Assembly (NCBI RefSeq): GCF_015101885.1
Contig: NZ_CP062941.1
Coordinates: 1,302,001-1,366,000 of the forward strand
DNA length: 64,000 nucleotides
From: Massilia litorea
GTDB taxonomy: Bacteria; Pseudomonadota; Gammaproteobacteria; Burkholderiales; Burkholderiaceae_D
Direction: 5' to 3'
Both the position numbers and the translations under genes were made by a program. Positions 1 through 64,000 of the stretch are shown here, one piece after another. A model generated the notes under the pieces. It was not told the DNA's origin and made no database searches. It saw nothing but the letters and a program-made list of their open reading frames with translations. The first letter of the stretch is position 1, and each line of letters starts with the position of its first letter.

Positions 1-279
1 CTGGTGGGCGAGCTCGGGCAGCTGGCGCAGGCCCAGGGCGTTATCCTGCACGGCATCGTTCCGGCGCCCGAGGAGACGGTACTGTCCTTTACCCAGGCCG
101 GCTTCGATGCCGAGGCGAGCGGCACGTATGCCGCCCTGCTGGCCTGGATGGGCGCAATCGAGCACGCGCAGCCGAACCTGGCGATTGCCAGTTTCGAGAT
201 GCGCCCGGCTACGGAGCCGGGCCAGGTCGCCATGAAAATCCGTATCGCGGCTTTCCGGCCGCAGGAGAGCAAGCCATGA
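1..279 (+). CDS. PilO/MshJ/GspM-like pilus or secretion assembly protein, C-terminal part
   Basis: The reading frame is open from the left window edge and ends at TGA 277-279, so only the last 92 codons are seen. The visible part has the alternating helix/strand pattern of the C-terminal ferredoxin-like domain of PilO, MshJ and GspM: a helix around YAALLAWMGAIEHA, then strands around LAIASFEMRP and VAMKIRIAAFRP. In these systems the protein is an inner-membrane platform component that pairs with a PilN/GspL partner. The next two genes (PilP-like lipoprotein-sized protein, then secretin) follow with 4-nt ATGA overlaps, so translation is probably coupled and the order matches pilO-pilP-pilQ or mshJ-mshK-mshL. 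The family call rests mostly on this order and on fold pattern, not on a diagnostic motif. Confidence 0.6.
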   Translation: MVGELGQLAQAQGVILHGIVPAPEETVLSFTQAGFDAEASGTYAALLAWMGAIEHAQPNLAIASFEMRPATEPGQVAMKIRIAAFRPQESKP

Positions 280-599
280 AGCACGCCGCGACGATCTTGC
301 TGGCGCTGGCGTCCCTCGCGGTGCAGGCGCAGCCCTTGCGCGATCCGTTCGCGCGCCCTGCCCCACCGCTGCGGGCTGCATCAGCGGAAGCGGAACCGGA
401 TGCGCCGCAGCACGCGCCGCAACTGCGCGCCGTCATGGTCGCGCCGGGACGCGCGCTGGCGAACATCAATGGCCAGATCCTCGCCGTCGGCGAGTGGTTC
501 GGAGATTATCAACTGATCAAGGTGGAAGAACGCGGCGTCACGCTCAGCAAACGTGGCGTGAAAAGCGTTCTGGTACTGAACGAGGCAAGCCGCAAATGA
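276..599 (+). CDS. PilP/MshK/GspC-like secretin partner protein
   Basis: This 107-residue protein starts with a signal peptide (residues 1 to about 19, MKHAATILLALASLAVQAQ), followed by the RDPFARP motif typical of PilP/MshK-like proteins, a Pro/Ala-rich linker (about 30-50) and a small beta domain (about 52-100) containing GRALANINGQILAVGEWFGDYQL-type strands like the homology region of GspC and PilP. In those systems it is a periplasmic protein that links the inner-membrane platform to the secretin. It is much shorter than classical PilP (about 175 residues), closer to MshK. ATG 276 overlaps the stop of the upstream gene, and its own stop overlaps the start of the secretin gene. Confidence 0.6.
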   Translation: MKHAATILLALASLAVQAQPLRDPFARPAPPLRAASAEAEPDAPQHAPQLRAVMVAPGRALANINGQILAVGEWFGDYQLIKVEERGVTLSKRGVKSVLVLNEASRK

Positions 600-1945
600 A
601 GCAGAACGTTTTAGTAAAACAGCTGATCCTGGCGGCCCTGCTCGCCACCGCTTTTGACGCGGGCGCGGCCAGGAAAAATGCGCCGCAAAGCGCCGTGCAG
701 CCTGCGACCGCGGTGTCGTCCACGGTCGCGCCGGCCGGCGCCCCCACCTCGTTCGTGTTCCGCGACACCCCGATCGCCGAGCTGTTCGAGATGATCTCGC
801 GCCACGAACGGCTCAACATCATGCTCGGCAAGGGCGTGACGGGCAATGTCGCCGTCAGCCTGTACGACATGACGCCGCGCCAGGCGATCTACGCGATCGC
901 CGAAGCGGGCGGCTACCAGGTGATCGCGCGCGACAATGGCTATGTGATCGTCAATCCGGCGCAGCCGGCGGGCAGCGAGGTGGTCCCATCCGGCCAGCTG
1001 GAAGTGCGGGCTTTGAAGGTGCTGTATTCGGAGCCGCAGCTGGTGGCCGACATCCTCTCCAAACACGTCGGCCGCGGCGGCAAGGTGTCGGTACTGCCGA
1101 CGCGGCGCATGATCGTGGTCGAGGACACCATGGAGGGCGTCAAGCGCATCGAAGCCGTGCTGCGCGAGATCGACACCCAGCCGCAGCAGATCATGATCGA
1201 GGCAAAAATCCTCGAGATCACGCTCGACCAGAACGAGAACTTCGGCATCGAATGGAACAAGGTGTTCAGCGGCGACGGCGTCAACCGCATCGGTACCGCC
1301 GGACTGGTTCCGCGCACGGGACAGGGCCTGGTCTTCAATTTCGTGAACAACAACGTCGACCTGTATTTGAACGCCCTGAGCAACAAGGGGCGCGTGCGCA
1401 CGCTGGCCACCCCGAAACTGCTGACGCTGGAAAACCAGGAGGCGAGCACGAATATCGGCGACAAGCTGGGCTACCGCGTGACCACGACAATCAACAACGT
1501 CACCAGCGAATCGATCCAGTTCCTCGAAACCGGCGTGATCCTGCGCGTGACGCCATCGGTCGACAGCGACGGCCGTATCGCGCTGCGCGTGCGCCCGGAA
1601 GTGAGCTCGGGTTCGCTGCTGGGCGGGATCCCGTCGAAGAAGACGACCGAAGTCAACACCCAGCTGGTGGCGGAGAACGGCCAATCCATCCTGATCGGCG
1701 GCCTGATCAAGGCCAGCGCCGGCCTGCGCCGCACCGGCGTGCCGATCCTGGGCGAGGTACCGGGCCTTGGCAGACTGTTTTCGAACAGCGAGGAGACCGG
1801 CAGCTCGACCGAGACCATCGTCCTGATCACGCCGAGAATTGTGCCGACCCGCCCGGTCGGCGTGGACGCCCAGACCGTCGAGCGCGTCCGGCAGACGGAA
1901 GGGGAATTGCACCAGCAGGTCAAGGGACCGGCCATCCTGCCGTGA
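596..1945 (+). CDS. Secretin of a type IV pilus/MSHA/type II-like system (PilQ/MshL/GspD family)
   Basis: This 449-residue outer-membrane pore protein has a signal peptide (about 1-24), an STN/N0 domain (about 48-115, FVFRDTPIAELFEMISRHE), a secretin N1-type domain (about 125-200, ending RIEAVLREIDTQPQQIMIEAKI) and the C-terminal secretin beta-barrel domain (about 245-415). The family signature near the end is visible as VPILGEVPGLGRLFSN and the segment ends with ETIVLITPRIV. It lacks the AMIN domains of large betaproteobacterial PilQ, so it fits MshL or a compact type II secretin better. The ATG at 596 is chosen because it overlaps the upstream TGA (ATGA); an upstream in-frame start at 494 would run through the PilP-like gene. 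It is the last gene of the operon, followed by a terminator. Confidence 0.85.
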   Translation: MKQNVLVKQLILAALLATAFDAGAARKNAPQSAVQPATAVSSTVAPAGAPTSFVFRDTPIAELFEMISRHERLNIMLGKGVTGNVAVSLYDMTPRQAIYAIAEAGGYQVIARDNGYVIVNPAQPAGSEVVPSGQLEVRALKVLYSEPQLVADILSKHVGRGGKVSVLPTRRMIVVEDTMEGVKRIEAVLREIDTQPQQIMIEAKILEITLDQNENFGIEWNKVFSGDGVNRIGTAGLVPRTGQGLVFNFVNNNVDLYLNALSNKGRVRTLATPKLLTLENQEASTNIGDKLGYRVTTTINNVTSESIQFLETGVILRVTPSVDSDGRIALRVRPEVSSGSLLGGIPSKKTTEVNTQLVAENGQSILIGGLIKASAGLRRTGVPILGEVPGLGRLFSNSEETGSSTETIVLITPRIVPTRPVGVDAQTVERVRQTEGELHQQVKGPAILP

Positions 1946-1971
1946 CGGCGCATCCGCTTCGTCCATAAAAA

Positions 1972-1993
1972 AACGGCCTCCTCGGAGGCCGTT
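1972..1993. terminator. Bidirectional terminator between the secretin gene and lipA
   Basis: AACGGCCTCC at 1972-1981 pairs with GGAGGCCGTT at 1984-1993. An A-run (1967-1973) precedes it and a T-rich stretch follows, so the hairpin can end both the rightward secretin operon and the leftward lipA transcript. Confidence 0.8.
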
Positions 1994-2017
1994 CCTGTTT
2001 GCGCCGGCAGGCAGGCT

Positions 2018-3004
2018 TTACGCCGCCACGCCCGCGTTGTGCGCCTGCTGGTCGGCATGGTACGAGGAACGCACCATCGCGCCGACGGCGGCGTGCACAA
2101 AACCCATCTCGTAGGCCGCTTCCTCGAATTTTTTAAATTGGTCCGGGTGCACGTAGCGGCGCACCGGCAGGTGCGAGTTCGACGGAGACAGGTACTGGCC
2201 GATGGTCAGCATCTCGACATTGTGCTCGCGCATGTCGCGCATCACCTGCAGGATCTCCTCGTCGGTCTCGCCCAGGCCGACCATGATGCCGGACTTCGTG
2301 ACCGCGTTCGGATACAGCGCCTTAAAGTCGCGCAGCAGCTCGAGCGAGTGTTTGTAGTCGGCGCCCGGGCGTGCTTCCTTGTACAGGCGCGGCACGGTTT
2401 CCAGGTTGTGGTTCATCACGTCCGGCAGGCCGTCGGCGAAGATCGCCAGCGCTTTTGCGAGACGGCCGCGGAAGTCCGGCACCAGCACTTCGATCTTGGT
2501 GTTCGGGCTCAGGGCGCGCGTCTTGGTGATGCACTCCACAAAATGGCCGGCGCCGCCGTCCCGCAGATCGTCGCGGTCGACCGAGGTGATCACGACATAC
2601 GACAGGCGCAGGTCGGCAATCGTCTTGGCGAGGTTGCCCGGCTCGTTGACGTCGAGCGGATCCGGACGGCCGTGACCGACGTCGCAGAACGGGCAGCGGC
2701 GGGTGCACTTGTCGCCCATGATCATGAAGGTGGCGGTGCCCTTGCCGAAGCATTCGCCGATGTTCGGGCAGCTCGCTTCTTCGCAGACGGTGACCAGGTT
2801 GTTCGCGCGCAGGATGTCCTTGATCTCGTAGAAGCGCGACGAAGCCGTTGCCGCTTTCACGCGGATCCAGTCCGGCTTTTTCAGGCGCTCGGCGTCGGCG
2901 ATCGGCACGATCTTGATCGGGATGCGCGAGGTTTTATTGGCGCCCTTTTGTTTATCAAGGGCGTTGTAGGCGGGATTCAGACCGGTATCGGTGTCGGTAG
3001 TCAT
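2018..3004 (-). CDS. lipA: Lipoyl synthase
   Basis: LipA inserts two sulfur atoms into octanoyl groups on the lipoyl domains of 2-oxoacid dehydrogenases and GcvH. The 328-residue protein shows both iron-sulfur motifs: the auxiliary cluster C74-X4-C79-X5-C85 ([12 protein letters not shown]) and the radical-SAM cluster C100-X3-C104-X2-C107 (CTRRCPFC). The conserved RSSY motif is at 312-315, where a serine ligates the auxiliary cluster. The length is normal for the family. The start overlaps the stop of lipB by 4 nt (3001-3004), so lipB and lipA form an operon in the order of substrate flow: LipB transfers octanoate, LipA sulfurates it. Confidence 0.97.
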
Positions 3005-3720
3005 GTCGCTTGGCCCACAGGGGCTTCAGTTGGTTTGTTCGGTTCGGCAGTCGAGGCCAGGTGCTGCACCAGGGCGTGCGCCAGGGCCTGCTGTACGTCG
3101 GCCAGCGGCGCCTCGATGCCCATGGTGCGCATGTCGACGGTGGAGAGGCCGGAATAGCCGCAGGGGTTAATCCACGAAAACGGCGATAAATCCATCGCCA
3201 CGTTCAGCGAGACCCCGTGGTAGGTGCAGCCGTTGCCGCGCACCTTTAATCCGAGGGCGGCGATCTTGGCGCCGCGGCGGGGACCTTCGGCAATATAAAT
3301 GCCGGGCGCGCCGGCAACGCGTTCACCGCCGAGATTATACGCCGCCAGCACGTCGATGACCGCCTGTTCGATTTTTTCCACAAATTGCCGGGCGTATAAC
3401 TTGCCGCCCGGCTTGTTGCGCCGGAGATCGATCAACAAGTAGATCACGACCTGGCCGGGACCATGATAGGTGACTTCGCCGCCGCGGTCGGTCTGGATGA
3501 CGGGGATGGCGTGCGCGGGCACGCCGGGCCCGGCCAGGACATGGCCGCGGTCGGCGCCGAGGCCGAGCGTGAACACGGGCGGATGCTCGACGATCCACAA
3601 CTCGTCCTGCGTCTCCGGGGTGCGCGCATCAGTAAACGCGCGCATTGCGGCAAACACGGGTTCGTAGTCGGCGCGGCCCAGCTCGCGAATCAGCGGGCCG
3701 ACGGGGCGAGATGCATGCAT
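3001..3720 (-). CDS. lipB: Octanoyl-[acyl-carrier-protein]:protein N-octanoyltransferase
   Basis: LipB moves octanoate from ACP to the lipoyl-domain lysine, the first step of endogenous lipoate synthesis. The 239-residue protein shows the family blocks [11 protein letters not shown] (80-90), the catalytic lysine region [13 protein letters not shown] (K152) and NPCGYSGL with the acyl-thioester cysteine C187. The size is typical. It lies directly upstream of lipA with a 4-nt overlap, and a DUF493 gene lies 89 bp further upstream on the same strand, the common ybeD-lipB-lipA order of proteobacteria. ATG 3720 is the first codon that gives a family-like N-terminus. Confidence 0.96.
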
Positions 3721-3809
3721 GGGATCCGGTCGGAAAGGTGGACAGCCCCGACATTATATGCCAGTGCCTGCCGCCTTGCCCGGCGGGTCCGACCTTGCCG
3801 ACCTGACAC

Positions 3810-4076
3810 TTACATGACGATCTTAACCATCGGATGGGCCGACAGCGCGCGATACAGATCGTCGAGCTGGGCGCGGCTGGTGGCGAGCACGGTGCAGGTC
3901 AGGCCGGTGTAATTGCCCTTGCCGGACGGACGCACTTCCATGCGGCCGTGGTGGAAGGTCGGGTCGAAGCCGGTCACCACCTCGACGATCGTGGTGGGGA
4001 AGGCTTCATGCGTCGGGCCCATCACCTTGATCGGGAAGTCGCTCGGGTATTCGATGAGGGATTCTTTGGGGTCCAT
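3810..4076 (-). CDS. DUF493 (YbeD-like) small regulatory-type protein
   Basis: This 88-residue protein belongs to the YbeD/DUF493 family: it begins MDPKESLIEYPSDFPIKVMG and has an ACT-like alpha/beta pattern through GNYTGLTCTVLATSRAQLDDLYRALSAHPMVKIVM. The family's biochemical role is not settled, but it is almost always next to lipB as it is here. I chose the ATG at 4076 rather than an in-frame ATG 33 bp upstream, because AGGAG lies a few bases before it and the family N-terminus begins here. Confidence 0.9.
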   Translation of the reverse strand: MDPKESLIEYPSDFPIKVMGPTHEAFPTTIVEVVTGFDPTFHHGRMEVRPSGKGNYTGLTCTVLATSRAQLDDLYRALSAHPMVKIVM

Positions 4077-4139
4077 GGCGGCTCCTGTGCAAACCGATAT
4101 TGTAGCCAATGCGAGACCAGCGCGTGAATTGCCCGTCCG

Positions 4140-6062
4140 TCAACGTTCCATTTGACGTATGCCGTCGCGCCGGTGCGGACCATCCTCGCCCCCGCGCTGC
4201 GCCCGTGGTGGCGCTGCCTGCGGCGGCGCGGACGGCTGGGGCGGCGCGGACGCCACCGCGGGAGGCGGCGTCGGCGCCGGGCGCGGCGGTGGAGAGACGA
4301 TCGCCGTTGCCATCGGCCGCGCCATCTGGACCTGGGCGCGTGCCTGGGCCTGGGCCTGGGCCTGGGCCTGGGCCTGGGCTTGAGCTTGCGCCTGGGCTTG
4401 AGCTTGCGCCCGCGCGGCGGCTGCTTCCATCGCCGCGGCCGCTCCGCCGTGCTGAGCGAACGGTGCCGGCTGGGGCTGGGCGCCCTCGGCACGCTGCTGT
4501 AGACGCTGGCGGCGGCCATCCTCGAAGGCTTCGCGGCGCTCGCGGCCCTCGCGTTCGCGCCAGTCGCGCTGTCCGTCCGGCGCCGGGGCGGTCGTGATCA
4601 CGCCCGGCTGGCGCACGAAGCCGACCTGGGGCGGCGGCGCGACGGGCGCCGGTGCCGGCACGGTCGTCACCATGGCCGGCGCGGCAGGGCGCTCGTCGCG
4701 TCCAGCCTGGCGGCCATCGCGGCGCCAGCCGCCGTCCGGCCGGCCGTCGCCGTCGCGGTCGCGCCTTTCCCAGCGGCCATCGTGGTCATCGGCGCGGCGC
4801 ACGTCGTTCTGGTTGCGCTCGCGCCAGCTGCGCGGCACCGGCGGCACGGCGCCGGGCGCGCCCTGCCAGTTGGCCGGCGGCGTCACCCGCGCTTCATGTT
4901 TTACGATGACTTCGCCGCGCTGGCCGAAGCGGTCCTGCGGCACCACGGTGAGCCCGCGCTGGCGGTAATCCGGGATGCCGTCGTGGTTGCGGTCACGGCG
5001 TCCCTCGTGCGCATTCAGGCGCCGTAGACGGTTGTCCGACAGCCGGTAGCCGGGCACGAAGCGGTCGTAGGGAGACAGCGGATACCAGCCTTGCGCCACG
5101 GATCCGGCCCCGATGCTCCAGCCGGCGCCGCCGACCCAGCCGACCAGGGCCGGGGCCCAGACCGGATTTCGCTCGAGCCGGCCCGGGGCCCAGGCCCAGC
5201 GGTTGTGGAGCTGGACCCAGCGGCCATAGTGAAAAGGCGCATAGCCCCAGGGCGCGTTGTCGACCCAGGTCCAGCCCCAGGGAGCGATCCAGGTCCAGCG
5301 GCCGTCGCGGTAGGGCACCCAGTTCGAGGCCACCGCAGGCAGCCATACGCTGCCGTATTCGCTGTCTTCGCGCCAGCTGCCGTAGCGGTCGAGGTCCTCA
5401 TAACCCGTCATCTCGGCCGGCACATAGCGGGTGGCGCGCACGGAATCAAACTCGCGGTCGCGCACGGCCGCCCACTCGTCGAAGCTGTCGCTGAGCGCTT
5501 GCGTCATGCGCAGATCGGGGCCCTGCATCTCGGCGCTGCGGCCGCTGCGCACGGTCAGGCGTTCGCCCCCGCCCTCGACCACGGCGACGCCGTCGAACAC
5601 GCGGATGCTGCTGGTGTCGCGCACGCGCTCGGCGTCCACGCGTATCCGTCCCGGCTGCTGCAGCAGCACGCGCGCCTGCGGCGTCGTCAACTCGAAACCG
5701 GCGGCGACTTCCTCGTTGACGACGCGGATGCTGGCGCTGCCGTAGTGCAGGCGCAGGCGCAGCCTGTCGTCGTCGAGCTGGGACACCTCCAGGGCCGAGT
5801 CGCCGTCGAGGCGGATCGCGGTCGAGCCGACCCGCAGTTCGGTGCGCGCGCCGGGGGCCGTCGAGATGGTCTGGTTCGAGGTGACCGGCCAGTTGACCAA
5901 TGCGGTATTGGCCACTTCGCCGGCACTGCTGATGCTGACTTGCCCCTGGGTGAGGGAAACGCGGCCGACCCGGGCCGGCGGGTCCTCGTCCGCCAGGGCG
6001 AATGTGGAACAGACCGCCAGCGCCAGCAGCGTTGCGGACTTCATCAAACGGAAGGTCATCAT
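4140..6062 (-). CDS. Secreted FecR-domain/DUF6600-like protein with Ala-Gln repeat tail
   Basis: This 640-residue exported protein has a signal peptide (cleavage near ALADEDP, about residue 25), a FecR-like beta domain (about 30-195, with RLDGDSALEVSQLDDDRLRL and RIRVFDGVAVVEGG-type strands), then a Trp/Tyr-rich central block (about 220-345, with repeats such as YGSVWLPAVASNWVPYRDG and PWGYAPFHYGRW) typical of DUF6600 proteins. Beyond residue 350 it is low complexity: Arg/Asp-rich (RDRNHDGIPDYRQ, RRDRDGDGRPDGG resemble EF-type calcium loops), Pro-rich and an (Ala-Gln) run near 550-580. The function is unknown; a surface-exposed or wall-bound role is likely. GGAG at 6066-6069 (reverse strand) supports the start. 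It is monocistronic by orientation and spacing. Confidence 0.75.
   Translation of the reverse strand: MMTFRLMKSATLLALAVCSTFALADEDPPARVGRVSLTQGQVSISSAGEVANTALVNWPVTSNQTISTAPGARTELRVGSTAIRLDGDSALEVSQLDDDRLRLRLHYGSASIRVVNEEVAAGFELTTPQARVLLQQPGRIRVDAERVRDTSSIRVFDGVAVVEGGGERLTVRSGRSAEMQGPDLRMTQALSDSFDEWAAVRDREFDSVRATRYVPAEMTGYEDLDRYGSWREDSEYGSVWLPAVASNWVPYRDGRWTWIAPWGWTWVDNAPWGYAPFHYGRWVQLHNRWAWAPGRLERNPVWAPALVGWVGGAGWSIGAGSVAQGWYPLSPYDRFVPGYRLSDNRLRRLNAHEGRRDRNHDGIPDYRQRGLTVVPQDRFGQRGEVIVKHEARVTPPANWQGAPGAVPPVPRSWRERNQNDVRRADDHDGRWERRDRDGDGRPDGGWRRDGRQAGRDERPAAPAMVTTVPAPAPVAPPPQVGFVRQPGVITTAPAPDGQRDWREREGRERREAFEDGRRQRLQQRAEGAQPQPAPFAQHGGAAAAMEAAAARAQAQAQAQAQAQAQAQAQAQAQARAQVQMARPMATAIVSPPPRPAPTPPPAVASAPPQPSAPPQAAPPRAQRGGEDGPHRRDGIRQMER
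4342..4407. repeat. Hexanucleotide tandem repeat GCCTGG coding for Ala-Gln
   Basis: Six perfect GCCTGG units run from 4342 to 4377, followed by five degenerate units (GCTTGA, GCTTGC, GCCTGG, GCTTGA, GCTTGC) to 4407. On the minus strand they encode alternating Ala and Gln in the FecR/DUF6600-like protein. The unit is a multiple of three, so slippage changes repeat length but not frame. Confidence 0.95.
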
Positions 6063-6170
6063 GGGCTCCAGGCGGTGGACGGAATGCGTCGACCTGATTA
6101 CACCGCAAGCGCCCAGGCCACGACAACCGGAATTACAGACGGTTGCAAATGCTGCACAACCGAAACAAGC

Positions 6171-6809
6171 TCAACTAGCTGCGCGTTTTACGAAAAACAG
6201 CATCGAACCAACAACGATAAGGACTGCGCCAAAAAACCGGTTCTGGATACGCATCGCGCGCGGATCACGGAACAATCTCTGCATCGAGGCGGCCAGCGTC
6301 GCATAGCCGTGCATCACGAGGCTGTCGATGGTGACCATGGTGACGCCCAAAATCAGCAGTTGCGGCAGCAGCGGGGCATCTTTCGAAATAAACTGCGGCA
6401 ACACGGCCACCATAAAGATGATGCCTTTTGGATTCGTCGCATTCGTCAAAAAACCGGTCAGCACGCGCTTGCCGAAAGAAGGGTGGGCGGCCAGGCCGGC
6501 GCTGCTGGCCAGCGGGCCGGCCTCGTCCTTCGAGCGCCATTGCGACACGCCCAGATAGATCAGGTACAGCGCACCGATCACCTTGACGACGAAGAAGGCG
6601 GTGGGCGAGGCCAGCAGCAGGGAGCCGACGCCGGCGCCGGCGATCGCCAGCACCAGGATCAGGCCGAACTGCAGGCCGAGCACGGTGGCGCTGGCTTTTC
6701 TGACGCCGTAGGCCAGGCCGTGCGACATCGACAGCACGGCGCCGGAGCCCGGCGAGATGGCAATCACGGTGCCGGCGATGACGAAGGCGATCCAGGTGGC
6801 GAAAGGCAT
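6171..6809 (-). CDS. LysE/RhtB-family amino acid exporter
   Basis: This 212-residue inner-membrane protein has about six hydrophobic segments and the LysE-family start FATWIAFVIAGTVIAISPGSGAVLSMSHGLAYGVR, where the SPG motif lies in the first loop; the middle contains NPKGIIFMVAVLPQF, another conserved block. Family members export amino acids such as lysine, homoserine or threonine; the substrate cannot be read from sequence. I start at ATG 6809 because the open frame upstream (34 more residues) is Arg/Cys/Phe-rich and not family-like. It stands alone between the FecR-like gene and the HU gene, all on the minus strand but with gaps of about 110-120 bp. Confidence 0.9.
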   Translation of the reverse strand: MPFATWIAFVIAGTVIAISPGSGAVLSMSHGLAYGVRKASATVLGLQFGLILVLAIAGAGVGSLLLASPTAFFVVKVIGALYLIYLGVSQWRSKDEAGPLASSAGLAAHPSFGKRVLTGFLTNATNPKGIIFMVAVLPQFISKDAPLLPQLLILGVTMVTIDSLVMHGYATLAASMQRLFRDPRAMRIQNRFFGAVLIVVGSMLFFVKRAAS

Positions 6810-6929
6810 GGGGAAAATTCGGGGAAACGAAAAAAACGAAAAACCGGAACAACGGAAGAGGGCGGATGGCGCGCGGCTGCATGCCGCGGCGCCAGGCCGG
6901 ATGCCCAACGGGCGTGCGGAATTAAAAAA

Positions 6930-7214
6930 TTACTTCTTGCGCGGGTTGACGGCTGCCTTCAAGGTAGCGCCGGCCGAGAAACGCGGGGTTTTCGATGCGC
7001 CGATCTTGATGACCTCGCCCGTTGCCGGGTTGCGGCCCTTGCGCGCCGCGCGCTTGGTGACCGAGAACGTGCCGAAGCCGGTGATGCCGACGGTGTCGCC
7101 TTTTTTCAGACGCTCGGTGATGATCTCGATGATCGTGTTGACCGCGCTGTTGGCAGCGGTACCGGACATCTCGGTACGCTTGGCAAATTCCGCGATCAGT
7201 TCGCCTTTTTTCAT
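6930..7214 (-). CDS. HU-family DNA-binding protein
   Basis: This 94-residue nucleoid protein begins MKKGELIAEFAKRTEMSG and contains the HU/IHF arm region GFGTFSVTKRAARKGRNPATGEVI, including the RNPATG motif that intercalates into DNA. The C-terminus KTPRFSAGATLKAAVNPRKK is HU-like. The protein dimerises and bends DNA. The ATG at 7214 is preceded by GGAGG with good spacing; longer frames upstream are not HU-like. Whether this is the main HU or a paralogue cannot be told from the window. Confidence 0.93.
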   Translation of the reverse strand: MKKGELIAEFAKRTEMSGTAANSAVNTIIEIITERLKKGDTVGITGFGTFSVTKRAARKGRNPATGEVIKIGASKTPRFSAGATLKAAVNPRKK

Positions 7215-7339
7215 GGTGCCTCCGGGGTTAAAAGAGCGGAAAGAGTAGCACAAATGTTTGCTACATGTAACTTTCTCGCACCCATCAACCGGACGTGGCG
7301 CCACGGCCCGGTTTTTCCGGGCATTTCAAGGCGTGCCCG

Positions 7340-7573
7340 TCAGAGCAGGCTCGGTTCGGCACCGGCCGCCGCCAGGCGGGTACGCAGGGCGGCGTTGATC
7401 AGGGTCTGGTAACCGGTGCCGCAGCGTTCCGACAGGTTACGGAATTCGTTCAGGACCTCGTCGTCGAGGTAGATCGTGATGCGCGTCTTGCGCTTCGGCG
7501 GACGGGTGCGGCGCAGCGGGGTGGCGGTCTGGGGTATCGTCAGGGTCGGGTTCGGTGTCATCGTCATCTCCAT
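7340..7573 (-). CDS. BrnA-like ribbon-helix-helix antitoxin without neighbouring toxin
   Basis: This 77-residue basic protein has a disordered Pro/Thr/Arg-rich N-terminal half and a ribbon-helix-helix pattern in the second half: KTRITIYLDDEVLNEFRNL (strand plus helix), then GTGYQTLINAALRTRL, which closely resembles the C-terminal helix of BrnA antitoxins. BrnA normally follows the brnT toxin gene; no BrnT-sized frame lies upstream (7574-7761) or downstream (7215-7339). It may be an orphan antitoxin or a free-standing repressor. A perfect palindrome 44 bp upstream of the start is a plausible autoregulatory operator. Confidence 0.7.
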   Translation of the reverse strand: MEMTMTPNPTLTIPQTATPLRRTRPPKRKTRITIYLDDEVLNEFRNLSERCGTGYQTLINAALRTRLAAAGAEPSLL

Positions 7574-7616
7574 CGGCGGGGCGAGGCTGGCGTACCGCAG
7601 CCTTCGATATTGACTA

Positions 7617-7626
7617 TACGTACGTA
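7617..7626. promoter_or_regulatory. Palindrome TACGTACGTA upstream of the BrnA-like gene
   Basis: TACGTACGTA is its own reverse complement and sits 44-53 bp before the start codon of the ribbon-helix-helix gene. On the minus strand it overlaps a -10-like TATAGT (7618-7613). Ribbon-helix-helix repressors usually bind such short palindromes over their own promoters. Confidence 0.45.
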
Positions 7627-7761
7627 CAAGCGTCCCGTCCGCCGAAAGCGACGAGCTGCAGATTTGCGGGCCTGAACCGCAATTTATCGCGCTGAACCGT
7701 GTGCCCGCGCCATCCGTGCTCGGTTAAGATGCTGCCATATTGATAATTTCGGGAGTGGTTC

Positions 7762-8709
7762 ATGGCTGCAGGCAGTTTGCTCGCATTATTCGACGACATC
7801 GCCGCCGTCCTCGACGACGTGGCGCTGATGAGCAAGGTCGCGGCCAAGAAGACCGCCGGCGTGCTCGGCGACGATCTCGCCCTGAATGCACAACAGGTCT
7901 CCGGCGTGCATGCGGAGCGCGAACTGCCGGTGGTGTGGGCGGTGGCGAAAGGTTCGCTGGTGAACAAGGCGATCCTGGTGCCGGCCGCGCTCCTGATCTC
8001 GGCCTTCGTACCCTGGCTGATCATTCCCTTGCTGATGATCGGCGGCGCCTTCCTGTGCTTCGAGGGCTTTGAGAAGCTGGCCCATAAATTCCTGCACAGC
8101 CCGGAAGAAGACGCGGACCACGAGGAACGCCTGGTCGCCGCCCTGGCCGACGAAAAGGTCGACATGCGCGAGTTCGAGAAGGACAAGATCAAGGGCGCGG
8201 TGCGCACCGATTTCATTTTGTCGGCCGAAATCATCGTCATTTCGCTCGGCACCGTGTCCACCATGCCCTTCATGCAGCAGCTTGCGGTGCTGGTGATCAT
8301 TGCGCTGGTGATGACGGTCGGCGTGTACGGCTTAGTCGCAGGCATCGTGAAAATCGACGACGCCGGCCTGTATTTGAGCCAAAAATCGGGCGGTTTTGCA
8401 CGCAGTGTCGGCCGCATGCTGCTGGCCGCCGCGCCACGCCTGATGAAGCTGCTGACGATCGTCGGCACCGCCGCCATGTTCATGGTCGGCGGCGGCATCA
8501 TCGGCCACAACTGGGCGCCGCTGCACCATTTCGCCGAAGGGGCCGCCGAGCGCATGGGGGAAGTCGCCGTCATCGGCGGTGTGCTGCACGCGATCACCCC
8601 GACCGTCATCGACGCCCTGGCCGGCGTGATCGTCGGCGCGCTGGTGCTGCTGGCGGTCACCATCGTGAACAAAGTCCGCGGCAAGAGGGCAACAGCGGAC
8701 GCGCATTAA
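7762..8709 (+). CDS. DUF808 family (YedI-like) inner-membrane protein
   Basis: This 315-residue protein matches the DUF808/YedI family from its first residues ([48 protein letters not shown]) through several predicted membrane segments (about 75-100, 155-180, 190-205, 230-255, 285-305). The soluble block [23 protein letters not shown] is also family-like. The function of the family is unknown; E. coli YedI is a non-essential membrane protein. It is monocistronic, transcribed away from the BrnA-like gene. Confidence 0.88.
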
Positions 8710-8722
8710 ACACGGTTTCCCT

Positions 8723-8739
8723 TACGTCATCCTGACGTA
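8723..8739. promoter_or_regulatory. Inverted repeat upstream of the TonB-dependent receptor
   Basis: TACGTCA at 8723-8729 and TGACGTA at 8733-8739 are perfect arms around TCC. The element lies 14 bp after the DUF808 stop and about 115 bp before the receptor start. It may be an operator for the receptor; there is no T-run, so it is unlikely to be a terminator. Confidence 0.35.
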
Positions 8740-8854
8740 CTGACAACTGTTGCATTTGGTACTTACAGCACCCGTTGCAAATTGACATGCTCGGGTGCGC
8801 CCTCCAGACTGAGCCGGCAAGAGCCGTTCAGACTATCAATTTGAGGGAAGATCA

Positions 8855-11344
8855 ATGCAAAGAACTATCAATAATAAAACGGTGCTGGCCCTGTCGATCG
8901 CCGCGATGTTCGCCAGCACGGCCCAGGCACAGGACAGCAGCGCCACCGAAGGCGGCACCGCGACCGTCGTCGTGACCGGCACCCGCGTGGCCAACCGCAG
9001 CGCGCTCGACACCGCTGCCGCAGTCGACATCATCTCGGCCGACACCCTGAAAAACACCGGCACCACCGAGATGAATCAGGCTTTGTCGGTCGCTTTGCCT
9101 TCCCTGAACTTCCCGCGCCCTTCGCTCACCGACGGTACCGATACGATCCGTCCGGCCACCCTGCGCGGCATGGCGCCTGACCAGACCCTGGTGCTGGTGA
9201 ACTCGAAGCGCCGCCATTCGTCCGCCCTCGTCAACCTGAACGGTTCCGTCGGCCGCGGCTCGGCGGCGGTCGACATGAACACGATCCCGACCGCGATCGT
9301 GAAAAACATCGAGGTGCTGCGCGACGGCGCCGCCGCCCAGTACGGTTCCGATGCGATCGCCGGCGTGATCAACCTGCGCCTGCGCACCGACCGCAGCGGC
9401 GGAGAAGGCAGCGTGACGTATGGCGCGCGCATCACCGAATACGACCTGTGGAACGACGTGCCACCAAGCGGCGGCACCTGGAGCGGTCCCGCCTCGCGCG
9501 AGCGCACCGACGGCCAGAGCACCACGGTCAGCGCCTGGAAAGGTCTGCCATTGGGCGAGTCCGGCTACCTGACCATCGCCGCCGAATACAAGGACCAGGC
9601 GAAGACCGAACGCGGCGGCTACGACATGCGCCAGCAATACCCGAAACTGGCGAACGGCGCCTTCGATCCGCGCGAAAACACGATCAATCGTTTTAACGCC
9701 TGGTACGGCGACCCGGAAATGCAGCAGACGACCCTGTTCGCGAACGCCGGCAACGATCTCGGCAACGGGATGAAGGCCTATGGCTGGGCCAGCTACCAGA
9801 AACGCGAAGCGCGTTCGGCCGGCTACTTCCGCCCGGCCCAGGATGCGCGCAACATCCAGGCGATCTATCCGGACGGCTTCCTGCCGATCATCGCCCCGAC
9901 CGTGGACGATTTTTCCATGACCGGCGGCCTCACCTGGTCGCTGGGCAGCTGGGACATCGACACCTCGCTCGGCTACGGCAAGAACAAGATGCGGTTCGAG
10001 ATCCAGAACACGCTGAACCGTTCGATCGGCCCGTCGAGCAAGACCGAATTCGACGCCGGCGGCTTTTCGTATGACCAGCTGGTGTTCAACCTGACCGGCG
10101 TGCGCACGCTGGACGTGGCCGGCCTGTCGTCGCCGCTGAACATCGCGGTCGGCACCGAAGTGCGGCGCGAAGGCTATGAACTGTTCGCCGGCGAACCGGA
10201 TTCCTACCGCTACGGCGGCCAGGTGCTGGCCAACGGCACCCCGGCCGCACCGGGCGCGCAGGTCTTCCCGGGCTTCCGTCCGGCCAACGAGATCGACACC
10301 CACCGCACCGCGGCCGGCGCCTTCGTCGACCTGGAAGCGAACATCACGCCGCAATTGCTGGCCTCGGTCGCCGTGCGCGCCGAACATTATTCCGACTTCG
10401 GCAACAGCCTGGCCGGCAAGCTGGCGGGACGCTACGATTTCAGTAAAATCTTCGCCCTGCGCGGTTCGGTCCAGAACGGCTTCCGCGCGCCGTCGCCGCA
10501 GCAGCAGAATTTCACGTCGACCTCGACCAATTTCATTAACGGCGTGCCGTTCGAGATCACGACCTTCAAACCGACCGACCCGGTCGCCGTCGCCCTCGGC
10601 GCCCAGCCGCTCGACGCCGAGAAATCGGTCAACGTGTCGCTCGGCGGCGTGCTGCGCTTCGACCGCATCAGCCTGACGGTCGATGCCTACCGGATCAAAA
10701 TCCGCGACCGCATCGTGCTGTCGGAAAACCTGACGCAGGCGAACGTGCGCAACTACATCGCCTCGCAAGGTTTTGTCGGCGTGGGCGGCGGGCGCTTCTT
10801 CATCAACGGCGTCAACACCACCACCGACGGCGTCGACATCGTCATGAACTGGCCGGTGAATGCCGGCGCGGCAGGGCGCTTCGACACCACCCTGGCGGCC
10901 AATTTCAACAGCACGGAAGTGACCAAGACCCCGGTCACGGCCCAGCTGGCGGCATTGACCCCGGCGCCGGTGCTGTTCGACCGCGCCAACATCATCGCGA
11001 TCGAGGAAGGCCAGCCGAAGAACAAGTTCAGCGCCAACGTGAACTGGAAGCTGGGCCAGTTCGGCGCCACCTTCCGCGCCACCCGCTACGGCAAGACGAT
11101 GACGCCGGGTACCACCGCCGCCTTCGACTTCCCGCTGGCCGCACGCACCATCGTCGACCTCGAGGGCCGTTACGCCCTGACGCCGAAGCTGACGCTGGCG
11201 CTCGGCGCCGACAACCTGTTCGACCAGTATCCGGAAACGCTGCCGCCGGCGCTGAACACGACGGGCAACACGCCGTTCTCGAACTACTCGCCATTCGGCC
11301 GCTCCGGCCGTTTCGTGTACGCCCGCGCCAACTACGCGTTTTAA
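8855..11344 (+). CDS. TonB-dependent outer-membrane receptor
   Basis: This 829-residue receptor has a signal peptide (about 1-25, cleavage after STAQA), a TonB-box-like stretch followed by TVVVTGTRVANRSALDTAAAV, a plug domain (about 45-170; with LVLVNSKRRHSSALVNLNGS and IEVLRDGAAAQYGSDAIAGV), and a 22-strand barrel ending in the canonical aromatic C-terminus FVYARANYAF. The plug resembles receptors of the carbohydrate/nutrient type rather than siderophore receptors, but the substrate is unknown. There is no adjacent transporter, FecR or sigma-factor gene. GAGGG lies 8 bp before the ATG. A strong terminator follows. Confidence 0.92.
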   Translation: MQRTINNKTVLALSIAAMFASTAQAQDSSATEGGTATVVVTGTRVANRSALDTAAAVDIISADTLKNTGTTEMNQALSVALPSLNFPRPSLTDGTDTIRPATLRGMAPDQTLVLVNSKRRHSSALVNLNGSVGRGSAAVDMNTIPTAIVKNIEVLRDGAAAQYGSDAIAGVINLRLRTDRSGGEGSVTYGARITEYDLWNDVPPSGGTWSGPASRERTDGQSTTVSAWKGLPLGESGYLTIAAEYKDQAKTERGGYDMRQQYPKLANGAFDPRENTINRFNAWYGDPEMQQTTLFANAGNDLGNGMKAYGWASYQKREARSAGYFRPAQDARNIQAIYPDGFLPIIAPTVDDFSMTGGLTWSLGSWDIDTSLGYGKNKMRFEIQNTLNRSIGPSSKTEFDAGGFSYDQLVFNLTGVRTLDVAGLSSPLNIAVGTEVRREGYELFAGEPDSYRYGGQVLANGTPAAPGAQVFPGFRPANEIDTHRTAAGAFVDLEANITPQLLASVAVRAEHYSDFGNSLAGKLAGRYDFSKIFALRGSVQNGFRAPSPQQQNFTSTSTNFINGVPFEITTFKPTDPVAVALGAQPLDAEKSVNVSLGGVLRFDRISLTVDAYRIKIRDRIVLSENLTQANVRNYIASQGFVGVGGGRFFINGVNTTTDGVDIVMNWPVNAGAAGRFDTTLAANFNSTEVTKTPVTAQLAALTPAPVLFDRANIIAIEEGQPKNKFSANVNWKLGQFGATFRATRYGKTMTPGTTAAFDFPLAARTIVDLEGRYALTPKLTLALGADNLFDQYPETLPPALNTTGNTPFSNYSPFGRSGRFVYARANYAF

Positions 11345-11362
11345 GTTGAAGCGAGGGTCCTG

Positions 11363-11399
11363 AAACGCGCCCGGGGCTCGGTCCCGGGCGCGTTTTTTT
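11363..11399 (+). terminator. Rho-independent terminator after the TonB receptor gene
   Basis: AAACGCGCCCGGG (11363-11375) pairs with CCCGGGCGCGTTT (11383-11395), followed directly by a T-run to 11399. Confidence 0.92.
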
Positions 11400-11744
11400 C
11401 ATTGCCCCCCGGGTGCCGTGACGATCGCACCCAGCGCCAGGCCCACGGCGAAGGCGGCATACACACCGGCCAGGAACTTTTTCGACAGGCGCTTTTCGTA
11501 ACCGGGTTTCAGGCGTTCGGGCGTAAGCTTGTAGTCGGCGAAGCAGGCAATGGCCGAGGCGGCGGCGGAGGCTGCCAGCGTCACCCGCAGGTCCTTGTGG
11601 TCGAGTTTTTCTCCGGCCAGCTTTTCGAACAGCACCGACCGGAAGGTGGCGCTGAGGTGAGCTTCTGGCTGATGGTGGCCAGGCCGATGTAGGGCCAAGC
11701 GGAACAGGCGCCCGTAACGACCGCAGTAGAATGGGCCGCAACCA
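11399..11744 (-). pseudogene. Frameshifted remnant of a small membrane protein gene
   Basis: The 3' part reads well as protein: SATFRSVLFEKLAGEKLDHKDLRVTLAA, then ADYKLTPERLKPGYEKRLSK and a final membrane helix (VYAAFAVGLALGAIV). Upstream of about 11655 this frame turns into His/Pro/Arg-rich out-of-frame sequence, while the neighbouring frame gives WPYIGLATISQKLTS, which continues naturally into ATFRS. One net base is missing (or two added) around 11650-11660. The upstream frame has no ATG, GTG or TTG before its stop at about 11745, and the divergent gene starts at 11760, so there is no room for a promoter. I regard it as a decaying gene, unless the shift is a sequencing error. The family is not recognised. 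Confidence 0.55.
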
Positions 11745-11759
11745 GTCAAGGAGGAGACG

Positions 11760-12779
11760 ATGCGGGCTTACCAGATTCTGCCGGGCGACAACATCGACGG
11801 CTTGCAGTGCGTGAATTTCCCCGAGCGAGAATTGGCGAATGGTGAAGTCCGGGTACGGGTGCACGCGGTCTCGCTGAATTACCGCGACCTCATGGTTGCC
11901 AGCGGCAATTATCTGGTGAATGTGGACGATCCCATCATTCCCTGCTCCGACGGCGCCGGCGAAGTGCTCGCCGTCGGGCATGGCGTCACCCGGCTGCAGG
12001 TGGGCGACCGCGTCGCCGCTTCCTTTTTTCCCTACTGGCAGGACGGGCGCACCTGCGCCACCAAAATCCGCCATGCGCTCGGCGGAGACATCGACGGCGT
12101 ACTCGCCGAAGAAGTGGTATTGCACGAGGATGCCCTGGTCAAAATTCCGCCGCAACTGAGCTATGTGGACGCGTCGACCATGCCCTGCGCCGGCGTCACC
12201 GCCTGGAATGCGATGTTTGAATCGAGCAATGCCATCAAGCCGGGCGATACCGTGCTGCTGCTGGGCACCGGCGGCGTCTCGGTGCTGGGCCTGCAACTGG
12301 CGAAAGCGGCCGGACTGCGCACCATCATCACCTCGTCCAGCGACGACAAACTGCAGCGCGCGCGCGCACTGGGCGCTCACCACACGATCAATTACCGCAG
12401 CACGCCGGAGTGGCAGGAAGAGGTATTACGGGCGACCCATGGCATGGGGGCGGACGTGGTGCTGGAAGTGGGCGGGCAGGGCACCGTCAACCGCTCGGTG
12501 GCGTCCTGCGCCATGGGCGGCAGCGTCGCCATCATCGGCGGCGTCAGCGGCTTCGGCGGCGAAGTCAATCCGGCCACCCTGCTGGCCGGCGCCAAGCGCA
12601 TGGTCGGCATCTTCGTCGGCAGCCGCAGGATGCTGGAGCAGGTGATGGGCTTTGCCGCCATCAGCGAAATAAAACCGGTGGTCGACCGGGTGTTCGGGTT
12701 CGACGAAGCGAAGGAAGCCTACCGTTACATGGAATCGGGCTCGCACTTCGGCAAGGTCGTGATCGCGGTGACTGCCTAG
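11760..12779 (+). CDS. Zinc-independent medium-chain alcohol dehydrogenase/quinone oxidoreductase
   Basis: This 339-residue protein of the MDR superfamily has a GroES-like N-terminal domain (YRDLMVASGNY, PCSDGAGEVLAVGHGV, VGDRVAASFFPYW) and a Rossmann NAD(P) domain with the glycine motif LLGTGGVSVLGLQLAKAAG. The catalytic zinc ligands of classical ADH (Cys38/His59 equivalents) are replaced, which fits NADPH-dependent quinone-oxidoreductase-like members. AAGGAGGAG 5 bp before ATG 11760 is a near-perfect ribosome binding site. The substrate is unknown. It is convergent with the glutamine cyclotransferase gene, only 3 bp apart. Confidence 0.85.
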   Translation: MRAYQILPGDNIDGLQCVNFPERELANGEVRVRVHAVSLNYRDLMVASGNYLVNVDDPIIPCSDGAGEVLAVGHGVTRLQVGDRVAASFFPYWQDGRTCATKIRHALGGDIDGVLAEEVVLHEDALVKIPPQLSYVDASTMPCAGVTAWNAMFESSNAIKPGDTVLLLGTGGVSVLGLQLAKAAGLRTIITSSSDDKLQRARALGAHHTINYRSTPEWQEEVLRATHGMGADVVLEVGGQGTVNRSVASCAMGGSVAIIGGVSGFGGEVNPATLLAGAKRMVGIFVGSRRMLEQVMGFAAISEIKPVVDRVFGFDEAKEAYRYMESGSHFGKVVIAVTA

Positions 12780-12782
12780 GCT

Positions 12783-13574
12783 TTATCGTCCCTCGAAGCG
12801 CACCAGCTCGATTTCGAACAGCTTCGGCCAGAATTTACCCGTCACATACAGCTTGCGGTGCTTGCCATCGTAGGCAATGCCGTTGAGTACGGCATCGACC
12901 GAGTTGGTGCCGCGTTTTTCGCGCGGCAGCAGATTGGTCAGGTCGATCCAGCCCGTCACCTTGCCGCTGGCGGGATCGATGCGGGCAATGACGTCGGTGC
13001 CCCAGACGTTCGCAAACAGTTCGCCGTCGACGATTTCCAGCTCGTTCAGGGAATCGATCGGCTTGCCCTCGGCCGTGACCTGCACCCGCCGCAGCTCTTT
13101 CAGGGTGCCCGGATCGAGCACGCGGATGCTGGCGCTGCCGTCGCTCATGTAGACGTTCTTCGCGTCGCTGGCCAGGCCCCAGCCTTCTCCCTCGTAGGGG
13201 AACTTCGCTTTCATCGCAAACGTTTTGGCGTCGAACACATAGCCCGTCTTCGATTGCCAGGTCAGGCCGAGGATGTTCTCGCCGACGGCCGTGGAACCCT
13301 CGCCGAACACCTCTTTCGGCAGCTCGGTCTTCTGTACCACTTTGCCGCTTTTCAGTTCGACGCGGCGCAGGGTCGAGCGGCCGATGATGCCGGTGGTCTC
13401 GTAGAGCTGGCCGTCGCGGAAGAACAAGCCCTGCGTGAACGCTTGCGGATCGTGCGGATAGGTGTTCTTGACGATGAAGCCGTAGACGGGAATGGCCGCC
13501 ACGGCGGCGGTGCTGACGCAGCTTGCGAGGACAAGGGCAAGGATGGCAGAAGCAGTGGCAGTGGGTTTCAGCAT
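12783..13574 (-). CDS. Glutamine cyclotransferase (glutaminyl-peptide cyclotransferase, five-bladed propeller type)
   Basis: This 263-residue exported protein has a signal peptide (about 1-27, ending TAAVAAIP) and the repeated propeller blades of the plant/bacterial glutaminyl cyclase family: NTYPHDPQAFTQGLFFRDGQLYETTG, VGENILGLTWQSKTGYVFD, YEGEGWGLASD, LNELEIVDGELFANVWGTD and TNSVDAVLNGIAYD. The conserved FTQGL, YE, LTW and LNELE blocks surround the active site. The enzyme converts N-terminal glutamine of peptides to pyroglutamate in the periplasm. Two in-frame ATGs are close; 13574 gives a full signal peptide. Confidence 0.9.
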   Translation of the reverse strand: MLKPTATASAILALVLASCVSTAAVAAIPVYGFIVKNTYPHDPQAFTQGLFFRDGQLYETTGIIGRSTLRRVELKSGKVVQKTELPKEVFGEGSTAVGENILGLTWQSKTGYVFDAKTFAMKAKFPYEGEGWGLASDAKNVYMSDGSASIRVLDPGTLKELRRVQVTAEGKPIDSLNELEIVDGELFANVWGTDVIARIDPASGKVTGWIDLTNLLPREKRGTNSVDAVLNGIAYDGKHRKLYVTGKFWPKLFEIELVRFEGR

Positions 13575-13636
13575 GCTGGAACGAGAGATTGATAAGGGGA
13601 ATGGTCACTGTAGCATGAGGCGGACCAGGCCGCAGC

Positions 13637-14125
13637 TCAGACATAGGCGAGCATGCGGCCGCAGCTGATGACGCCCAGCCAGAGCAGGATCGACAGGCCG
13701 GCGCCCAGCCGGGCCAGCAGCGGCGCGGCGCGCTCGCGGTCCCAGCCGGCCACGCTGCGATACGGCAGCAGGTGGAAGGCGAGGGCGTTGCAGCCGGCGA
13801 GGGCGATCAGGGTCAGTTTCAGCAAAAAAACGGGATTCGCCGCCAGCTCGCCCGGGTGCGCACTGAACAGCAGCAGTCCGGCCGGAATCACGAGGACCAG
13901 GCTCGCCAGCGCCCAGCGCAGCAGGTGCCGGCCGAGGGCGGCGAGCGGCAGGCTTGTCGCACAGCCCAGCACGCGCAGGTCGAACAGCACCACGCTGCCG
14001 ACCAATACCGAAAAACCGGCGATGTGGACGATCTCGACGATCGGATACAGCCAGGCGCTTTCGCGCATCGCGCCAGCCAGGGGCGTGGCCGCCAGGGCGT
14101 CCAATACGCCGGCGCCCTGCGCCAT
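13637..14125 (-). CDS. Four-helix membrane protein (DUF6644-like) paired with DUF6152 protein
   Basis: This 162-residue protein has four to five hydrophobic helices (about 20-48, 60-85, 95-118, 140-160). The first helix region, YPIVEIVHIAGFSVLVGSVVLFDLRVLG, carries a conserved histidine (VHIAG) and Asp/Arg pair, as in small heme- or metal-linked membrane proteins (DUF6644/DUF2214 type). Its ATG overlaps the upstream gene's stop by 1 nt (TGATG, 14123-14127), so the two are co-translated. A role in metal or redox handling is suspected from this recurrent pairing; no function is established. Confidence 0.7.
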   Translation of the reverse strand: MAQGAGVLDALAATPLAGAMRESAWLYPIVEIVHIAGFSVLVGSVVLFDLRVLGCATSLPLAALGRHLLRWALASLVLVIPAGLLLFSAHPGELAANPVFLLKLTLIALAGCNALAFHLLPYRSVAGWDRERAAPLLARLGAGLSILLWLGVISCGRMLAYV

Positions 14126-14469
14126 CAGCGCAGCTCCGTGGTCTTGCCCTCGATCGTGATGTTTTCGGCGCGCATCTCGTCTGCCTTGCTGCGGTGCGGG
14201 TAGCCGTGCACGCTGGCGCGCTGGCCCGGCACCAGTTTCTCCTTCATCAGGCCGCGGTTTTCCATGCGCGAGGGCGGCGCCAGCACCACTAGCCAGGTTT
14301 TATCCGCGGTTTTCAGGCGCACGAAACCGTGCGGCTGCTCGTAGCCGGCCTGCTCGATGGTGCCCGTCAGGTCAAGCGGCTTGTCGGACTCGTATTCGCT
14401 CCAGCCGTGGTGGGCCAGGGTGCCGGCGCTGAAAACGAGCCCGGCGGCGAGCAGGATCAGGCGTTTCAT
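14125..14469 (-). CDS. Periplasmic DUF6152-like small protein
   Basis: This 114-residue protein has a signal peptide (about 1-19) followed at once by AHHGWSEYESDKPLDLTGTI, the start characteristic of DUF6152 proteins, with a His-His pair that would be close to the mature N-terminus. The rest is a small beta-barrel (OB-like) pattern: HGFVRLKTADKTWLVVLAPP, PGQRASVHGYP, RAENITIEGKTTEL. It is the first gene of a two-gene operon with the membrane protein downstream. The His-rich N-terminus suggests metal binding, which is inference. Confidence 0.75.
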   Translation of the reverse strand: MKRLILLAAGLVFSAGTLAHHGWSEYESDKPLDLTGTIEQAGYEQPHGFVRLKTADKTWLVVLAPPSRMENRGLMKEKLVPGQRASVHGYPHRSKADEMRAENITIEGKTTELR

Positions 14470-14572
14470 GACGTGTCTCCCGGTATGCGGTGCGCCCGAT
14501 TCTACGCCCGGCCTGTGCGGGGAGGCGCACCGCTTATGTTAGGCTTTATGCATTGATTTTATAGAGAACGCG

Positions 14573-15219
14573 ATGATGGGAAGTCTGCAGATCCTGGCGC
14601 CGCTGCTGGCCGCGGCAGCTTTGAACGCACCGGCCCGCGCCGAACCGCAGTGCGCGGCCTATGCGGGGGAACTGACGGCCATGGTGGAAGCGGCCGAGGC
14701 CGTGCGGAGCCGGATCGATTACCTGGCGTCGCCCGGCGCTGCGGCGGCTGTGCAGGGGCGCACCGAGCTGGAGGCGGTCGAGCGCGGCAACGCCGAGCGC
14801 CTGGGCGCGTGGATGAACGCCTGTGGCTGGCCGCGCCGCAGCGTGGAAGGCGTACAGGCCGCGCGCGGCGCCTGGCTCGTGGCCCAGCAACGCAGTGGGG
14901 ACCTGCCCTTCCAGCGCCAGGTGGTGCGCCAGCTGGAGCTGTCCGTGCTCGATGGCGAAGCGCCGCCCATGTACCTGGCCACGGCCTCCGACCGGCTGGC
15001 GGTCAGGGAGGCCGGCCGCAGCGCTATGGCACCCAGCTGCGCCAGGTCGACGCCTGCCGCTGGGATTATTACCTGCTGGACGATCCACAAAGGGTCGAGG
15101 CCCGCCGCAAGCGACTGGGCCTGCCGTCGCTCGAAGAACACATACGCGGCATCAACGATGCGGCCGCCAGCGAAAACTGCCCGGCAGCGCACCCGGTCGC
15201 GGCCTCACCTGTCCGCTAA
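14573..15219 (+). pseudogene. Frameshifted DUF6624-like secreted protein gene
   Basis: The gene starts at ATG 14573 with a signal peptide (ending ARAEPQ) and reads as a helical protein through YLATASDRLAVRE near 15010. The same frame then loses protein character, while the frame shifted by one base gives GRPQRYGTQLRQVDACRWDYY, then DPQRVEARRKRLGLPSLEEHI, the conserved C-terminal block of DUF6624 proteins, ending at TAA 15217-15219. A single missing base in the GGGAGGCC stretch around 15006-15012 joins the two parts. Either the gene is inactivated or the base call is wrong. The biological role of the family is unknown. Confidence 0.75.
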
Positions 15220-15224
15220 AATAT

Positions 15225-15273
15225 ACCGTATAAATCGTTTATTTTGTATGAATCATATAAACGATACTACGGT
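15225..15273. repeat. AT-rich inverted repeat between two convergent genes
   Basis: ACCGTA (15225-15230) and TACGGT (15268-15273) form outer arms, and ATCGTTTAT (15234-15242) and ATAAACGAT (15257-15265) form inner arms. The stretch 15217-15345 is strikingly AT-rich against its surroundings. It may act as a terminator for the leftward oxidoreductase gene or as a protein-binding site. Confidence 0.5.
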
Positions 15274-15345
15274 TTATTTGACGGTTTTTCGAGCAGTTTT
15301 TTCTTGGCCTAAAAAATGCCGAGAGACAATAAAACCTCACTAAAA

Positions 15346-16365
15346 CTAGTCTCCGAAACCCTCGAGTACCACTTTGCCGCTGGCCGCGCCGCTCTCGATA
15401 AAGGCATGGGCGCGGCGCAGGTTGGCAGCGTTGATCGGACCCATGTTCTGGGCCAGCGTGGTGCGGATACGGCCATCCTCGACCAGCTGCGCCACTTCGT
15501 TCAGCAGGCGGTGCTGGGCTTGCAGGTCGGGCGTGTTGAACAGGGACCGCGTAAACATCAGCTCCCAATGCAGGGAGATGCTCTTGCGTTTTAACAGGCG
15601 CACGTCGATCGGTTCCGGATCGTCGATCAGCGCCAGTTTTCCTTGCGGCTTGATCGCATTCACGAGCGCATTGAAATGTTTATCGGTGTGGGTCAGGCTG
15701 ATCGCGTAGTCGACTTCACCCAGGCCGGCGCCGGTCAAGGCGGTGTCGAGCGGCGTGCCGTGGTCGATCACGTGATGGGCGCCGAAGATGCGCGCCCACT
15801 CGCGCGTTTCCGGGCGCGAGGCGGTGCCGATCACGGTGATGCCCGTCAGCTGGCGCGCCAGTTGGACCAGGATCGAGCCGACGCCGCCGGCGGCGCCGAC
15901 CACCAGCAGCTTCTCTCCCTGATGGCCGCCGAACTGCAGGCCGAGGCGGTCGAACAGCAGTTCCCAGGCCGTGATCGCCGTCAGCGGCAGCGCCGCCGCT
16001 TCGGCAAAGCCGAGCTTGTTCGGCATGCGCCCGACGATGCGCTCGTCGACCAGCTGCAATTGGCTGTTGCTGCCCGGACGGTTAATGGCGCCGGCATACC
16101 AGACGCGGTCGCCGGGGCGGAACAGCGTCACCTCCGGGCCCACGGCGCGCACGATGCCGCTCGCATCCCAGCCGAGCACGCGTGGTTCAGCTTGCGCTTC
16201 GGCCGGCAAGCCACGGCGCACCTTGGTGTCGACCGGGTTTACGGAAACGGCATGCACCTCGACCAGGATGTCGTGGCCGGTGGCGACCGGATCGGGCAGC
16301 GTGATGTCCTGCAGGGATTGCTCGTCGGTGGCGGGGAGCGCGGCAAATGCGGCGATGGCTTTCAT
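15346..16365 (-). CDS. Zinc-binding-type alcohol dehydrogenase/NADPH quinone reductase
   Basis: This MDR-superfamily protein of 339 residues shows AVSVNPVDTKVRRGLPAEAQ, VLGWDASGIVRAVG and the Rossmann motif LLVVGAAGGVGSILVQLARQL, with NADPH specificity suggested by the AxxGxxG form. It matches the quinone-oxidoreductase subfamily whose members reduce quinones or enones. The first in-frame ATG (16371) overlaps the AAGGAA sequence, so the second ATG (16365), 5 bp after that sequence, is the better start. It diverges from a LysR regulator across 100 bp, the usual layout of a regulator and its target. Confidence 0.85.
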   Translation of the reverse strand: MKAIAAFAALPATDEQSLQDITLPDPVATGHDILVEVHAVSVNPVDTKVRRGLPAEAQAEPRVLGWDASGIVRAVGPEVTLFRPGDRVWYAGAINRPGSNSQLQLVDERIVGRMPNKLGFAEAAALPLTAITAWELLFDRLGLQFGGHQGEKLLVVGAAGGVGSILVQLARQLTGITVIGTASRPETREWARIFGAHHVIDHGTPLDTALTGAGLGEVDYAISLTHTDKHFNALVNAIKPQGKLALIDDPEPIDVRLLKRKSISLHWELMFTRSLFNTPDLQAQHRLLNEVAQLVEDGRIRTTLAQNMGPINAANLRRAHAFIESGAASGKVVLEGFGD

Positions 16366-16431
16366 GGTCATTCCTTTTGTCAGTGTTAATTGGGTCCATC
16401 GTAGTCGGTTTCGATTACGCCGATTAGTCCT

Positions 16432-16437
16432 TATAAT
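16432..16437 (+). promoter_or_regulatory. -10 element TATAAT in the LysR/oxidoreductase divergent promoter region
   Basis: A perfect TATAAT lies 28 bp before the LysR start codon, with a weak TTTCGA 17 bp upstream. The 100-bp region between the two divergent genes should also contain the LysR operator; several T-N11-A pairs are present but none stands out. Confidence 0.5.
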
Positions 16438-16465
16438 CCGGAAAGACTATCCAGCGGAGCGAACA

Positions 16466-17353
16466 ATGAAACTCGATGCCATGGCCTTGTTCGCCCAGGT
16501 CGCGGCAAGCGGCAGCTTTACCGGGGCCGCCCTGGCCGCCGGCTTGCCGAAGTCGACCGTCAGCGCGCGGGTGGCGGAGCTCGAAAGTGCCCTCGGCGTG
16601 CGTCTGCTGCACCGGACCACGCGCCGCCTGAGCCTGACGGCCGCCGGCCAGGTGTATTTGATCCACTGCCAGGCGATGCTCGACGCCGCCAACGCGGCCG
16701 ATGCGGCGATCTCCCGGCTGCGCGACGAACCGGCGGGTCACCTGCGCCTGACCGCGCCGGAAGCGTCGGGCATCCTGCTGCTGCCGCCGCTGCTGGCCGC
16801 TTTCCATGCACGCCATCCGGCCGTCACCGTCGAATGCGTGATCACCGATGCCCACCTCGACCTGGTGGCGGAGCGCATCGATCTTGCCCTGCGCACGGGC
16901 CAGCTCGGCGATTCTTCCTTCGTCTCGCGCCGCGTGGGGGCGGTGCGGCGCGTGCTGGTCGCCGCTCCCGCTTACCTGGCGGCGCATGGCGCGCCTCAGC
17001 ACCCGGCCGACCTGTCGCGTCAACGCCTGCTGCTGCACGATGTGCTGCCGCAGTGGCCGCTGCACAGCGACGGTAAAGTCGTGCACGTCTCCGCCGCCGG
17101 CGCCCCACTGCGCGCCAACAATTTGAACACCCTGCGCGGGCTGACGCTGGCCGGCGCCGGCATCGCCTTGTTACCCTGGTTCATGGTGCGCGAGGCGCTG
17201 CTCGACGCCAGCCTGCAACTGGTGCTGCCCGAGCACCCGCCCACCGACAACACCTATTACGCCGTCTATCCCGGCCGCAGCCACCGTCCCGCCGCCCTCA
17301 GCGCCTTGCTCGAATTTATCGATCAATTCGGCCTGGCAAGTTACCTCGCCTGA
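16466..17353 (+). CDS. LysR-family transcriptional regulator
   Basis: This 295-residue protein has the N-terminal winged helix-turn-helix (about 1-60: FAQVAASGSFTGAALAAGLPKSTVSARVAELESALGVRLLHRTTRRLSLT) and the substrate-binding effector domain (about 88-290). The subfamily resembles the AaeR/DmlR-like regulators of oxidoreductase genes. The start at ATG 16466 has GGAG 9 bp upstream; longer frames would run into the divergent gene. It probably controls the divergent quinone reductase and perhaps the aldehyde oxidoreductase genes that follow 165 bp downstream. Confidence 0.92.
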   Translation: MKLDAMALFAQVAASGSFTGAALAAGLPKSTVSARVAELESALGVRLLHRTTRRLSLTAAGQVYLIHCQAMLDAANAADAAISRLRDEPAGHLRLTAPEASGILLLPPLLAAFHARHPAVTVECVITDAHLDLVAERIDLALRTGQLGDSSFVSRRVGAVRRVLVAAPAYLAAHGAPQHPADLSRQRLLLHDVLPQWPLHSDGKVVHVSAAGAPLRANNLNTLRGLTLAGAGIALLPWFMVREALLDASLQLVLPEHPPTDNTYYAVYPGRSHRPAALSALLEFIDQFGLASYLA

Positions 17354-17517
17354 GCCCCACAGGTCGGCATTCTCGTCGGCTAATTGTGCGCCGGTTACCT
17401 TGCGCTTGCTACTAAGATGGTCGTAACGGAATGACAACAGCGAATCACCGCTGCGGTCGGCGCCGCCTCCTGCGCGCCTCGAACAGCCCTGTCCGACCCA
17501 TCCAGAAAGGATTCACC

Positions 17518-18042
17518 ATGACCGCTCCCGAGCGCTATCCGCTCACCCTGCGCATCAACGGGCAAGACCACCAGATAGACACCGAAGCCTGGGTGACGCT
17601 GCTCGACCTGCTGCGCGAGCGCCTCGACCTGACGGGTTCGAAAAAAGGCTGCGACCACGGCCAGTGCGGCGCCTGTACCGTCCTCGTCGACGGCAGGCGC
17701 ATCAACTCCTGCATGACCCTGGCCGTGATGCAGAACGGCCGCGAGATCACGACCATCGAGGGCCTGGCCAAGGAAAATGAACTGCATCCGTTGCAGCAGG
17801 CCTTCATCGACAACGACGCCTTCCAGTGCGGTTACTGCACGCCCGGCCAGATCTGCTCGGCGGTCGGCCTGATCAATGAGGGACAAGCGAAAACCGTGGC
17901 CGAGGTGCGCGAGCTGATGAGCGGGAACGTCTGCCGCTGCGGCGCCTATCCGGGCATCCGCAAGGCCGTCTGCCAGGTGGCCGGCATCAAGGATGGCGAC
18001 AACGCCGTCCACGCCATCGTTCCCGCGACGGTGCCGGCATGA
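17518..18042 (+). CDS. paoA: Aldehyde oxidoreductase iron-sulfur subunit (PaoA/YagT type)
   Basis: This 174-residue subunit carries the two [2Fe-2S] clusters that pass electrons from the molybdenum centre to FAD. The plant-type motif is visible as CDHGQCGACTVLVDG and the helical-domain motifs as CGYCTPGQI and NVCRCGAYPGI. E. coli PaoA has a long Tat signal; this protein begins at its ferredoxin domain (MTAPERYPLTLRINGQ) with AGAAAGG upstream, and the extra upstream frame contains no Tat motif, so the complex is probably cytoplasmic. The next gene starts inside its stop codon (ATGA, 18039-18042). Confidence 0.92.
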   Translation: MTAPERYPLTLRINGQDHQIDTEAWVTLLDLLRERLDLTGSKKGCDHGQCGACTVLVDGRRINSCMTLAVMQNGREITTIEGLAKENELHPLQQAFIDNDAFQCGYCTPGQICSAVGLINEGQAKTVAEVRELMSGNVCRCGAYPGIRKAVCQVAGIKDGDNAVHAIVPATVPA

Positions 18043-19070
18043 ACCCGTTTACTTTTTCCCAGGCCGATAGCGCGCAGGCGGCGCTGGCCCAGGTCGCCGG
18101 CAATGCCAGCTTCGCCGGCGAAGCCGTGCGTTTCATCGCCGGCGGCACCAACCTGATCGACCTGATGAAAGAGGGCGTGATGGCCTCGAGCCGCCTGGTC
18201 GACATCAACCGCCTGCCGCTCGACCAGATCGAAGAGGACGGCGAGGGCCTGCGCCTCGGCGCCACCGCCCGCAATGCCGATACGGCTTACCACCCGCTGG
18301 TGCGCGAGCACTATCCGCTGTTGACGGCGGCGATCCTGGCCGGCGCTTCTCCCCAGCTGCGCAACATGGCCAGCAACGGGGGCAACCTGCTGCAGAGAAC
18401 CCGCTGCTACTACTTTTACGATGTCGGCACGCCCTGCAACAAGAGGGAACCCGGCAGCGGCTGCTCGGCGATCGGCGGCATCACGAAACAGCATGCGATT
18501 CTAGGGGCCAGCGACCACTGCATCGCGACCCACCCGTCCGACATGTGCGTGGCGCTGGCCGCCCTGGAAGCGACCGTGCACGTCGAATCGGCGCGCGGCA
18601 AACGCGACATTCCGTTCGCCGAATTCCACCGGCTGCCGGACGACGCGCCGCAATACGACACCGTGCTCGAAGCGGACGAACTGATCACGCATATCACCTT
18701 GCCCGACGCGCGCCGCTATGCGCGCCACTCGGCCTACATCAAGGTGCGCGAGCGCCTCTCGTATGCGTTCGCGCTGGTCTCCGTCGCGGCGGCGCTGGAT
18801 ATCGGTTCGGACGGCATCATCCGCAGCGGGCGCATTGCGCTCGGCTCGGTCGCGCATAAACCGTGGCGCAAGCCCGAGGCGGAAGCCCTGCTGGAAGGGC
18901 AGCAGGCCGACCCGGCCCTGTTCGGGCAGGTGGCCGACGTCCTGTTGAAAGGCGCCGTGGGCCAGGGCCACAACGATTTCAAGATAGGGCTGGCGCGCAA
19001 GGCGATCGTGCGCGCGCTGCAGACCGCGGTGCAGGGCACCGTCACCAATACCGGAGAGCCGCATGACTGA
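18039..19070 (+). CDS. paoB: Aldehyde oxidoreductase FAD subunit (PaoB/YagS type)
   Basis: This 343-residue subunit has the FAD-binding motif FIAGGTNLIDLMKEGV (about 30-46) and the second FAD block APQLRNMASNGGNLLQRTRC. The inserted cysteines in RCYYFYDVGTPCNKREPGSGCSA match the extra [4Fe-4S] cluster that separates PaoB from most xanthine-dehydrogenase flavin subunits. The C-terminal CO-dehydrogenase flavoprotein domain follows (about 220-330). It overlaps paoA by 4 nt and paoC by 8 nt, so the three subunits are translated as a unit. Confidence 0.93.
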   Translation: MNPFTFSQADSAQAALAQVAGNASFAGEAVRFIAGGTNLIDLMKEGVMASSRLVDINRLPLDQIEEDGEGLRLGATARNADTAYHPLVREHYPLLTAAILAGASPQLRNMASNGGNLLQRTRCYYFYDVGTPCNKREPGSGCSAIGGITKQHAILGASDHCIATHPSDMCVALAALEATVHVESARGKRDIPFAEFHRLPDDAPQYDTVLEADELITHITLPDARRYARHSAYIKVRERLSYAFALVSVAAALDIGSDGIIRSGRIALGSVAHKPWRKPEAEALLEGQQADPALFGQVADVLLKGAVGQGHNDFKIGLARKAIVRALQTAVQGTVTNTGEPHD

Positions 19071-21351
19071 CCTGATCCAGGCATTACATACTCCCGTCGC
19101 CGAACCGGGCACCGGACAGGTCGTCACCGGCACGGCTGTCTCGCGCGTCGACGGCCGCGCCAAGGTCACGGGTGCGGCGCGCTATGCGGCCGAACACCCG
19201 GCCGAGCATCTGCTGTATGGCGTGGTCGTCAGCGGCACGATCGCGAAAGGGCGCATCCTCGACATCGATACGGCCGAGGCGATGCTGATCGAGGGCGTGG
19301 TCGAGGTGATGAGCCACATGAACCGGCCGAAGCTGCGTTCCTTCGATCTCGCCTACAAGGACATGACGGCGCCGGCAGGGTCTCCCTTCCGCCCCTTCTA
19401 CGACGACCAGATTTTGTACAACGGCCAGCCGGTGGCGCTGGTGCTGGCCGAGACCTTCGAGGCGGCGCGGCGCGCGGCGGCCCTGGTGCGCATCCGCTAC
19501 GAAGAGGAAGAACACGACACGCGCCTGACCGCGAACCTCGGGCGCGCCTACACGCCGCGCCCCTTGAAGGCGGGCTATGAGCCGCCGCCCCCGGAAAAAG
19601 GGAATGCCGAGAAGGCGTTCAAGGCAGCCCCTGTAAAAATCGAGGCGGAGTTTTACCACGGCGTCGAACACCATAACCCGCTGGAGCTGTTCGCCTCGAC
19701 CGTGATTCGCGCGGAAGATGGCCACCTGACGATCTACGACAAGACGCAAAGCTCGCAGAACAGCCGCTGGTATGTCTCGCACGTGTTCGGCCTGTCAAAG
19801 GATAAAGTCACCGTGCGCAATCCGTATGTCGGCGGCGCCTTCGGTTCCGGCCTGCGTCCGCAATACCAGCTGACCCTGGCCGTGATGGCGTCCTTGCACC
19901 TTCAACGTTCGGTGCGGGTGCAGCTGACGCGCCAGCAGATGTTCAGCTTCGGCCACCGTCCGGAGACGGTGCAGTGGGTCAAACTGGCGGCCGATCGCGA
20001 CGGCACGCTGACATCGATCCAGCACGAAGCGATCGCCGAAACCTCGCAGATCGAGGATTACGTGGAAGTCGTGGTGAACTGGTCCGGGCTGGTGTACACC
20101 TGCGACAACATCAAGCTCGGTTATAAACTGGTGAGCCTCGACCAGTACACGCCGATCGACATGCGCGCGCCCGGCGCGGCGCACGGCATGCATGCGCTGG
20201 AAGTGGCGATGGACGAACTGTCCTATGCCCTGAAAATGGACCCCTTGAGCCTGCGCCTGAAAAACTACGCCGACCGTGCTCCGATCGACGACAAGCCGTA
20301 TTCGAGCAAGGAACTGCGCGCCTGCTATGAACAGGGGGCCGAAAAGTTCGGCTGGTCGCAGCGTCCGCTGGCGCCGCGTGCGCGCAAGGAAGGCAGCGAA
20401 TGGGTCGGCTGGGGCATGGCGACCGGCGCCTGGGATGCACTGCAAATGTTCGCGCGCGCCAGCGCCGTGATGCATGCGGATGGCAGCCTCGTGGTGTCGA
20501 GCGCGGCCACCGACATCGGTACCGGCACCTATACGGTGATGGCGATGATCGCGGCCGAAGCCATGGGCCTGCCGCTCGAGCGCGTGACGTTTCAACTCGG
20601 CGACTCGACCTTGCCGGTGGCGCCGATCGAGGGCGGCTCGTCGCACGTGGCCACGGTCGGTTCGGCAGTGGCGGGCGTGTGCGACAAGCTGCGCCTGACC
20701 CTGCTGCGTTACGCGCAGGCGGACGCCGATTCTCCCTTCCGCGACAAACGATTAAAGGATGTGGAATTCGCGGGGGGCGTGCTGCGCCTGAAGAAGAACC
20801 CGGACACCTTCATTTCGCTCGGCACCATCGTCCGCAACACGGGGCGCGAGCGGCTCGAGGAAAAATACCTGATGCTGCCGCAGATGCTCAAGCAGCGCAA
20901 ATTCCGGCGCATGGTGCATTCGGCCGTGTTTGTCGAAGTGCGGGTCGACGAGGAACTCGGCATCGTGCGCGTGACGCGCGTCGTCAGCGCGATCGCGGCA
21001 GGACGCATCATGAATACCAAGACCGCGGGCAGCCAGATCGTCGGCGGCGTGGTCTGGGGCATCAGCCAGGCGCTGCACGAGGAAAGCCATACCGACCACC
21101 GCTTCGGGCGCTTCATGAACCACAACCTGTCCGAATACCATGTGGCCGTGAACGCCGACATCCACGACATCGACGTCATTTTCGTGGAGGAGGACGACCG
21201 CATCGTCAGCCGCCTGGGAGCGAAGGGCGTGGGCGAAATCGGTCTGGTCAGCGTGGCGGCGGCGGTGAGCAACGCGATCTATCACGCGACCGGCAAACGG
21301 ATTCGCAGTACGCCGATCACGCCCGATAAAGTGCTGGCCGGAGGGCCGTAA
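19063..21351 (+). CDS. paoC: Aldehyde oxidoreductase molybdenum-cofactor subunit (PaoC/YagR type)
   Basis: This 762-residue catalytic subunit has the a/b hammerhead domain (about 20-130, beginning VSRVDGRAKVTGAARYAAEH) and the molybdopterin-binding domains (about 150-740). Signature blocks include YVGGAFGSGLRPQYQ, DMRAPGAAHGMHALEVAMDE and the active-site glutamate in AKGVGEIGLVSVAAAVSNAI. The enzyme oxidises aldehydes to acids using a MCD-type Mo cofactor. A PaoD/XdhC-type insertion chaperone, encoded next to E. coli paoABC, is not adjacent here; an SDR gene follows 18 bp downstream. Confidence 0.94.
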   Translation: MTDLIQALHTPVAEPGTGQVVTGTAVSRVDGRAKVTGAARYAAEHPAEHLLYGVVVSGTIAKGRILDIDTAEAMLIEGVVEVMSHMNRPKLRSFDLAYKDMTAPAGSPFRPFYDDQILYNGQPVALVLAETFEAARRAAALVRIRYEEEEHDTRLTANLGRAYTPRPLKAGYEPPPPEKGNAEKAFKAAPVKIEAEFYHGVEHHNPLELFASTVIRAEDGHLTIYDKTQSSQNSRWYVSHVFGLSKDKVTVRNPYVGGAFGSGLRPQYQLTLAVMASLHLQRSVRVQLTRQQMFSFGHRPETVQWVKLAADRDGTLTSIQHEAIAETSQIEDYVEVVVNWSGLVYTCDNIKLGYKLVSLDQYTPIDMRAPGAAHGMHALEVAMDELSYALKMDPLSLRLKNYADRAPIDDKPYSSKELRACYEQGAEKFGWSQRPLAPRARKEGSEWVGWGMATGAWDALQMFARASAVMHADGSLVVSSAATDIGTGTYTVMAMIAAEAMGLPLERVTFQLGDSTLPVAPIEGGSSHVATVGSAVAGVCDKLRLTLLRYAQADADSPFRDKRLKDVEFAGGVLRLKKNPDTFISLGTIVRNTGRERLEEKYLMLPQMLKQRKFRRMVHSAVFVEVRVDEELGIVRVTRVVSAIAAGRIMNTKTAGSQIVGGVVWGISQALHEESHTDHRFGRFMNHNLSEYHVAVNADIHDIDVIFVEEDDRIVSRLGAKGVGEIGLVSVAAAVSNAIYHATGKRIRSTPITPDKVLAGGP

Positions 21352-21368
21352 GGCTGGGGAGAACACGG

Positions 21369-22115
21369 ATGGCAGAATCTGCAGTCAAAGCGGCGATCGT
21401 CACTGGCGCCTCGCGCGGCATCGGCCGCGCGATCGCGCTGCGCCTGGCGCAGGACGGGTATGCCGTCGCGGTCAACTACGCCAGCCGCGCGGTGGACGCC
21501 GACGACGTAGTGCGGGAAATCGAGGCGGCCGGCGGACGCGCGATTGCGCTGCAAGGCGATGTCGCCCTGGCCGCCGATTGCGCGCGCCTGTTCGACGAAA
21601 CGGAAAAAGCCTTTGGCGCGGTCGATGTCGTCATCAACAACGCCGGCGTGATCCAGCCCGGCACGACGCTGCTGGCCGATACCGACGACGCCCTGTACGA
21701 GCGCATCATGTCGATCAACACGCGCGGCACGTTCAACATGCTGCGCCTGGCCGCGACGCGCCTGCGCAACGGCGGGCGCATCGTCAATTTTTCGACCAGC
21801 GCCATCGGCCTCACCATGCCGGGTTACGCCGTGTATGGCGCGGCCAAGGCGGCGGTCGAGACCATGACCAACATCTTTGCCAAGGAAATGCGCGGCAAGG
21901 GGATTTCGGTGAACGCCGTGGCGCCGGGGCCGACCGCGACCGACCTGTTTTTGGATGGCAAACCGGCCGAGCTGGTGGAACGCCTGGCGAAGGCCGCGCC
22001 GCTCGAGCGCCTCGGTACGCCGGAAGACATCGCGAACCTGGTCGCGTTTCTGGTCGGGCCGCAGGGGGAATGGGTGAATGGGCAGACGCTGCGGGTGAAT
22101 GGCGGGATCGTGTAA
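21369..22115 (+). CDS. Short-chain dehydrogenase/reductase (SDR)
   Basis: This 248-residue classical SDR has the cofactor motif TGASRGIG (residues 13-20), NNAG for the central strand, the catalytic serine in FSTSAIGL and YxxxK as YGAAK, and the C-terminal WVNGQTLRVNGGIV. Such enzymes use NAD(P)H to oxidise or reduce alcohols and ketones. It lies 18 bp behind paoC on the same strand with its own GGGGAGA site, so it is probably part of the aldehyde oxidoreductase operon and may supply or remove the aldehyde's alcohol partner; the substrate is unknown. It converges on tssG, 1 bp apart. Confidence 0.9.
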   Translation: MAESAVKAAIVTGASRGIGRAIALRLAQDGYAVAVNYASRAVDADDVVREIEAAGGRAIALQGDVALAADCARLFDETEKAFGAVDVVINNAGVIQPGTTLLADTDDALYERIMSINTRGTFNMLRLAATRLRNGGRIVNFSTSAIGLTMPGYAVYGAAKAAVETMTNIFAKEMRGKGISVNAVAPGPTATDLFLDGKPAELVERLAKAAPLERLGTPEDIANLVAFLVGPQGEWVNGQTLRVNGGIV

Positions 22116-22116
22116 T

Positions 22117-23202
22117 TCAATTCATCCGGATGTCGTAATGCACATCGTTGCGGTCGCGCTGCTGGGGACCGGCGACCAGATAGGTATCCCAGCCGAGGCG
22201 GCCGAGCGGGCTGCCTTCGCGCATCGTGACCGGACGCACATCGGCCGCGCGCAGCACCAGTTCGACTTCGTATTCGAGGGACAAACCCGTAAACATCGTC
22301 AGCAGGCTGGTGAGCGCGCGCGCCGCCAGTCCACCCGGCAGGAAGGCCGTGAAACCGGCGTGATCGAGGGGACCGACCACCAGGCGCAGGCGCAGATCGC
22401 GCTGCCATACCCGTTCCCCGGCAATGGCGCGGCTGCCGAGGGTGGCGCTCTCGCAGCCCAGGGTGCTTTGCTGCGCGGGCGGCACCGCATACCAGGAACC
22501 GACGAATTGCTCGACCTCCACGGGTTGCGCGAAATATTCCGACAGCACGCGCGCCACCTGCACCGCGGAGATCGGCCGCTGGCGGATCGCGGCGGCGAAA
22601 TAGCCGATCGACTCATCCAGCACGGCGCCATTGTCCTCACGCGCCAGGCGCTTGCGCAAGGACGGATTGCCCAAGCCGGCCAGACTCATCAACAACGGCA
22701 GGAAACTGTCCCTGCCGCCCAGTTCGTATTTGAGGTGCAGGCGGTACTTGCGCCAGGCCTCGTAGAACAGCGCCAGCGAGCGGTTCGAAAAGGTGTCGAG
22801 GAAAGCCCGCGCACCCTCGTCCTTGTCGTTGAACTGCTGTTCGGCCACGCGTTCCGTGTAATGCGGCGGCAGCACGCCGTTCACGCCCAACAGTCCCATG
22901 AAGGTCGGCGTGATGCGGATCCATTTCAGGGTGGCGGTCTGCAGCGCTTGGCCGAGGGAGGGCGCCGTCGGCTCGATCGTGCGCGGCTCGACGTGGAGCG
23001 CCTCGAGTTGGCTGGCCGGAAAACGCAGCGAGGTCGAATTCTGAAAGCGCAGGAAATTGGCGACGACACCGTGCTGGGGCGCGCCATGGCGGCGCAGCCA
23101 GAGTTCCAGCATGCGCACCGCCTGGAAATATTCGAAGCGGTAGGGTTCGCGGAACAGGCGCTCGATTACAGCAGGCTCAAATCGCCGCTTTTTGGTGTGC
23201 AT
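22117..23202 (-). CDS. tssG: Type VI secretion baseplate subunit TssG
   Basis: This 361-residue protein has the TssG N-terminus RFEPAVIERLFREPYRFEYFQAVRMLELWLRRHG and continues with the family pattern of wedge proteins (VLPPHYTERVAEQ, FLDTFSNRSLALFYEAWRKYR). TssG forms the inner wedge with two TssF copies in the T6SS baseplate. I start at ATG 23202, which begins the family-like region; the gene therefore overlaps the end of tssF by 37 nt. It is the last gene of the tssE-tssF-tssG operon and converges on the SDR gene. Confidence 0.93.
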   Translation of the reverse strand: MHTKKRRFEPAVIERLFREPYRFEYFQAVRMLELWLRRHGAPQHGVVANFLRFQNSTSLRFPASQLEALHVEPRTIEPTAPSLGQALQTATLKWIRITPTFMGLLGVNGVLPPHYTERVAEQQFNDKDEGARAFLDTFSNRSLALFYEAWRKYRLHLKYELGGRDSFLPLLMSLAGLGNPSLRKRLAREDNGAVLDESIGYFAAAIRQRPISAVQVARVLSEYFAQPVEVEQFVGSWYAVPPAQQSTLGCESATLGSRAIAGERVWQRDLRLRLVVGPLDHAGFTAFLPGGLAARALTSLLTMFTGLSLEYEVELVLRAADVRPVTMREGSPLGRLGWDTYLVAGPQQRDRNDVHYDIRMN

Positions 23203-25007
23203 GTCAATAGTTCTTCCCCGGTTTTTGCCGAAACGATGACCAGCTGCGTAAAACTGTTGGCGTGCACGTAGAGGGCGAGAAAACGTTCGACGATGTGGGT
23301 AAAGGCGTGGATGCCGCTGCCGATAAAGGCTTCTTCGTCGATGGCGAGGCGCACCTGCACCCCGCGCACGAGGCAATTAAAAGGGTTGCCGGCCAGCCAG
23401 GCGGTGGTGGCGCCCTGTTCGATGGCGGTAATGCCGCCGATCTGGCGCTGCGAGGAGGGAGAACGCGGCAAATCGTACAAAGCCAGCATCTCCCGGAAGG
23501 CTTCGACACCGCCGGCGCTGATCGACAGGTGGTTCAGGGACAAGTGCGAGATCAGGCGCCAGTGCGCGCTGCGCCCGCTGGGAAAACGCCAGGAGTGGGT
23601 CGGCTTGCGCAGAAAGTGGATCGTACGCACGCTGGAGCCGCCCTCGAGGAACAAATCGCCGCCGGCCTGACCATAGGGCAGCAAAGAGGGCAGGTCCCGG
23701 TTCGAGCAGGTCAGTTCCAAGTTCAAGGTATCGGTTTCGACCGCGGCCGGGTCGAAATCGATATCGACGATCGCGATTTGCGTTTCGAAGCCGGGGCTGC
23801 GCTCGGCCAGCGTCTCGTCGCGCCGCATCGCCCAGTAATGGCCGTTCTGCTCGGGCGTCTGCGCATGCTGCAGCGAGTAGAAGGGGCGAAACTGCACCAC
23901 CGTCTCTCCCTGCGGGGTCTGGCGCACCAGGTTCACCGAATCGATAGCCTGCACCTCGAAGGCAAAGGCGCGCCGCGCATCGGCCAGCACCGGATAGCTG
24001 GCCGTGGTGTGGGTCAGCCGGATCGGTTCCCCGCGCTGGCGGAACAGATTCACGACGGGTGTGCAGCCGAGCAGGACGTTATTCGTCGACAGCGTGCCAA
24101 GCATGCGCGCCGTGTTCGAGTCGCTGCGAATGCCGGACAGGGCCAGGTGCAGGGTGATCGATTTGGCGCCGGGCAGGGCGGCGGACAGCTGCTGCAAGTC
24201 GATATCGAAAAAATTGAATTTCTCGGGAAAACAGAAATATTCGGTCAGCAGGCGGTAGGCGGCGTGCGAGCGGGCCGGGAAATCGATCAGCGATTCGGCG
24301 TCGTCGAAACCTGCCGGTTGGACGGGAATGGCGGGCAATTGAACCCAGCGTCCGTTGCCATCTCCTTCGGCATAGGCGGCCACCGTCCGCATGAACAGGG
24401 CGTCGCGCAGGGCGGCGCAGAACGAGGGTTCGCCGTCGATGAACACGCGCAGCCGGGGCAGGTCGAGTTGATTCACATCGACCTGCTCGGCGCTGCCGGC
24501 GATGCGCAAGCTGATGCTGGCCGTGGCGCCGGGCGGAGGCCGTACCGCATCGGGCGCGCGCAGGATGTCGGAAAAGCTGGCCGCGGCCAGCGCCAGCGGC
24601 GCCACCGCCACCGGGTACACGGTGCGGAACGTGCAGGCGGCGCCACGAACAGGGCGCGTCGTAAGCTGGGTGCCGCGCGGGATGGTGCCGGCCGTGGTCT
24701 GCTGCTTGGCCGCGCCGGTGAAATCGAGACGCGCGATCGAGCATGAGGGAAATGGCCGCAGGTAATGCGGGTACAGCACGTCGAACAGGGCTTCCGTGAA
24801 TTCCGGATAGTCGTCGTCGAGCCGTTTGGCGATCCGGGCATTCAGCAGGGCAAACGATTCGATCATGCGTTCGGTGTGCGGGTCTTCGCACACTTCTCCG
24901 CTGATCAGGAGGCGTCCGGCGATTTTCGGGTAGCGCTCGGCAAATTCGCGCAGGTTGCGGCGCAGGTAGCCCAGCTCGCTCTCGTAATACGGCAGTAATT
25001 GTTCCAC
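23166..25007 (-). CDS. tssF: Type VI secretion baseplate subunit TssF
   Basis: This 613-residue protein begins EQLLPYYESELGYLRRNLREFAERYPKIAGRL, the signature start of TssF, and shows PHTERMIESFALLNARIAKRLDDDYPEFTEALFDVLYPHYLRPFPS near 50-90. TssF makes the wedge of the baseplate on which the contractile sheath assembles. The length fits (590-630). The start codon is GTG at 25007, with GGAG about 10 bp upstream and the tssE stop 4 bp away. It overlaps tssG by 37 nt. Confidence 0.95.
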   Translation of the reverse strand: MEQLLPYYESELGYLRRNLREFAERYPKIAGRLLISGEVCEDPHTERMIESFALLNARIAKRLDDDYPEFTEALFDVLYPHYLRPFPSCSIARLDFTGAAKQQTTAGTIPRGTQLTTRPVRGAACTFRTVYPVAVAPLALAAASFSDILRAPDAVRPPPGATASISLRIAGSAEQVDVNQLDLPRLRVFIDGEPSFCAALRDALFMRTVAAYAEGDGNGRWVQLPAIPVQPAGFDDAESLIDFPARSHAAYRLLTEYFCFPEKFNFFDIDLQQLSAALPGAKSITLHLALSGIRSDSNTARMLGTLSTNNVLLGCTPVVNLFRQRGEPIRLTHTTASYPVLADARRAFAFEVQAIDSVNLVRQTPQGETVVQFRPFYSLQHAQTPEQNGHYWAMRRDETLAERSPGFETQIAIVDIDFDPAAVETDTLNLELTCSNRDLPSLLPYGQAGGDLFLEGGSSVRTIHFLRKPTHSWRFPSGRSAHWRLISHLSLNHLSISAGGVEAFREMLALYDLPRSPSSQRQIGGITAIEQGATTAWLAGNPFNCLVRGVQVRLAIDEEAFIGSGIHAFTHIVERFLALYVHANSFTQLVIVSAKTGEELLTCTPKSGDLSLL

Positions 25008-25011
25008 TTGA

Positions 25012-25512
25012 TCAGGCTCCCGCCGGCGCGGCGCGGCCGGCCTTGCTGATGCTGTAGCTCAGGGTCGAGGGCTGGAGCACGGCATCGAAATTCACGGCTT
25101 CTTGCGAAGCGCTGGCGACCAGCACCCCGGTGATCGAAAAATCCAGGCGGTTGACGGCGCCTTCCCGCATTTCCAGTGCGGCCTTGACGTTGCGCAGGCG
25201 TGGCTCATGGCAGCCGATCGCCTCTTCGATGCAGGCGCAGATCAGGGCCCGGTCCGAGGGACTGGACAGGGACAGCTCGGCAAAATCCTTCATCCCATAG
25301 CTGACGATCGAGCGGCTGCACTCCGGGTAGGCCTTCAAAAAATCTTCCGGCAGCACGGCGCGGGTATTCAGCAGGGCTTCGAGGTCGCGCGCGACGGCAT
25401 CCTTCATGTCCTCGACCGACAGGCGCGCGGCATTGCCGTTGCCACTGCCGTTGCTGCTGCGCAGTGGCGTCCCGAGCAGGCGGTCGAACAGGCCTGGCGT
25501 AAAACGGTTCAT
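25012..25512 (-). CDS. tssE: Type VI secretion baseplate subunit TssE (gp25-like)
   Basis: This 166-residue protein is a phage gp25-like wedge component: FTPGLFDRLLGTPL at the start, DAVARDLEALLNTRAVLPEDFLKAYPECSRSIVSYGMKDF in the middle, and CIEEAIGCHEPRLRNVKAALE near 110. TssE links the sheath's first ring to TssF/TssG. ATG 25512 has AAGGA 8 bp upstream. It is the first gene of the leftward operon, and tssK starts divergently 243 bp away. In most T6SS loci tssE follows tssB, tssC and hcp, which are not in this window. Confidence 0.9.
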   Translation of the reverse strand: MNRFTPGLFDRLLGTPLRSSNGSGNGNAARLSVEDMKDAVARDLEALLNTRAVLPEDFLKAYPECSRSIVSYGMKDFAELSLSSPSDRALICACIEEAIGCHEPRLRNVKAALEMREGAVNRLDFSITGVLVASASQEAVNFDAVLQPSTLSYSISKAGRAAPAGA

Positions 25513-25653
25513 CGGTTTTCCTTGTCGAGCCTGGGTGAGGTCGGCGGGTGCACCGCTGCCGATCAGCTCCGTAGTGTTACCGCGCAGACTCCCCTCAACC
25601 TTGAAGAAGGATAAGGAAGCGGCATCGCCCGTGATGGCGTTGTGCAAACCCGA

Positions 25654-25667
25654 CGTTTGCGCAAACG
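25654..25667. promoter_or_regulatory. Perfect palindrome in the tssE/tssK divergent promoter region
   Basis: CGTTTGCGCAAACG is a perfect 14-bp palindrome near the middle of the 242-bp region between the two divergent T6SS operons, where it could serve as an operator for both. A related half-site, TTGTGCAAACC, lies just to its left (25640-25650). Confidence 0.45.
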
Positions 25668-25754
25668 CAAGCTGCCACCGCCGAGGGCAGTGCTACTGTT
25701 TCCGTTGGCAAAGTTGCGCGCAACGAAAAATCACCGATAGGGATCACAGCGGAC

Positions 25755-27095
25755 ATGACCAGCAAAGTACTCTGGGGCGAGGGTTTATTGCTGCGCCCAC
25801 AGCATTTCCAGCGCCAGGACGCATACCACGAGCATTGCCTGCAAAAAGGCATCAAGGCGGTGCATCCGTATGCCTGGGGAGTCGAGCGGCTGCAAGTCGA
25901 CCGCGAAGCGCTGGCCAACAACACGCTGCGCATCCTCGACCTGGCGCTGCGCTTCCAGGATGGAGAGCTGGTCGACGCACCGAACGCCGATGCGCTCCCC
26001 GATACGGTCGACCTCAGCCTGCTGCAGCAATCCCAGCAAAGCGTGACGTATTACGCGGCCCTGCCAAGCCTGAAACCGTTCAGCGGCAATTTCGCCACGC
26101 CCGGCCAGGCCGCGCATACGGCCCGTTTTATCCAGACCAACCTCGAAACGGCCGATTTATATACGCAGGCCGCGCCGGTGCAGCTGGCCTATCTCAAGAA
26201 ATCGGTACGTCTCGTCTCGGAATTCGAGCCGCGCGACGCCTATGTTCACTTCCCGTTGCTGCGCCTGCGCCGTGCGGCCGTCGGCGGTTTTGAAATCGAC
26301 CCCGGTTTCGTGCCGCCCAGCCTCTCCATTGGCGCCGCCGCCCCGCTGTTCCAGCAATTGCGGCGCCTGCTCGACGCGCTGCAGGCCAAGGTCAGCGCCC
26401 TGTATGGCCATCACCGCGAGCCGAGCCGCAACGTGATCGAATTTCGCTCGGGCGACATGTCCTCGTTCTGGCTGCTGCACACGGCCAGTTCCGCCTACGC
26501 CACGCTGACCCACCATTTTCATCACCCCAGCCTGCATCCGGAACGGCTGTACGAACAATTGCTGGACGTCGCCGGCGGCCTGATGACCTTTTCAAAAAGC
26601 TGGACCCTGGCGGATTTGCCTCCCTACCAGCACGCCGACCCGGGCCCCCCTTTCACGAAACTGCACACGATCATCCGCGAACTGCTCGACACCGTCATTT
26701 CGTCGAAATATTTTGCGATTGCCCTCAGCGAAGTGCGGCCCTCCTATCATATCGGCGCCCTCGACTCGGGCAAGATCGACGACAAGACGACGTTTTATAT
26801 TGCCGTCTCCGCGGATATTCCCGCCGTGCAGCTGGTCGACGTCGTGCCCCTGCGTTTCAAGGTCGGCGCGCCGGACGATGTCGAAAAATTCGTGCTCTCT
26901 GCGCTGCCCGGCGTGCGTCTGCAATACACGCCGCAGCCGCCGGCGGCGCTGGCGGTGCGCCCCGACACCTGCTACTTCATGCTCGAATCGAAAGGGCAGA
27001 TGTACGAGCGCATGCTCAAGGCGCAATCGATCTCGATCTATGTGCCGGCGGGGATGAAGGAGTTGAAGCTCGAGTTGCTGGCCGTGGCGGCGTAA
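25755..27095 (+). CDS. tssK: Type VI secretion baseplate subunit TssK
   Basis: This 446-residue protein starts with the TssK hallmark KVLWGEGLLLRPQHFQRQDAYHE and ends with a receptor-like C-terminal domain (about 315-446). TssK trimers join the baseplate wedges to the TssL/TssM membrane complex. The length and the early W-G-E-G and PQHFQ residues are typical. It is the first gene of the rightward operon with the PAAR gene 37 bp downstream. The partner genes tssL, tssM and tssJ, often next to tssK, are absent here. Confidence 0.95.
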   Translation: MTSKVLWGEGLLLRPQHFQRQDAYHEHCLQKGIKAVHPYAWGVERLQVDREALANNTLRILDLALRFQDGELVDAPNADALPDTVDLSLLQQSQQSVTYYAALPSLKPFSGNFATPGQAAHTARFIQTNLETADLYTQAAPVQLAYLKKSVRLVSEFEPRDAYVHFPLLRLRRAAVGGFEIDPGFVPPSLSIGAAAPLFQQLRRLLDALQAKVSALYGHHREPSRNVIEFRSGDMSSFWLLHTASSAYATLTHHFHHPSLHPERLYEQLLDVAGGLMTFSKSWTLADLPPYQHADPGPPFTKLHTIIRELLDTVISSKYFAIALSEVRPSYHIGALDSGKIDDKTTFYIAVSADIPAVQLVDVVPLRFKVGAPDDVEKFVLSALPGVRLQYTPQPPAALAVRPDTCYFMLESKGQMYERMLKAQSISIYVPAGMKELKLELLAVAA

Positions 27096-27132
27096 GACCC
27101 CGGTCACCTGCGACCACTCATCGGAGAAAACC

Positions 27133-27396
27133 ATGTCCGGACCCTTGATTGTTCTCGGCGACAAAACCTCGCACGGCGGCGCCGTCATCGAAGCTTCAAA
27201 CCAGAGCGACAGCGGCGGCGTCCCGATCGCGCGCATGGGCGATAAAACCGTTTGTCCGAAGCACGGGCCGAACCCGATCGTCAGCGGCGATTCGTCCCTG
27301 ATCATCGACGGCAAACCGGCCGCCCGCCACGGCGACAAGACCGCCTGCGGCGCCTCCCTGATCGCCAGCCAGCAAGCCACGATCGACAAGCTCTGA
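27133..27396 (+). CDS. PAAR-domain spike-tip protein
   Basis: This 87-residue protein is a single PAAR domain without any effector extension: MSGPLIVLGDKTSHGGAVIEAS, then PIARMGDKTVCPKHG and GKPAARHGDKTACGA, with the His and Cys residues that bind the zinc at the tip of the cone. PAAR proteins sharpen the VgrG spike and carry effectors. No vgrG gene is in the window. GGAG precedes the ATG by 7 bp. Its stop lies 8 bp before the next gene, so the two are probably translated together. Confidence 0.93.
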   Translation: MSGPLIVLGDKTSHGGAVIEASNQSDSGGVPIARMGDKTVCPKHGPNPIVSGDSSLIIDGKPAARHGDKTACGASLIASQQATIDKL

Positions 27397-27404
27397 TTGA
27401 CACC

Positions 27405-28817
27405 ATGACTTCGACCACCGTTGCGCCGCCGCGCCTGGCGCCAAGCTGGATCAAAACAGCCCTGCTGGCCGCCGCCGTATTCGTGCTCTGCTGGGGCGGC
27501 GCCATCGCCTACTGGCGCTCGGCCGAGCACGGCCCGGCGACAGGCGACTTGCTGCTGGCGCTGCTGGCCGTGCCCCTCGGGGTGCTGGCTGCCGTCTGGC
27601 TCGGCAAGAAACTGGTCACCGCACGTCCCGCGGCCGCAGCGGCTGCCGGCACCGCGACTGCAGCCCAGCCGGCGCTCGCCCCCCCTGCGGCCCCACCACT
27701 CGCCGTCCTGGCCGCTGCCCTGCGCGCGCCGCACGGGGACTCGCCCGACGCGCTCGCGACTGCGATTGCCGGCAACCAGGCGCACCCCGACCTCGATCCC
27801 GAGCTGATCGACGACGATGGTTTTCCGCTCACGAGCGCCCGCAGCGACGCTGCCGTCGACGAGGCGCTGCAGGAAGAAGTCCACGAATGGCTCATCCTGA
27901 ACGGCATGGCCGAGCTGCGTTTTGGTGCCGCGCAGTGGCGCGCGCTGACCCTGGGCACGGCCGTCGTGCGCGACCTGGCCAACGAGGCCGTCATGCAATT
28001 GATGCCGCCCGAAGGCGCGCCGCCGCCGCTGCGCTTGCTGCCGCTGTTTCCGCCAGGCTGGACGGTCGAGCAGCGCCACGCGGCGGGCCTGTGGTTCAGG
28101 CATACGGTGGCGCAATTCGGTTGGCCCGTGGACAGCCTGACCCGGATCGATGCCCCGCTGGATGCCGCTCCCACAACGATCCTCGGGCTATGTGCAGACG
28201 CGAGCGGAGCGCGCGCCCCGCAGCTTGCCACCATGCTGATCGCCTGCGCCTCGTCCATCGACCAGCAAATGGTGGATGGCTGGTCCGCAAACGGGTCGCT
28301 GCAGACGCCGGCCCGGGCCCAGGGGCGCATTCCGGGGGAAGGAGCGGCCGGCCTGCTGCTCACCAGCCTCGATGGGGCCAGCAAGACCGATGGTGCCGTG
28401 TTCGCGCAGTTGTACCCCATGGTCGAGGCGCGCAGGGAAGTCTCGGCCGGCAGCGCCAAACGCGCGGAAACAACACGCCTGACCGAGCTGGCGCAACGTG
28501 CCGTCCAGGCCGCCGGACTCGGATTGTCCGACCTCGCCTGCGTGGCCGCCGACACCGACCACCGCACCAGCCGCGGACTGGAACTGATGGGACTTGTCTC
28601 GTCCGCGCTGCCCGATCTCGACACGACGGCCGATGTCCTGCGTACGGGCGTGGCCACCGGCACCTGCGGCGCCGTGCCCTTCATGTGCGCCCTGGCGCTG
28701 GCGCGCCATGCTGCGCTGGCGGGCAATGCGCCGGCCCTGTTCGTCAGTCACGAGGATCCATTTACGTGCAGCATGGCGCTGGTCGCCCCTCCGCCTGCAC
28801 CGGCACAGCCGGCGTGA
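27405..28817 (+). CDS. Membrane-anchored thiolase-fold-like protein of the T6SS island
   Basis: The 470-residue protein has two N-terminal membrane helices (about 18-37 and 47-68), an Ala/Pro-rich linker (to about 105) and a large soluble domain. The soluble part shows the layout of a beta-ketoacyl-synthase/thiolase fold: a helix ELTQRAVQAAGLG-like block, an acidic SDLACVAADTDHRTSRGLELMGL region, GTCGAVPFMCALALARHAALAG and the C-terminal APALFVSHEDPF. I see no clear active-site Cys-His-His triad, so it is probably not a working synthase. The start is ATG 27405; the frame upstream overlaps the PAAR gene. It may be a T6SS accessory or adaptor; that role is inferred from position only. Confidence 0.6.
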   Translation: MTSTTVAPPRLAPSWIKTALLAAAVFVLCWGGAIAYWRSAEHGPATGDLLLALLAVPLGVLAAVWLGKKLVTARPAAAAAAGTATAAQPALAPPAAPPLAVLAAALRAPHGDSPDALATAIAGNQAHPDLDPELIDDDGFPLTSARSDAAVDEALQEEVHEWLILNGMAELRFGAAQWRALTLGTAVVRDLANEAVMQLMPPEGAPPPLRLLPLFPPGWTVEQRHAAGLWFRHTVAQFGWPVDSLTRIDAPLDAAPTTILGLCADASGARAPQLATMLIACASSIDQQMVDGWSANGSLQTPARAQGRIPGEGAAGLLLTSLDGASKTDGAVFAQLYPMVEARREVSAGSAKRAETTRLTELAQRAVQAAGLGLSDLACVAADTDHRTSRGLELMGLVSSALPDLDTTADVLRTGVATGTCGAVPFMCALALARHAALAGNAPALFVSHEDPFTCSMALVAPPPAPAQPA

Positions 28818-28940
28818 GCGTCAGCCCTGATGAACACGCCGTGCGAAGCCGCCTACACGGCTTCAGCCCGCGCTCCTATTGGTGTACCTGAACAAACGGC
28901 TACCATCGATCCCATGGTTCATTACGCCAAGGAGATCGTC

Positions 28941-29381
28941 ATGGCTGGAAACAAGCAATACGATGCAGGCGCCGGCAAGGCCGGTAGCCATCATCCAGAT
29001 ACGCGCGGACCGGATTCGTTGTCGGGCCGCTCCGACCCCGCCGACCCGGACACGGGCCAGCGCCAGCAGGCAGACAATGGCGGCTCGAATGCCGGCCATT
29101 ACACCGGTGCTGGGGGAGCGAAAAGCGAACGCGAAGGCGGCATCGTCAGCGCGCCGCCGGAGAGCAATGTCGGGCCGGCAGGTGCACCGCAAAGCGACCG
29201 CGGCGCCCACGCCCACGCGGCCGGCATGACGGCGGCAGCGGCGGGCGGCAAGCCCGGTACCTCGGCGGCAGGTGAGGGGGAGGGCCAGGGACAATCGGTG
29301 GACGCCTCCGTGACCGGCACCGGCGTCGACGAGCTTGCCAAACAGACCCCGGACCGGCCGGGTGGCGCCGACTCGCGCTGA
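28941..29381 (+). CDS. Hydrophilic low-complexity protein, function unknown
   Basis: This 146-residue protein is almost entirely small and polar residues (Gly, Ala, Ser, Asp, Gln), with blocks such as GHYTGAGGAKSEREGG and AAAAGGKPGTSAAGEGEGQG, and no signal peptide, membrane helix or cysteine. It is probably disordered. AAGGAGATCGTC before ATG 28941 is a strong ribosome binding site and marks the start; in-frame codons further upstream lack one. It lies 123 bp after the thiolase-like gene and may end the tssK operon or stand alone. A terminator follows 52 bp after its stop. Confidence 0.6.
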   Translation: MAGNKQYDAGAGKAGSHHPDTRGPDSLSGRSDPADPDTGQRQQADNGGSNAGHYTGAGGAKSEREGGIVSAPPESNVGPAGAPQSDRGAHAHAAGMTAAAAGGKPGTSAAGEGEGQGQSVDASVTGTGVDELAKQTPDRPGGADSR

Positions 29382-29432
29382 TTCCCTTCCAAATCGGGAA
29401 CGCCGCACGACAGGCTCATTCCTTACCCACAT

Positions 29433-29458
29433 GCCGCTGGTGACAGCGGCTTTTTTTT
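29433..29458 (+). terminator. Rho-independent terminator of the T6SS rightward operon
   Basis: GCCGCT (29433-29438) and AGCGGC (29445-29450) form the stem, followed by eight T residues (29451-29458). Confidence 0.9.
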
Positions 29459-29600
29459 GCTCCGCCCGTCCGCCATTGCCCCGACACTGTTGCAAAACCG
29501 AGCAGCTCATCAATTTCTGATAAAACCTGCTTGCTTGTAATCTTTGTGTCATGCATCGTTGTAAAAATTTGTACTTTTATAACGAGAGGGGTGAGGCCAC

Positions 29601-32081
29601 ATGCGTCGCGTTCATACCATGAAGTTGCTGCCATTGGTGTTGGCACTCGGTTTCAGTCAGGCAGGCCTGGCATCGGAAGCGGACCACCGCGAGTTCGAAG
29701 CGACCCTGCATGCGCCCTATAGCGCAGCCGCGGCCGCCCAGGAAGGGCGCACGTTTGCCTTGACCTTCAGCTACCCCTTCGTCGTGGAGGCGCAGGACAT
29801 TGTCTGGCGGCTCGAACTGCTCGATCCGGCACAGCGCGTCATCGAGCGCTGGCAGGGTGTGCGGCGCCTGTCCGGCAAGCCGGTCGACGTCAAGGTCAAC
29901 TGGCGCGGACGCGCCGGCGACCCGGCCCTGCGCGATGGCATCTACCAGGTGCGCATGGTCGCCGTGGCGCGCGCCGCCGAGGCAGGGCAAGCGCGGCCGC
30001 TGTCGGCCGCGGAGACGGACGCACTGCTCGAAGCGGAAGGCGGCCACCAGGTGGAACAGGCCTGGGACATCGCCGTCGGCGCGCCGGACACGGTCCCGAT
30101 GCCGGCGTTTACGGCGCTGCCGACGACTGCCGGCGCCAGGGAAGCGGCAGCGCGCACGGGCGGCGGCATGGTGTCGCCCATGTCGGTCCCGGCCACCGCC
30201 GCGCTCCCCTACACCGTGTATTACGCCAACCTGCACAGCCAGACCAACCACAGCGACGGCGGCGGAGCCCTGTCCTCCTGCACCGGCGCCCAGAGTCCGC
30301 AAACCGGCGCCTCCGGTCCGGCGCAGGCCTTCGCCTATGCGAAAGGCAAGGGCCTGGATATCCTGATGGCGTCCGAGCACAACCACATGTACGACGGTTC
30401 GGACGGCACCAATGCCGCGGCCAGCCCGGCGACGGCCAAGGCCCTGTACCAGTCAGGCCTGAAGGCGGCGAGCGATTTCAATCTCGCCAACCCGAATTTC
30501 CTGGCCGTGTATGGTCTGGAGTGGGGCGTGATCAGCAACGGCGGCCACCTGAATATCCTCAACAGCAACGAATTGCTCGAGTGGGAATACAACGGCAGCA
30601 ACCAGCTGATCGGCGACACGTATACCGCCAAAAACGATTACGCCTCGCTCTACACCCTGATGAAAAACCGCGGCTGGATCGGCCAGTTCAACCATCCGGA
30701 TACGAGCGGCCAGTTCCTTGTCAACGGCCTGCCGCTCGGCTACACGGCCGACGGAGATAACGCGATGGTGTTGTGCGAAGTGCTGAACACCTCCGCGTTT
30801 TCGACCAATACGACCGAAACCGAAACCGGCCGCAGCACCTTCGAAGGCGCCTGCAAAAAGGCGCTCGAGGCCGGCTTCCACGTGGCGTTTTCCAGCAACC
30901 AGGACAACCATTGCGCGAACTGGGGCGCCTCGTACACCAACCGCACCGGCATCCTGATTCCGAATGGCACGGCACTGACGAACGCCAGTTTTGTCGCGGC
31001 ATTGCAGGCGCGCCGCGTGTTCGCGACGATGGACAAGACCTCGCAACTGGTGCTGACCGCCAACGGCCACCTCATGGGCGAGCGCTTTGCCAATAGCGGC
31101 CCCCTGAACCTGGTCGCCAATTTCGCCAGCACCTCCGGCAAGACGGTGTCGTCGGTGGCGATCTTCGAGGGCGTGCCTGGCCGTAACGGCACGGTGACCC
31201 AGCTGTCCACCAGCGCCAGCACGACGATCACCCCAGCCACGGGCGAGCATTTTTATTATGCCAAGATCACGCAAAACGACGGCAATATCCTGTGGTCGGC
31301 ACCGCTCTGGGTGACGCAATCGACCTCGTCGTCCGGCGACACGGTCGCCCCGACCGTGAGCGCCAGCGAAAGCGGCACGGCCGGCACCGTGACCCTGTCC
31401 GCCAGTGCGAGCGACAACGTCGGCGTCAGCAAGGTCGAGTTTTATGTCGACAGCGTCCTGAAAGGCAGCGACACCAGCTCGCCCTATTCGATGACGCTCG
31501 ACTCGACCACCCTGGCCAACGGCAGCCACACGCTGACTGCGAAGGCCTATGATGCGGCCGGCAACGTCGGCAGCTCGGGCGCGACCAGCTTCAGCATCAG
31601 CAACGCCAGCGGCGGCACCCAGCTGCTGCTGAACCCCGGTTTCGAGTCGGGCGCCGTGTCCTGGAATGGAGGTAGCGGCATCATCAACAACGCGACGACG
31701 ACCCCGGCCCATACCGGCAGCTGGAAGGCGAAACTGGCCGGCACCGGCGCCACCCGTACCGACAACCTGTACCAGCAGGTCGCCATTCCCTCGACCGCAG
31801 CAAGTGCAAGCTTATCGTTCTGGCTGCAGGTGCAGTCGGCGGAAACGACGACCACCAGTGCCTACGACACCCTCAAGGTGCAGGTAAGGAACAGCGGCGG
31901 CACGATTCTCGCCACGCCGGCGACCTATTCCAACCTGGACAAGGGAACGAGCTACACCCAAAAAAGCCTGGACCTGTCGGCCTATAAGGGGCAGACGGTG
32001 CAGGTGTTCTTTGTCGGCACCGAGGATTCCTCTTTGCAGACGACCTTCCTGGTCGACGACGTGGCGCTGACGGTGCAGTAA
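29601..32081 (+). CDS. Secreted PHP-domain (CehA/McbA-like) hydrolase with Ig-like and carbohydrate-binding-like modules
   Basis: The 826-residue exported protein has a signal peptide (about 1-25), an N-terminal domain of unknown type (about 30-190), then a PHP-type metallohydrolase domain (about 205-475) with metal ligands in YYANLHSQTNHSDGGG, ILMASEHNHMYDG, QFNHPDTSG and SSNQDNHCANWG. An Ig-like domain follows (about 575-665: DNVGVSKVEFYVDS, LANGSHTLTAKAYDAAGN) and a C-terminal jelly-roll, carbohydrate-binding-like module (about 672-826: LLLNPGFESGAVSWNG). Related proteins hydrolyse phosphoesters or cyclic nucleotide-like substrates. GAGG lies 8 bp before the ATG, and TATAAC at about 29577 is a possible -10 element. 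Confidence 0.8.
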   Translation: MRRVHTMKLLPLVLALGFSQAGLASEADHREFEATLHAPYSAAAAAQEGRTFALTFSYPFVVEAQDIVWRLELLDPAQRVIERWQGVRRLSGKPVDVKVNWRGRAGDPALRDGIYQVRMVAVARAAEAGQARPLSAAETDALLEAEGGHQVEQAWDIAVGAPDTVPMPAFTALPTTAGAREAAARTGGGMVSPMSVPATAALPYTVYYANLHSQTNHSDGGGALSSCTGAQSPQTGASGPAQAFAYAKGKGLDILMASEHNHMYDGSDGTNAAASPATAKALYQSGLKAASDFNLANPNFLAVYGLEWGVISNGGHLNILNSNELLEWEYNGSNQLIGDTYTAKNDYASLYTLMKNRGWIGQFNHPDTSGQFLVNGLPLGYTADGDNAMVLCEVLNTSAFSTNTTETETGRSTFEGACKKALEAGFHVAFSSNQDNHCANWGASYTNRTGILIPNGTALTNASFVAALQARRVFATMDKTSQLVLTANGHLMGERFANSGPLNLVANFASTSGKTVSSVAIFEGVPGRNGTVTQLSTSASTTITPATGEHFYYAKITQNDGNILWSAPLWVTQSTSSSGDTVAPTVSASESGTAGTVTLSASASDNVGVSKVEFYVDSVLKGSDTSSPYSMTLDSTTLANGSHTLTAKAYDAAGNVGSSGATSFSISNASGGTQLLLNPGFESGAVSWNGGSGIINNATTTPAHTGSWKAKLAGTGATRTDNLYQQVAIPSTAASASLSFWLQVQSAETTTTSAYDTLKVQVRNSGGTILATPATYSNLDKGTSYTQKSLDLSAYKGQTVQVFFVGTEDSSLQTTFLVDDVALTVQ

Positions 32082-32108
32082 AGCGGCGTTCCATGCGCAA
32101 GACGTAAC

Positions 32109-32140
32109 AGCCCGGGCTGCGCTGCCCCAGGCTTTTTTTT
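32109..32140 (+). terminator. Terminator after the PHP-domain gene
   Basis: AGCC and GGG at 32109-32116 pair with CCC and GGCT at 32125-32133 (a few bulges), followed by a T-run to 32140. It also lies just past the 3' end of the convergent HAF-repeat gene. Confidence 0.75.
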
Positions 32141-32141
32141 G

Positions 32142-33770
32142 TCATTCGCGCATTGGCACAGTGGCGCCGCGCGCAGACAGCTGGACCGACTGCGCCGCGC
32201 GTTTGCCCGATTGCGGCGGCAGCGCACCGGATCCGGTCAAGGTCGGCACCGACGGATCGGTGACGACGAGCCGGCGCTGCACCTGCGTGGCATTGCCGGC
32301 ACGGTCCGTGACGGTGACCTTGACGACGAATGCGCCGGCCTGGCAGAAGGTATGGCGCAGGCTGACGTCGCCCACTCCGCGCTGCTCGCGCAAGCTGGGC
32401 GCCGCCTGCGCGCACGCATCGTTGACGCTCGCCACCGCCCGGTGCGACTCGGCCACGGCGCTGTCGACGAAGTTGACGCTGAAGTCGACTGTCTGTCCCA
32501 GCCTGACGCTACCGCCGGCGGCCCCGCCGGCGACCGCACCCAGCACCGGCGCGGCCGTTCCTTCGCGCCCCGGACGCAGCAGGACCAGTCCGGCGTTCGA
32601 ATCGGCGACGATGGTACCGTTGTCGTTGATCTTGCTTGCCGAATACAGCACCAGCCCGGCAGGAGCCCGGTACAGACGGGTGTTCAGGTCGACCGGATTG
32701 GCGACGTCGTTCCAGAGGACGGCGCGCCGGCTGCCGGGGTCGTCGAGCGTGCGTTCGAGGTAGCCCACCATTTCGCGCCGGTTGTTCAGTGCGTTGACTC
32801 TCCCTTCCGCTGCACCGGCCAGCGGCAAGGGGCGCATGCCGCGCGCGGCCGACCAGACGAAGGGGGCGTACCGGTATTGCGGGTCGCTGTCCACGACCAG
32901 GTTGTTCCCTGTGACTTCTCCGTTCTCGTTGAGCGCGGTGACATACTGATCGCCCGTGTCCGGGCCGATCCGCACCATGCCGCGTTGCCGGCTCCAGAGG
33001 AAGCCGATGCCGCGTCCCTCCTTGTAATAGGTGCCCAGCACCTGGCCGGTCGCGTTGATGTGGGTGGCGGTCGATTGCGTGCCGCCGAAGAGGCCGAGGT
33101 CGGTGGCCGTGCCGGCCCGGTCCCAGACCATGGCGTGGCTGTCCTGATACTGAACCTCGGAATCGCCGACCGAGACGCCGCTGTCATTGATGGCGCGCGC
33201 CGCCGATAACCTGGCGGGCGGCGGACCGAGCGGAGTAAGGGTGCCGTCGGCATTCCAGCGGTTGGCGCGGGTATAAAACATCTGCCCCTCCGCCCGGACC
33301 GCACCCACCACCTGGTTGAGGTTATTGATGGCATGGGCGTCGGACAAGGTCGGCCCCGGCAAGGCGCGCATGCCGCGCGCGGCGGTCCAGGCAAAGGCGC
33401 GGTAGTCGAAGGCGGCGTCCTGGGACTGGCCGACCACGACACCCTGGTTGTTCAAGCCCTGCACGAAGGTATACGACCCGCCCAGCGAACCCAGGGTGTA
33501 CACGCGCCTGCCGTCGAAGAACCCGTTGAATATCGGTTCAGGGTATGACCAGGTGGCAAAGGCGACCTGGTCGCGCGCATTCAGGAATGCCTGTCCGGTG
33601 TCCGGACCGAGATTGACGACGCTGTATTCGGCGACACGTGCACGCGCCGCCGCATCCACGGATGCGCCTGGCGCGGTCGGGGGAGCGGCGTGGGCGCAGA
33701 GCGCAGCGATGGCGGGGACGAGCAAGCCCGCCCATTGCAGGCGTGCTTTGTTGCTGAGCATGAAAGTCAT
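32142..33770 (-). CDS. Secreted HAF-repeat protein with C-terminal PKD/Ig-like domain
   Basis: This 542-residue protein has a signal peptide (about 1-28) and then a string of roughly 45-residue repeats with the pattern 'A-x-x-I/L-N-x-x-G-x-V-V-G ... A-F-x-W' (for example VQGLNNQGVVVGQSQ, AFAWTAARGMRALP, AHAINNLNQVVGAV, ARAINDSGVSVGDS, FVWSAARGMRPLP). This is the HAF extracellular repeat family, probably a beta-propeller. From about 405 to 515 there is a PKD- or cadherin-like beta domain (VDFSVNFVDSAVAESH, AFVVKVTVTDRAGNA). A cell-surface or extracellular binding role is likely; no enzyme motif is visible. Confidence 0.8.
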   Translation of the reverse strand: MTFMLSNKARLQWAGLLVPAIAALCAHAAPPTAPGASVDAAARARVAEYSVVNLGPDTGQAFLNARDQVAFATWSYPEPIFNGFFDGRRVYTLGSLGGSYTFVQGLNNQGVVVGQSQDAAFDYRAFAWTAARGMRALPGPTLSDAHAINNLNQVVGAVRAEGQMFYTRANRWNADGTLTPLGPPPARLSAARAINDSGVSVGDSEVQYQDSHAMVWDRAGTATDLGLFGGTQSTATHINATGQVLGTYYKEGRGIGFLWSRQRGMVRIGPDTGDQYVTALNENGEVTGNNLVVDSDPQYRYAPFVWSAARGMRPLPLAGAAEGRVNALNNRREMVGYLERTLDDPGSRRAVLWNDVANPVDLNTRLYRAPAGLVLYSASKINDNGTIVADSNAGLVLLRPGREGTAAPVLGAVAGGAAGGSVRLGQTVDFSVNFVDSAVAESHRAVASVNDACAQAAPSLREQRGVGDVSLRHTFCQAGAFVVKVTVTDRAGNATQVQRRLVVTDPSVPTLTGSGALPPQSGKRAAQSVQLSARGATVPMRE

Positions 33771-33924
33771 AGGAGCCTTTGGTGAAGAACAGAAGAACTA
33801 CAGATTCACTGTAGATCCCGCTTCAGACTCGAACATGACTTCGCTCTAACTCAGCATCGGAACTAAAACCTCACTCAGCGGTCGGCACGCATGTTGACAG
33901 TGCCGCCGCTTGCGTGGTTGTCGA

Positions 33925-35754
33925 TTACTCGACCGTCACCGACTTCGCCAGGTTACGTGGTTTATCCACATCGGTACCGCGTGCCAGCGCCGTGTGATAG
34001 GCCAGCAGTTGCAGGGCGACCACGTGCAGGATCGGGGACAAATCGCCGTAGTGTTCCGGCAGGCGGATCACGTGCAGTCCCTCGCCCGAGGTGATACGCG
34101 AGTCGACGTCGGCGAACACGTACAGCTGGCCGCCACGGGCGCGCACTTCCTGCATGTTCGATTTCAGTTTTTCCAGCAGCGCGTCGTTCGGGGCGATGGT
34201 CACGACCGGCATTTCTTCGGTCACCAGCGCCAGCGGACCGTGTTTCAGTTCACCCGCGGGATAGGCCTCGGCATGGATGTACGAGATTTCCTTCAGTTTT
34301 AACGCACCCTCCAGGGCGATCGGGTAGTGCATGCCGCGGCCCAGGAACAGGGCGTTTTCTTTTCTCGCGAATTCTTCGGCCCAGGCGATGATCTGCGGCT
34401 CCAGCGCGAGCACGGCGGAGATGGCCACCGGCAGGTGACGCATCAACTTCAGCTGCGACGCCTCTTCTTCGTCCGTCAGGCGGCCGTTGACCTGCGCCAG
34501 CGTCAGGGTCAGCAGGAACAGGGCAGCCAGCTGGGTGGTGAACGCCTTGGTCGAGGCGACACCGACTTCGACGCCCGCGCGGGTGATGTAGGCCAGTTCG
34601 CATTCGCGCACCATGGCGCTGGTCGAGACGTTACAGATCGTCAGCGTGTACGGCATGCCGAGGCTGCGGGCATGTTTCAGGGCGGCCAGGGTGTCGGCCG
34701 TTTCACCCGACTGGGAGATGGTGACGACCAGGGTTTTCGGATGCGGGACGCTGTCGCGATAACGGTATTCGCTGGCGATTTCGACATTCACCGGCAGCTT
34801 GGCGATGCACTCGATCCAGTATTTCGCCGTCAGGCCGGCATAGTAACTGGTGCCGCAGGCCAGGATCAGCACGCGGTCGATGTCCTTGAAAATTTTATAG
34901 GCCTTATCGCCGAACAGTTCCGGCATGATGCCGGTGACGCCCTCGAGGGTGTCGCCGATCACGCGTGGCTGCTCGAAAATTTCCTTCTGCATGTAGTGGC
35001 GGTACGGGCCCAGCTCGGCCGCGCCAGTGTGCGCGTGCACGGTTTTCACTTCGCGCTCGACTGGTTTACCGTCGACGTCGACGATCCAGTAGCGCGACAG
35101 TTGCAGGTCGACGACGTCTCCCTCTTCCAGATAAATGATCTGGTTAGTCGTGCCGGCCAGCGCCATCGCGTCGGAGGCAACGAAGTTTTCTCCTTCGCCG
35201 ACGCCCAGGATCAATGGGGAACCCTGGCGGGCGGCGACGACGCGGTGCGGTTCTTCGCGCGAGAACACGGCGATCGCATACGCGCCGTGCAGGCGCTTGA
35301 CGGCCTGCTGCACCGTCTCGAACAGGTCGCCGTTGTACATGTGGTCGACCAGGTGGGCGATCACTTCGGTGTCGGTCTGGCTCTGGAACACGTAGCCGAG
35401 TTCGGTCAGTTCGCGGCGCAGCTCATCGTGGTTTTCGATGATGCCATTGTGCACCAGCGCGATGCGGGCGTTTTCTTCGTTCGGAGAGAAGTGCGGGTGC
35501 GCATTGTGCGAGGCCGGGGCGCCGTGGGTGGCCCAGCGGGTGTGGGCGATGCCCGTAAAACCTTGCAGGCCGGTACCGGCGATCTGCGTTTCCAGGTCGG
35601 CCACGCGCGAGGTGCTGCGCGAACGGGCCAGACGGCCTTCGACGTGCAGGGCGACGCCGCAGGAATCGTAGCCGCGGTATTCGAGGCGTTTCAGACCCTC
35701 GATCAGGATAGGGGTGATGTTACGTTGAGCAACTGCGCCGACGATACCGCACAT
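33925..35754 (-). CDS. glmS: Glutamine-fructose-6-phosphate aminotransferase (isomerizing)
   Basis: GlmS makes glucosamine-6-phosphate from fructose-6-phosphate and glutamine, the entry to peptidoglycan and LPS amino sugars. The 609-residue protein has the class II glutaminase domain with N-terminal catalytic Cys ([10 protein letters not shown]; Met removed), [12 protein letters not shown] and [10 protein letters not shown], then two SIS domains (about 285-420 and 455-600) ending [11 protein letters not shown], the normal C-terminus. GAGG precedes the ATG. The glmU gene, usually next to glmS, is 0.8 kb further right in the same orientation, separated by an Lrp-type gene. No glmS ribozyme is seen. 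Confidence 0.98.
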
Positions 35755-35809
35755 GGACTTACCTCGTTATAAAAAAATTAGCAATAAGGGATATCGTATG
35801 GCAAGTCAT

Positions 35810-35826
35810 CTGAAATATGCTTTCAG
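35810..35826. promoter_or_regulatory. Lrp-type palindrome 1 between glmS and the regulator gene
   Basis: CTGAAA (35810-35815) and TTTCAG (35821-35826) flank TATGC. It lies 55 bp upstream of glmS and 59 bp (centre to centre) from a second palindrome in front of the Lrp-type gene. Confidence 0.5.
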
Positions 35827-35867
35827 AGCGCACCATTTTTTGTTATAAAATTTCACGCATCACGGAA

Positions 35868-35886
35868 GATGAAATATTATTTCATC
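35868..35886. promoter_or_regulatory. Lrp-type palindrome 2, probable autoregulatory operator
   Basis: GATGAAAT (35868-35875) and ATTTCATC (35879-35886) are perfect arms around ATT. The site is 28 bp before the regulator's start and just downstream of a -10-like TATAAA (about 35845-35850), a position suited to self-repression. Confidence 0.6.
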
Positions 35887-35913
35887 TGATACGGAAAATT
35901 TAGAGAGAATTTC

Positions 35914-36384
35914 ATGCCGAATGAATCTGTCCTGGATGAACTTGATCGTCGCATCTTGAACGTGTTGCAAACTGATGCATCTCAGACCAATGCGGAGCTG
36001 GCTGGGCAAGTTCACGTCTCGCCGCCTACTTGCCTGCGCCGCGTCAAGCAGTTGACCCAGAATGGTGTTATCTCACGGCAAGTCGCGCTTGTCGACCCCG
36101 ATAAGGTGGGCGCCCGCCTTACCGCCATTGTCGAGATCACGCTCGACGTCCAGGCGGCGGACCGGATGGCGCAGTTCGAGAAGCTCGCCGCCACCGAGGA
36201 TGCAGTAATGCAGTGCTACCGCGTCGCACCGGGACCGGATTTCGTCCTGATCATCCAGGTCGCCGACATGCCTGCTTACCACGCGCTGGCGCACCGTTTA
36301 TTTGCCACCCACACCAACGTGCGCAACGTCAAAGCGTATTTTTCCACGTTCAGAAGCAAGTTCGACACCCGCATCGCCGTGTAA
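35914..36384 (+). CDS. Lrp/AsnC-family transcriptional regulator
   Basis: This 156-residue protein has the N-terminal helix-turn-helix (VLDELDRRILNVLQTDASQTNAELAGQVHVSPPTCLRRVKQL) and the C-terminal ligand-binding RAM/ACT domain (about 65-150: LTAIVEITLDVQAADRMAQFEKLA, CYRVAPGPDFVLIIQVADM). Such regulators respond to amino acids. It is divergent from glmS across 159 bp that contain two palindromes. Its targets are unknown; the position suggests itself and possibly glmS. Confidence 0.93.
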   Translation: MPNESVLDELDRRILNVLQTDASQTNAELAGQVHVSPPTCLRRVKQLTQNGVISRQVALVDPDKVGARLTAIVEITLDVQAADRMAQFEKLAATEDAVMQCYRVAPGPDFVLIIQVADMPAYHALAHRLFATHTNVRNVKAYFSTFRSKFDTRIAV

Positions 36385-36463
36385 GCGCCAAGAGCGCCTA
36401 ACAAAAACGTCAGGGCAAGGCGCTGCAACGCGGCCATGGCGATTTTGTCAGGCGCTCCAGGGC

Positions 36464-36472
36464 TGTGGATAA
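36464..36472. promoter_or_regulatory. Perfect DnaA box TGTGGATAA between lrp-type gene and glmU
   Basis: TGTGGATAA matches the DnaA box consensus. Related sequences (GTATCCACT, GGTGGATAC) lie within the next 65 bp as the arms of a hairpin. Confidence 0.5.
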
Positions 36473-36501
36473 TCCTGTGCAGAAGGCTGTGCAATCAGCG
36501 T

Positions 36502-36532
36502 GGGTATCCACTGCATAAGCCGGTGGATACCC
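36502..36532. repeat. Perfect inverted repeat between convergent lrp-type gene and glmU
   Basis: GGGTATCCAC (36502-36511) and GTGGATACCC (36523-36532) are perfect 10-bp arms around an 11-base loop. Without a T-run it may be a weak bidirectional terminator, or its arms may act as DnaA-box-like sites. Confidence 0.65.
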
Positions 36533-36560
36533 TGTGATTTTCCTGTCGATTTCCGGTGGA

Positions 36561-37937
36561 TTACTTTGGCTTTTTCACCGGACGGCTCCAGCCGTCGATG
36601 GTGATCTGCTTGGGCCGCGAGATCGTCAGCTTGCCGGCCGGGGCATCTTTCGTCAGCGTGGTGCCGGCGCCGAGCGTTGCGCCCTTGCCGACCGTGACCG
36701 GGGCGACCAGCTGGCTGTCGCTGCCGATGAAGGCGTCGTCCTCGATCACCGTGCGGAATTTATTGGCGCCATCGTAATTGCACGTAATGGTGCCGGCGCC
36801 GATGTTGACCTTCGAGCCGACCGTCGCGTCGCCAATATAGGCCAGGTGATTCGCCTTGCTGTGCGCCGCCACCTGGCTGTTTTTGACTTCCACGAAATTG
36901 CCGATGTGAACATCCTGGCCCAGTTCGGTACCCGGGCGCAGGCGCGCGTACGGGCCGATCTGCGACTGGGCGCCGACGACGGCGTCCTCGATATGGCAGA
37001 AGGGCTTGATCTGGGCGCCGGCCGCGACCTTGGCATTGACCAGCACGCAATGCGGGCCGACCTTGACGCCATCGGCCAGTTCCACGCGACCCTCGAACAC
37101 GCAGCCGACGTCGATGACGACATCGCGTCCGCAAATGAGTTCGCCGCGCACGTCGATGCGGGCCGGATCCATCAGGGTGACGCCCTTTTCCAGCAGAGCG
37201 TTGGCAATATTGAGCTGATGACGACGCTCGAGTTCGGCCAGTTGCACCTTGCTGTTCACGCCGGCCACTTCCCATTCGCCCGCCGGCGAAGCCGATACGA
37301 CTTCCACGCCATCGGCAACGGCCTGCGCCACGATATCGGTGAGGTAATACTCGCCCTGTGCGTTGTTATTCGACAGCCCAGTCAACCAGCGCTTCAAATG
37401 ACGGGTCGGCACCACCAGGATGCCGCTGTTGATTTCTTTGATCGCGCGTTCGGTTTCGCTGGCGTCCTTCTCTTCGACGATGCGCACGATGCGGCCGTTT
37501 TCACGCACGATGCGGCCCAGGCCGAAAGGATTGGCCTGCTCGACGGTGAGGATGCCGAGTTTATCGATACCGGCGGCCTCGACCAGGCGGCGCAACGAGT
37601 CACTTGTTGTCAGCGGGACGTCGCCGTACAGCACCAGGGTCGGCACGTTTTCGTCGAGTTGCGGCACGGCCTGCATCACGGCGTGGCCGGTGCCCAGCTG
37701 CGGCTGCTGCAGGGCGGTGTCGATCGGCGCCTCACCGTCGCTGGCGAGCCCGGCCACCATCTCCGGCACCGCTGCGCCCCCGTGTCCGTAAATCACGCAT
37801 AATTTACTCGGCCGCAGCATGCGGGCGGTATCGATGACATGCTGCAGGAGCGGCTTCCCAGCCAGCGGATGCAACACTTTAGGCAGCGCGGACTGCATGC
37901 GCTTTCCCATGCCGGCGGCAAGGATGACAACGTTCAT
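36561..37937 (-). CDS. glmU: Bifunctional N-acetylglucosamine-1-phosphate uridyltransferase/glucosamine-1-phosphate acetyltransferase
   Basis: GlmU acetylates glucosamine-1-phosphate and couples it to UTP to give UDP-GlcNAc. The 458-residue protein has the uridyltransferase domain (1 to about 228; signature [26 protein letters not shown], then VLYGDVPL with the catalytic Asp) and a left-handed beta-helix acetyltransferase domain (about 250-445) with hexapeptide repeats and the [13 protein letters not shown] region (here [20 protein letters not shown]) and [10 protein letters not shown]. It is normal in length. The gene is probably monocistronic here, convergent with the Lrp-type gene. Confidence 0.98.
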
Positions 37938-37964
37938 AAGCCGTATTCAATAAGAGTTAATAAG

Positions 37965-38861
37965 ATGAAAAAGTTTATCACGCATGACCCCTTGTTCTCG
38001 CGCACGCGTGCGCTGTTCCTGATCGTTCTGCTGGCTTTATTGGGCGCCTGCAGCACGATCCGGTTCAGCTATAACCATGGCGACACCTTACTGTACTGGT
38101 GGTTGGATGCTTATGTCGACTTTGAAGGCGACCAGTCCGATTGGGTCAAACGCGACATCGGTGAACTGTTTCAATGGCACCGCAAAACCCAGTTGCACGA
38201 CTACGCCGCCCTGCTCGCCACGTTCCAGCGCCAGCTGGCCGCCAATCCGACCCAGGCCGATTTACTGGCCGACTACCGCGAGCTCCGTACCCGGACCGAA
38301 ACCCTGGCCATGAAGGCGGTGCCGGATATGGTCGACCTGGCGCGTTCGCTGACGCCGGACCAGATTGAGCAAATGGAAAAGCGTTTTAACAAGAAAAATG
38401 ACGAATACCGCCGCAAGTTCGTCAGCGGCAGCGTCGAGAAACGCAATGAAGCGCGTTTCGACAAGTCGATGGACCAATTCAAGCTCTGGTTCGGCGCCTT
38501 CAGCAACGAGCAGGAAAAAGCGCTGCGCCGTGCTTCGGATGCGCGTCCGCTCGACAGCAATATCTGGCTGGAGGAGCGTATTTATCGGCAGCGCAAGATC
38601 CTGGCCCTGGCGCGCAAGATTCAGCAGGAAAAGCCGAACAAGGAACAGACCGGCACCATGATTACCTCGATGCTGCGCGAATTTTTCACGCGCATGGATA
38701 CACCCGAACGCAAGGGTTTTTATGACAGCTATATCAATGCGACCTCGAATTTCATTCTGACGGCGATCCACATCGCCACGCCAGCCCAGAAAGCCCACGC
38801 CCAGAAGCGCATGCAGGGCTGGATCGAGGATTTCAATGCCCTGGCCAAGGAAGCAAAATAA
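37965..38861 (+). CDS. DUF6279-like outer-envelope lipoprotein
   Basis: This 298-residue protein has a lipoprotein signal: a basic start, a hydrophobic stretch LFLIVLLALL and the lipobox LGAC with Cys29, followed by STIRFSYNHGDTLLYWWLDAYVDFEG, the conserved start of DUF6279 lipoproteins. The rest is helical and charged (DQIEQMEKRFNKKNDEYRRKF), with coiled-coil tendency around 145-175. The function is unknown. I use ATG 37965 because the signal peptide begins there; an earlier in-frame ATG lies inside the divergent glmU gene. The two divergent starts are 27 bp apart, so their promoters overlap the coding ends. Confidence 0.85.
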   Translation: MKKFITHDPLFSRTRALFLIVLLALLGACSTIRFSYNHGDTLLYWWLDAYVDFEGDQSDWVKRDIGELFQWHRKTQLHDYAALLATFQRQLAANPTQADLLADYRELRTRTETLAMKAVPDMVDLARSLTPDQIEQMEKRFNKKNDEYRRKFVSGSVEKRNEARFDKSMDQFKLWFGAFSNEQEKALRRASDARPLDSNIWLEERIYRQRKILALARKIQQEKPNKEQTGTMITSMLREFFTRMDTPERKGFYDSYINATSNFILTAIHIATPAQKAHAQKRMQGWIEDFNALAKEAK

Positions 38862-38875
38862 GGGCCGATCGCCTC

Positions 38876-38891
38876 TGGTATAGTGCGCGCC
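38876..38891 (+). promoter_or_regulatory. Extended -10 promoter directly before rsmD
   Basis: TGGTATAGT (38876-38884) is an extended -10 element. The ATG of rsmD at 38892 is only 7 bases after it, at about the expected transcription start, and there is no ribosome binding site between. This suggests a leaderless transcript. Confidence 0.5.
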
Positions 38892-39560
38892 ATGCAAAGA
38901 AAGCCAGCCAATAAACCCCAAGCTAAATCCCAGGGCCAGCACGGCCGTCCGCGCCTCGCGCCCCAGCAGGTGCGCATCATCGGCGGAACATGGAAACGGC
39001 GCCTGCTGCCGGTGCTCGACGCGCTCGGCCTGCGCCCGACCCCGGACCGGGTGCGCGAGACCGTTTTTAACTGGATCCACCACCAGGTCGGCGGCGATTG
39101 GGCACAAGTCGATTGCCTCGACCTGTTCGCCGGCAGCGGCGCCCTCGGCTTCGAGGCGGCCAGCCGCGGCGCCCGTTCGGTGACGATGCTCGATTTTCAC
39201 GCGCCCGCCGCGCGCCAGCTCGAAGCGAACAAGGAAATGCTGAAAGCGGAGAACGTCAGCATCCTGCGCGCTGACGCCTTTACGGTCGCGCGCGACCTGG
39301 CCGCACGCGGCCAGCGCTACGATGTCATCTTCCTCGATCCGCCGTATCAGCAGGATTTCATTGCGAAAGCGCTGCCGCTGTGCATCGACCTGCTCAAGGA
39401 GGACGGCATGGTCTACGTGGAAGCCGAATACGCCCTGCCGCAGGGAGGAGAAACGCCGGACTGGCTGGCCCCGTGGGAACAGGTGCGCGCCGACAAGGCC
39501 GGCATGGTTTTTTATCATCTGCTCAAGCTGAACGACAACTTGCACGAAAACAAGGCTTAA
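38892..39560 (+). CDS. rsmD: 16S rRNA (guanine(966)-N(2))-methyltransferase
   Basis: RsmD methylates G966 in the 30S subunit. The 222-residue protein has a basic tail, then the family start VRIIGGTWKRRLLPVLDALGLRPTPDRVRETVFNWI, the SAM motif LDLFAGSGALGFEAASRGA and the catalytic motif IFLDPPYQQ. ATG 38892 is preferred over a GTG three codons earlier because that GTG lies inside the -10 element. It is followed by coaD after 112 bp, the usual rsmD-coaD-ferredoxin cluster of betaproteobacteria. Confidence 0.95.
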   Translation: MQRKPANKPQAKSQGQHGRPRLAPQQVRIIGGTWKRRLLPVLDALGLRPTPDRVRETVFNWIHHQVGGDWAQVDCLDLFAGSGALGFEAASRGARSVTMLDFHAPAARQLEANKEMLKAENVSILRADAFTVARDLAARGQRYDVIFLDPPYQQDFIAKALPLCIDLLKEDGMVYVEAEYALPQGGETPDWLAPWEQVRADKAGMVFYHLLKLNDNLHENKA

Positions 39561-39633
39561 TTACCTGAAGTTTGCTCATTTTCCGGGCAAGGAAGGCGCC
39601 ATACTGGGGCAGCTGCCGGATTTTCAGGCATAA

Positions 39634-40459
<826 letters not shown>

Positions 40460-40510
40460 TGCCGGACGCCGGCAGCCGCCGCGTACGCGCGTCGCCCGCT
40501 GTGGACAGCA

Positions 40511-40525
40511 TGCTATGCTCGTTCC
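40511..40525 (+). promoter_or_regulatory. Extended -10 promoter directly before the DUF1003 gene
   Basis: TGCTATGCT (40511-40519) fits an extended -10 element and ends 6 bases before ATG 40526; no ribosome binding site is seen. The layout repeats that found at rsmD. Confidence 0.4.
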
Positions 40526-41080
40526 ATGGGCGAACACGACGACGACCTCACATCGCGGCTGCCACAGTCGGTTAACGAAAACCTCGACACCATCGCCGAG
40601 TATTACGCTCGCCACGAAGAAAAGGTAACGCGGGCCCAGGCCTTCGTCGAGAAAATGAGCGTGTTTCTCGGCAGTCCCGGTTATGTCGCCACCAGCGTGG
40701 GCGTGATCGTCGTCTGGATCGCCTGGAACCTGGGCGCATTCGAGCTCCACCTGCAACCCTTCGATCCGCCGCCGTTTTCCTTCCTGCAGGGTTTTATCAC
40801 CCTGAACGCCTTCATCATTTCCACGACGGTGCTGATTCGCCAGAACCGCATGTCGAAGCTGGCCGAGCGTAACGCCCACCTCGATTTACAGATCAGCCTG
40901 CTGTCCGAAGAAAAGATCAGCAAGATCATTGCCATGCTCGAAGAGATCCGGCGCGATTCGCCCACGCTCCCCGACAAGATCGACGAAGAAGCCGACGAAC
41001 TGGCCGAGTCGGCCGACACTAGTACCGTACTGGAAGCGATCGAACGCGACCAGGAACAGGACGGAGCCCGTCCTTCCTAA
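40526..41080 (+). CDS. DUF1003-family small membrane protein
   Basis: This 184-residue protein has an acidic N-terminal segment, then two membrane helices (about 52-72 and 90-110) around the family core GSPGYVATSVGVIVVWIAWNLGAFELHLQPFDPPPFSFLQGFITLNAFIISTTVLIRQNR, and a long acidic helical tail (about 120-184). DUF1003 proteins are conserved in bacteria without a settled function. The gene may be read from its own promoter, as its start lies 66 bp beyond the ferredoxin gene. Confidence 0.9.
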   Translation: MGEHDDDLTSRLPQSVNENLDTIAEYYARHEEKVTRAQAFVEKMSVFLGSPGYVATSVGVIVVWIAWNLGAFELHLQPFDPPPFSFLQGFITLNAFIISTTVLIRQNRMSKLAERNAHLDLQISLLSEEKISKIIAMLEEIRRDSPTLPDKIDEEADELAESADTSTVLEAIERDQEQDGARPS

Positions 41081-41130
41081 AACTTTCCCGTTGTATTGTG
41101 CCGTTGCAGCATTGAAATAGTCATTTTGTC

Positions 41131-41144
41131 TTGATTTACATCAA
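41131..41144 (+). promoter_or_regulatory. Perfect FNR/Anr-type box upstream of the chemoreceptor gene
   Basis: TTGATTTACATCAA is TTGAT-N4-ATCAA, an exact match to the FNR consensus. A -10-like TATATT follows at 41156-41161. With that -10 element the box would overlap the -35 region, which suggests repression without oxygen; a different start site could make it activating. Confidence 0.65.
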
Positions 41145-41212
41145 GATTTAGGTGCTATATTGACATTGCTGTTTTAGCACGATCAGACTTTTTCGACGAG
41201 ACGGGGAGTTCG

Positions 41213-42832
41213 GTGAACATCAATAACTTGCGCATCGGCCAGCGCCTGGCGATCGGCTTCGGGGTCGTCATTTCCTTGCTGGTGTTATTGGCGGGCCTGT
41301 CGTACACGCGCCTGGCCAGCCTGGATCATGAAATGAGCGCACTGATCCACCTGCGCTATGCGAATACCGTCAGCGCCAACGCCATCAAAGCCGACGTCAA
41401 CGAAGCCACGCGCGGTATGCTCAGCGTCTTGGTGATGAGCGATCCGGCACAGATCCGCAAGGAACTCGAGAGCGCCGCCGGGAAAAGCGCGAATGCCAGC
41501 GCCGCCGTCGCCGCCCTGGCCGGCACCACCAGCGAAGCAGAAGGCGCGCGCATCCTGGCCACCCTGAGCGCGATCCAGGCCAAATTCCTGCCGGGCGAGC
41601 AAGCATTTGCGAAACTGGTACTGGACGACCGCAAGGACGAAGCGATGGCGAAATTCATGTACGTCCTGCGGCCCCAGCAAACCCAGTATTTCGAACAGCT
41701 CGACCGTTTTATTGCTTACCAGAACGCCGCGATGACGGCCGCCGCCGACGCCGCTGCCGCCGTCACCCGCCGCACCCAGCTGCTGGTACTGATCCTGGCC
41801 GTGGCCGCCGCCGCCATCTCGCTGGGCGTGGCCTGGCTGTCCACGCGCAGTATCGTGCGACCGTTGCGCCACGTGGTCAAGGTTGCGCGCCGCGTCGCCG
41901 ATGGCGACCTGACCAGCGAGATCCGGGTCGAGACGCGCGACGAAACCGGGCAGATGATGGGCGCCCTGCGCCACATGAACGACAGCCTGCAGCGCATCGT
42001 CGCCGACGTGCGCGTCAGCACCGAAGCGATGGCGGCCAGCTCGAGCCAGATCGCCAGCGGCAACATCGACCTCTCGGTGCGCACCGAACAGCAGGCTGCT
42101 TCGCTCGGCCACACGGCCGACGCGATGCGCGAACTGACCGACACCGTCCAGCAGAATGCCGACAACGCGCGCCAGGCGAACGCCCTCGCGGCCCAGGCCT
42201 CGACCGTGGCCGCGCGCGGCGGCGCGGTGGTCGAGCAGGTGGTCGACACCATGGGCTCGATCACGAAGTCCTCGCAGCGCATCGTCGACATCATCGGCGT
42301 CATCGATTCGATTGCCTTCCAGACAAATATCCTGGCCCTGAATGCGGCGGTCGAGGCGGCGCGCGCGGGCGAGCAGGGACGCGGCTTCGCAGTCGTCGCT
42401 TCGGAAGTACGCAGCCTGGCCCAGCGCTCGGCGGCCGCCGCCAGGGAAATCAAGCTGCTGATCGGCGATTCCAGCGACAAGGTCAAGGAGGGCAGCCTGC
42501 TGGTCGAGCAGGCCGGCGCGACCATGCGCGAGGTCGTCGACAGCGTGCGCCGCGTCACCGACATCATGGCCGAGATCACGGCCGCCAGCGTCGAGCAGAG
42601 CGCGGGCATCGCCCAGGTCAGCCGGAACGTGGTCGACATGGACCAGGGCACCCAGGAAAACGCGGCCCTGGTCGAGGAAGCGGCCGCCGCCGCGGCCTCG
42701 ATGCAGGAGCAGGCGGCGCAGCTGGCCCGCGCCGTCAGCATTTTTAAGTTGACGGCGCCGGCTGAACTACCTGCGCTGGGCGCAGCAAGCACGCCGCGCC
42801 GCCTGCCGGCGCCAGCCGCAGCAAACGAATAA
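41213..42832 (+). CDS. Methyl-accepting chemotaxis protein
   Basis: This 539-residue receptor has a membrane helix at about 10-30, a periplasmic four-helix-bundle-type sensor (about 32-188), a second helix (about 190-210), a HAMP domain (about 212-265) and a signalling domain with the CheA/CheW-binding tip ([39 protein letters not shown]). The C-terminus has no NWETF-type pentapeptide. The start is GTG 41213 after GGGGAG. The upstream FNR-type box links its expression to oxygen or redox state; no other chemotaxis gene is near. Confidence 0.93.
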
Positions 42833-42856
42833 CAAGTATGACCAACAGGAGACTGC

Positions 42857-43441
42857 ATGACCCTTATCAAGACCACTATCCTTGCCTGCGCCGCCCTGAC
42901 ACTTGCCTGCAGCGCCCAGGCCGCCATCGACGTCAACGGCATCAAGTTCGAGGATCTCGCTAAAGTCGGCGGCAAGGAGCTGAAACTGAACGGCGCCGGC
43001 ATGCGCACCAAGCTCGTCATCAAGGTCTATGCGGCCGGGCTGTATCTGCCGGAAAAGAAAACGGCTGTGGCCGACATCTTGAAAATGGACGGTCCGCGCC
43101 GCGTGACCCTGGTGATGGCGCGCGACATCGCTTCGGAAGACCTCGGCAAAGCCTTCATGGACGGCATCAACGAAAACCTGGACAAGGCGGAGAAGGCGAA
43201 GATCGTCAACCAGATCTTAAAATTCGGCGAAATGTTCGCTGCGGTCGACGACATCAAAAAGGGCGATGTCCTGCACATGGACTGGATCCCGGGCACGGGT
43301 ACGGTCTGCGAGCTGAACGGCAAACGTATCGGCGACACGGTGTCGGATGTGAATTTCTATAATGCCGTGCTGCGCATCTGGCTGGGAGACAAACCGGTCG
43401 ACCGTTCGCTGAAACCGGCATTGCTGGGCGACGCGCGCTAA
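42857..43441 (+). CDS. Secreted chalcone-isomerase-like protein
   Basis: This 194-residue protein has a signal peptide (about 1-22, AQAAIDVNG) and matches the bacterial chalcone-isomerase-like family: FEDLAKVGGKELKLNGAGMRTKLVIKVYAAGLYLPEK, MARDIASEDLGKAFMDGINEN, DWIPGTGTVCELNGK and LRIWLGDKPVDRSLKPALLG. These periplasmic proteins have the fold of plant chalcone isomerase and probably bind fatty acids or similar ligands. AGGAG precedes the start, 24 bp behind the chemoreceptor. A terminator follows. Confidence 0.9.
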   Translation: MTLIKTTILACAALTLACSAQAAIDVNGIKFEDLAKVGGKELKLNGAGMRTKLVIKVYAAGLYLPEKKTAVADILKMDGPRRVTLVMARDIASEDLGKAFMDGINENLDKAEKAKIVNQILKFGEMFAAVDDIKKGDVLHMDWIPGTGTVCELNGKRIGDTVSDVNFYNAVLRIWLGDKPVDRSLKPALLGDAR

Positions 43442-43460
43442 AGCAGCGTCGATGAAATAA

Positions 43461-43497
43461 AAACGCGGCGCCGGGTAACCGGAGGCCGCGTTTTTTT
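43461..43497 (+). terminator. Rho-independent terminator after the chalcone-isomerase-like gene
   Basis: AACGCGGC (43462-43469) pairs with GCCGCGTT (43485-43492), an inner CCGG/CCGG stem closes the loop, and a T-run reaches 43497. Confidence 0.93.
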
Positions 43498-43516
43498 ATT
43501 GGGCAGGGTGTTTATT

Positions 43517-43720
43517 TCAAGCGCCGACGCCGGCGGAAGGCTGACGGCGTGGGGTGCGCGGGCGAACGGTCAGCACCAGGGCACGCAGCAGGCCGGAAAG
43601 CAGGGGACGGAAAAACATCAGCAGGCTGGCCAGCAAAGACAGCACCAATGCGGCGCGCACGAGTTCGGCAACCGGCAGCATCGGCAGAGACAAGTGAGTA
43701 AGAGCGTCGACAAACGGCAT
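43517..43720 (-). CDS. Small hydrophobic protein, one or two membrane helices
   Basis: This 67-residue protein has a hydrophobic block (about 14-38, LPVAELVRAALVLSLLASLLMFF) and a second weaker one (41-52), ending in a basic tail RPRTPRRQ. It lacks known motifs and has only a weak ribosome binding site. It is convergent with the chalcone-isomerase-like gene and divergent from a LysR gene. Coding is plausible because the frame is clean and the composition is membrane-like, but it could be chance. Confidence 0.5.
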   Translation of the reverse strand: MPFVDALTHLSLPMLPVAELVRAALVLSLLASLLMFFRPLLSGLLRALVLTVRPRTPRRQPSAGVGA

Positions 43721-43887
43721 GGACTGGCTTTATTTTTAACTACAAGATGTTGTTTTTAAGAACTATACTGCATTGCAACATATAAATCTAATTCCGTTTA
43801 CTGATGTGCCTTATATTGATTGTGAATGAAATCGGGTACACTTTGACGCAGACCAATAGCAACCCGATAGACGCCAACGAGACCGCC

Positions 43888-44844
43888 ATGAGCTTCCTGA
43901 CCCTGGATCTGAACCTGCTGCGCGTGTTCGACGCAGTCATGACCGAACAAAATTTAACGCGCGCTGCCGGCCATCTCGCCATGACGCAGCCGGCGGTATC
44001 GAACGCGATCAAACGCCTGCGCGAGAGCCTGGGCGACGAACTCCTGATCCGCACCGCCTATGGCGTGAAACCGACGCCGCGCGCGGAAGCGCTGTGGCCA
44101 TCCGTGCGCGCGGCCCTGGCCTCGCTGGAAGCGGCGGTGATGCCGGAAACCTTCGACGTCTCGAAAGCGCAAGCGACCTTCAGGATGGCAATGGCCGACG
44201 CCACCGCCGCCTATTGGTTGCCGTCGCTCATGCGTTCGATCGAAAGCGAGGCGCCGGGGGTGAACATCCGCATGGTGCCGCTGACGACGCGCGAACCGCG
44301 TCCGATGCTGCTGCGCGGCGATATCGACCTCGCCGTCGGCTTTTTCCCGGGCGTGGCGGCGCAGCTGTCGTATGAGACCGGGTCGCCGATTCACCACGAG
44401 CGCCTGTATTCCGGCCAATATGTGTGCGTGATGCGCAAGAACCACCCGCTCGCCGGCAACAAGCTCGACCTCGACACCTATTGCAAGGCGAACCATTTAC
44501 TCGTGAGTTTCTCCGGCCGCGCGCACGGCCTGGTCGACGAAGCGCTGGCGCAAATCGGCCGCGAGCGCCGCATTTTACTGACCGTGAACCAGTTTTTTAC
44601 CGCGGGACGGGTGGTGGCGAATTCGGATTTGATTACCGTGCTGCCGAAGCACCTGATGGTCTCGACCGGCATGACGGAATCGCTGGTCTGGCGCGAACTG
44701 CCGTTCGCCCTGCCGGCCGTGCACCTGGACATGCTCTGGCACGAACGCGACGGCCGCAGCCCGGCGCACCGCTGGTTGCGGAATAACCTGGAATCGACGG
44801 CGGCGCAGGCGACGGCGCCGAAGGGCGAGCGCGTCGCCGCCTGA
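43888..44844 (+). CDS. LysR-family transcriptional regulator (NodD/PcpR-like group)
   Basis: This 318-residue protein begins with LTLDLNLLRVFDAVMTEQNLTRAAGHLAMTQPAVSNAIKRLRESLGDELLIRTAYGVKPT, a helix-turn-helix of the LysR group that contains NodD- and LinR/PcpR-like regulators, then the effector domain (about 95-300). The ATG at 43888 is used because the 28 residues before it are not family-like. The region upstream to 43721 is AT-rich. Its target is unknown. Confidence 0.9.
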   Translation: MSFLTLDLNLLRVFDAVMTEQNLTRAAGHLAMTQPAVSNAIKRLRESLGDELLIRTAYGVKPTPRAEALWPSVRAALASLEAAVMPETFDVSKAQATFRMAMADATAAYWLPSLMRSIESEAPGVNIRMVPLTTREPRPMLLRGDIDLAVGFFPGVAAQLSYETGSPIHHERLYSGQYVCVMRKNHPLAGNKLDLDTYCKANHLLVSFSGRAHGLVDEALAQIGRERRILLTVNQFFTAGRVVANSDLITVLPKHLMVSTGMTESLVWRELPFALPAVHLDMLWHERDGRSPAHRWLRNNLESTAAQATAPKGERVAA

Positions 44845-44877
44845 TCGAGGGCGGCAAGCTTGACTGAAGCGACGAAG

Positions 44878-45333
44878 TCAGCGGATCGGCAGCTTCGTCG
44901 TATTTTTCACTTCTTCCATCACCGCATAGGTGTGCGTCTCGCGCACGCCCTTCTGCAACAAGGTTTTTCCCAGGAATTCGCGGTAGGCCGCCATGTCCTT
45001 GACGCGCGCTTTCACGAGATAGTCGAAGCCGCCGGCCACCATATGGCATTCCAGCACTTCCGGGATCAGCTGCACGCTCTGTTTAAACGCATCGAACACT
45101 TCCGGCGTGGTGCGGTCGAGCACAACTTCAATAAAAACCAGCAGTGACACATCCAGCAGTTGCGGATTCAACTGGGCCGTGTATCCCATGATGTAGCCGG
45201 ACTCGTGCAGTTTGCGCACGCGCTCGAGGCAGGCTGCCGGCGACAGGTTCACCCGGGTGGCGAGCTCGACATTGCTGATGCGGCCGTCGTTCTGCAACTC
45301 GGCGAGAATTTTTTTCGATATCTTGTCCAGCAT
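44878..45333 (-). CDS. Lrp/AsnC-family regulator divergent from putA (putative PutR)
   Basis: This 151-residue protein has the helix-turn-helix MLDKISKKILAELQNDGRISNVELATRVNLSPAACLERVRKLHESGYIMGYTAQLNP and the RAM domain (VFIEVVLDRTTPEVFDAFKQS, CHMVAGGFDYLVKARVKDM). It resembles BkdR/PutR-type activators of amino acid catabolism. AGGAG is 7 bp before ATG 45333. It faces putA across 204 bp that hold a near-perfect palindrome, and PutA here has no DNA-binding domain of its own, so this gene is the natural proline-responsive regulator. The function is inferred. Confidence 0.88.
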   Translation of the reverse strand: MLDKISKKILAELQNDGRISNVELATRVNLSPAACLERVRKLHESGYIMGYTAQLNPQLLDVSLLVFIEVVLDRTTPEVFDAFKQSVQLIPEVLECHMVAGGFDYLVKARVKDMAAYREFLGKTLLQKGVRETHTYAVMEEVKNTTKLPIR

Positions 45334-45359
45334 GCCGTCTCTCCTGGGCGTAAATATTA

Positions 45360-45382
45360 TTTGGTCGAATTCTCGCACCAAA
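45360..45382. promoter_or_regulatory. Near-palindrome between putR-like gene and putA, likely Lrp-type operator
   Basis: TTTGGT (45360-45365) and ACCAAA (45377-45382) flank CGAATTCTCGC, itself nearly symmetric. It lies 27 bp upstream of the regulator gene. Confidence 0.5.
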
Positions 45383-45463
45383 AACTATCTATTGCTAGTG
45401 CCCCGTAAAAACAGAATTAATCCAGAAGAAATCCTTCTACAATCAAACGATTGAAGCACGTAC

Positions 45464-45502
45464 CAAAACGCGCCGGCTGCCCCTGCAGACTGGCGCGTTT
45501 TG
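45464..45502 (+). promoter_or_regulatory. Hairpin in the putA leader, possible attenuator
   Basis: CAAAACGCGCC (45464-45474) and GGCGCGTTTTG (45492-45502) are perfect 11-bp arms around a 17-base loop, ending in TTTTG 35 bp before the putA start. It looks like a weak intrinsic terminator inside the leader. Confidence 0.5.
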
Positions 45503-45537
45503 CTGTGCGCCCCTTGACCTACCCTGATAAGACCACC

Positions 45538-48500
45538 ATGCAGATCGCCGCCAATTCGGCCACCACCTTCGTTCCGTTCGACGCGTTTCAGGCCGAAATC
45601 AAGCCGGACCAATCTCCCTTGCGTGCCGCCATCACGGCCGCCTACCGGCGCGACGAAAACGAAGCCGTCAACTGGCTGCTGGCGCAAGGCGCGCGGCCGA
45701 GTGCGGACGCGAAACCGCTGGCGCACCGACTGGTCTCCGCCGTGCGCGCCAAACGCACGCGCGCTTCCGGCGTCGATGCCCTGATGCACGAATTCTCGCT
45801 ATCGTCGGAAGAGGGCGTTGCCCTGATGTGCCTGGCCGAAGCGCTGCTGCGTATTCCCGACAGCGCCACCGCCGACCGCCTGATCGCCGATAAAATCAGC
45901 CGCGGCGACTGGCGCAGCCACCTGGGCGAATCGCCCTCCCTGTTCGTGAACGCCGCGACCTGGGGCCTGCTCATTACCGGCAAGCTGGTCTCGAGCAACA
46001 GCGAACGCGGCCTCGGTTCGGCCATGACGCGCTTGATCGCCAAGGGCGGCGAACCGCTGATCCGCAAGGGCGTCGACCTCGCCATGCGTATGCTCGGCAA
46101 CCAGTTCGTAACCGGCCAGACGATCGACGAAGCCCTCAAAAACAGCCAGCCCAACGAGGCACGCGGTTATCAATACTCGTACGACATGCTGGGCGAAGCG
46201 GCGCTGACGGAAGCAGACGCGCAAAGCTATTACGCCTCGTATGAAAAGGCGATCCATGCGATCGGCAAGGCCTCGAATGGGCGCGGCATCAAGGACGGTC
46301 CCGGCATTTCCATTAAACTGTCGGCCCTGCACCCGCGCTACAGCCGCGCCCAGCATGCGCGCGTGATGAGCGAACTGCTGCCGCGCGTGCGCAGCCTGGT
46401 CTTGCTCGCGAAGGGCTACGACATCGGCATCAATATCGATGCGGAAGAAGCGGACCGCCTCGAGATCTCGCTCGACATGCTGGAAGCCCTCGCTTTCGAC
46501 GCCGAGCTGGCCGGTTTCGAAGGCATCGGCCTGGTGGTGCAGGGTTATCAAAAACGCTGCCCCTTCGTGATCGACTACGTGATCGATCTGGCGAAACGCA
46601 GTGGCCGCAAGTTCATGGTGCGTTTAGTAAAGGGGGCGTATTGGGATGCCGAGATCAAGCGCGCGCAAGTGGACGGCATGCCGGGCTATCCGGTGTACAC
46701 GAGAAAGGTGTACACGGACGTGTCCTATTTGACTTGCGCTCGTAAACTGCTGGGCGCAACAGACCTGATCTACGCCCAGTTCGCGACCCACAATGCCCAT
46801 ACCTTGTCCGTGATCTACACCTGGGCCAAGGAAAGCGGCGTCGAGAACTATGAATTCCAGTGCCTGCACGGCATGGGAGAAACCCTGTACGACCAGGTCG
46901 TCGGCAAGGAAAATTTGAATAAGACCTGCCGCATCTATGCGCCGGTCGGTTCGCACGAAACCCTGCTCGCCTACCTCGTGCGCCGCCTGCTGGAAAATGG
47001 CGCGAATTCTTCGTTCGTGAACCAGATCGTCGACGAAAAGGTCGCGATCGAAACCCTGTTAAACGATCCGTTCGAGGTGGCGCGCGCCAGCGGCGGCCTG
47101 CCGCACACGGGCATTGCCCTGCCGCGCGCGCTGTTCGGCGGCGAACGTCACAATTCGGCCGGCATCGACCTGACGAATGAGGATGCGTTGCGCGTCCTCG
47201 GTACCGAACTGTCGCGCCAGCGTGTTTATGAAGCGGCGCCGCTGATCGCCGGCAAGGTCGACGGGGCGGACACGCTGCCGGTGCGCAACCCGGCCCAAAA
47301 CGCCGACCTCGTCGGCCAAGTGCAGGAAGCCTCGACAAGCGACGTCGAAACGGCGCTGGCCGCCGCTACCGCTTTTACGAGCGAGTGGAACAGCAGCGCC
47401 AACCGCGAGCGCGCGGCAATGCTCGACCGCGTGGCCGACTTGTTCGAAGCCAATTGCGCCGAGCTGATGGCCCTGGCCGTGCGCGAAGCGGGCAAATCGC
47501 TGCCGAATGCGATCGCCGAAATCCGCGAAGCCGTCGACTTTTTGCGCTATTACGGTGCCCAGATCAAGGACGTGCCGGCTGCCGAGGCGCTGGGCCCGGT
47601 CACCTGCATCAGCCCCTGGAACTTCCCGCTTGCGATTTTCACGGGCCAGGTCGCCGCGGCGCTGGCCGCCGGTAACGTCGTGCTGGCGAAACCGGCGGAA
47701 CAGACGCCCCTGATCGCGCACCGCGCCGTCGAACTGTTTTACCAAGCAGGCATTCCGCGCGCCGCGCTGCAATTGCTGCCGGGCCGCGGCGAAGTCGTCG
47801 GCGCCGCCCTCACGGCGGATCCGCGTATAAAAGGCGTGATTTTTACGGGGTCGACCGAAGTCGCCCAGCTGATCAACCGCACGCTGGCCAAACGCGGAGA
47901 GAACGAGGGCATCGACATCCCGCTGGTGGCGGAAACCGGCGGCCAGAACGCCTTGATCGTCGACTCTTCGGCCTTGCCCGAGCAGGTCGTGCAGGACGTG
48001 TTGAGCTCGGCTTTCGATTCCGCCGGCCAGCGCTGCTCGGCGCTGCGCGTCCTGTTCCTGCAGGAACACATTGCCGACAAGACGATCCGGATGCTGAAAG
48101 GTGCCTTGCAGGAGTTGCGCGTCGGTAGCCCGGACCGCCTGGCGACCGACATCGGTCCGGTGATCGACCAGGAGGCCCAGCGCAACCTGCTGGCCCACAT
48201 CGAGCGTACCAAAGCCACCGCGAAACAGCATTTCGCGCTCGACTTGCCGGCCTCCGTTACTTCGCAAGGCACCTTCGTGCCGCCGACCGTGCTGGAAATC
48301 GGTTCGCTGGCGGAACTGAAGCACGAAGTCTTCGGTCCGGTGCTGCACATCGTGCGTTACCGCCGCGCCGACCTGAATCAGGTCGTCGATGCGATCAATG
48401 CCACCGGGTACGGCCTGACCCTGGGCGTGCACTCGCGCATCGACGAGACCATCGATTTCATCAGGGGCCGCGCCCACGTCGGCAACATCTACGTGAACCG

Positions 48501-49185
48501 GAATATCGTCGGCGCCGTCGTCGGCGTGCAGCCCTTCGGTGGCGAGGGCAAATCCGGCACCGGCCCGAAGGCGGGCGGTCCGCTCTACATCAAGCGCCTG
48601 CAGCGCCAGGCGGCGCCCTTGCCGGTGCACGGCACGGCGGCGTATGCGGCCCTCGCGGCGCTGCAAGTCTGGGCGCGTGCCAATGGCCACGAGGACATCG
48701 TTGCCCTGGGCGATATCTATGCCCGCAGCCAGCTGAACGGCACCACGCTCGCCTTGCCGGGTCCGACCGGAGAGAAAAACAGCTTGTCCTTCCATGCACG
48801 GGGCGTCGTCCTGTGTGCGGCGCGCTCCACGAAGGGCATGCTGAACCAGCTGGCCGCCACCATGGCGACGGGCAATCGCGCCTTCGTGCTGGCGGGCAGC
48901 CAGGTTGCGATGCCCGAAGAACTGCCGCCGGAAGTCAAGGACCGCATCCGTTTTATTGGCGCGGCGGAAGTGGACAACTGTGCATTCGAGATCGCGCTGG
49001 TGGAAAGCGGCCTGCAGGGCAGCCTGCGCTCGCAGCTGGCGGCACGTCCGGGCGCGATCGTCGGCATCGTCGATACCGATGCAGTATCTGCCGTTCCCGT
49101 GTGGCGCCTGGTGGCGGAACGCGCACTGTGCGTCAACACGACTGCGGCTGGCGGCAACGCAAGCCTCATGACCCTGGGGCTGTAA
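45538..49185 (+). CDS. putA: Bifunctional proline dehydrogenase/L-glutamate gamma-semialdehyde dehydrogenase
   Basis: PutA oxidises proline to glutamate in two steps with substrate channelling. The 1,215-residue protein has an alpha-helical arm (about 1-150), the FAD-dependent proline dehydrogenase barrel (about 165-480, with GPGISIKLSALHPRYSRAQ, MVRLVKGAYWDAEIKRAQ and the flavin-contact region FQCLHGMGETLYDQV), and the aldehyde dehydrogenase domain (about 545-1000, with CISPWNFPLAIFTGQ, VAETGGQNALIV and catalytic Cys in SAGQRCSALR). A C-terminal vestigial ALDH-like domain (about 1030-1215) follows, as in long PutA. The N-terminal ribbon-helix-helix DNA-binding domain of E. coli PutA is missing. 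The start at ATG 45538 is the best fit. The alanine dehydrogenase gene lies 33 bp downstream. Confidence 0.96.
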   Translation: MQIAANSATTFVPFDAFQAEIKPDQSPLRAAITAAYRRDENEAVNWLLAQGARPSADAKPLAHRLVSAVRAKRTRASGVDALMHEFSLSSEEGVALMCLAEALLRIPDSATADRLIADKISRGDWRSHLGESPSLFVNAATWGLLITGKLVSSNSERGLGSAMTRLIAKGGEPLIRKGVDLAMRMLGNQFVTGQTIDEALKNSQPNEARGYQYSYDMLGEAALTEADAQSYYASYEKAIHAIGKASNGRGIKDGPGISIKLSALHPRYSRAQHARVMSELLPRVRSLVLLAKGYDIGINIDAEEADRLEISLDMLEALAFDAELAGFEGIGLVVQGYQKRCPFVIDYVIDLAKRSGRKFMVRLVKGAYWDAEIKRAQVDGMPGYPVYTRKVYTDVSYLTCARKLLGATDLIYAQFATHNAHTLSVIYTWAKESGVENYEFQCLHGMGETLYDQVVGKENLNKTCRIYAPVGSHETLLAYLVRRLLENGANSSFVNQIVDEKVAIETLLNDPFEVARASGGLPHTGIALPRALFGGERHNSAGIDLTNEDALRVLGTELSRQRVYEAAPLIAGKVDGADTLPVRNPAQNADLVGQVQEASTSDVETALAAATAFTSEWNSSANRERAAMLDRVADLFEANCAELMALAVREAGKSLPNAIAEIREAVDFLRYYGAQIKDVPAAEALGPVTCISPWNFPLAIFTGQVAAALAAGNVVLAKPAEQTPLIAHRAVELFYQAGIPRAALQLLPGRGEVVGAALTADPRIKGVIFTGSTEVAQLINRTLAKRGENEGIDIPLVAETGGQNALIVDSSALPEQVVQDVLSSAFDSAGQRCSALRVLFLQEHIADKTIRMLKGALQELRVGSPDRLATDIGPVIDQEAQRNLLAHIERTKATAKQHFALDLPASVTSQGTFVPPTVLEIGSLAELKHEVFGPVLHIVRYRRADLNQVVDAINATGYGLTLGVHSRIDETIDFIRGRAHVGNIYVNRNIVGAVVGVQPFGGEGKSGTGPKAGGPLYIKRLQRQAAPLPVHGTAAYAALAALQVWARANGHEDIVALGDIYARSQLNGTTLALPGPTGEKNSLSFHARGVVLCAARSTKGMLNQLAATMATGNRAFVLAGSQVAMPEELPPEVKDRIRFIGAAEVDNCAFEIALVESGLQGSLRSQLAARPGAIVGIVDTDAVSAVPVWRLVAERALCVNTTAAGGNASLMTLGL

Positions 49186-49218
49186 TCATGTAGTGAGCTT
49201 TTTCAACTGGAGGAAGAC

Positions 49219-50334
49219 ATGTTAGTTGGCGTTCCAAAAGAGATCAAAAACCACGAGTACCGGGTCGGCCTGACCCCGCCTTCCGTGCACGAGCTGGTCG
49301 CACGGGGGCATCAAGTGATTGTCCAGAAGAACGCCGGTACCGAGATCGGCCTCCTTGACGAGCAATACGTGGCGGCCGGCGCCACCATCGTCGACACGGC
49401 CCAGGAGATCTTTGCCCGTGCCGAGATGATCGTCAAGGTCAAGGAACCGCAACCGGGCGAATGCGCGATGCTGCGCGAAGGGCAGATCCTGTACACCTAT
49501 CTGCACCTGGCGCCGGATCCGGAGCAGACGGCGGCCCTGGTGCGATCGAAGGCGGTCTGCATTGCCTACGAGACGATCACTGGTCCCGGCGGCGGCTTGC
49601 CGCTGCTGGCGCCGATGAGCGAAGTGGCGGGGCGGATGTCGATCCAGGCCGGCGCGGCCCATCTGGAAAAATCGAAGGGCGGCATGGGCCTGCTGCTGGG
49701 CGGCGTACCGGGCGTGGCGCCGGGTCACATCGTGATCATCGGCGCCGGCGTGGTCGGCACCAATGCGCTGCAGATGGCGGTCGGCACCGGTGCCCGCGTT
49801 ACCGTGCTCGATAAAAACATCGAGCGCCTGCGCCAGCTGGACCTGGTGTACGGCAACCGCATCGCCACCGTGTATTCGACGGGACACGCGATCGAGGAAG
49901 CGGTGCTGGCGGCCGATCTCGTGATCGGCGGTGTGCTGGTACCGGGTGCGGCCGCGCCGAAGCTGGTCACGCGCAGCATGATTTCAAAAATGAAAAAGGG
50001 GGCAGTCGTGGTCGATGTGGCGATCGACCAGGGCGGCTGCTTCGAGACCTCGCATGCGACGACCCACGCCGACCCGACTTTCGTCGTCGACGGTGTAATC
50101 CACTACTGCGTGGCGAACATGCCGGGCGCCGTGGCCCGTACCTCGACTTTCGCACTGAACAACGCGACGATCGGCCATGCGCTGGCGCTGGCCAGTAAAG
50201 GCTGGCGCCGCGCCTTGCTGGACGACGCCCACCTGCGCCAGGGTTTAAATGTCTGCCAGGGCAAGGTCACCTATGAAGCCGTGGCCAAGACCCTGGGCTA
50301 CGATTACGTGCCCGCCGATTCCCTGCTGGCCTGA
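49219..50334 (+). CDS. ald: Alanine dehydrogenase
   Basis: Ald converts L-alanine to pyruvate and ammonia with NAD. The 371-residue protein has the family start [27 protein letters not shown], the active-site regions VKVKEPQ and YLHLA, and the NAD motif [18 protein letters not shown], with the block [18 protein letters not shown] further on. AGGAAG precedes the start. It sits 33 bp behind putA, so proline and alanine catabolism may be co-expressed under the putative PutR. The 3' end overlaps the convergent mtnN gene by 31 nt. Confidence 0.97.
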
Positions 50335-51104
50335 TCGCTTATTTTCACATCCTGCGCCTGCAGGCAAAAGCGCCTGACGATGTAACAGGCATATACCGCG
50401 GCCACCGATTTTACGAAACGTAAAAAATCGGTGGCCGCGTTTTCATTGGCGTTGTCCGAAATCGTCCGGATCACGGCGCAAGGCACGTCAAGCTCATGGC
50501 AGACCTGGGCCACTGCCGCCCCTTCCATTTCCACCGCCACCAGCCCGGGTAAAGCGGCATTCAAGCCGTTGATGTGCTCGCGGTCATCAATAAACTGGTC
50601 GCCGCTGGCGATCAGGCCGCGGTGAATCCTCGGCCGGGTCAGCCTGAACACCGCTTTTTCATCCGCTGCGATCGCTTCCATGAAATCTTCGTCGAGGAAA
50701 GAGGAGGCGGCGTCAAACAGGCGCGAGGCCAGCTGGTGGTCGGCGGGGAAATGCGTCAAGCCGAGCAAGGGGACTTCGAAGCGTGGAAACAGGGGACTGG
50801 CATCCATGTCGTGCTGGACCAGCGATTCGGCCACCACGATGTCGCCCACGTTCACCGTTTTGTCGCCGCTACCTGCCACACCCGTAAACAGGATGTGGGT
50901 AACTCCGAACTTCTCCACAAGCGTGGTGGTCGTCACCGCGGCGGCAACCTTGCCTATACGCGACAGAACGCACACAGCGTCGATTTCCCACAGCTGTCCG
51001 ACCCAGTACTCGCGTTGACCATGGATGAGCTTGTAGGGGCTCTGCATGGCTTCCACGAGCCCCTGCTGTTCTTCGGACAGCGCGCTGATGATCCCGAGAC
51101 GCAT
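50304..51104 (-). CDS. mtnN: 5'-methylthioadenosine/S-adenosylhomocysteine nucleosidase
   Basis: MtnN (Pfs) splits MTA and SAH to free adenine, part of methionine salvage and autoinducer-2 production. The 266-residue protein has the family start [25 protein letters not shown] and the active-site [20 protein letters not shown], with the catalytic Asp region [14 protein letters not shown]. It is somewhat longer than E. coli MtnN (232) through a loop of about 20 residues and a short tail. ATG 51104 is chosen over an in-frame TTG six codons earlier. Its promoter must lie at the left edge of the origin-like region. Confidence 0.93.
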
Positions 51105-51213
51105 TTTTTGACGGTTTTCCAAGCTGGTGAAAGTGAAAAAAGGCGTTTTTCAGCCGTGGATCAGGGTAAACACCGCTTGTCCACGCTGTTCGCGCTTTTC
51201 TCTGTTTACAGTA

Positions 51214-51432
51214 ATAAAGGTATGTATACAGATTGGTAGTGATAGTAAACGCCTGTTTTTCTGTGGATAAGACGGGTTTACTCCACAAGATCAGCAGTTT
51301 AGGTCGACCTAAACGAGCTGGACAAGGATTGTATCGAGCCTGCACCGATGTTGGAAAAAAAACGTCGGCTTGTCAGTAAACGGTGTTCTGCACATCGGGT
51401 CCTGTGGATATGCAAGGGCTTGTCCACAGCCG
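51214..51432 (+). repeat. Origin module copy 1
   Basis: In order: ATAAAGG, GTATACAG (51224-51231), trinucleotide run TAG-TGA-TAG-TAA (51237-51248), DnaA box TGTGGATAA (51262-51270), box-like TTCTGCACA (51386-51394), TGTGGATAT (51403-51411) and TTGTCCACA (51420-51428). From the first box to the TGTGGATAT box is 141 bp, and from there to the inverted box is 17 bp. Confidence 0.8.
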
Positions 51433-51792
51433 GGATAGCTTTCACCGCGCTTTTAGCCTGGATACGGTCTGGACAGGGATACGGCCAACCGGTTTTGAGG
51501 AAAACGGGGTCCTCATGATCCTTGACGCGATCGTTTTCGCCATCGCCATCGGCATGTTGCTTTCTGCCAAACCATTGAGCAGCCGAACAGCGGCAGCTTG
51601 GCGTTCAGTCCGGAACGCATGCGAACCGATTTTTTTTCCAAGCGCTTGTAAGTCGAAGTCTTGTCTTCAGAGAAACCGGTCGCGTTTTTTTTCCTGCCAA
51701 ACCTTTCAGTTGTCGATAGCAGATGGCTCGTCTCCTGGCCAGGAGCCGGCGCGAGCCGGTTTTCACACACGCTTCGCTTCATCTATTTAATT

Positions 51793-52012
51793 AAATAAGG
51801 ATGTATACAAATTGGTAGTAGTAGTAAACGAGGCGGTTTACTGTGGATAAGCCGGCTTTTCTCCACAGTCTCAAGGGTTTACGCGCGTTTCGATGTCCTG
51901 AACAAGCCCTGTATCGCGCTTGCACCGAAGGTGTACAGATTTTGCGGCGTGCGGATTCGCACTGCTTCTGCACATTCGCTCCTGTGGATATACATGGGTT
52001 TGTCCACAGCCG
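51793..52012 (+). repeat. Origin module copy 2
   Basis: AAATAAGG after the AT-rich 51784-51799, then GTATACAA (51803-51810), perfect trios TAG-TAG-TAG-TAA (51816-51827), TGTGGATAA (51842-51850), TTCTCCACA (51859-51867), TTCTGCACA (51966-51974), TGTGGATAT (51983-51991) and TTGTCCACA (52000-52008). The spacings are again 141 and 17 bp. This is the copy closest to a canonical unwinding element. Confidence 0.85.
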
Positions 52013-52202
52013 CCTGGCCATGCAGGAAGGGGTTTCCTCGAGTGCAGGGACTGGCAGGCAGGAGAGGCGGGTCAAGGCAGGGGCGGTTTCGTAAAACTTG
52101 TCGTGCCAGGATGGATCTGATGCAAGGGGCCAACAGTTCGGGCAGGGAACAAAAAAAATTTTTTGCGAACCCGCGGCCTGCGCGTTCTCAGGTTTACAAC
52201 CA

Positions 52203-52419
52203 AAATAGGTATACAAGGATAGTAGTAGTGTTAACAACTGGCGTTTTCTGTGGATAAGCCGGTTAACGGATGAGAAATCATCGGTTTACGCGCGGTATAA
52301 GCCTGTGATGGCGGCTGTATCGTTGCGGTGACAAATCTGGACAAGATTTTGGCGTCCACAAAAAAACGGGTTTCTGCACAATCCGTTCCTGTGGATATCA
52401 AGAAGCTTATCCACAGATG
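52203..52419 (+). repeat. Origin module copy 3
   Basis: AAATAGG, GTATACAA (52209-52216), trios TAG-TAG-TAG (52220-52228), TGTGGATAA (52249-52257), TTCTGCACA (52372-52380), TGTGGATAT (52390-52398) and perfect TTATCCACA (52407-52415). The spacings are again 141 and 17 bp. Confidence 0.8.
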
Positions 52420-52507
52420 CGCCTCTGGCTTTACGGTGACGATCTGGTAAGCTTGCCTTGGTGAATTGAAAACCGCATTGAAAACCCACTCGACAATGGA
52501 GGCGGAC

Positions 52508-53539
52508 ATGGGAATCGACGACTTGTTCCAGATACCGGTCATCCAGGGCCCGATGGCGGGCGGCGCTTGCACGCCGGAGCTGGTGGCCGCCGTGTCGAAT
52601 GCCGGCGCGCTCGGCGCCTTGCCCTGCTCGCTGCTGTCTCCGGCGACGATCGAGGAGCAGGTGGCGCGCATCCGCACACTCACCAGCCGCCCCATCATGC
52701 TGAATTTCTTCGTGCAGGGCAAACCGGCCCCGAGCGAAGAAGAAGTCGGCAAGGCCGTCGAACTGCTGCGCCCGGTCTGGGAAAGCCTGGGCTGGAACAC
52801 GCTGCCGCTGCCAACCAAATGGTGCGAGGATTTCGAGGCCCAGTTCGAGTGCTTGTTGACATTACGTCCGCCGGCCGTCAGTTTCACTTTCGGCATCCTG
52901 GAAGCCGTCCAGGTCGAGCGCCTGCATGGGGCCGGCATCCGCGTGATCGGCACCGTGACCACGGTCGAGGAAGCGCTGGCCTGGCAAGCGATCGGCGCCG
53001 ATGCGGTGGTCGCGTCCGGAATCGAGGCAGGCGGACACCGCGGCACGTTTTTGGGACCCCAGCAAGATGCGACCTTGCCGGCGGCCGAACTCTGGCCGGC
53101 CGTCGTCGCGGCCGTTCAGATCCCGGTGATTGCCGCCGGCGGCATCATGACGGGAACGGACATCAAGCGGGCCCTTCAACTGGGCGCGCGCGCCGTGCAG
53201 ATGGGCACTGCCTTCCTCGTGACCGACGAAGCCGCGCTGCATCCTGCCTACAAGGCGCGCCTGCTCTCCGGCGAAGGGACGACAAAGCTGACGCGCAGTT
53301 TTTCGGGGCGCTACGCACGCGGCATCGAGAACGGCTTCATGCGGCAGATGGCAAGTGTAGAGCCGCTCGTTCCCCCGTATCCGATCCAGAATGCGCTGAC
53401 CGGCAGCATTCGCGCCGCGGCAGCCAAAAGCGGCGACACGGAACTCATGTCGATGTGGTGCGGCACCGAATTTGCCCGGGCGCGGCCCATGCCGGCTCGT
53501 CAATTGATCGAATTGCTGGCATCCGAATTGCAGTCCTGA
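52508..53539 (+). CDS. Nitronate monooxygenase-family FMN enzyme
   Basis: This 343-residue TIM-barrel flavoenzyme of the 2-nitropropane dioxygenase/NMO family shows PVIQGPMAGGACTPELVAAVSNAGALG at the start, the FMN-binding blocks ASGIEAGGHRGTF (with the active-site His) and VIAAGGIMTGTDIKRALQLGARAVQMGTAFL, and SGRYARGIENGF. Members oxidise alkyl nitronates or act as related FMN oxidases. ATG 52508 has AATGGAGG 8 bp upstream. It is the first gene right of the origin-like region, and the GMC oxidoreductase follows 13 bp later. Confidence 0.9.
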   Translation: MGIDDLFQIPVIQGPMAGGACTPELVAAVSNAGALGALPCSLLSPATIEEQVARIRTLTSRPIMLNFFVQGKPAPSEEEVGKAVELLRPVWESLGWNTLPLPTKWCEDFEAQFECLLTLRPPAVSFTFGILEAVQVERLHGAGIRVIGTVTTVEEALAWQAIGADAVVASGIEAGGHRGTFLGPQQDATLPAAELWPAVVAAVQIPVIAAGGIMTGTDIKRALQLGARAVQMGTAFLVTDEAALHPAYKARLLSGEGTTKLTRSFSGRYARGIENGFMRQMASVEPLVPPYPIQNALTGSIRAAAAKSGDTELMSMWCGTEFARARPMPARQLIELLASELQS

Positions 53540-53552
53540 GGAGACGACAAGC

Positions 53553-55181
53553 GTGGAATCGGCTGGAGAATACGACTACATCATCGTTGGGGCCGGTACC
53601 GCGGGCTGCGTCCTGGCGAATCGCCTGACCCAGGACAAGCAGATCGAGGTCCTGCTGATCGAAGCAGGGGCACGGGACGACTATTTGTGGATCCACATTC
53701 CCGTCGGCTACCTGCACTGCATCGGCAATCCACGCACCGACTGGCTGTTCAATACCGAACCGGATCCCGGCCTGAATGGCCGCGCACTGATCTACCCGCG
53801 CGGTAAAGTGCTGGGCGGGAGCTCCTCGATCAACGGCATGATCTATATGCGCGGCCAACAGCAGGATTACGAGCGTTGGGCGGACAGTTGCGGCGACGAT
53901 TCCTGGCGCTGGAACCACGTGCTGCCGCTGTTTAAAAAAAGCGAAGACCATCATCGGGGCGCCAGCGACGTCCACGGCGCCGGCGGAGAATGGCGTGTTG
54001 AAAAACAGCGGCTGTCCTGGAAAATCCTGGATGCGTTTCGCGATGCCGCAGCCGAGGTCGGCATCGAAAAGGTCGACGATTTCAATACCGGCGACAATGC
54101 CGGCAGCTCCTATTTCGAGGTCAACCAGCGCCGCGGCATCCGCCTGAATACCGCGAAGGCCTTTCTGAAACCGGCGGCCCAGCGGCCGAATCTGACCATC
54201 ATGACGGGCTGCCACGTCGAGCGCCTGCTGCTGGAGACGACGGACGCCGGACCTGTCTGCCGCGGCGTGCAATTTAGCGGCGGCGGCAAAGCGCACACGG
54301 CAAAGGCGCGCCGCGAAACGCTGCTGGCGGCCGGCGCGATCGGCTCGCCCCACATCCTGCAACTGTCCGGCATCGGCGACGGCGCCCACCTGCAGCGCCA
54401 TGGCGTCACACCCCTCGTCGAGCTGCCCGGCGTGGGCGAAAATTTGCAGGACCACCTGCAACTGCGTATGGTCTATAAAGTGCAGGGCGTAAAAACCCTG
54501 AATACCAGCGCTGCCTCCTGGTTCGGGAAGATGAAGATCGGCCTCGAATACGCTTTTTTACGCAGCGGACCGATGTCGATGGCGCCGTCGCAGCTGGGCG
54601 CCTTTGCGAAATCGCACCCGCAGCAGGCGACGCCGAACCTGCAATACCACGTGCAGCCGCTGTCGCTCGAAAAATTCGGCGACCCGCTGCACGGTTTCCC
54701 GGCATTTACGGCCAGCGTCTGCAACCTGCGCCCGACCGCGCGTGGGCACGTGCGCCTGGCCACGCACGACAGCTACGCGCCGCCGAAAATCACGCCGAAT
54801 TACCTCAGTACCGTGGAAGACCGGCAGACGGCGGCGGCGGCGCTGGCGCTGACGCGCCGGATCGTCGCTTCTCCTTCCCTGGCACGCTACCAGCCCGAGG
54901 AATTCAAGCCGGGCATTCACTATCGCACCGAGGAAGAGCTGGCCGAAGCCGCCGGCCTGATCGGCACCACGATTTTTCATCCCGTCGGCACCTGCAAGAT
55001 GGGCAAGGCCGACGATCCGGAGGCCGTGGTCGACAGCCAGCTGCGGGTGCGCGGGGTAGGGGGCCTGCGCGTGGTCGACGCCTCGATCATGCCGTTTATC
55101 ACCTCGGGGAACACGAATTCACCGACCCTCATGATTGCCGAGAAAGCGGCCAGCATGATCAAGGCCGCACACCCACGCTAG
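53553..55181 (+). CDS. GMC-family FAD alcohol/choline dehydrogenase-like oxidoreductase
   Basis: This 542-residue protein has the FAD motif YIIVGAGTAGCVLANRL, the first GMC signature PRGKVLGGSSSINGMIYMRG and the second GAIGSPHILQLSGIG. The C-terminal block has HPVGTCKMG (active-site His region) and TSGNTNSPTLMIAEKAA. It resembles bacterial choline dehydrogenase-like and AlkJ-type alcohol dehydrogenases that pass electrons to the respiratory chain. The start is GTG 53553 after TGAGGAG. It forms an operon with the upstream FMN enzyme. The alcohol substrate is unknown. Confidence 0.93.
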   Translation: MESAGEYDYIIVGAGTAGCVLANRLTQDKQIEVLLIEAGARDDYLWIHIPVGYLHCIGNPRTDWLFNTEPDPGLNGRALIYPRGKVLGGSSSINGMIYMRGQQQDYERWADSCGDDSWRWNHVLPLFKKSEDHHRGASDVHGAGGEWRVEKQRLSWKILDAFRDAAAEVGIEKVDDFNTGDNAGSSYFEVNQRRGIRLNTAKAFLKPAAQRPNLTIMTGCHVERLLLETTDAGPVCRGVQFSGGGKAHTAKARRETLLAAGAIGSPHILQLSGIGDGAHLQRHGVTPLVELPGVGENLQDHLQLRMVYKVQGVKTLNTSAASWFGKMKIGLEYAFLRSGPMSMAPSQLGAFAKSHPQQATPNLQYHVQPLSLEKFGDPLHGFPAFTASVCNLRPTARGHVRLATHDSYAPPKITPNYLSTVEDRQTAAAALALTRRIVASPSLARYQPEEFKPGIHYRTEEELAEAAGLIGTTIFHPVGTCKMGKADDPEAVVDSQLRVRGVGGLRVVDASIMPFITSGNTNSPTLMIAEKAASMIKAAHPR

Positions 55182-55197
55182 TCACCTGTTCATTTAT

Positions 55198-55231
55198 GCA
55201 CAACGGGTCTGCGCTGGCAGCCCAGTTGTGC
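55198..55231. terminator. Hairpin after the GMC gene
   Basis: GCACAAC (55198-55204) pairs with GTTGTGC (55225-55231), with CAGCCC/GGG pairs possible in the loop. There is no T-run, so it may be a weak terminator or an mRNA-end hairpin. Confidence 0.4.
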
Positions 55232-55305
55232 GCTGCTGCACAGGTTCCCCTTGTATTGTATAAAGAACTGATCTGTGTAATATTTGCCAAGATCCTATTC
55301 GGATA

Positions 55306-55324
55306 GGCGCGCCAGCAGCGCGCC
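55306..55324 (+). promoter_or_regulatory. Leader hairpin before the ABC transporter operon
   Basis: GGCGCGC (55306-55312) and GCGCGCC (55318-55324) form a tight stem with a 5-base loop, 55 bp before the first ABC gene. A possible promoter (TTGTAT near 55250, TAATAT near 55279) lies upstream. Confidence 0.4.
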
Positions 55325-55378
55325 GGACTCAGCCGGACAGGATCAGAGTTCCCGACGCATCCACGCACTGGAGACACG

Positions 55379-56152
55379 ATGGCAGACGTCATTCTTGAAA
55401 CAAAGAACTTGACCAAAGAGTTCAAGGGTTTTACTGCAGTCAATGATGTCGACCTGCGCGTTCAGCGCGGCCACATCCACGCCTTGATCGGCCCGAACGG
55501 CGCCGGCAAGACCACCTGTTTTAATTTGCTGACCAAATTCCTGGTGCCGACCTCAGGCCAGATCCTCTTCAATGGGCGCGACATCACGCGCGACAAGCCG
55601 GCGCAGATCGCACGCCAGGGCATTATTCGGTCCTTCCAGATTTCGGCCGTGTTCCCCCACCTGACGGTGCTGCAGAACGTGAGAATTGGGCTGCAGCGCG
55701 AGCTGGGCACCAGTTTCCACTTCTGGCGCAGCGAGGGGTCGCTGTCGTCGCTGGACGAGCGCGCCATGGCGCTGCTCGACGAAGTCGATTTGAGCAGCTT
55801 CGCCGACACCGTCACGGCGGACCTGCCCTACGGCCGCAAGCGCGCGCTCGAGATCGCGACGACCCTGGCGATGGAGCCGGAGCTGATGCTGCTCGACGAG
55901 CCGACCCAGGGCATGGGCCACGAGGACGTGCACCGCGTCACGGCCCTGATTAAAAAAGTGTCACAAGGACGCACGATTTTGATGGTCGAACACAATATGA
56001 ACGTCGTTTCCGGCATCTGCGACCGCATTTCCGTCCTCCAGCGCGGCGCCATGCTGGCTGAAGGGACCTATGCCGAAGTCTCGAAAAATCCGCAAGTGAT
56101 GCAGGCCTATATGGGCACCGCCGACGGCGAGCTCGAAGCGGGGCATGCATGA
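55379..56152 (+). CDS. Branched-chain-amino-acid-type ABC transporter ATP-binding protein (LivG-like)
   Basis: This 257-residue ATPase has Walker A GPNGAGKTT, the Q-loop region FQISAVFPHLTVLQNV, a signature of the form LPYGRKRALEIA instead of LSGGQ, Walker B LMLLDEPTQG and the switch His in MVEHNM. The degenerate signature is normal for LivG. It powers uptake by the LivH/LivM-like permeases encoded downstream. Its stop overlaps the next start (ATGA, 56149-56152). GGAG precedes the ATG. Confidence 0.94.
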   Translation: MADVILETKNLTKEFKGFTAVNDVDLRVQRGHIHALIGPNGAGKTTCFNLLTKFLVPTSGQILFNGRDITRDKPAQIARQGIIRSFQISAVFPHLTVLQNVRIGLQRELGTSFHFWRSEGSLSSLDERAMALLDEVDLSSFADTVTADLPYGRKRALEIATTLAMEPELMLLDEPTQGMGHEDVHRVTALIKKVSQGRTILMVEHNMNVVSGICDRISVLQRGAMLAEGTYAEVSKNPQVMQAYMGTADGELEAGHA

Positions 56153-56856
56153 CCGCGGCCCTGGAAATCAGCGACCTGCAAGCCTGGTACGGCGAATCGC
56201 ACATCCTGCACGGCATCAGCCTGTCGGTGGCGCCCGGCGAAGTCGTCACCTTGTTAGGTCGAAATGGCGCCGGCCGCACGACCACGCTGCGCGCGATCAT
56301 GGGGCTGACGGGCCGCCGTACGGGCTCGATCCGCATCAACGGCGTCGAGGCGGTCGGTTTGCCGACCCACCGCATCGCCCACCTGGGTGTCGGTTATTGC
56401 CCGGAAGAGCGCGGCATTTTCTCCTCGCTGTCGACCGAAGAAAACCTGCTCTTGCCGCCTGCCTTGAAAGTGGGCGGGACGGCGATGTCGATCGACGAAA
56501 TTTACGAGATGTTCCCGAATCTGAAAGAGCGCCGCCACAGCCAGGGCACGCGCCTGTCGGGCGGGGAGCAGCAGATGCTGGCGGTGGCGCGCATCCTGCG
56601 CACCGGCGCGCGCCTGCTGCTGCTCGACGAGATCTCCGAGGGCCTGGCGCCGGTCATCGTGCAGGGTCTGGCCCGCATGATCACCATGCTCAAGGCGAAG
56701 GGCTACACGATCATCATGGTCGAGCAGAACTTCCGCTTCGCCGCGCCCCTGGCGGACCGGTTCCACGTTGTCGAACATGGGCAAATTGTCGAGACCATCG
56801 AGGCGCGCGACCTCGAGGCGCGCATGCCTGTACTGACCGAGCTACTCGGCGTGTAG
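56149..56856 (+). CDS. Branched-chain-amino-acid-type ABC transporter ATP-binding protein (LivF-like) with Arg in Walker A
   Basis: This 235-residue ATPase has LLGRNGAGRTTTLRAIMG as its P-loop, so residue 43 is Arg (codon CGC) where the catalytic Lys is expected. The signature LSGGEQQMLAVAR, Walker B LLLLDEISEGLAP and MVEQNFRFA are intact. It is the partner of the LivG-like ATPase in the heterodimer. In some Liv-type ATPases Arg occurs at this position, so the pair may rely on the other P-loop. It lies between the LivG-like and binding-protein genes. Confidence 0.93.
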   Translation: MTAALEISDLQAWYGESHILHGISLSVAPGEVVTLLGRNGAGRTTTLRAIMGLTGRRTGSIRINGVEAVGLPTHRIAHLGVGYCPEERGIFSSLSTEENLLLPPALKVGGTAMSIDEIYEMFPNLKERRHSQGTRLSGGEQQMLAVARILRTGARLLLLDEISEGLAPVIVQGLARMITMLKAKGYTIIMVEQNFRFAAPLADRFHVVEHGQIVETIEARDLEARMPVLTELLGV

Positions 56857-56903
56857 TAAAGCAATTCATAAGCAGTATCAACCACAAGAACGGAGACAAA
56901 ACA

Positions 56904-58109
56904 ATGAAACGTACCGCCCTCGCCCTCGCCGCCAGCGCCGCCTTCCTCGGCTTCATGGCACCTGCTTCAGCCCAGATCAGCGGCGACACCATCAAGATCG
57001 GCCTGCTCACCGACCTGTCCGGCGTCTATTCCGACGTCGACGGCAACGGTGGCGCCGAAGCCGTCCGCATGGCGATCGCCGATATGGGCGGCGCCGTGAA
57101 CGGTAAAAAAATCGAATTCATGGTCGCCGACCACCAGAACAAACCGGACATCGCCGCCTCCAAGGCGCGCGAATGGTTCGACCAGCAAGGCGTCGACATG
57201 CTGATCGGCGGCACCAACTCCGGCGCCAACCTGGCCATGGCCAAGGTCGCAGGCGAGAAGAAGAAACTCTTCATTTCGATCGGCGCCGGCACCGCCCAGC
57301 TGACCAATGAGCAGTGCTCGCCCTACACTGTGCACTACGCCTACGACACCGTGGCGCTGGCACGCGGCACCGGCTCGGCCGTGATCAAACAGGGCGGCAA
57401 GAGCTGGTATTTCCTGACCGCCGACTATGCCTTCGGCCAGTCGCTGGAACGCGACACGACCGAGGTGCTGAAAGCCAATGGCGGCACCGTGCTGGGCAGC
57501 GTCAAGCATCCGCTGTCGGCCTCGGACTTCTCGTCCTTCCTGCTGCAGGCGCAATCGTCGAAGGCGCAGGTGCTGGGCCTGGCGAATGCCGGCGGCGACA
57601 CGATCAATTCGATCAAGGCGGCCAAGGAATTCGGTCTGACCAAGAACATGAAGATCGCCGGCTTGCTGGTGTTCATCAACGACATCCACACCCTGGGCCT
57701 GGACGCAACCCAGGGCATGTACCTGACCGACGGCTGGTACTGGGACATGAACGCCGACACCCGCAACTGGTCGAAGCGCTATTTCGCCAAGATGAAGAAG
57801 GAACCGTCGATGCTGCAGGCGGCCGACTACTCGGCGACGATGAATTACCTGAACGCGGTGAAAAAGATCGGCACCGACGACTCGACCAAGGTCATGGCGC
57901 AGTTGAAGGCGACCAAGATCAACGACATGTTCACCAAGAACGGCGTCATTCGTGACGACGGCCGCATGGTGCACGACATGTACCTGATGCAGGTGAAGTC
58001 GAAGGCCGAGTCGAAGTACCCATGGGATTACTACAAGCTGGTCGCCACCATCCCGGGCGACCAGGCGTACACCAAGAAGTCGGAAACGAAGTGCGCCGCC
58101 TGGAAGTAA
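56904..58109 (+). CDS. ABC transporter substrate-binding protein (branched-chain amino acid/aromatic acid type)
   Basis: This 401-residue periplasmic binding protein has a signal peptide (about 1-24, PASAQ) and the type I fold of Leu/Ile/Val-binding proteins: IKIGLLTDLSGVYSDVDGNGGAEAVRMAIADMGG, VDMLIGGTNSGANLAMAKVA and SWYFLTADYAFGQSLERDT. It is closest in look to the subgroup that binds aromatic acids and other non-amino-acid ligands in soil bacteria. GGAG is 8 bp before the ATG. A REP-like palindrome follows before the permease genes. Confidence 0.92.
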   Translation: MKRTALALAASAAFLGFMAPASAQISGDTIKIGLLTDLSGVYSDVDGNGGAEAVRMAIADMGGAVNGKKIEFMVADHQNKPDIAASKAREWFDQQGVDMLIGGTNSGANLAMAKVAGEKKKLFISIGAGTAQLTNEQCSPYTVHYAYDTVALARGTGSAVIKQGGKSWYFLTADYAFGQSLERDTTEVLKANGGTVLGSVKHPLSASDFSSFLLQAQSSKAQVLGLANAGGDTINSIKAAKEFGLTKNMKIAGLLVFINDIHTLGLDATQGMYLTDGWYWDMNADTRNWSKRYFAKMKKEPSMLQAADYSATMNYLNAVKKIGTDDSTKVMAQLKATKINDMFTKNGVIRDDGRMVHDMYLMQVKSKAESKYPWDYYKLVATIPGDQAYTKKSETKCAAWK

Positions 58110-58134
58110 TCTAAAGATAAAACGCCGCGGTAAC

Positions 58135-58219
58135 GCAGGCGTGGTTTGAACGCGTGGGCGGGAAGACCCGCTCTCCGTAGGGTGGGCGGGTCCCGCCCAC
58201 GCGTTTAACCACCGCCTGC
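58135..58219. repeat. REP-like long palindrome inside the ABC operon
   Basis: The left arm (58135-58163) and right arm (58191-58219) are about 29 bp each and pair almost fully; the core is AACGCGTGGGCGGGA with TCCCGCCCACGCGTT. The centre carries CGTAGGGTGGGCGGGTC, a motif of dispersed repeats in related genomes (from memory). It lies between the binding-protein gene and the permease genes. Confidence 0.85.
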
Positions 58220-58312
58220 ACATCGCGCCGCACGTTTCGATGTTGTTTGTTCCCCTTGGCCGGTCCGGCCGCCCCGGCTGACCGCCATCCCGACTTTTTG
58301 CTTTGGGTACCT

Positions 58313-59197
58313 ATGGAAATTTTTGGCGTCCCCCTCCAAGCCATGATGAGCCAGCTGCTGCTGGGCTTAGTGAATGGTTCTTTTTACGCGATGCTCTCGC
58401 TCGGCCTGGCCGTGATTTTCGGTCTGCTGAACGTCATCAATTTTTCCCACGGTGCGCTGTACATGATGGGGGCGTTCATCGCCTACATCGGCGTCACCTC
58501 GTACGGCCTGAATTACTGGATGATGCTGGTGCTGGCGCCCTTCGCCGTCGGCCTGTTCGGTATCGCCGTCGAAAAGACGATGCTGCGCTGGCTGTATAAA
58601 CTCGATCATTTATATGGCCTGCTGCTGACCTTTGGCATCACTCTGCTGCTGGAGGGCGTGTTCCGCTCCTTCTTCGGCGTCTCGGGCCAGACCCTGGAGG
58701 TACCGGAAGCCCTGACCGGCGCGACCGACCTCGGCTTCATGATGCTGCCGAACTACCGCGCCTGGGTCGTCGTCTCCTCCCTCGTCGTCTGCCTCGGCAC
58801 CTGGTTCGTGATCGAAAAAACGCGACTTGGCGCCTACCTGCGCGCCGGTACCGAAAACCCGAAACTGGTCGAGGCCTTCGGCATCAACGTGCCGCGCATG
58901 GTGACCTTGACCTATGGCTTCGGCGTCGCCCTGGCGGGCCTGGCCGGGGTGCTGGCCGCGCCCGTGATCAACGTCACGCCGCTGATGGGCTCGAACCTCA
59001 TCATCGTCGTGTTCGCCGTCGTCGTGATCGGCGGCATGGGTTCCATCCTCGGTTCCATCATCACCGGCTTGCTGCTGGGCGTGATCGAGGGTTTAACACG
59101 GGTGTTCTATCCCGAAGGCTCCGAGGTCGTCGTATTCGTCGTCATGGTCATCGTGCTGCTGCTGCGCCCGGCCGGTCTGTTCGGTAAGGAGAAATAA
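58313..59197 (+). CDS. ABC transporter permease (LivH-like)
   Basis: This 294-residue permease has about eight membrane helices and the LivH pattern LLLGLVNGSFYAMLSLGLAVIFGLLNVINFSHGALYMMGAF, YAFGVALAGLAG-like and VFAVVVIGGMGSILGSIITGLLLGVIEG, which contains the EAA-type loop for the ATPase. ATG 58313 is used because the preceding residues are Pro/Arg-rich and not family-like. The stop lies 3 bp before the LivM-like gene. Confidence 0.95.
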   Translation: MEIFGVPLQAMMSQLLLGLVNGSFYAMLSLGLAVIFGLLNVINFSHGALYMMGAFIAYIGVTSYGLNYWMMLVLAPFAVGLFGIAVEKTMLRWLYKLDHLYGLLLTFGITLLLEGVFRSFFGVSGQTLEVPEALTGATDLGFMMLPNYRAWVVVSSLVVCLGTWFVIEKTRLGAYLRAGTENPKLVEAFGINVPRMVTLTYGFGVALAGLAGVLAAPVINVTPLMGSNLIIVVFAVVVIGGMGSILGSIITGLLLGVIEGLTRVFYPEGSEVVVFVVMVIVLLLRPAGLFGKEK

Positions 59198-59200
59198 GCG

Positions 59201-60223
59201 ATGAACAAGAAAATTTTCTATACGCTGGCCCTGGTCGCCGCGCTGGCGGCGCCTTTTGTCGGCTATCCCGTCTTCCTGATGAAGCTGCTGTGCTTCGCGC
59301 TGTTCGCCTGCGCTTTTAATCTTCTGATCGGTTTTACGGGACTGCTCTCCTTTGGCCACGCCGCCTTCTTCGGCAGCGCCGGCTACATGACCGGGTATCT
59401 GTTATCCACAGTTGGCCTGCCGACCGAACTCGGCATTCTGGCCGGCGTCGCCACCAGCGCCGTGCTCGGCCTCGTGATCGGCTCGCTGGCGATCCGCCGC
59501 CAGGGCATTTATTTTTCGATGATCACGCTCGCCCTGGCGCAGATGGTGTATTTTGCCGCCCTGCGCAGCCCGTTTACGCACGGCGAAGACGGCCTGCAGG
59601 GCGTGCCCCGCGGGAAGCTGCTCGGCGTGCTCGACCTGGGCAACGACTTGACCCTGTACTACGTGGTGCTGGCCATCTGCGTCGCCGGTTTTGCCCTGAT
59701 CGTGCGCACCGTTCATTCCCCGTTCGGCCAGGTGCTGAAGGCGATCAAGGAAAACGAGCCCAGGGCCATTTCCCTTGGCTATGACGCGGACAAGTACAAG
59801 CTGCTCGCGTTCGTGCTCTCAGCGGCCCTTACAGGCCTTGCAGGGTCCACCAAAACCCTGGTGCTCGGCTTCGAGACCCTGACCGACGTCCACTGGACCA
59901 TGTCGGGCCTGGTTGTCCTGATGACCCTGGTCGGCGGCATGGGCACGATGGTGGGCCCGATCATCGGCGCTTTTATTATTGTCGCGCTGGAAAACAAGCT
60001 GGGAGAGCTTGGCAACTTCCTGGCCAACAGCACCGGTATTTCCTGGTTCTCGTCCCTGGGGGAATCGGTCGGCATGGTCACCGGCCTGATCTTCATCGTC
60101 TGCGTGCTGCTGTTCCGCCGCGGTATCGTCGGAGAAATCGGCGCCCTGTTCGAGCGCATCGGCAAGAAGCGCCCGGCAGCGTCCACCCGCGTGGCAGCGG
60201 CCGCCGACCGCGAAGCAGCCTGA
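59201..60223 (+). CDS. ABC transporter permease (LivM-like)
   Basis: This 340-residue permease has 9-10 membrane helices, with the LivM motifs FNLLIGFTGLLSFGHAAFFGSAGY, RRQGIYFSMITLALAQMVYF, FGQVLKAIKENEPRAISLGYD (ATPase contact loop) and LVGGMGTMVGPIIGAF. It ends in a basic, Ala-rich cytoplasmic tail. A single DnaA-box match (59402-59410) lies inside it and is probably chance. Start spacing is 3 bp from the LivH-like stop. Confidence 0.95.
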   Translation: MNKKIFYTLALVAALAAPFVGYPVFLMKLLCFALFACAFNLLIGFTGLLSFGHAAFFGSAGYMTGYLLSTVGLPTELGILAGVATSAVLGLVIGSLAIRRQGIYFSMITLALAQMVYFAALRSPFTHGEDGLQGVPRGKLLGVLDLGNDLTLYYVVLAICVAGFALIVRTVHSPFGQVLKAIKENEPRAISLGYDADKYKLLAFVLSAALTGLAGSTKTLVLGFETLTDVHWTMSGLVVLMTLVGGMGTMVGPIIGAFIIVALENKLGELGNFLANSTGISWFSSLGESVGMVTGLIFIVCVLLFRRGIVGEIGALFERIGKKRPAASTRVAAAADREAA

Positions 60224-60244
60224 CCGACACGCTGAGGAGGCAGC

Positions 60245-61102
60245 ATGAAACAGGAGACCCTGGTCCTGACCGTGAATGGCTTGCGCATGCAGGTGCAGAG
60301 CGCAGGGGAGGGTCCCGCTGTCGTGCTGCTGCACGGCTTTCCCGACACCCATATCGTATGGCGCAAGCAGATCGCGCCGCTGATGGCGGCCGGTTACCGG
60401 GTGCTGGCGCCCGACCTGCGCGGTTATGGCGGCAGCGATGCACCACGTGAAGTTTCTGCCTACCGCTTGCAGCACATCGCCGCCGACGTGCTGGCCATGC
60501 TCGACCAGCTCGGCATTGCCCGGGCGCGCGTGGTCGGGCACGACTGGGGCGCCGCGATCGGCTGGATGCTGTGCATGAGGGCGCCGGAGCGCATCGAGCA
60601 ATATGTGGCGCTGTCGGTCGGCCATCCGCTTGCCTTCGCCAAGGCCGGCCCGATGCAAATGCTGCGCTCGAGCTACATGATGTGGTTCCTGGTACCGGGC
60701 CTGGCCGAGAAATCGCTGACGGCCGGCGATTTTTATCTGCTGAACCGGTTTACAAGGGACCGCGCCCAGGTCGGCCACTGGAAGAAGAACCTGCGGGAGC
60801 CGGGCCGCATGACGGCCGCCCTGAATTACTATCGGGCAAACGTGCCACACGGGATAGCCATCGCCGCCAGAGCTGAGCCGGTGCGGGTGCCGGTGATGGG
60901 CGTCTGGAGCAGCGGCGACCAGGCGCTGGGCGAAACGCAAATGCGCGACTCGACTGCCTATGTGGCCGAGTATTTCCGGTATGAGCGCATCGAGGGCGCC
61001 GATCACTGGCTGCAGGTCACGGCCAGCGAGCAAGTAAATGCTTTACTGCTCGATTTCTTTGCCAACGGGCCGCATTCTGCGGCCCCTGCCACGTCCGCCT
61101 GA
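60245..61102 (+). CDS. Alpha/beta hydrolase (epoxide hydrolase-like)
   Basis: This 285-residue enzyme has the oxyanion motif HGFPDTHIVW, the nucleophile elbow GHDWGA (Asp, as in epoxide hydrolases and dehalogenases, not Ser), and the histidine in GADHWLQ. The block LVPGLAEKSLTAGDFYLLNRF is the cap domain. AGGAGG lies 7 bp before the ATG and the gene is 21 bp behind livM, so it belongs to the ABC operon. It may open an epoxide or similar group of the transported compound, which is inference. Confidence 0.9.
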   Translation: MKQETLVLTVNGLRMQVQSAGEGPAVVLLHGFPDTHIVWRKQIAPLMAAGYRVLAPDLRGYGGSDAPREVSAYRLQHIAADVLAMLDQLGIARARVVGHDWGAAIGWMLCMRAPERIEQYVALSVGHPLAFAKAGPMQMLRSSYMMWFLVPGLAEKSLTAGDFYLLNRFTRDRAQVGHWKKNLREPGRMTAALNYYRANVPHGIAIAARAEPVRVPVMGVWSSGDQALGETQMRDSTAYVAEYFRYERIEGADHWLQVTASEQVNALLLDFFANGPHSAAPATSA

Positions 61103-61104
61103 TC

Positions 61105-62262
61105 CTATAAGGCGGCGGCGTAGATCGCGCGTGCGTCGGCACGCGTCAATTCTCTCGGATTGTTCCCCAGCAGGCGCGTCTGCAACATGGCGTCGTCCGC
61201 CAGCCGGTCCAGGTCGGCCTCCGCAATGCCTACATCCGCCAACCTGGTCTGGATCCCGGTGCGTAGCGCGATCTGTTGCATCGCAGCAATCAAGCCTTCG
61301 GTGCGTGCGGCGTGGCTGCCGCTGGCGCCCGGCACCACGATATCGGCCAGCTCGGCGTACAGGGGCGCCGCATGGGATGCATTAAAACGCAGCACATGCG
61401 GCAGGACGAGCGAATTCGACAGCCCGTGCGGCACATGGAAAATGCCGCCGATCGGGTAGGCGAGGGCGTGCACGGCGGCGACCGGCGCATTCGAGAAGGC
61501 CTGGCCGGCGAGGCAGGCGCCGAGCAGCATCGCCTGGCGCGCTTCCAGATTGCTGCCGGTTTCGACCGCCGTCATCAGGTTACTCGACAGCAGGCCGAGC
61601 GCCTGGCGCGCCAGGTTGTCGGACAATGGATTTTTCTTGTGCTTGCTCGTATAGGCCTCGATCGCATGCACCATCGCATCGATGCCGGTGGCGGCCGTCA
61701 CCAGCGGCGGCAGGCCCAGCGTCAGCTCGGCATCGAGCAGGGCGAGGTCGGCATACAGCTGGGGAGCGACGACGCCCATCTTCGTCGTTTCTCCGGTCGT
61801 GACGATGGCGATATTGGTGACCTCGGAACCGGTGCCGGCCGTGGTCGGCACCTGGATCAATGGCAGCCGCTGACCCTTGACGTTGCCGATCCCGTAGATC
61901 TGGTGTAAAGGCTGGTCGCTGCCGGCCAGCACCGCCACCAGTTTCGCCACATCCATCGAGCTGCCGCCGCCGAAGCCGATGACGAGGTCGGTCTCGTGCT
62001 CGCGGGCAGAGGCTACCGCGGCGAGGACGATCTGTTCGGGCGGGTCGGCGACGACGTCGGAAAAAATGCGTACCGCGAGTCCCTGCGCTTCCAGGCTGGC
62101 GCGCGCGGGCTCGAGCAGGCCGGTGCGCAGGAAGCCGGCGTCGGTCACGATCAGGACGCGGCGGGTGCCTGGTAAACGTTCGGCGACGAGCTGGCCGAGG
62201 CGGGCGCAAACGCCCGGTTCCGAAACGATGCTGGCGACGGTGTTGAAGGCAAAGGCGGTCAT
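61105..62262 (-). CDS. Iron-containing (type III) alcohol dehydrogenase
   Basis: This 385-residue enzyme has the NAD motif FGGGSSMDVAKLVAVLA, TTAGTGSEVTNIAIVT, GIDAMVHAIEAYTS, and the metal-ligand histidines in VHALAYPIGGIFHVPHGLSNSLVLPHV. Such enzymes reduce aldehydes or oxidise alcohols (lactaldehyde, butanol, maleylacetate-type). I start at ATG 62262, where the family N-terminus begins (TAFAFNTVASIVSEPG); the frame runs 94 codons further upstream into the next gene's region. It converges on the hydrolase gene 3 bp away. Confidence 0.93.
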   Translation of the reverse strand: MTAFAFNTVASIVSEPGVCARLGQLVAERLPGTRRVLIVTDAGFLRTGLLEPARASLEAQGLAVRIFSDVVADPPEQIVLAAVASAREHETDLVIGFGGGSSMDVAKLVAVLAGSDQPLHQIYGIGNVKGQRLPLIQVPTTAGTGSEVTNIAIVTTGETTKMGVVAPQLYADLALLDAELTLGLPPLVTAATGIDAMVHAIEAYTSKHKKNPLSDNLARQALGLLSSNLMTAVETGSNLEARQAMLLGACLAGQAFSNAPVAAVHALAYPIGGIFHVPHGLSNSLVLPHVLRFNASHAAPLYAELADIVVPGASGSHAARTEGLIAAMQQIALRTGIQTRLADVGIAEADLDRLADDAMLQTRLLGNNPRELTRADARAIYAAAL

Positions 62263-62377
62263 GGTCGATCCCGAGTCGTGGAGCAAATAGCTTACACCAG
62301 AAACGGAACGCCGAGCCGCCAGGGCGCTGCCGAGTTGCCGTACAATTTCGCCTCCTTTAAAAAGTCGAAAAGCAGTC

Positions 62378-63148
62378 ATGATGGATTTTATGTGGCTCGG
62401 CGGCGCCGCCTTTCTTGCCGGGCTGGTGGACGCCGTCGTCGGCGGTGGCGGCCTGGTCCAGGTACCCGCCATCTTTTCCTTCCTCCCGCGGGAAGCGCCG
62501 GCGACCCTCCTCGGCACGAACAAGCTGGCCAGTATTTGTGGCACGGGTGCGGCGGCGTTTAACTATTCGCGCCGCGTGCGCGTCGCCTGGAGCGCGGCGG
62601 CGCCGGCGGCGCTGGCCGCCTTTGCCTTGTCCTTTGTCGGCGCCTGGACCGTGACGCGGGTGCCGGGCGATTTCGTGCGCAGCCTGCTGCCCTTTATTTT
62701 GCTGGCGGTCGCGCTATATACCTTCCGCAAGAAGGACCTGGGGTCGGTGCACGCGCCGGTACACAGCGGCGCAGCGGAGCGCTGGTGGGCGGTCGGCATC
62801 GGCGCCGCCATCGGTTTCTATGACGGCTTCTTCGGCCCCGGCACGGGCAGCTTTTTGATTTTCCTGTTCGTGCGCTTTTTCGGTTTCGATTTCCTCAGCG
62901 CCTCGGCGGCAGCAAAGATCGTGAATGTCGCCTGCAACCTGTCGGCCCTGCTGTGGTTCGGCTACAGCGGTCACCTGCTGTGGCAGCTGGGACTGCTGAT
63001 GGCGGTCTGCCAGATCGGCGGCTCGCTGGTCGGTACGCGGCTGGCGATCAAGCATGGCAGTGTCTTCGTGCGCAAATTGTTCCTGGTCGTGGTGTCGACC
63101 CTGATCGTCAAGACCGGCTTCGATGCCGTCGTACGTCTGGCCAGCTGA
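62378..63148 (+). CDS. TSUP family (TauE/SafE) anion exporter
   Basis: This 256-residue membrane protein has about eight helices and the two related half-motifs of the family: GLVDAVVGGGGLVQVPAIFSF near the start and GFYDGFFGPGTGSFLIFLFV in the second half. Members transport sulfonates, sulfite or other organic acids; the substrate is unknown. It is divergent from the iron alcohol dehydrogenase and may export a product of the same pathway. A terminator overlapping a parS site follows. Confidence 0.9.
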   Translation: MMDFMWLGGAAFLAGLVDAVVGGGGLVQVPAIFSFLPREAPATLLGTNKLASICGTGAAAFNYSRRVRVAWSAAAPAALAAFALSFVGAWTVTRVPGDFVRSLLPFILLAVALYTFRKKDLGSVHAPVHSGAAERWWAVGIGAAIGFYDGFFGPGTGSFLIFLFVRFFGFDFLSASAAAKIVNVACNLSALLWFGYSGHLLWQLGLLMAVCQIGGSLVGTRLAIKHGSVFVRKLFLVVVSTLIVKTGFDAVVRLAS

Positions 63149-63150
63149 GT

Positions 63151-63166
63151 TGTTTCACGTGGAACA
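63151..63166. promoter_or_regulatory. parS site 1
   Basis: TGTTTCACGTGGAACA matches the ParB-binding consensus TGTTTCACGTGAAACA at 15 of 16 positions and partly overlaps the terminator of the TSUP gene. Confidence 0.9.
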
Positions 63167-63200
63167 AAGCCGGGAAGCGCTCCGCGCCCCGGCTTTTTTT
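63167..63200 (+). terminator. Terminator after the TSUP transporter gene
   Basis: AAGCCGGG (63167-63174) pairs with CCCGGCTT (63188-63195), followed by T residues to 63200. Confidence 0.88.
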
Positions 63201-63217
63201 ACGTCCGGCGCCGGGAT

Positions 63218-63233
63218 TGTTCCACGTGAAACA
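63218..63233. promoter_or_regulatory. parS site 2
   Basis: TGTTCCACGTGAAACA matches the parS consensus at 15 of 16 positions (the variant base is the mirror image of that in site 1). Confidence 0.92.
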
Positions 63234-63255
63234 CAACTCGACAGCCACCCGACTG

Positions 63256-63271
63256 TGTTCCACGTGAAACA
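63256..63271. promoter_or_regulatory. parS site 3
   Basis: TGTTCCACGTGAAACA, identical to site 2, 38 bp further on. Three sites in 121 bp mark a ParB-loading centromere. Confidence 0.92.
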
Positions 63272-63321
63272 ACATCCCCTGTGTTTTTTAGCCGCGCTGA
63301 GTTTGGGAACCCAAAAGATTC

Positions 63322-63327
63322 TATAAT
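63322..63327 (+). promoter_or_regulatory. -10 element of mnmG
   Basis: TATAAT, 33 bp before the mnmG ATG. No good -35 is obvious; TTTGGG lies 14 bp upstream. Confidence 0.6.
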
Positions 63328-63360
63328 CGCGAATTAGACTCCTCGCCTCACACCTCCATC

Positions 63361-64000
63361 ATGCTATTTCCAACTGAATTTGACGTGATCGTCGTCGGCG
63401 GCGGCCATGCCGGCACCGAGGCCGCGCTCGCGTCCGCACGCATGGGGCAGAAGACCCTGCTCCTTACCCACAACATCGAAACCCTGGGCCAGATGTCCTG
63501 CAATCCGTCGATCGGCGGCATCGGCAAGGGCCATCTGGTCAAGGAAGTGGACGCTTTAGGCGGCGCGATGGCGATCGCCACCGACGAATCCGGCATCCAG
63601 TTCCGCATCCTGAACTCCTCGAAAGGTCCGGCAGTGCGCGCCACCCGGGCCCAGGCCGACCGCATCCTGTATAAGGCGGCGATCCGCTCGCGTCTGGAAA
63701 ACCAGCCGAATTTGTGGCTGTTCCAGCAGGCGGTCGACGACCTGATGGTCGAGGGCGACCGCGTCGTCGGCGCCGTCACCCAGATCGGCCTGCAGTTCCG
63801 CGCCCGTGCCGTGGTGCTGACGGCCGGTACTTTCCTCGACGGTAAAATCCATGTCGGCTTGCAGAACTACACGGCGGGCCGTGCGGGCGACCCGGCGGCC
63901 GTCTCGCTGTCGAGCCGTTTAAAGGAACTCAAACTGCCGCAGGGCCGCCTGAAAACCGGCACGCCGCCGCGCATCGACGGCCGCAGCATCGATTATTCGG
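63361..64000 (+). CDS. mnmG: tRNA uridine-5-carboxymethylaminomethyl synthesis enzyme MnmG (GidA), N-terminal part
   Basis: MnmG, with MnmE, modifies the wobble uridine of several tRNAs using FAD and a folate. The first 213 codons are seen and the gene runs off the right edge. It shows the FAD motif [19 protein letters not shown] (residues 11-29), [45 protein letters not shown] and [14 protein letters not shown], all strongly conserved. In many bacteria mnmG is followed by rsmG, parA and parB and lies near oriC; the three parS sites upstream fit that. Confidence 0.98.

Follow-up and report, generated by a model that had tools for sequence, protein, structure and literature searches.

The intergenic locus and its three modules

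The window, meaning the whole stretch of 64,000 nucleotides that was analysed, corresponds to C1:1302001-1366000 on the chromosome of Massilia litorea (5,188,430 bp, treated as a single circle). Three modules of the same orientation lie between a nucleosidase gene and a nitronate monooxygenase gene, and parS sites and mnmG are found 11 kb from them. The features are as follows, in window coordinates.

50304-51122, minus strand: PNP_UDP_1 nucleosidase gene, left neighbour
51217..51431, plus strand: module 1 (whole), nhmmer 175 bits, model R1 141.9 bits
51211..51261, plus strand: module 1 unwinding segment with TGTATACA and TGGTAGTGATAGT (DnaA-trio-like)
51262..51270, minus strand: module 1 DnaA box 1 (TTATCCACA on the minus strand)
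51403..51411, minus strand: module 1 DnaA box 2 (ATATCCACA on the minus strand), 141 bp from box 1
51420..51428, plus strand: module 1 DnaA box 3 (TTGTCCACA), 17 bp from box 2
51797..52011, plus strand: module 2 (whole), nhmmer 167 bits, model R1 134.8 bits
51791..51841, plus strand: module 2 unwinding segment, three contiguous GAT trios (3'-5', by eye)
51842..51850, minus strand: module 2 DnaA box 1
51983..51991, minus strand: module 2 DnaA box 2
52000..52008, plus strand: module 2 DnaA box 3
52202..52418, plus strand: module 3 (whole), nhmmer 151 bits, model R1 119.5 bits
52195..52248, plus strand: module 3 unwinding segment with TAGTAGTAGT
52249..52257, minus strand: module 3 DnaA box 1
52390..52398, minus strand: module 3 DnaA box 2
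52407..52415, plus strand: module 3 DnaA box 3 (TTATCCACA), identical letters in 37/37 three-module loci
from about 52508, plus strand: nitronate monooxygenase gene, right neighbour
63151..63271, strand not assigned: three parS sites (63151, 63218, 63256), all differing from TGTTTCACGTGAAACA at a single position
63361..64000, plus strand: mnmG (gidA), 5' part, profile match

Past the end of the window, mnmG is followed by ORFs whose translations look, by eye, like those of rsmG, parA, parB and atp genes. Two equally oriented copies of TTATCCACA, separated by 185 bp, lie between the parB-like and an atpI-like ORF, some 15 kb to the right of the modules (L050:3726 and 3911; C1:1369726 and 1369911). 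ORFs of 108-148 aa, called mechanically, overlap the module stretch. The gap lengths between modules are free to vary in relatives, which speaks against genes in the stretch.

A preliminary description of this DNA had reported three diverged modules with two fixed internal distances, and both the places and the distances were recovered. The profile matches listed above coincide with the three modules. TGTGGATAA starts at 51262, 51842 and 52249, and TGTGGATAT follows 141 bp later, at 51403, 51983 and 52390. TTRTCCACA then lies 17 bp beyond each TGTGGATAT, at 51420, 52000 and 52407. A further conserved element, TTCTGCACA, precedes the second box by 17, 17 and 18 bp in modules 1, 2 and 3. The pattern TGTGGATA[AT]-N132-TGTGGATAT-N8-TTNTCCACA had three matches in the surrounding 446 kb, all of them the three modules.

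DnaA boxes are clustered at the locus, as at an oriC, with 13 sites of at most one mismatch in 1.4 kb. When box-like sites were counted in 322 tiles of 1385 bp (mean 0.33 per tile), the two highest counts (9 and 6) came from the tiles over the locus. The window as a whole holds nine TTWTNCACA matches, compared with 1.48 expected, a number reached by 0/100 shuffles; three to four of the nine fall inside the modules.

Another locus with DnaA boxes was seen elsewhere on the chromosome, at C1:4973561-4974529 (L062:8561-9529). It consists of seven 37-nt units spaced 124-194 bp apart, each carrying two paired DnaA boxes (TGTGGATAAAATTGTGCGCAAG type), and a CTTGATTC-like sequence (IHF-like, by eye) stands behind several of them. 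Similar DNA was found in 36/36 other genomes of the genus and in 1/24 from other families. A fair guess is that this is a datA/DARS-like DnaA-titration locus.

Conservation and age of the triplication

The module count was followed in 37 genus loci, that of M. litorea and 36 from relatives, each 7.5-14 kb long. A profile search found exactly three full modules in 34 of the 37 and two in G002, G015 and G029. Six further genomes of the genus added four with three modules (G115, G138, G184, G197) and two with two (G171, G237), so that three modules are present in 38/43 genomes and two in 5/43; three are thus not strictly needed. Omitted from the count of genus loci were weak reverse hits of about 20-22 bits (in G005, G010, G019 and one Duganella); locus L094, apparently the same contig as in G024, and loci L100-L103, with no match to the box pattern, were also left out. 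Some genomes have an inverted module pair in place of direct repeats (L173 of G015, L177 of G002, G237, G217, G227, G238, G186, G228). In Duganella (L097 and L098, 2523-5984), two modules stand 3.2 kb apart, with room for genes between them.

Module geometry was compared in 37 three-module loci, namely 34 of the genus, two from Massilia and one from a Janthinobacterium MAG. The distance from box 1 to box 2 was 140-143 bp and that from box 2 to box 3 was 17 bp in 111/111 modules; copies found by profile favour similar spacing, yet the profile does not fix spacing to the base. All three modules had the same orientation in 37/37 loci. The gaps between the modules ranged from 122 to 426 bp and from 93 to 1476 bp.

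The copies group by position. In 117/123 cases a module had as its nearest relative the same-position module of another genome, and position labels changed five times on a quick tree with long Janthinobacterium branches, compared with a mean of 53 in shuffles. Mean module identity was 0.56-0.67 within a genome and 0.67-0.68 between genomes at the same position. Grouping by position, together with within-genome identity not above that between genomes, places the triplication before the genus. A recent tandem duplication without function would fit the similarity and tandem order of the copies, but the identity values and an internal spacing that stays fixed while the gaps vary run counter to it, and we take it as refuted. 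The modules are instead old and constrained, as the preliminary description had proposed from the spacing: they group by position, with fixed spacing and free gaps. The copies show neither decay nor homogenisation, and each has been kept.

Outside the genus, model R1 matched 176/195 genomes of the family, in 41/44 genera. In 39 family genomes, mostly of few contigs, modules were counted by hand, since raw match counts were inflated in some genomes by weak reverse-strand matches. Two modules were present in 23 genomes, three in 14 (eight of genus g1, three of g30, two of g39 and one of g28), a weak single one in one and none in one. Reverse rows (G107, G164, G181, G206, G214, G226) and a 53-bp piece (G187) were excluded from this count. 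The single module, in G168, lies beside mnmG and scored 31.6 bits, and 5.1 bits in another search.

Matches were also obtained in 101/250 genomes of the order; the 94 from other families were mostly weak. Twenty of these loci, 19 from other families, were taken further, and the neighbouring genes were tested in five. Relatives in the other families differ from the Massilia locus in having mostly one match, of about 20-61 bits, with different internal spacing. In L237, L243 and L254, three genomes from two other families, dnaA and dnaN flank the weak match, a hint that the origin unit has shifted with respect to dnaA and mnmG during evolution; L249 has its match close to a kdtA-type gene. Our guess is that a single unit is the older state and that units were gained within the family.

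Markers of a probable chromosomal origin

The dnaA gene lies at 1069.8 kb, 284 kb from the modules. Near the modules stand the parS cluster and conserved origin genes (mnmG; rsmG, parA and parB by eye), as would be expected around oriC. With at most two mismatches, a parS site was found in a single other place of the genome, C1:4907141, itself with two mismatches. The gap ahead of dnaA, after an ORF read by eye as rpmH, has one exact box, TTATNCACA.

Strand polarity was followed with GGGCAGGG, which we take to be a KOPS-type sequence. In 19 samples of 20 kb per arm, the right arm gave a forward to reverse ratio of 41:1 and the left arm one of 2:26 (38 of forty samples, those at 1300 and 1430 kb omitted). 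From 1100 kb up to the modules the ratio was 4:13, the polarity of the left arm, and from the modules to 1546 kb it was 7:0. A second flip lies between 3951 and 3972 kb, except for one reversed site at 3925 kb. A dif search of the whole genome, for which the pattern resembled that of E. coli and three mismatches were allowed, found nothing. A relaxed search of the 110 kb around the flip gave a dif-like site at C1:3970756-3970783 that shares 23/28 letters with E. coli dif, compared with 18 for the best match in a 446-kb control. The point opposite the modules (3948 kb) is 23 kb from this site, and the point opposite dnaA is 307 kb from it.

The dif-like site and the two arms place the modules at the centre of the replichores, though the best single GGGCAGGG switch in the M. 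litorea genome falls at 1302-1314 kb, 39-51 kb to their left. We take this offset as noise because few copies of GGGCAGGG occur around the origin (25 within 446 kb) and the switch point has no rival cluster of boxes. In G032 the switch was 37 kb left of the modules; in G026 the sites to the left were mixed (5:6), and in G107 the signal was weak (5:8 before the modules, 7:4 after).

Skew measures were less sharp. Cumulative GC skew, the check suggested in the preliminary description, was almost flat and too weak to place the origin in the M. litorea genome; it decides neither way, and the other origin markers favour the modules over dnaA. In G107, with a contig that begins at dnaA, mean GC skew was negative from dnaA to the modules and positive beyond (seven samples each). 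A skew computed from sixty octamers, chosen for their strand bias in the two arms, failed to locate the switch in the M. litorea genome, where its minimum was at 1227 kb. The octamer switch was 14 kb from the modules in G032 (3419 kb, with a near-tie at 3345 kb) and 33 kb from them in G026 (254 kb, with a near-tie at 273 kb).

Distances in the family were compared in the same 39 genomes. In 38/38 genomes with modules, mnmG was at most 27.2 kb away (median 11.5 kb). A usable distance to dnaA was available for 35 genomes, after three with split chromosomes had been set aside and with nine distances taken as linear. It exceeded 100 kb in 20 of the 35, and the modules were closer to mnmG than to dnaA in 32. 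In three g50 genomes, the modules lie 7 kb from dnaA and 11.5 kb from mnmG. A DnaA domain was found within the first 1.1 kb of the record in 14/39 genomes, in which numbering was evidently begun at dnaA.

The locus could also be a datA/DARS-like region that titrates or reactivates DnaA, with the real origin at rpmH-dnaA. The 284 kb between the modules and dnaA, the 14/39 records that begin at dnaA and the closeness of modules and dnaA in genus g50 are what such a reading could draw on. It is nevertheless very improbable, since left-arm polarity holds from 1100 kb up to the modules, the dif-like site lies opposite the modules and not opposite dnaA, and parS and mnmG are at the modules while the gap ahead of dnaA has its one exact box. 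The locus is therefore very probably the chromosomal origin, oriC, as judged from these sequence markers. The candidate triplicate origin of the preliminary description thus holds up as far as sequence allows, with parS, mnmG, the GGGCAGGG arms and the dif-like site all pointing here.

A probable origin of three units

All three modules have a DNA unwinding element beside their boxes (least stable 0.04-0.09%). In each module the least stable 40-bp window is at the left end; for modules 1, 2 and 3 it ranks in the top 0.074, 0.044 and 0.089% of the 446 kb, whereas the gaps between the modules reach down to 1.4 and 3.3% only. The unwinding segment contains a TGGTAGTRRTAGT-like sequence. Across the 37 three-module loci, the left segment was among the least stable 1% of its own 446 kb in 109/111 modules, compared with 13/74 gaps. 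It was less stable than the remainder of its module in 37/37, 37/37 and 32/37 of modules 1, 2 and 3. The segment of module 3 was the least extreme (median rank 0.26%, compared with 0.03 and 0.06%).

For the basal unwinding system (BUS), PMC8287927 gives a strict rule of three contiguous NAN trios within 16 bp. We required at least three contiguous NAN trios at most 20 bp from box 1. Such runs were present in 10, 21 and 10 of the 37 modules 1, 2 and 3 (27, 57 and 27%; shuffles 52, 48 and 37%). The bare trio rule thus does not separate modules from shuffles. At least two GAT trios within NAN runs were found in 16, 57 and 24% of modules 1, 2 and 3, compared with 1-2% in shuffles. The modules resemble the BUS of PMC8287927 in that TAG-rich (3'-GAT) sequence and A+T-rich DNA come after a DnaA box, on its right side. 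They differ in that most of them fall outside the strict rule (41/111 pass even at 20 bp), and the idea that every module is a strict BUS was rejected. By their letters the segments are trio-like, and we make no stronger claim. A universal IHF site was rejected as well, IHF-like sites being present in 13, 1 and 25 of the 37 modules 1, 2 and 3.

In order the modules are a compact version of E. coli K-12 MG1655 oriC, in which the unwinding segment is followed by TGTGGATAA, middle sites and a facing TTATCCACA; we take these two boxes to be those named R1 and R4. In the modules the unwinding element and both boxes stand in this order, and an IHF-like site, which the E. coli type has between R1 and R4, is present in some of them. 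Box R1 to R4 spans 180 bp in E. coli, compared with 158 bp from box 1 to box 3 here. Both loci are beside mnmG-rsmG; the distance to mnmG is about 0.1 kb in E. coli and 11 kb here. The E. coli-type richness in GATC (SeqA control) is lacking in the modules, which have 1, 0 and 0 GATC compared with 14 in a 332-bp E. coli stretch. Finally, E. coli oriC is one unit, whereas the Massilia locus has three.

Taken together, the locus is probably a composite oriC, in which a betaproteobacterium of the Massilia type has three complete origin units that all point the same way. This reading draws on a replichore centre near centromere sites, three unstable segments, a fixed geometry and an old, kept triplication. 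Each unit of ~215 bp comprises an A+T-rich unwinding segment, a DnaA box, ~130 bp with weaker sites and a tight facing box pair. In bacterial origins, DnaA binds to its boxes, and the unstable segment next to them is engaged by a complex with a fixed geometry. DnaA may bind every unit here, and the 141/17-bp geometry would place the DnaA complex on the adjoining unstable segment, so that every unit may be able to open DNA. The units would work jointly as a single origin with one firing per cycle, and the extra ones may supply DnaA-binding capacity and back-up opening sites.

Whether all units open is where two readings of this oriC part, and we hold each of them only tentatively. A single module may open and load the helicase, with the other two acting as DnaA-binding regulators (titration, timing or complex stabilisation), much like one of the halves in a bipartite origin. 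Box 1 is perfect in 36/37 copies of module 2, and weaker variants occur in part of modules 3 (TGTGGACAA in 13/37) and 1 (TGTTGATAA in 8/37), as this division of labour would have it; the less extreme segment of module 3 and the 5/43 genus genomes with two modules fit it too. Mere binding sites, on the other hand, would need no unstable segment, and 109/111 modules have retained a segment from the least stable 1%. The geometry and the unstable segment kept in each module argue for three opening-competent units. It is accordingly just as conceivable that the composite consists of three separately competent units, each unwound by DnaA and each loading helicase, and that unit number is an evolving dial of initiation. 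Across the family this number ranges from one to three, at times with an inverted pair. Module 2 seems the likeliest main opener because its box 1 is perfect in 36/37 copies and its trios are the most regular.

Textbook bacterial origins have one opening unit, and bipartite ones have two unlike halves. As set out in PMC4285127 and PMC4403523, bipartite origins (B. subtilis, H. pylori) have two subregions, with a spacer gene that is usually dnaA and the DUE in one of them. The Massilia locus is like them in that the DnaA boxes of one origin form more than one cluster; it is unlike them, and falls outside that class, in having three like units with their own unstable segments in one shared gap without dnaA. 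DoriC also lists putative double origins, with more than one oriC candidate per chromosome, e.g. in Ralstonia pickettii 12D (PMC4403523). These are two loci, 150-882 kb apart in 3/4 cases listed, compared with three units within 1.2 kb here. A search of titles and abstract starts in open-licence PMC gave, among the matches listed, no three-unit bacterial origin and no Massilia or Janthinobacterium oriC paper. Going by PMC4285127 and PMC4403523, known multi-part origins are bipartite or consist of two candidate loci, and three units would be new.

Two consequences follow for the family. Genomes numbered from dnaA may begin hundreds of kb from the likely origin (dnaA lies 287 kb from the modules in G026 and 363 kb in G107), an offset that matters for replication-timing and gene-dosage work. 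The number of units, mostly two or three, differs between genera and would offer ready comparisons for why cells keep extra opening units.
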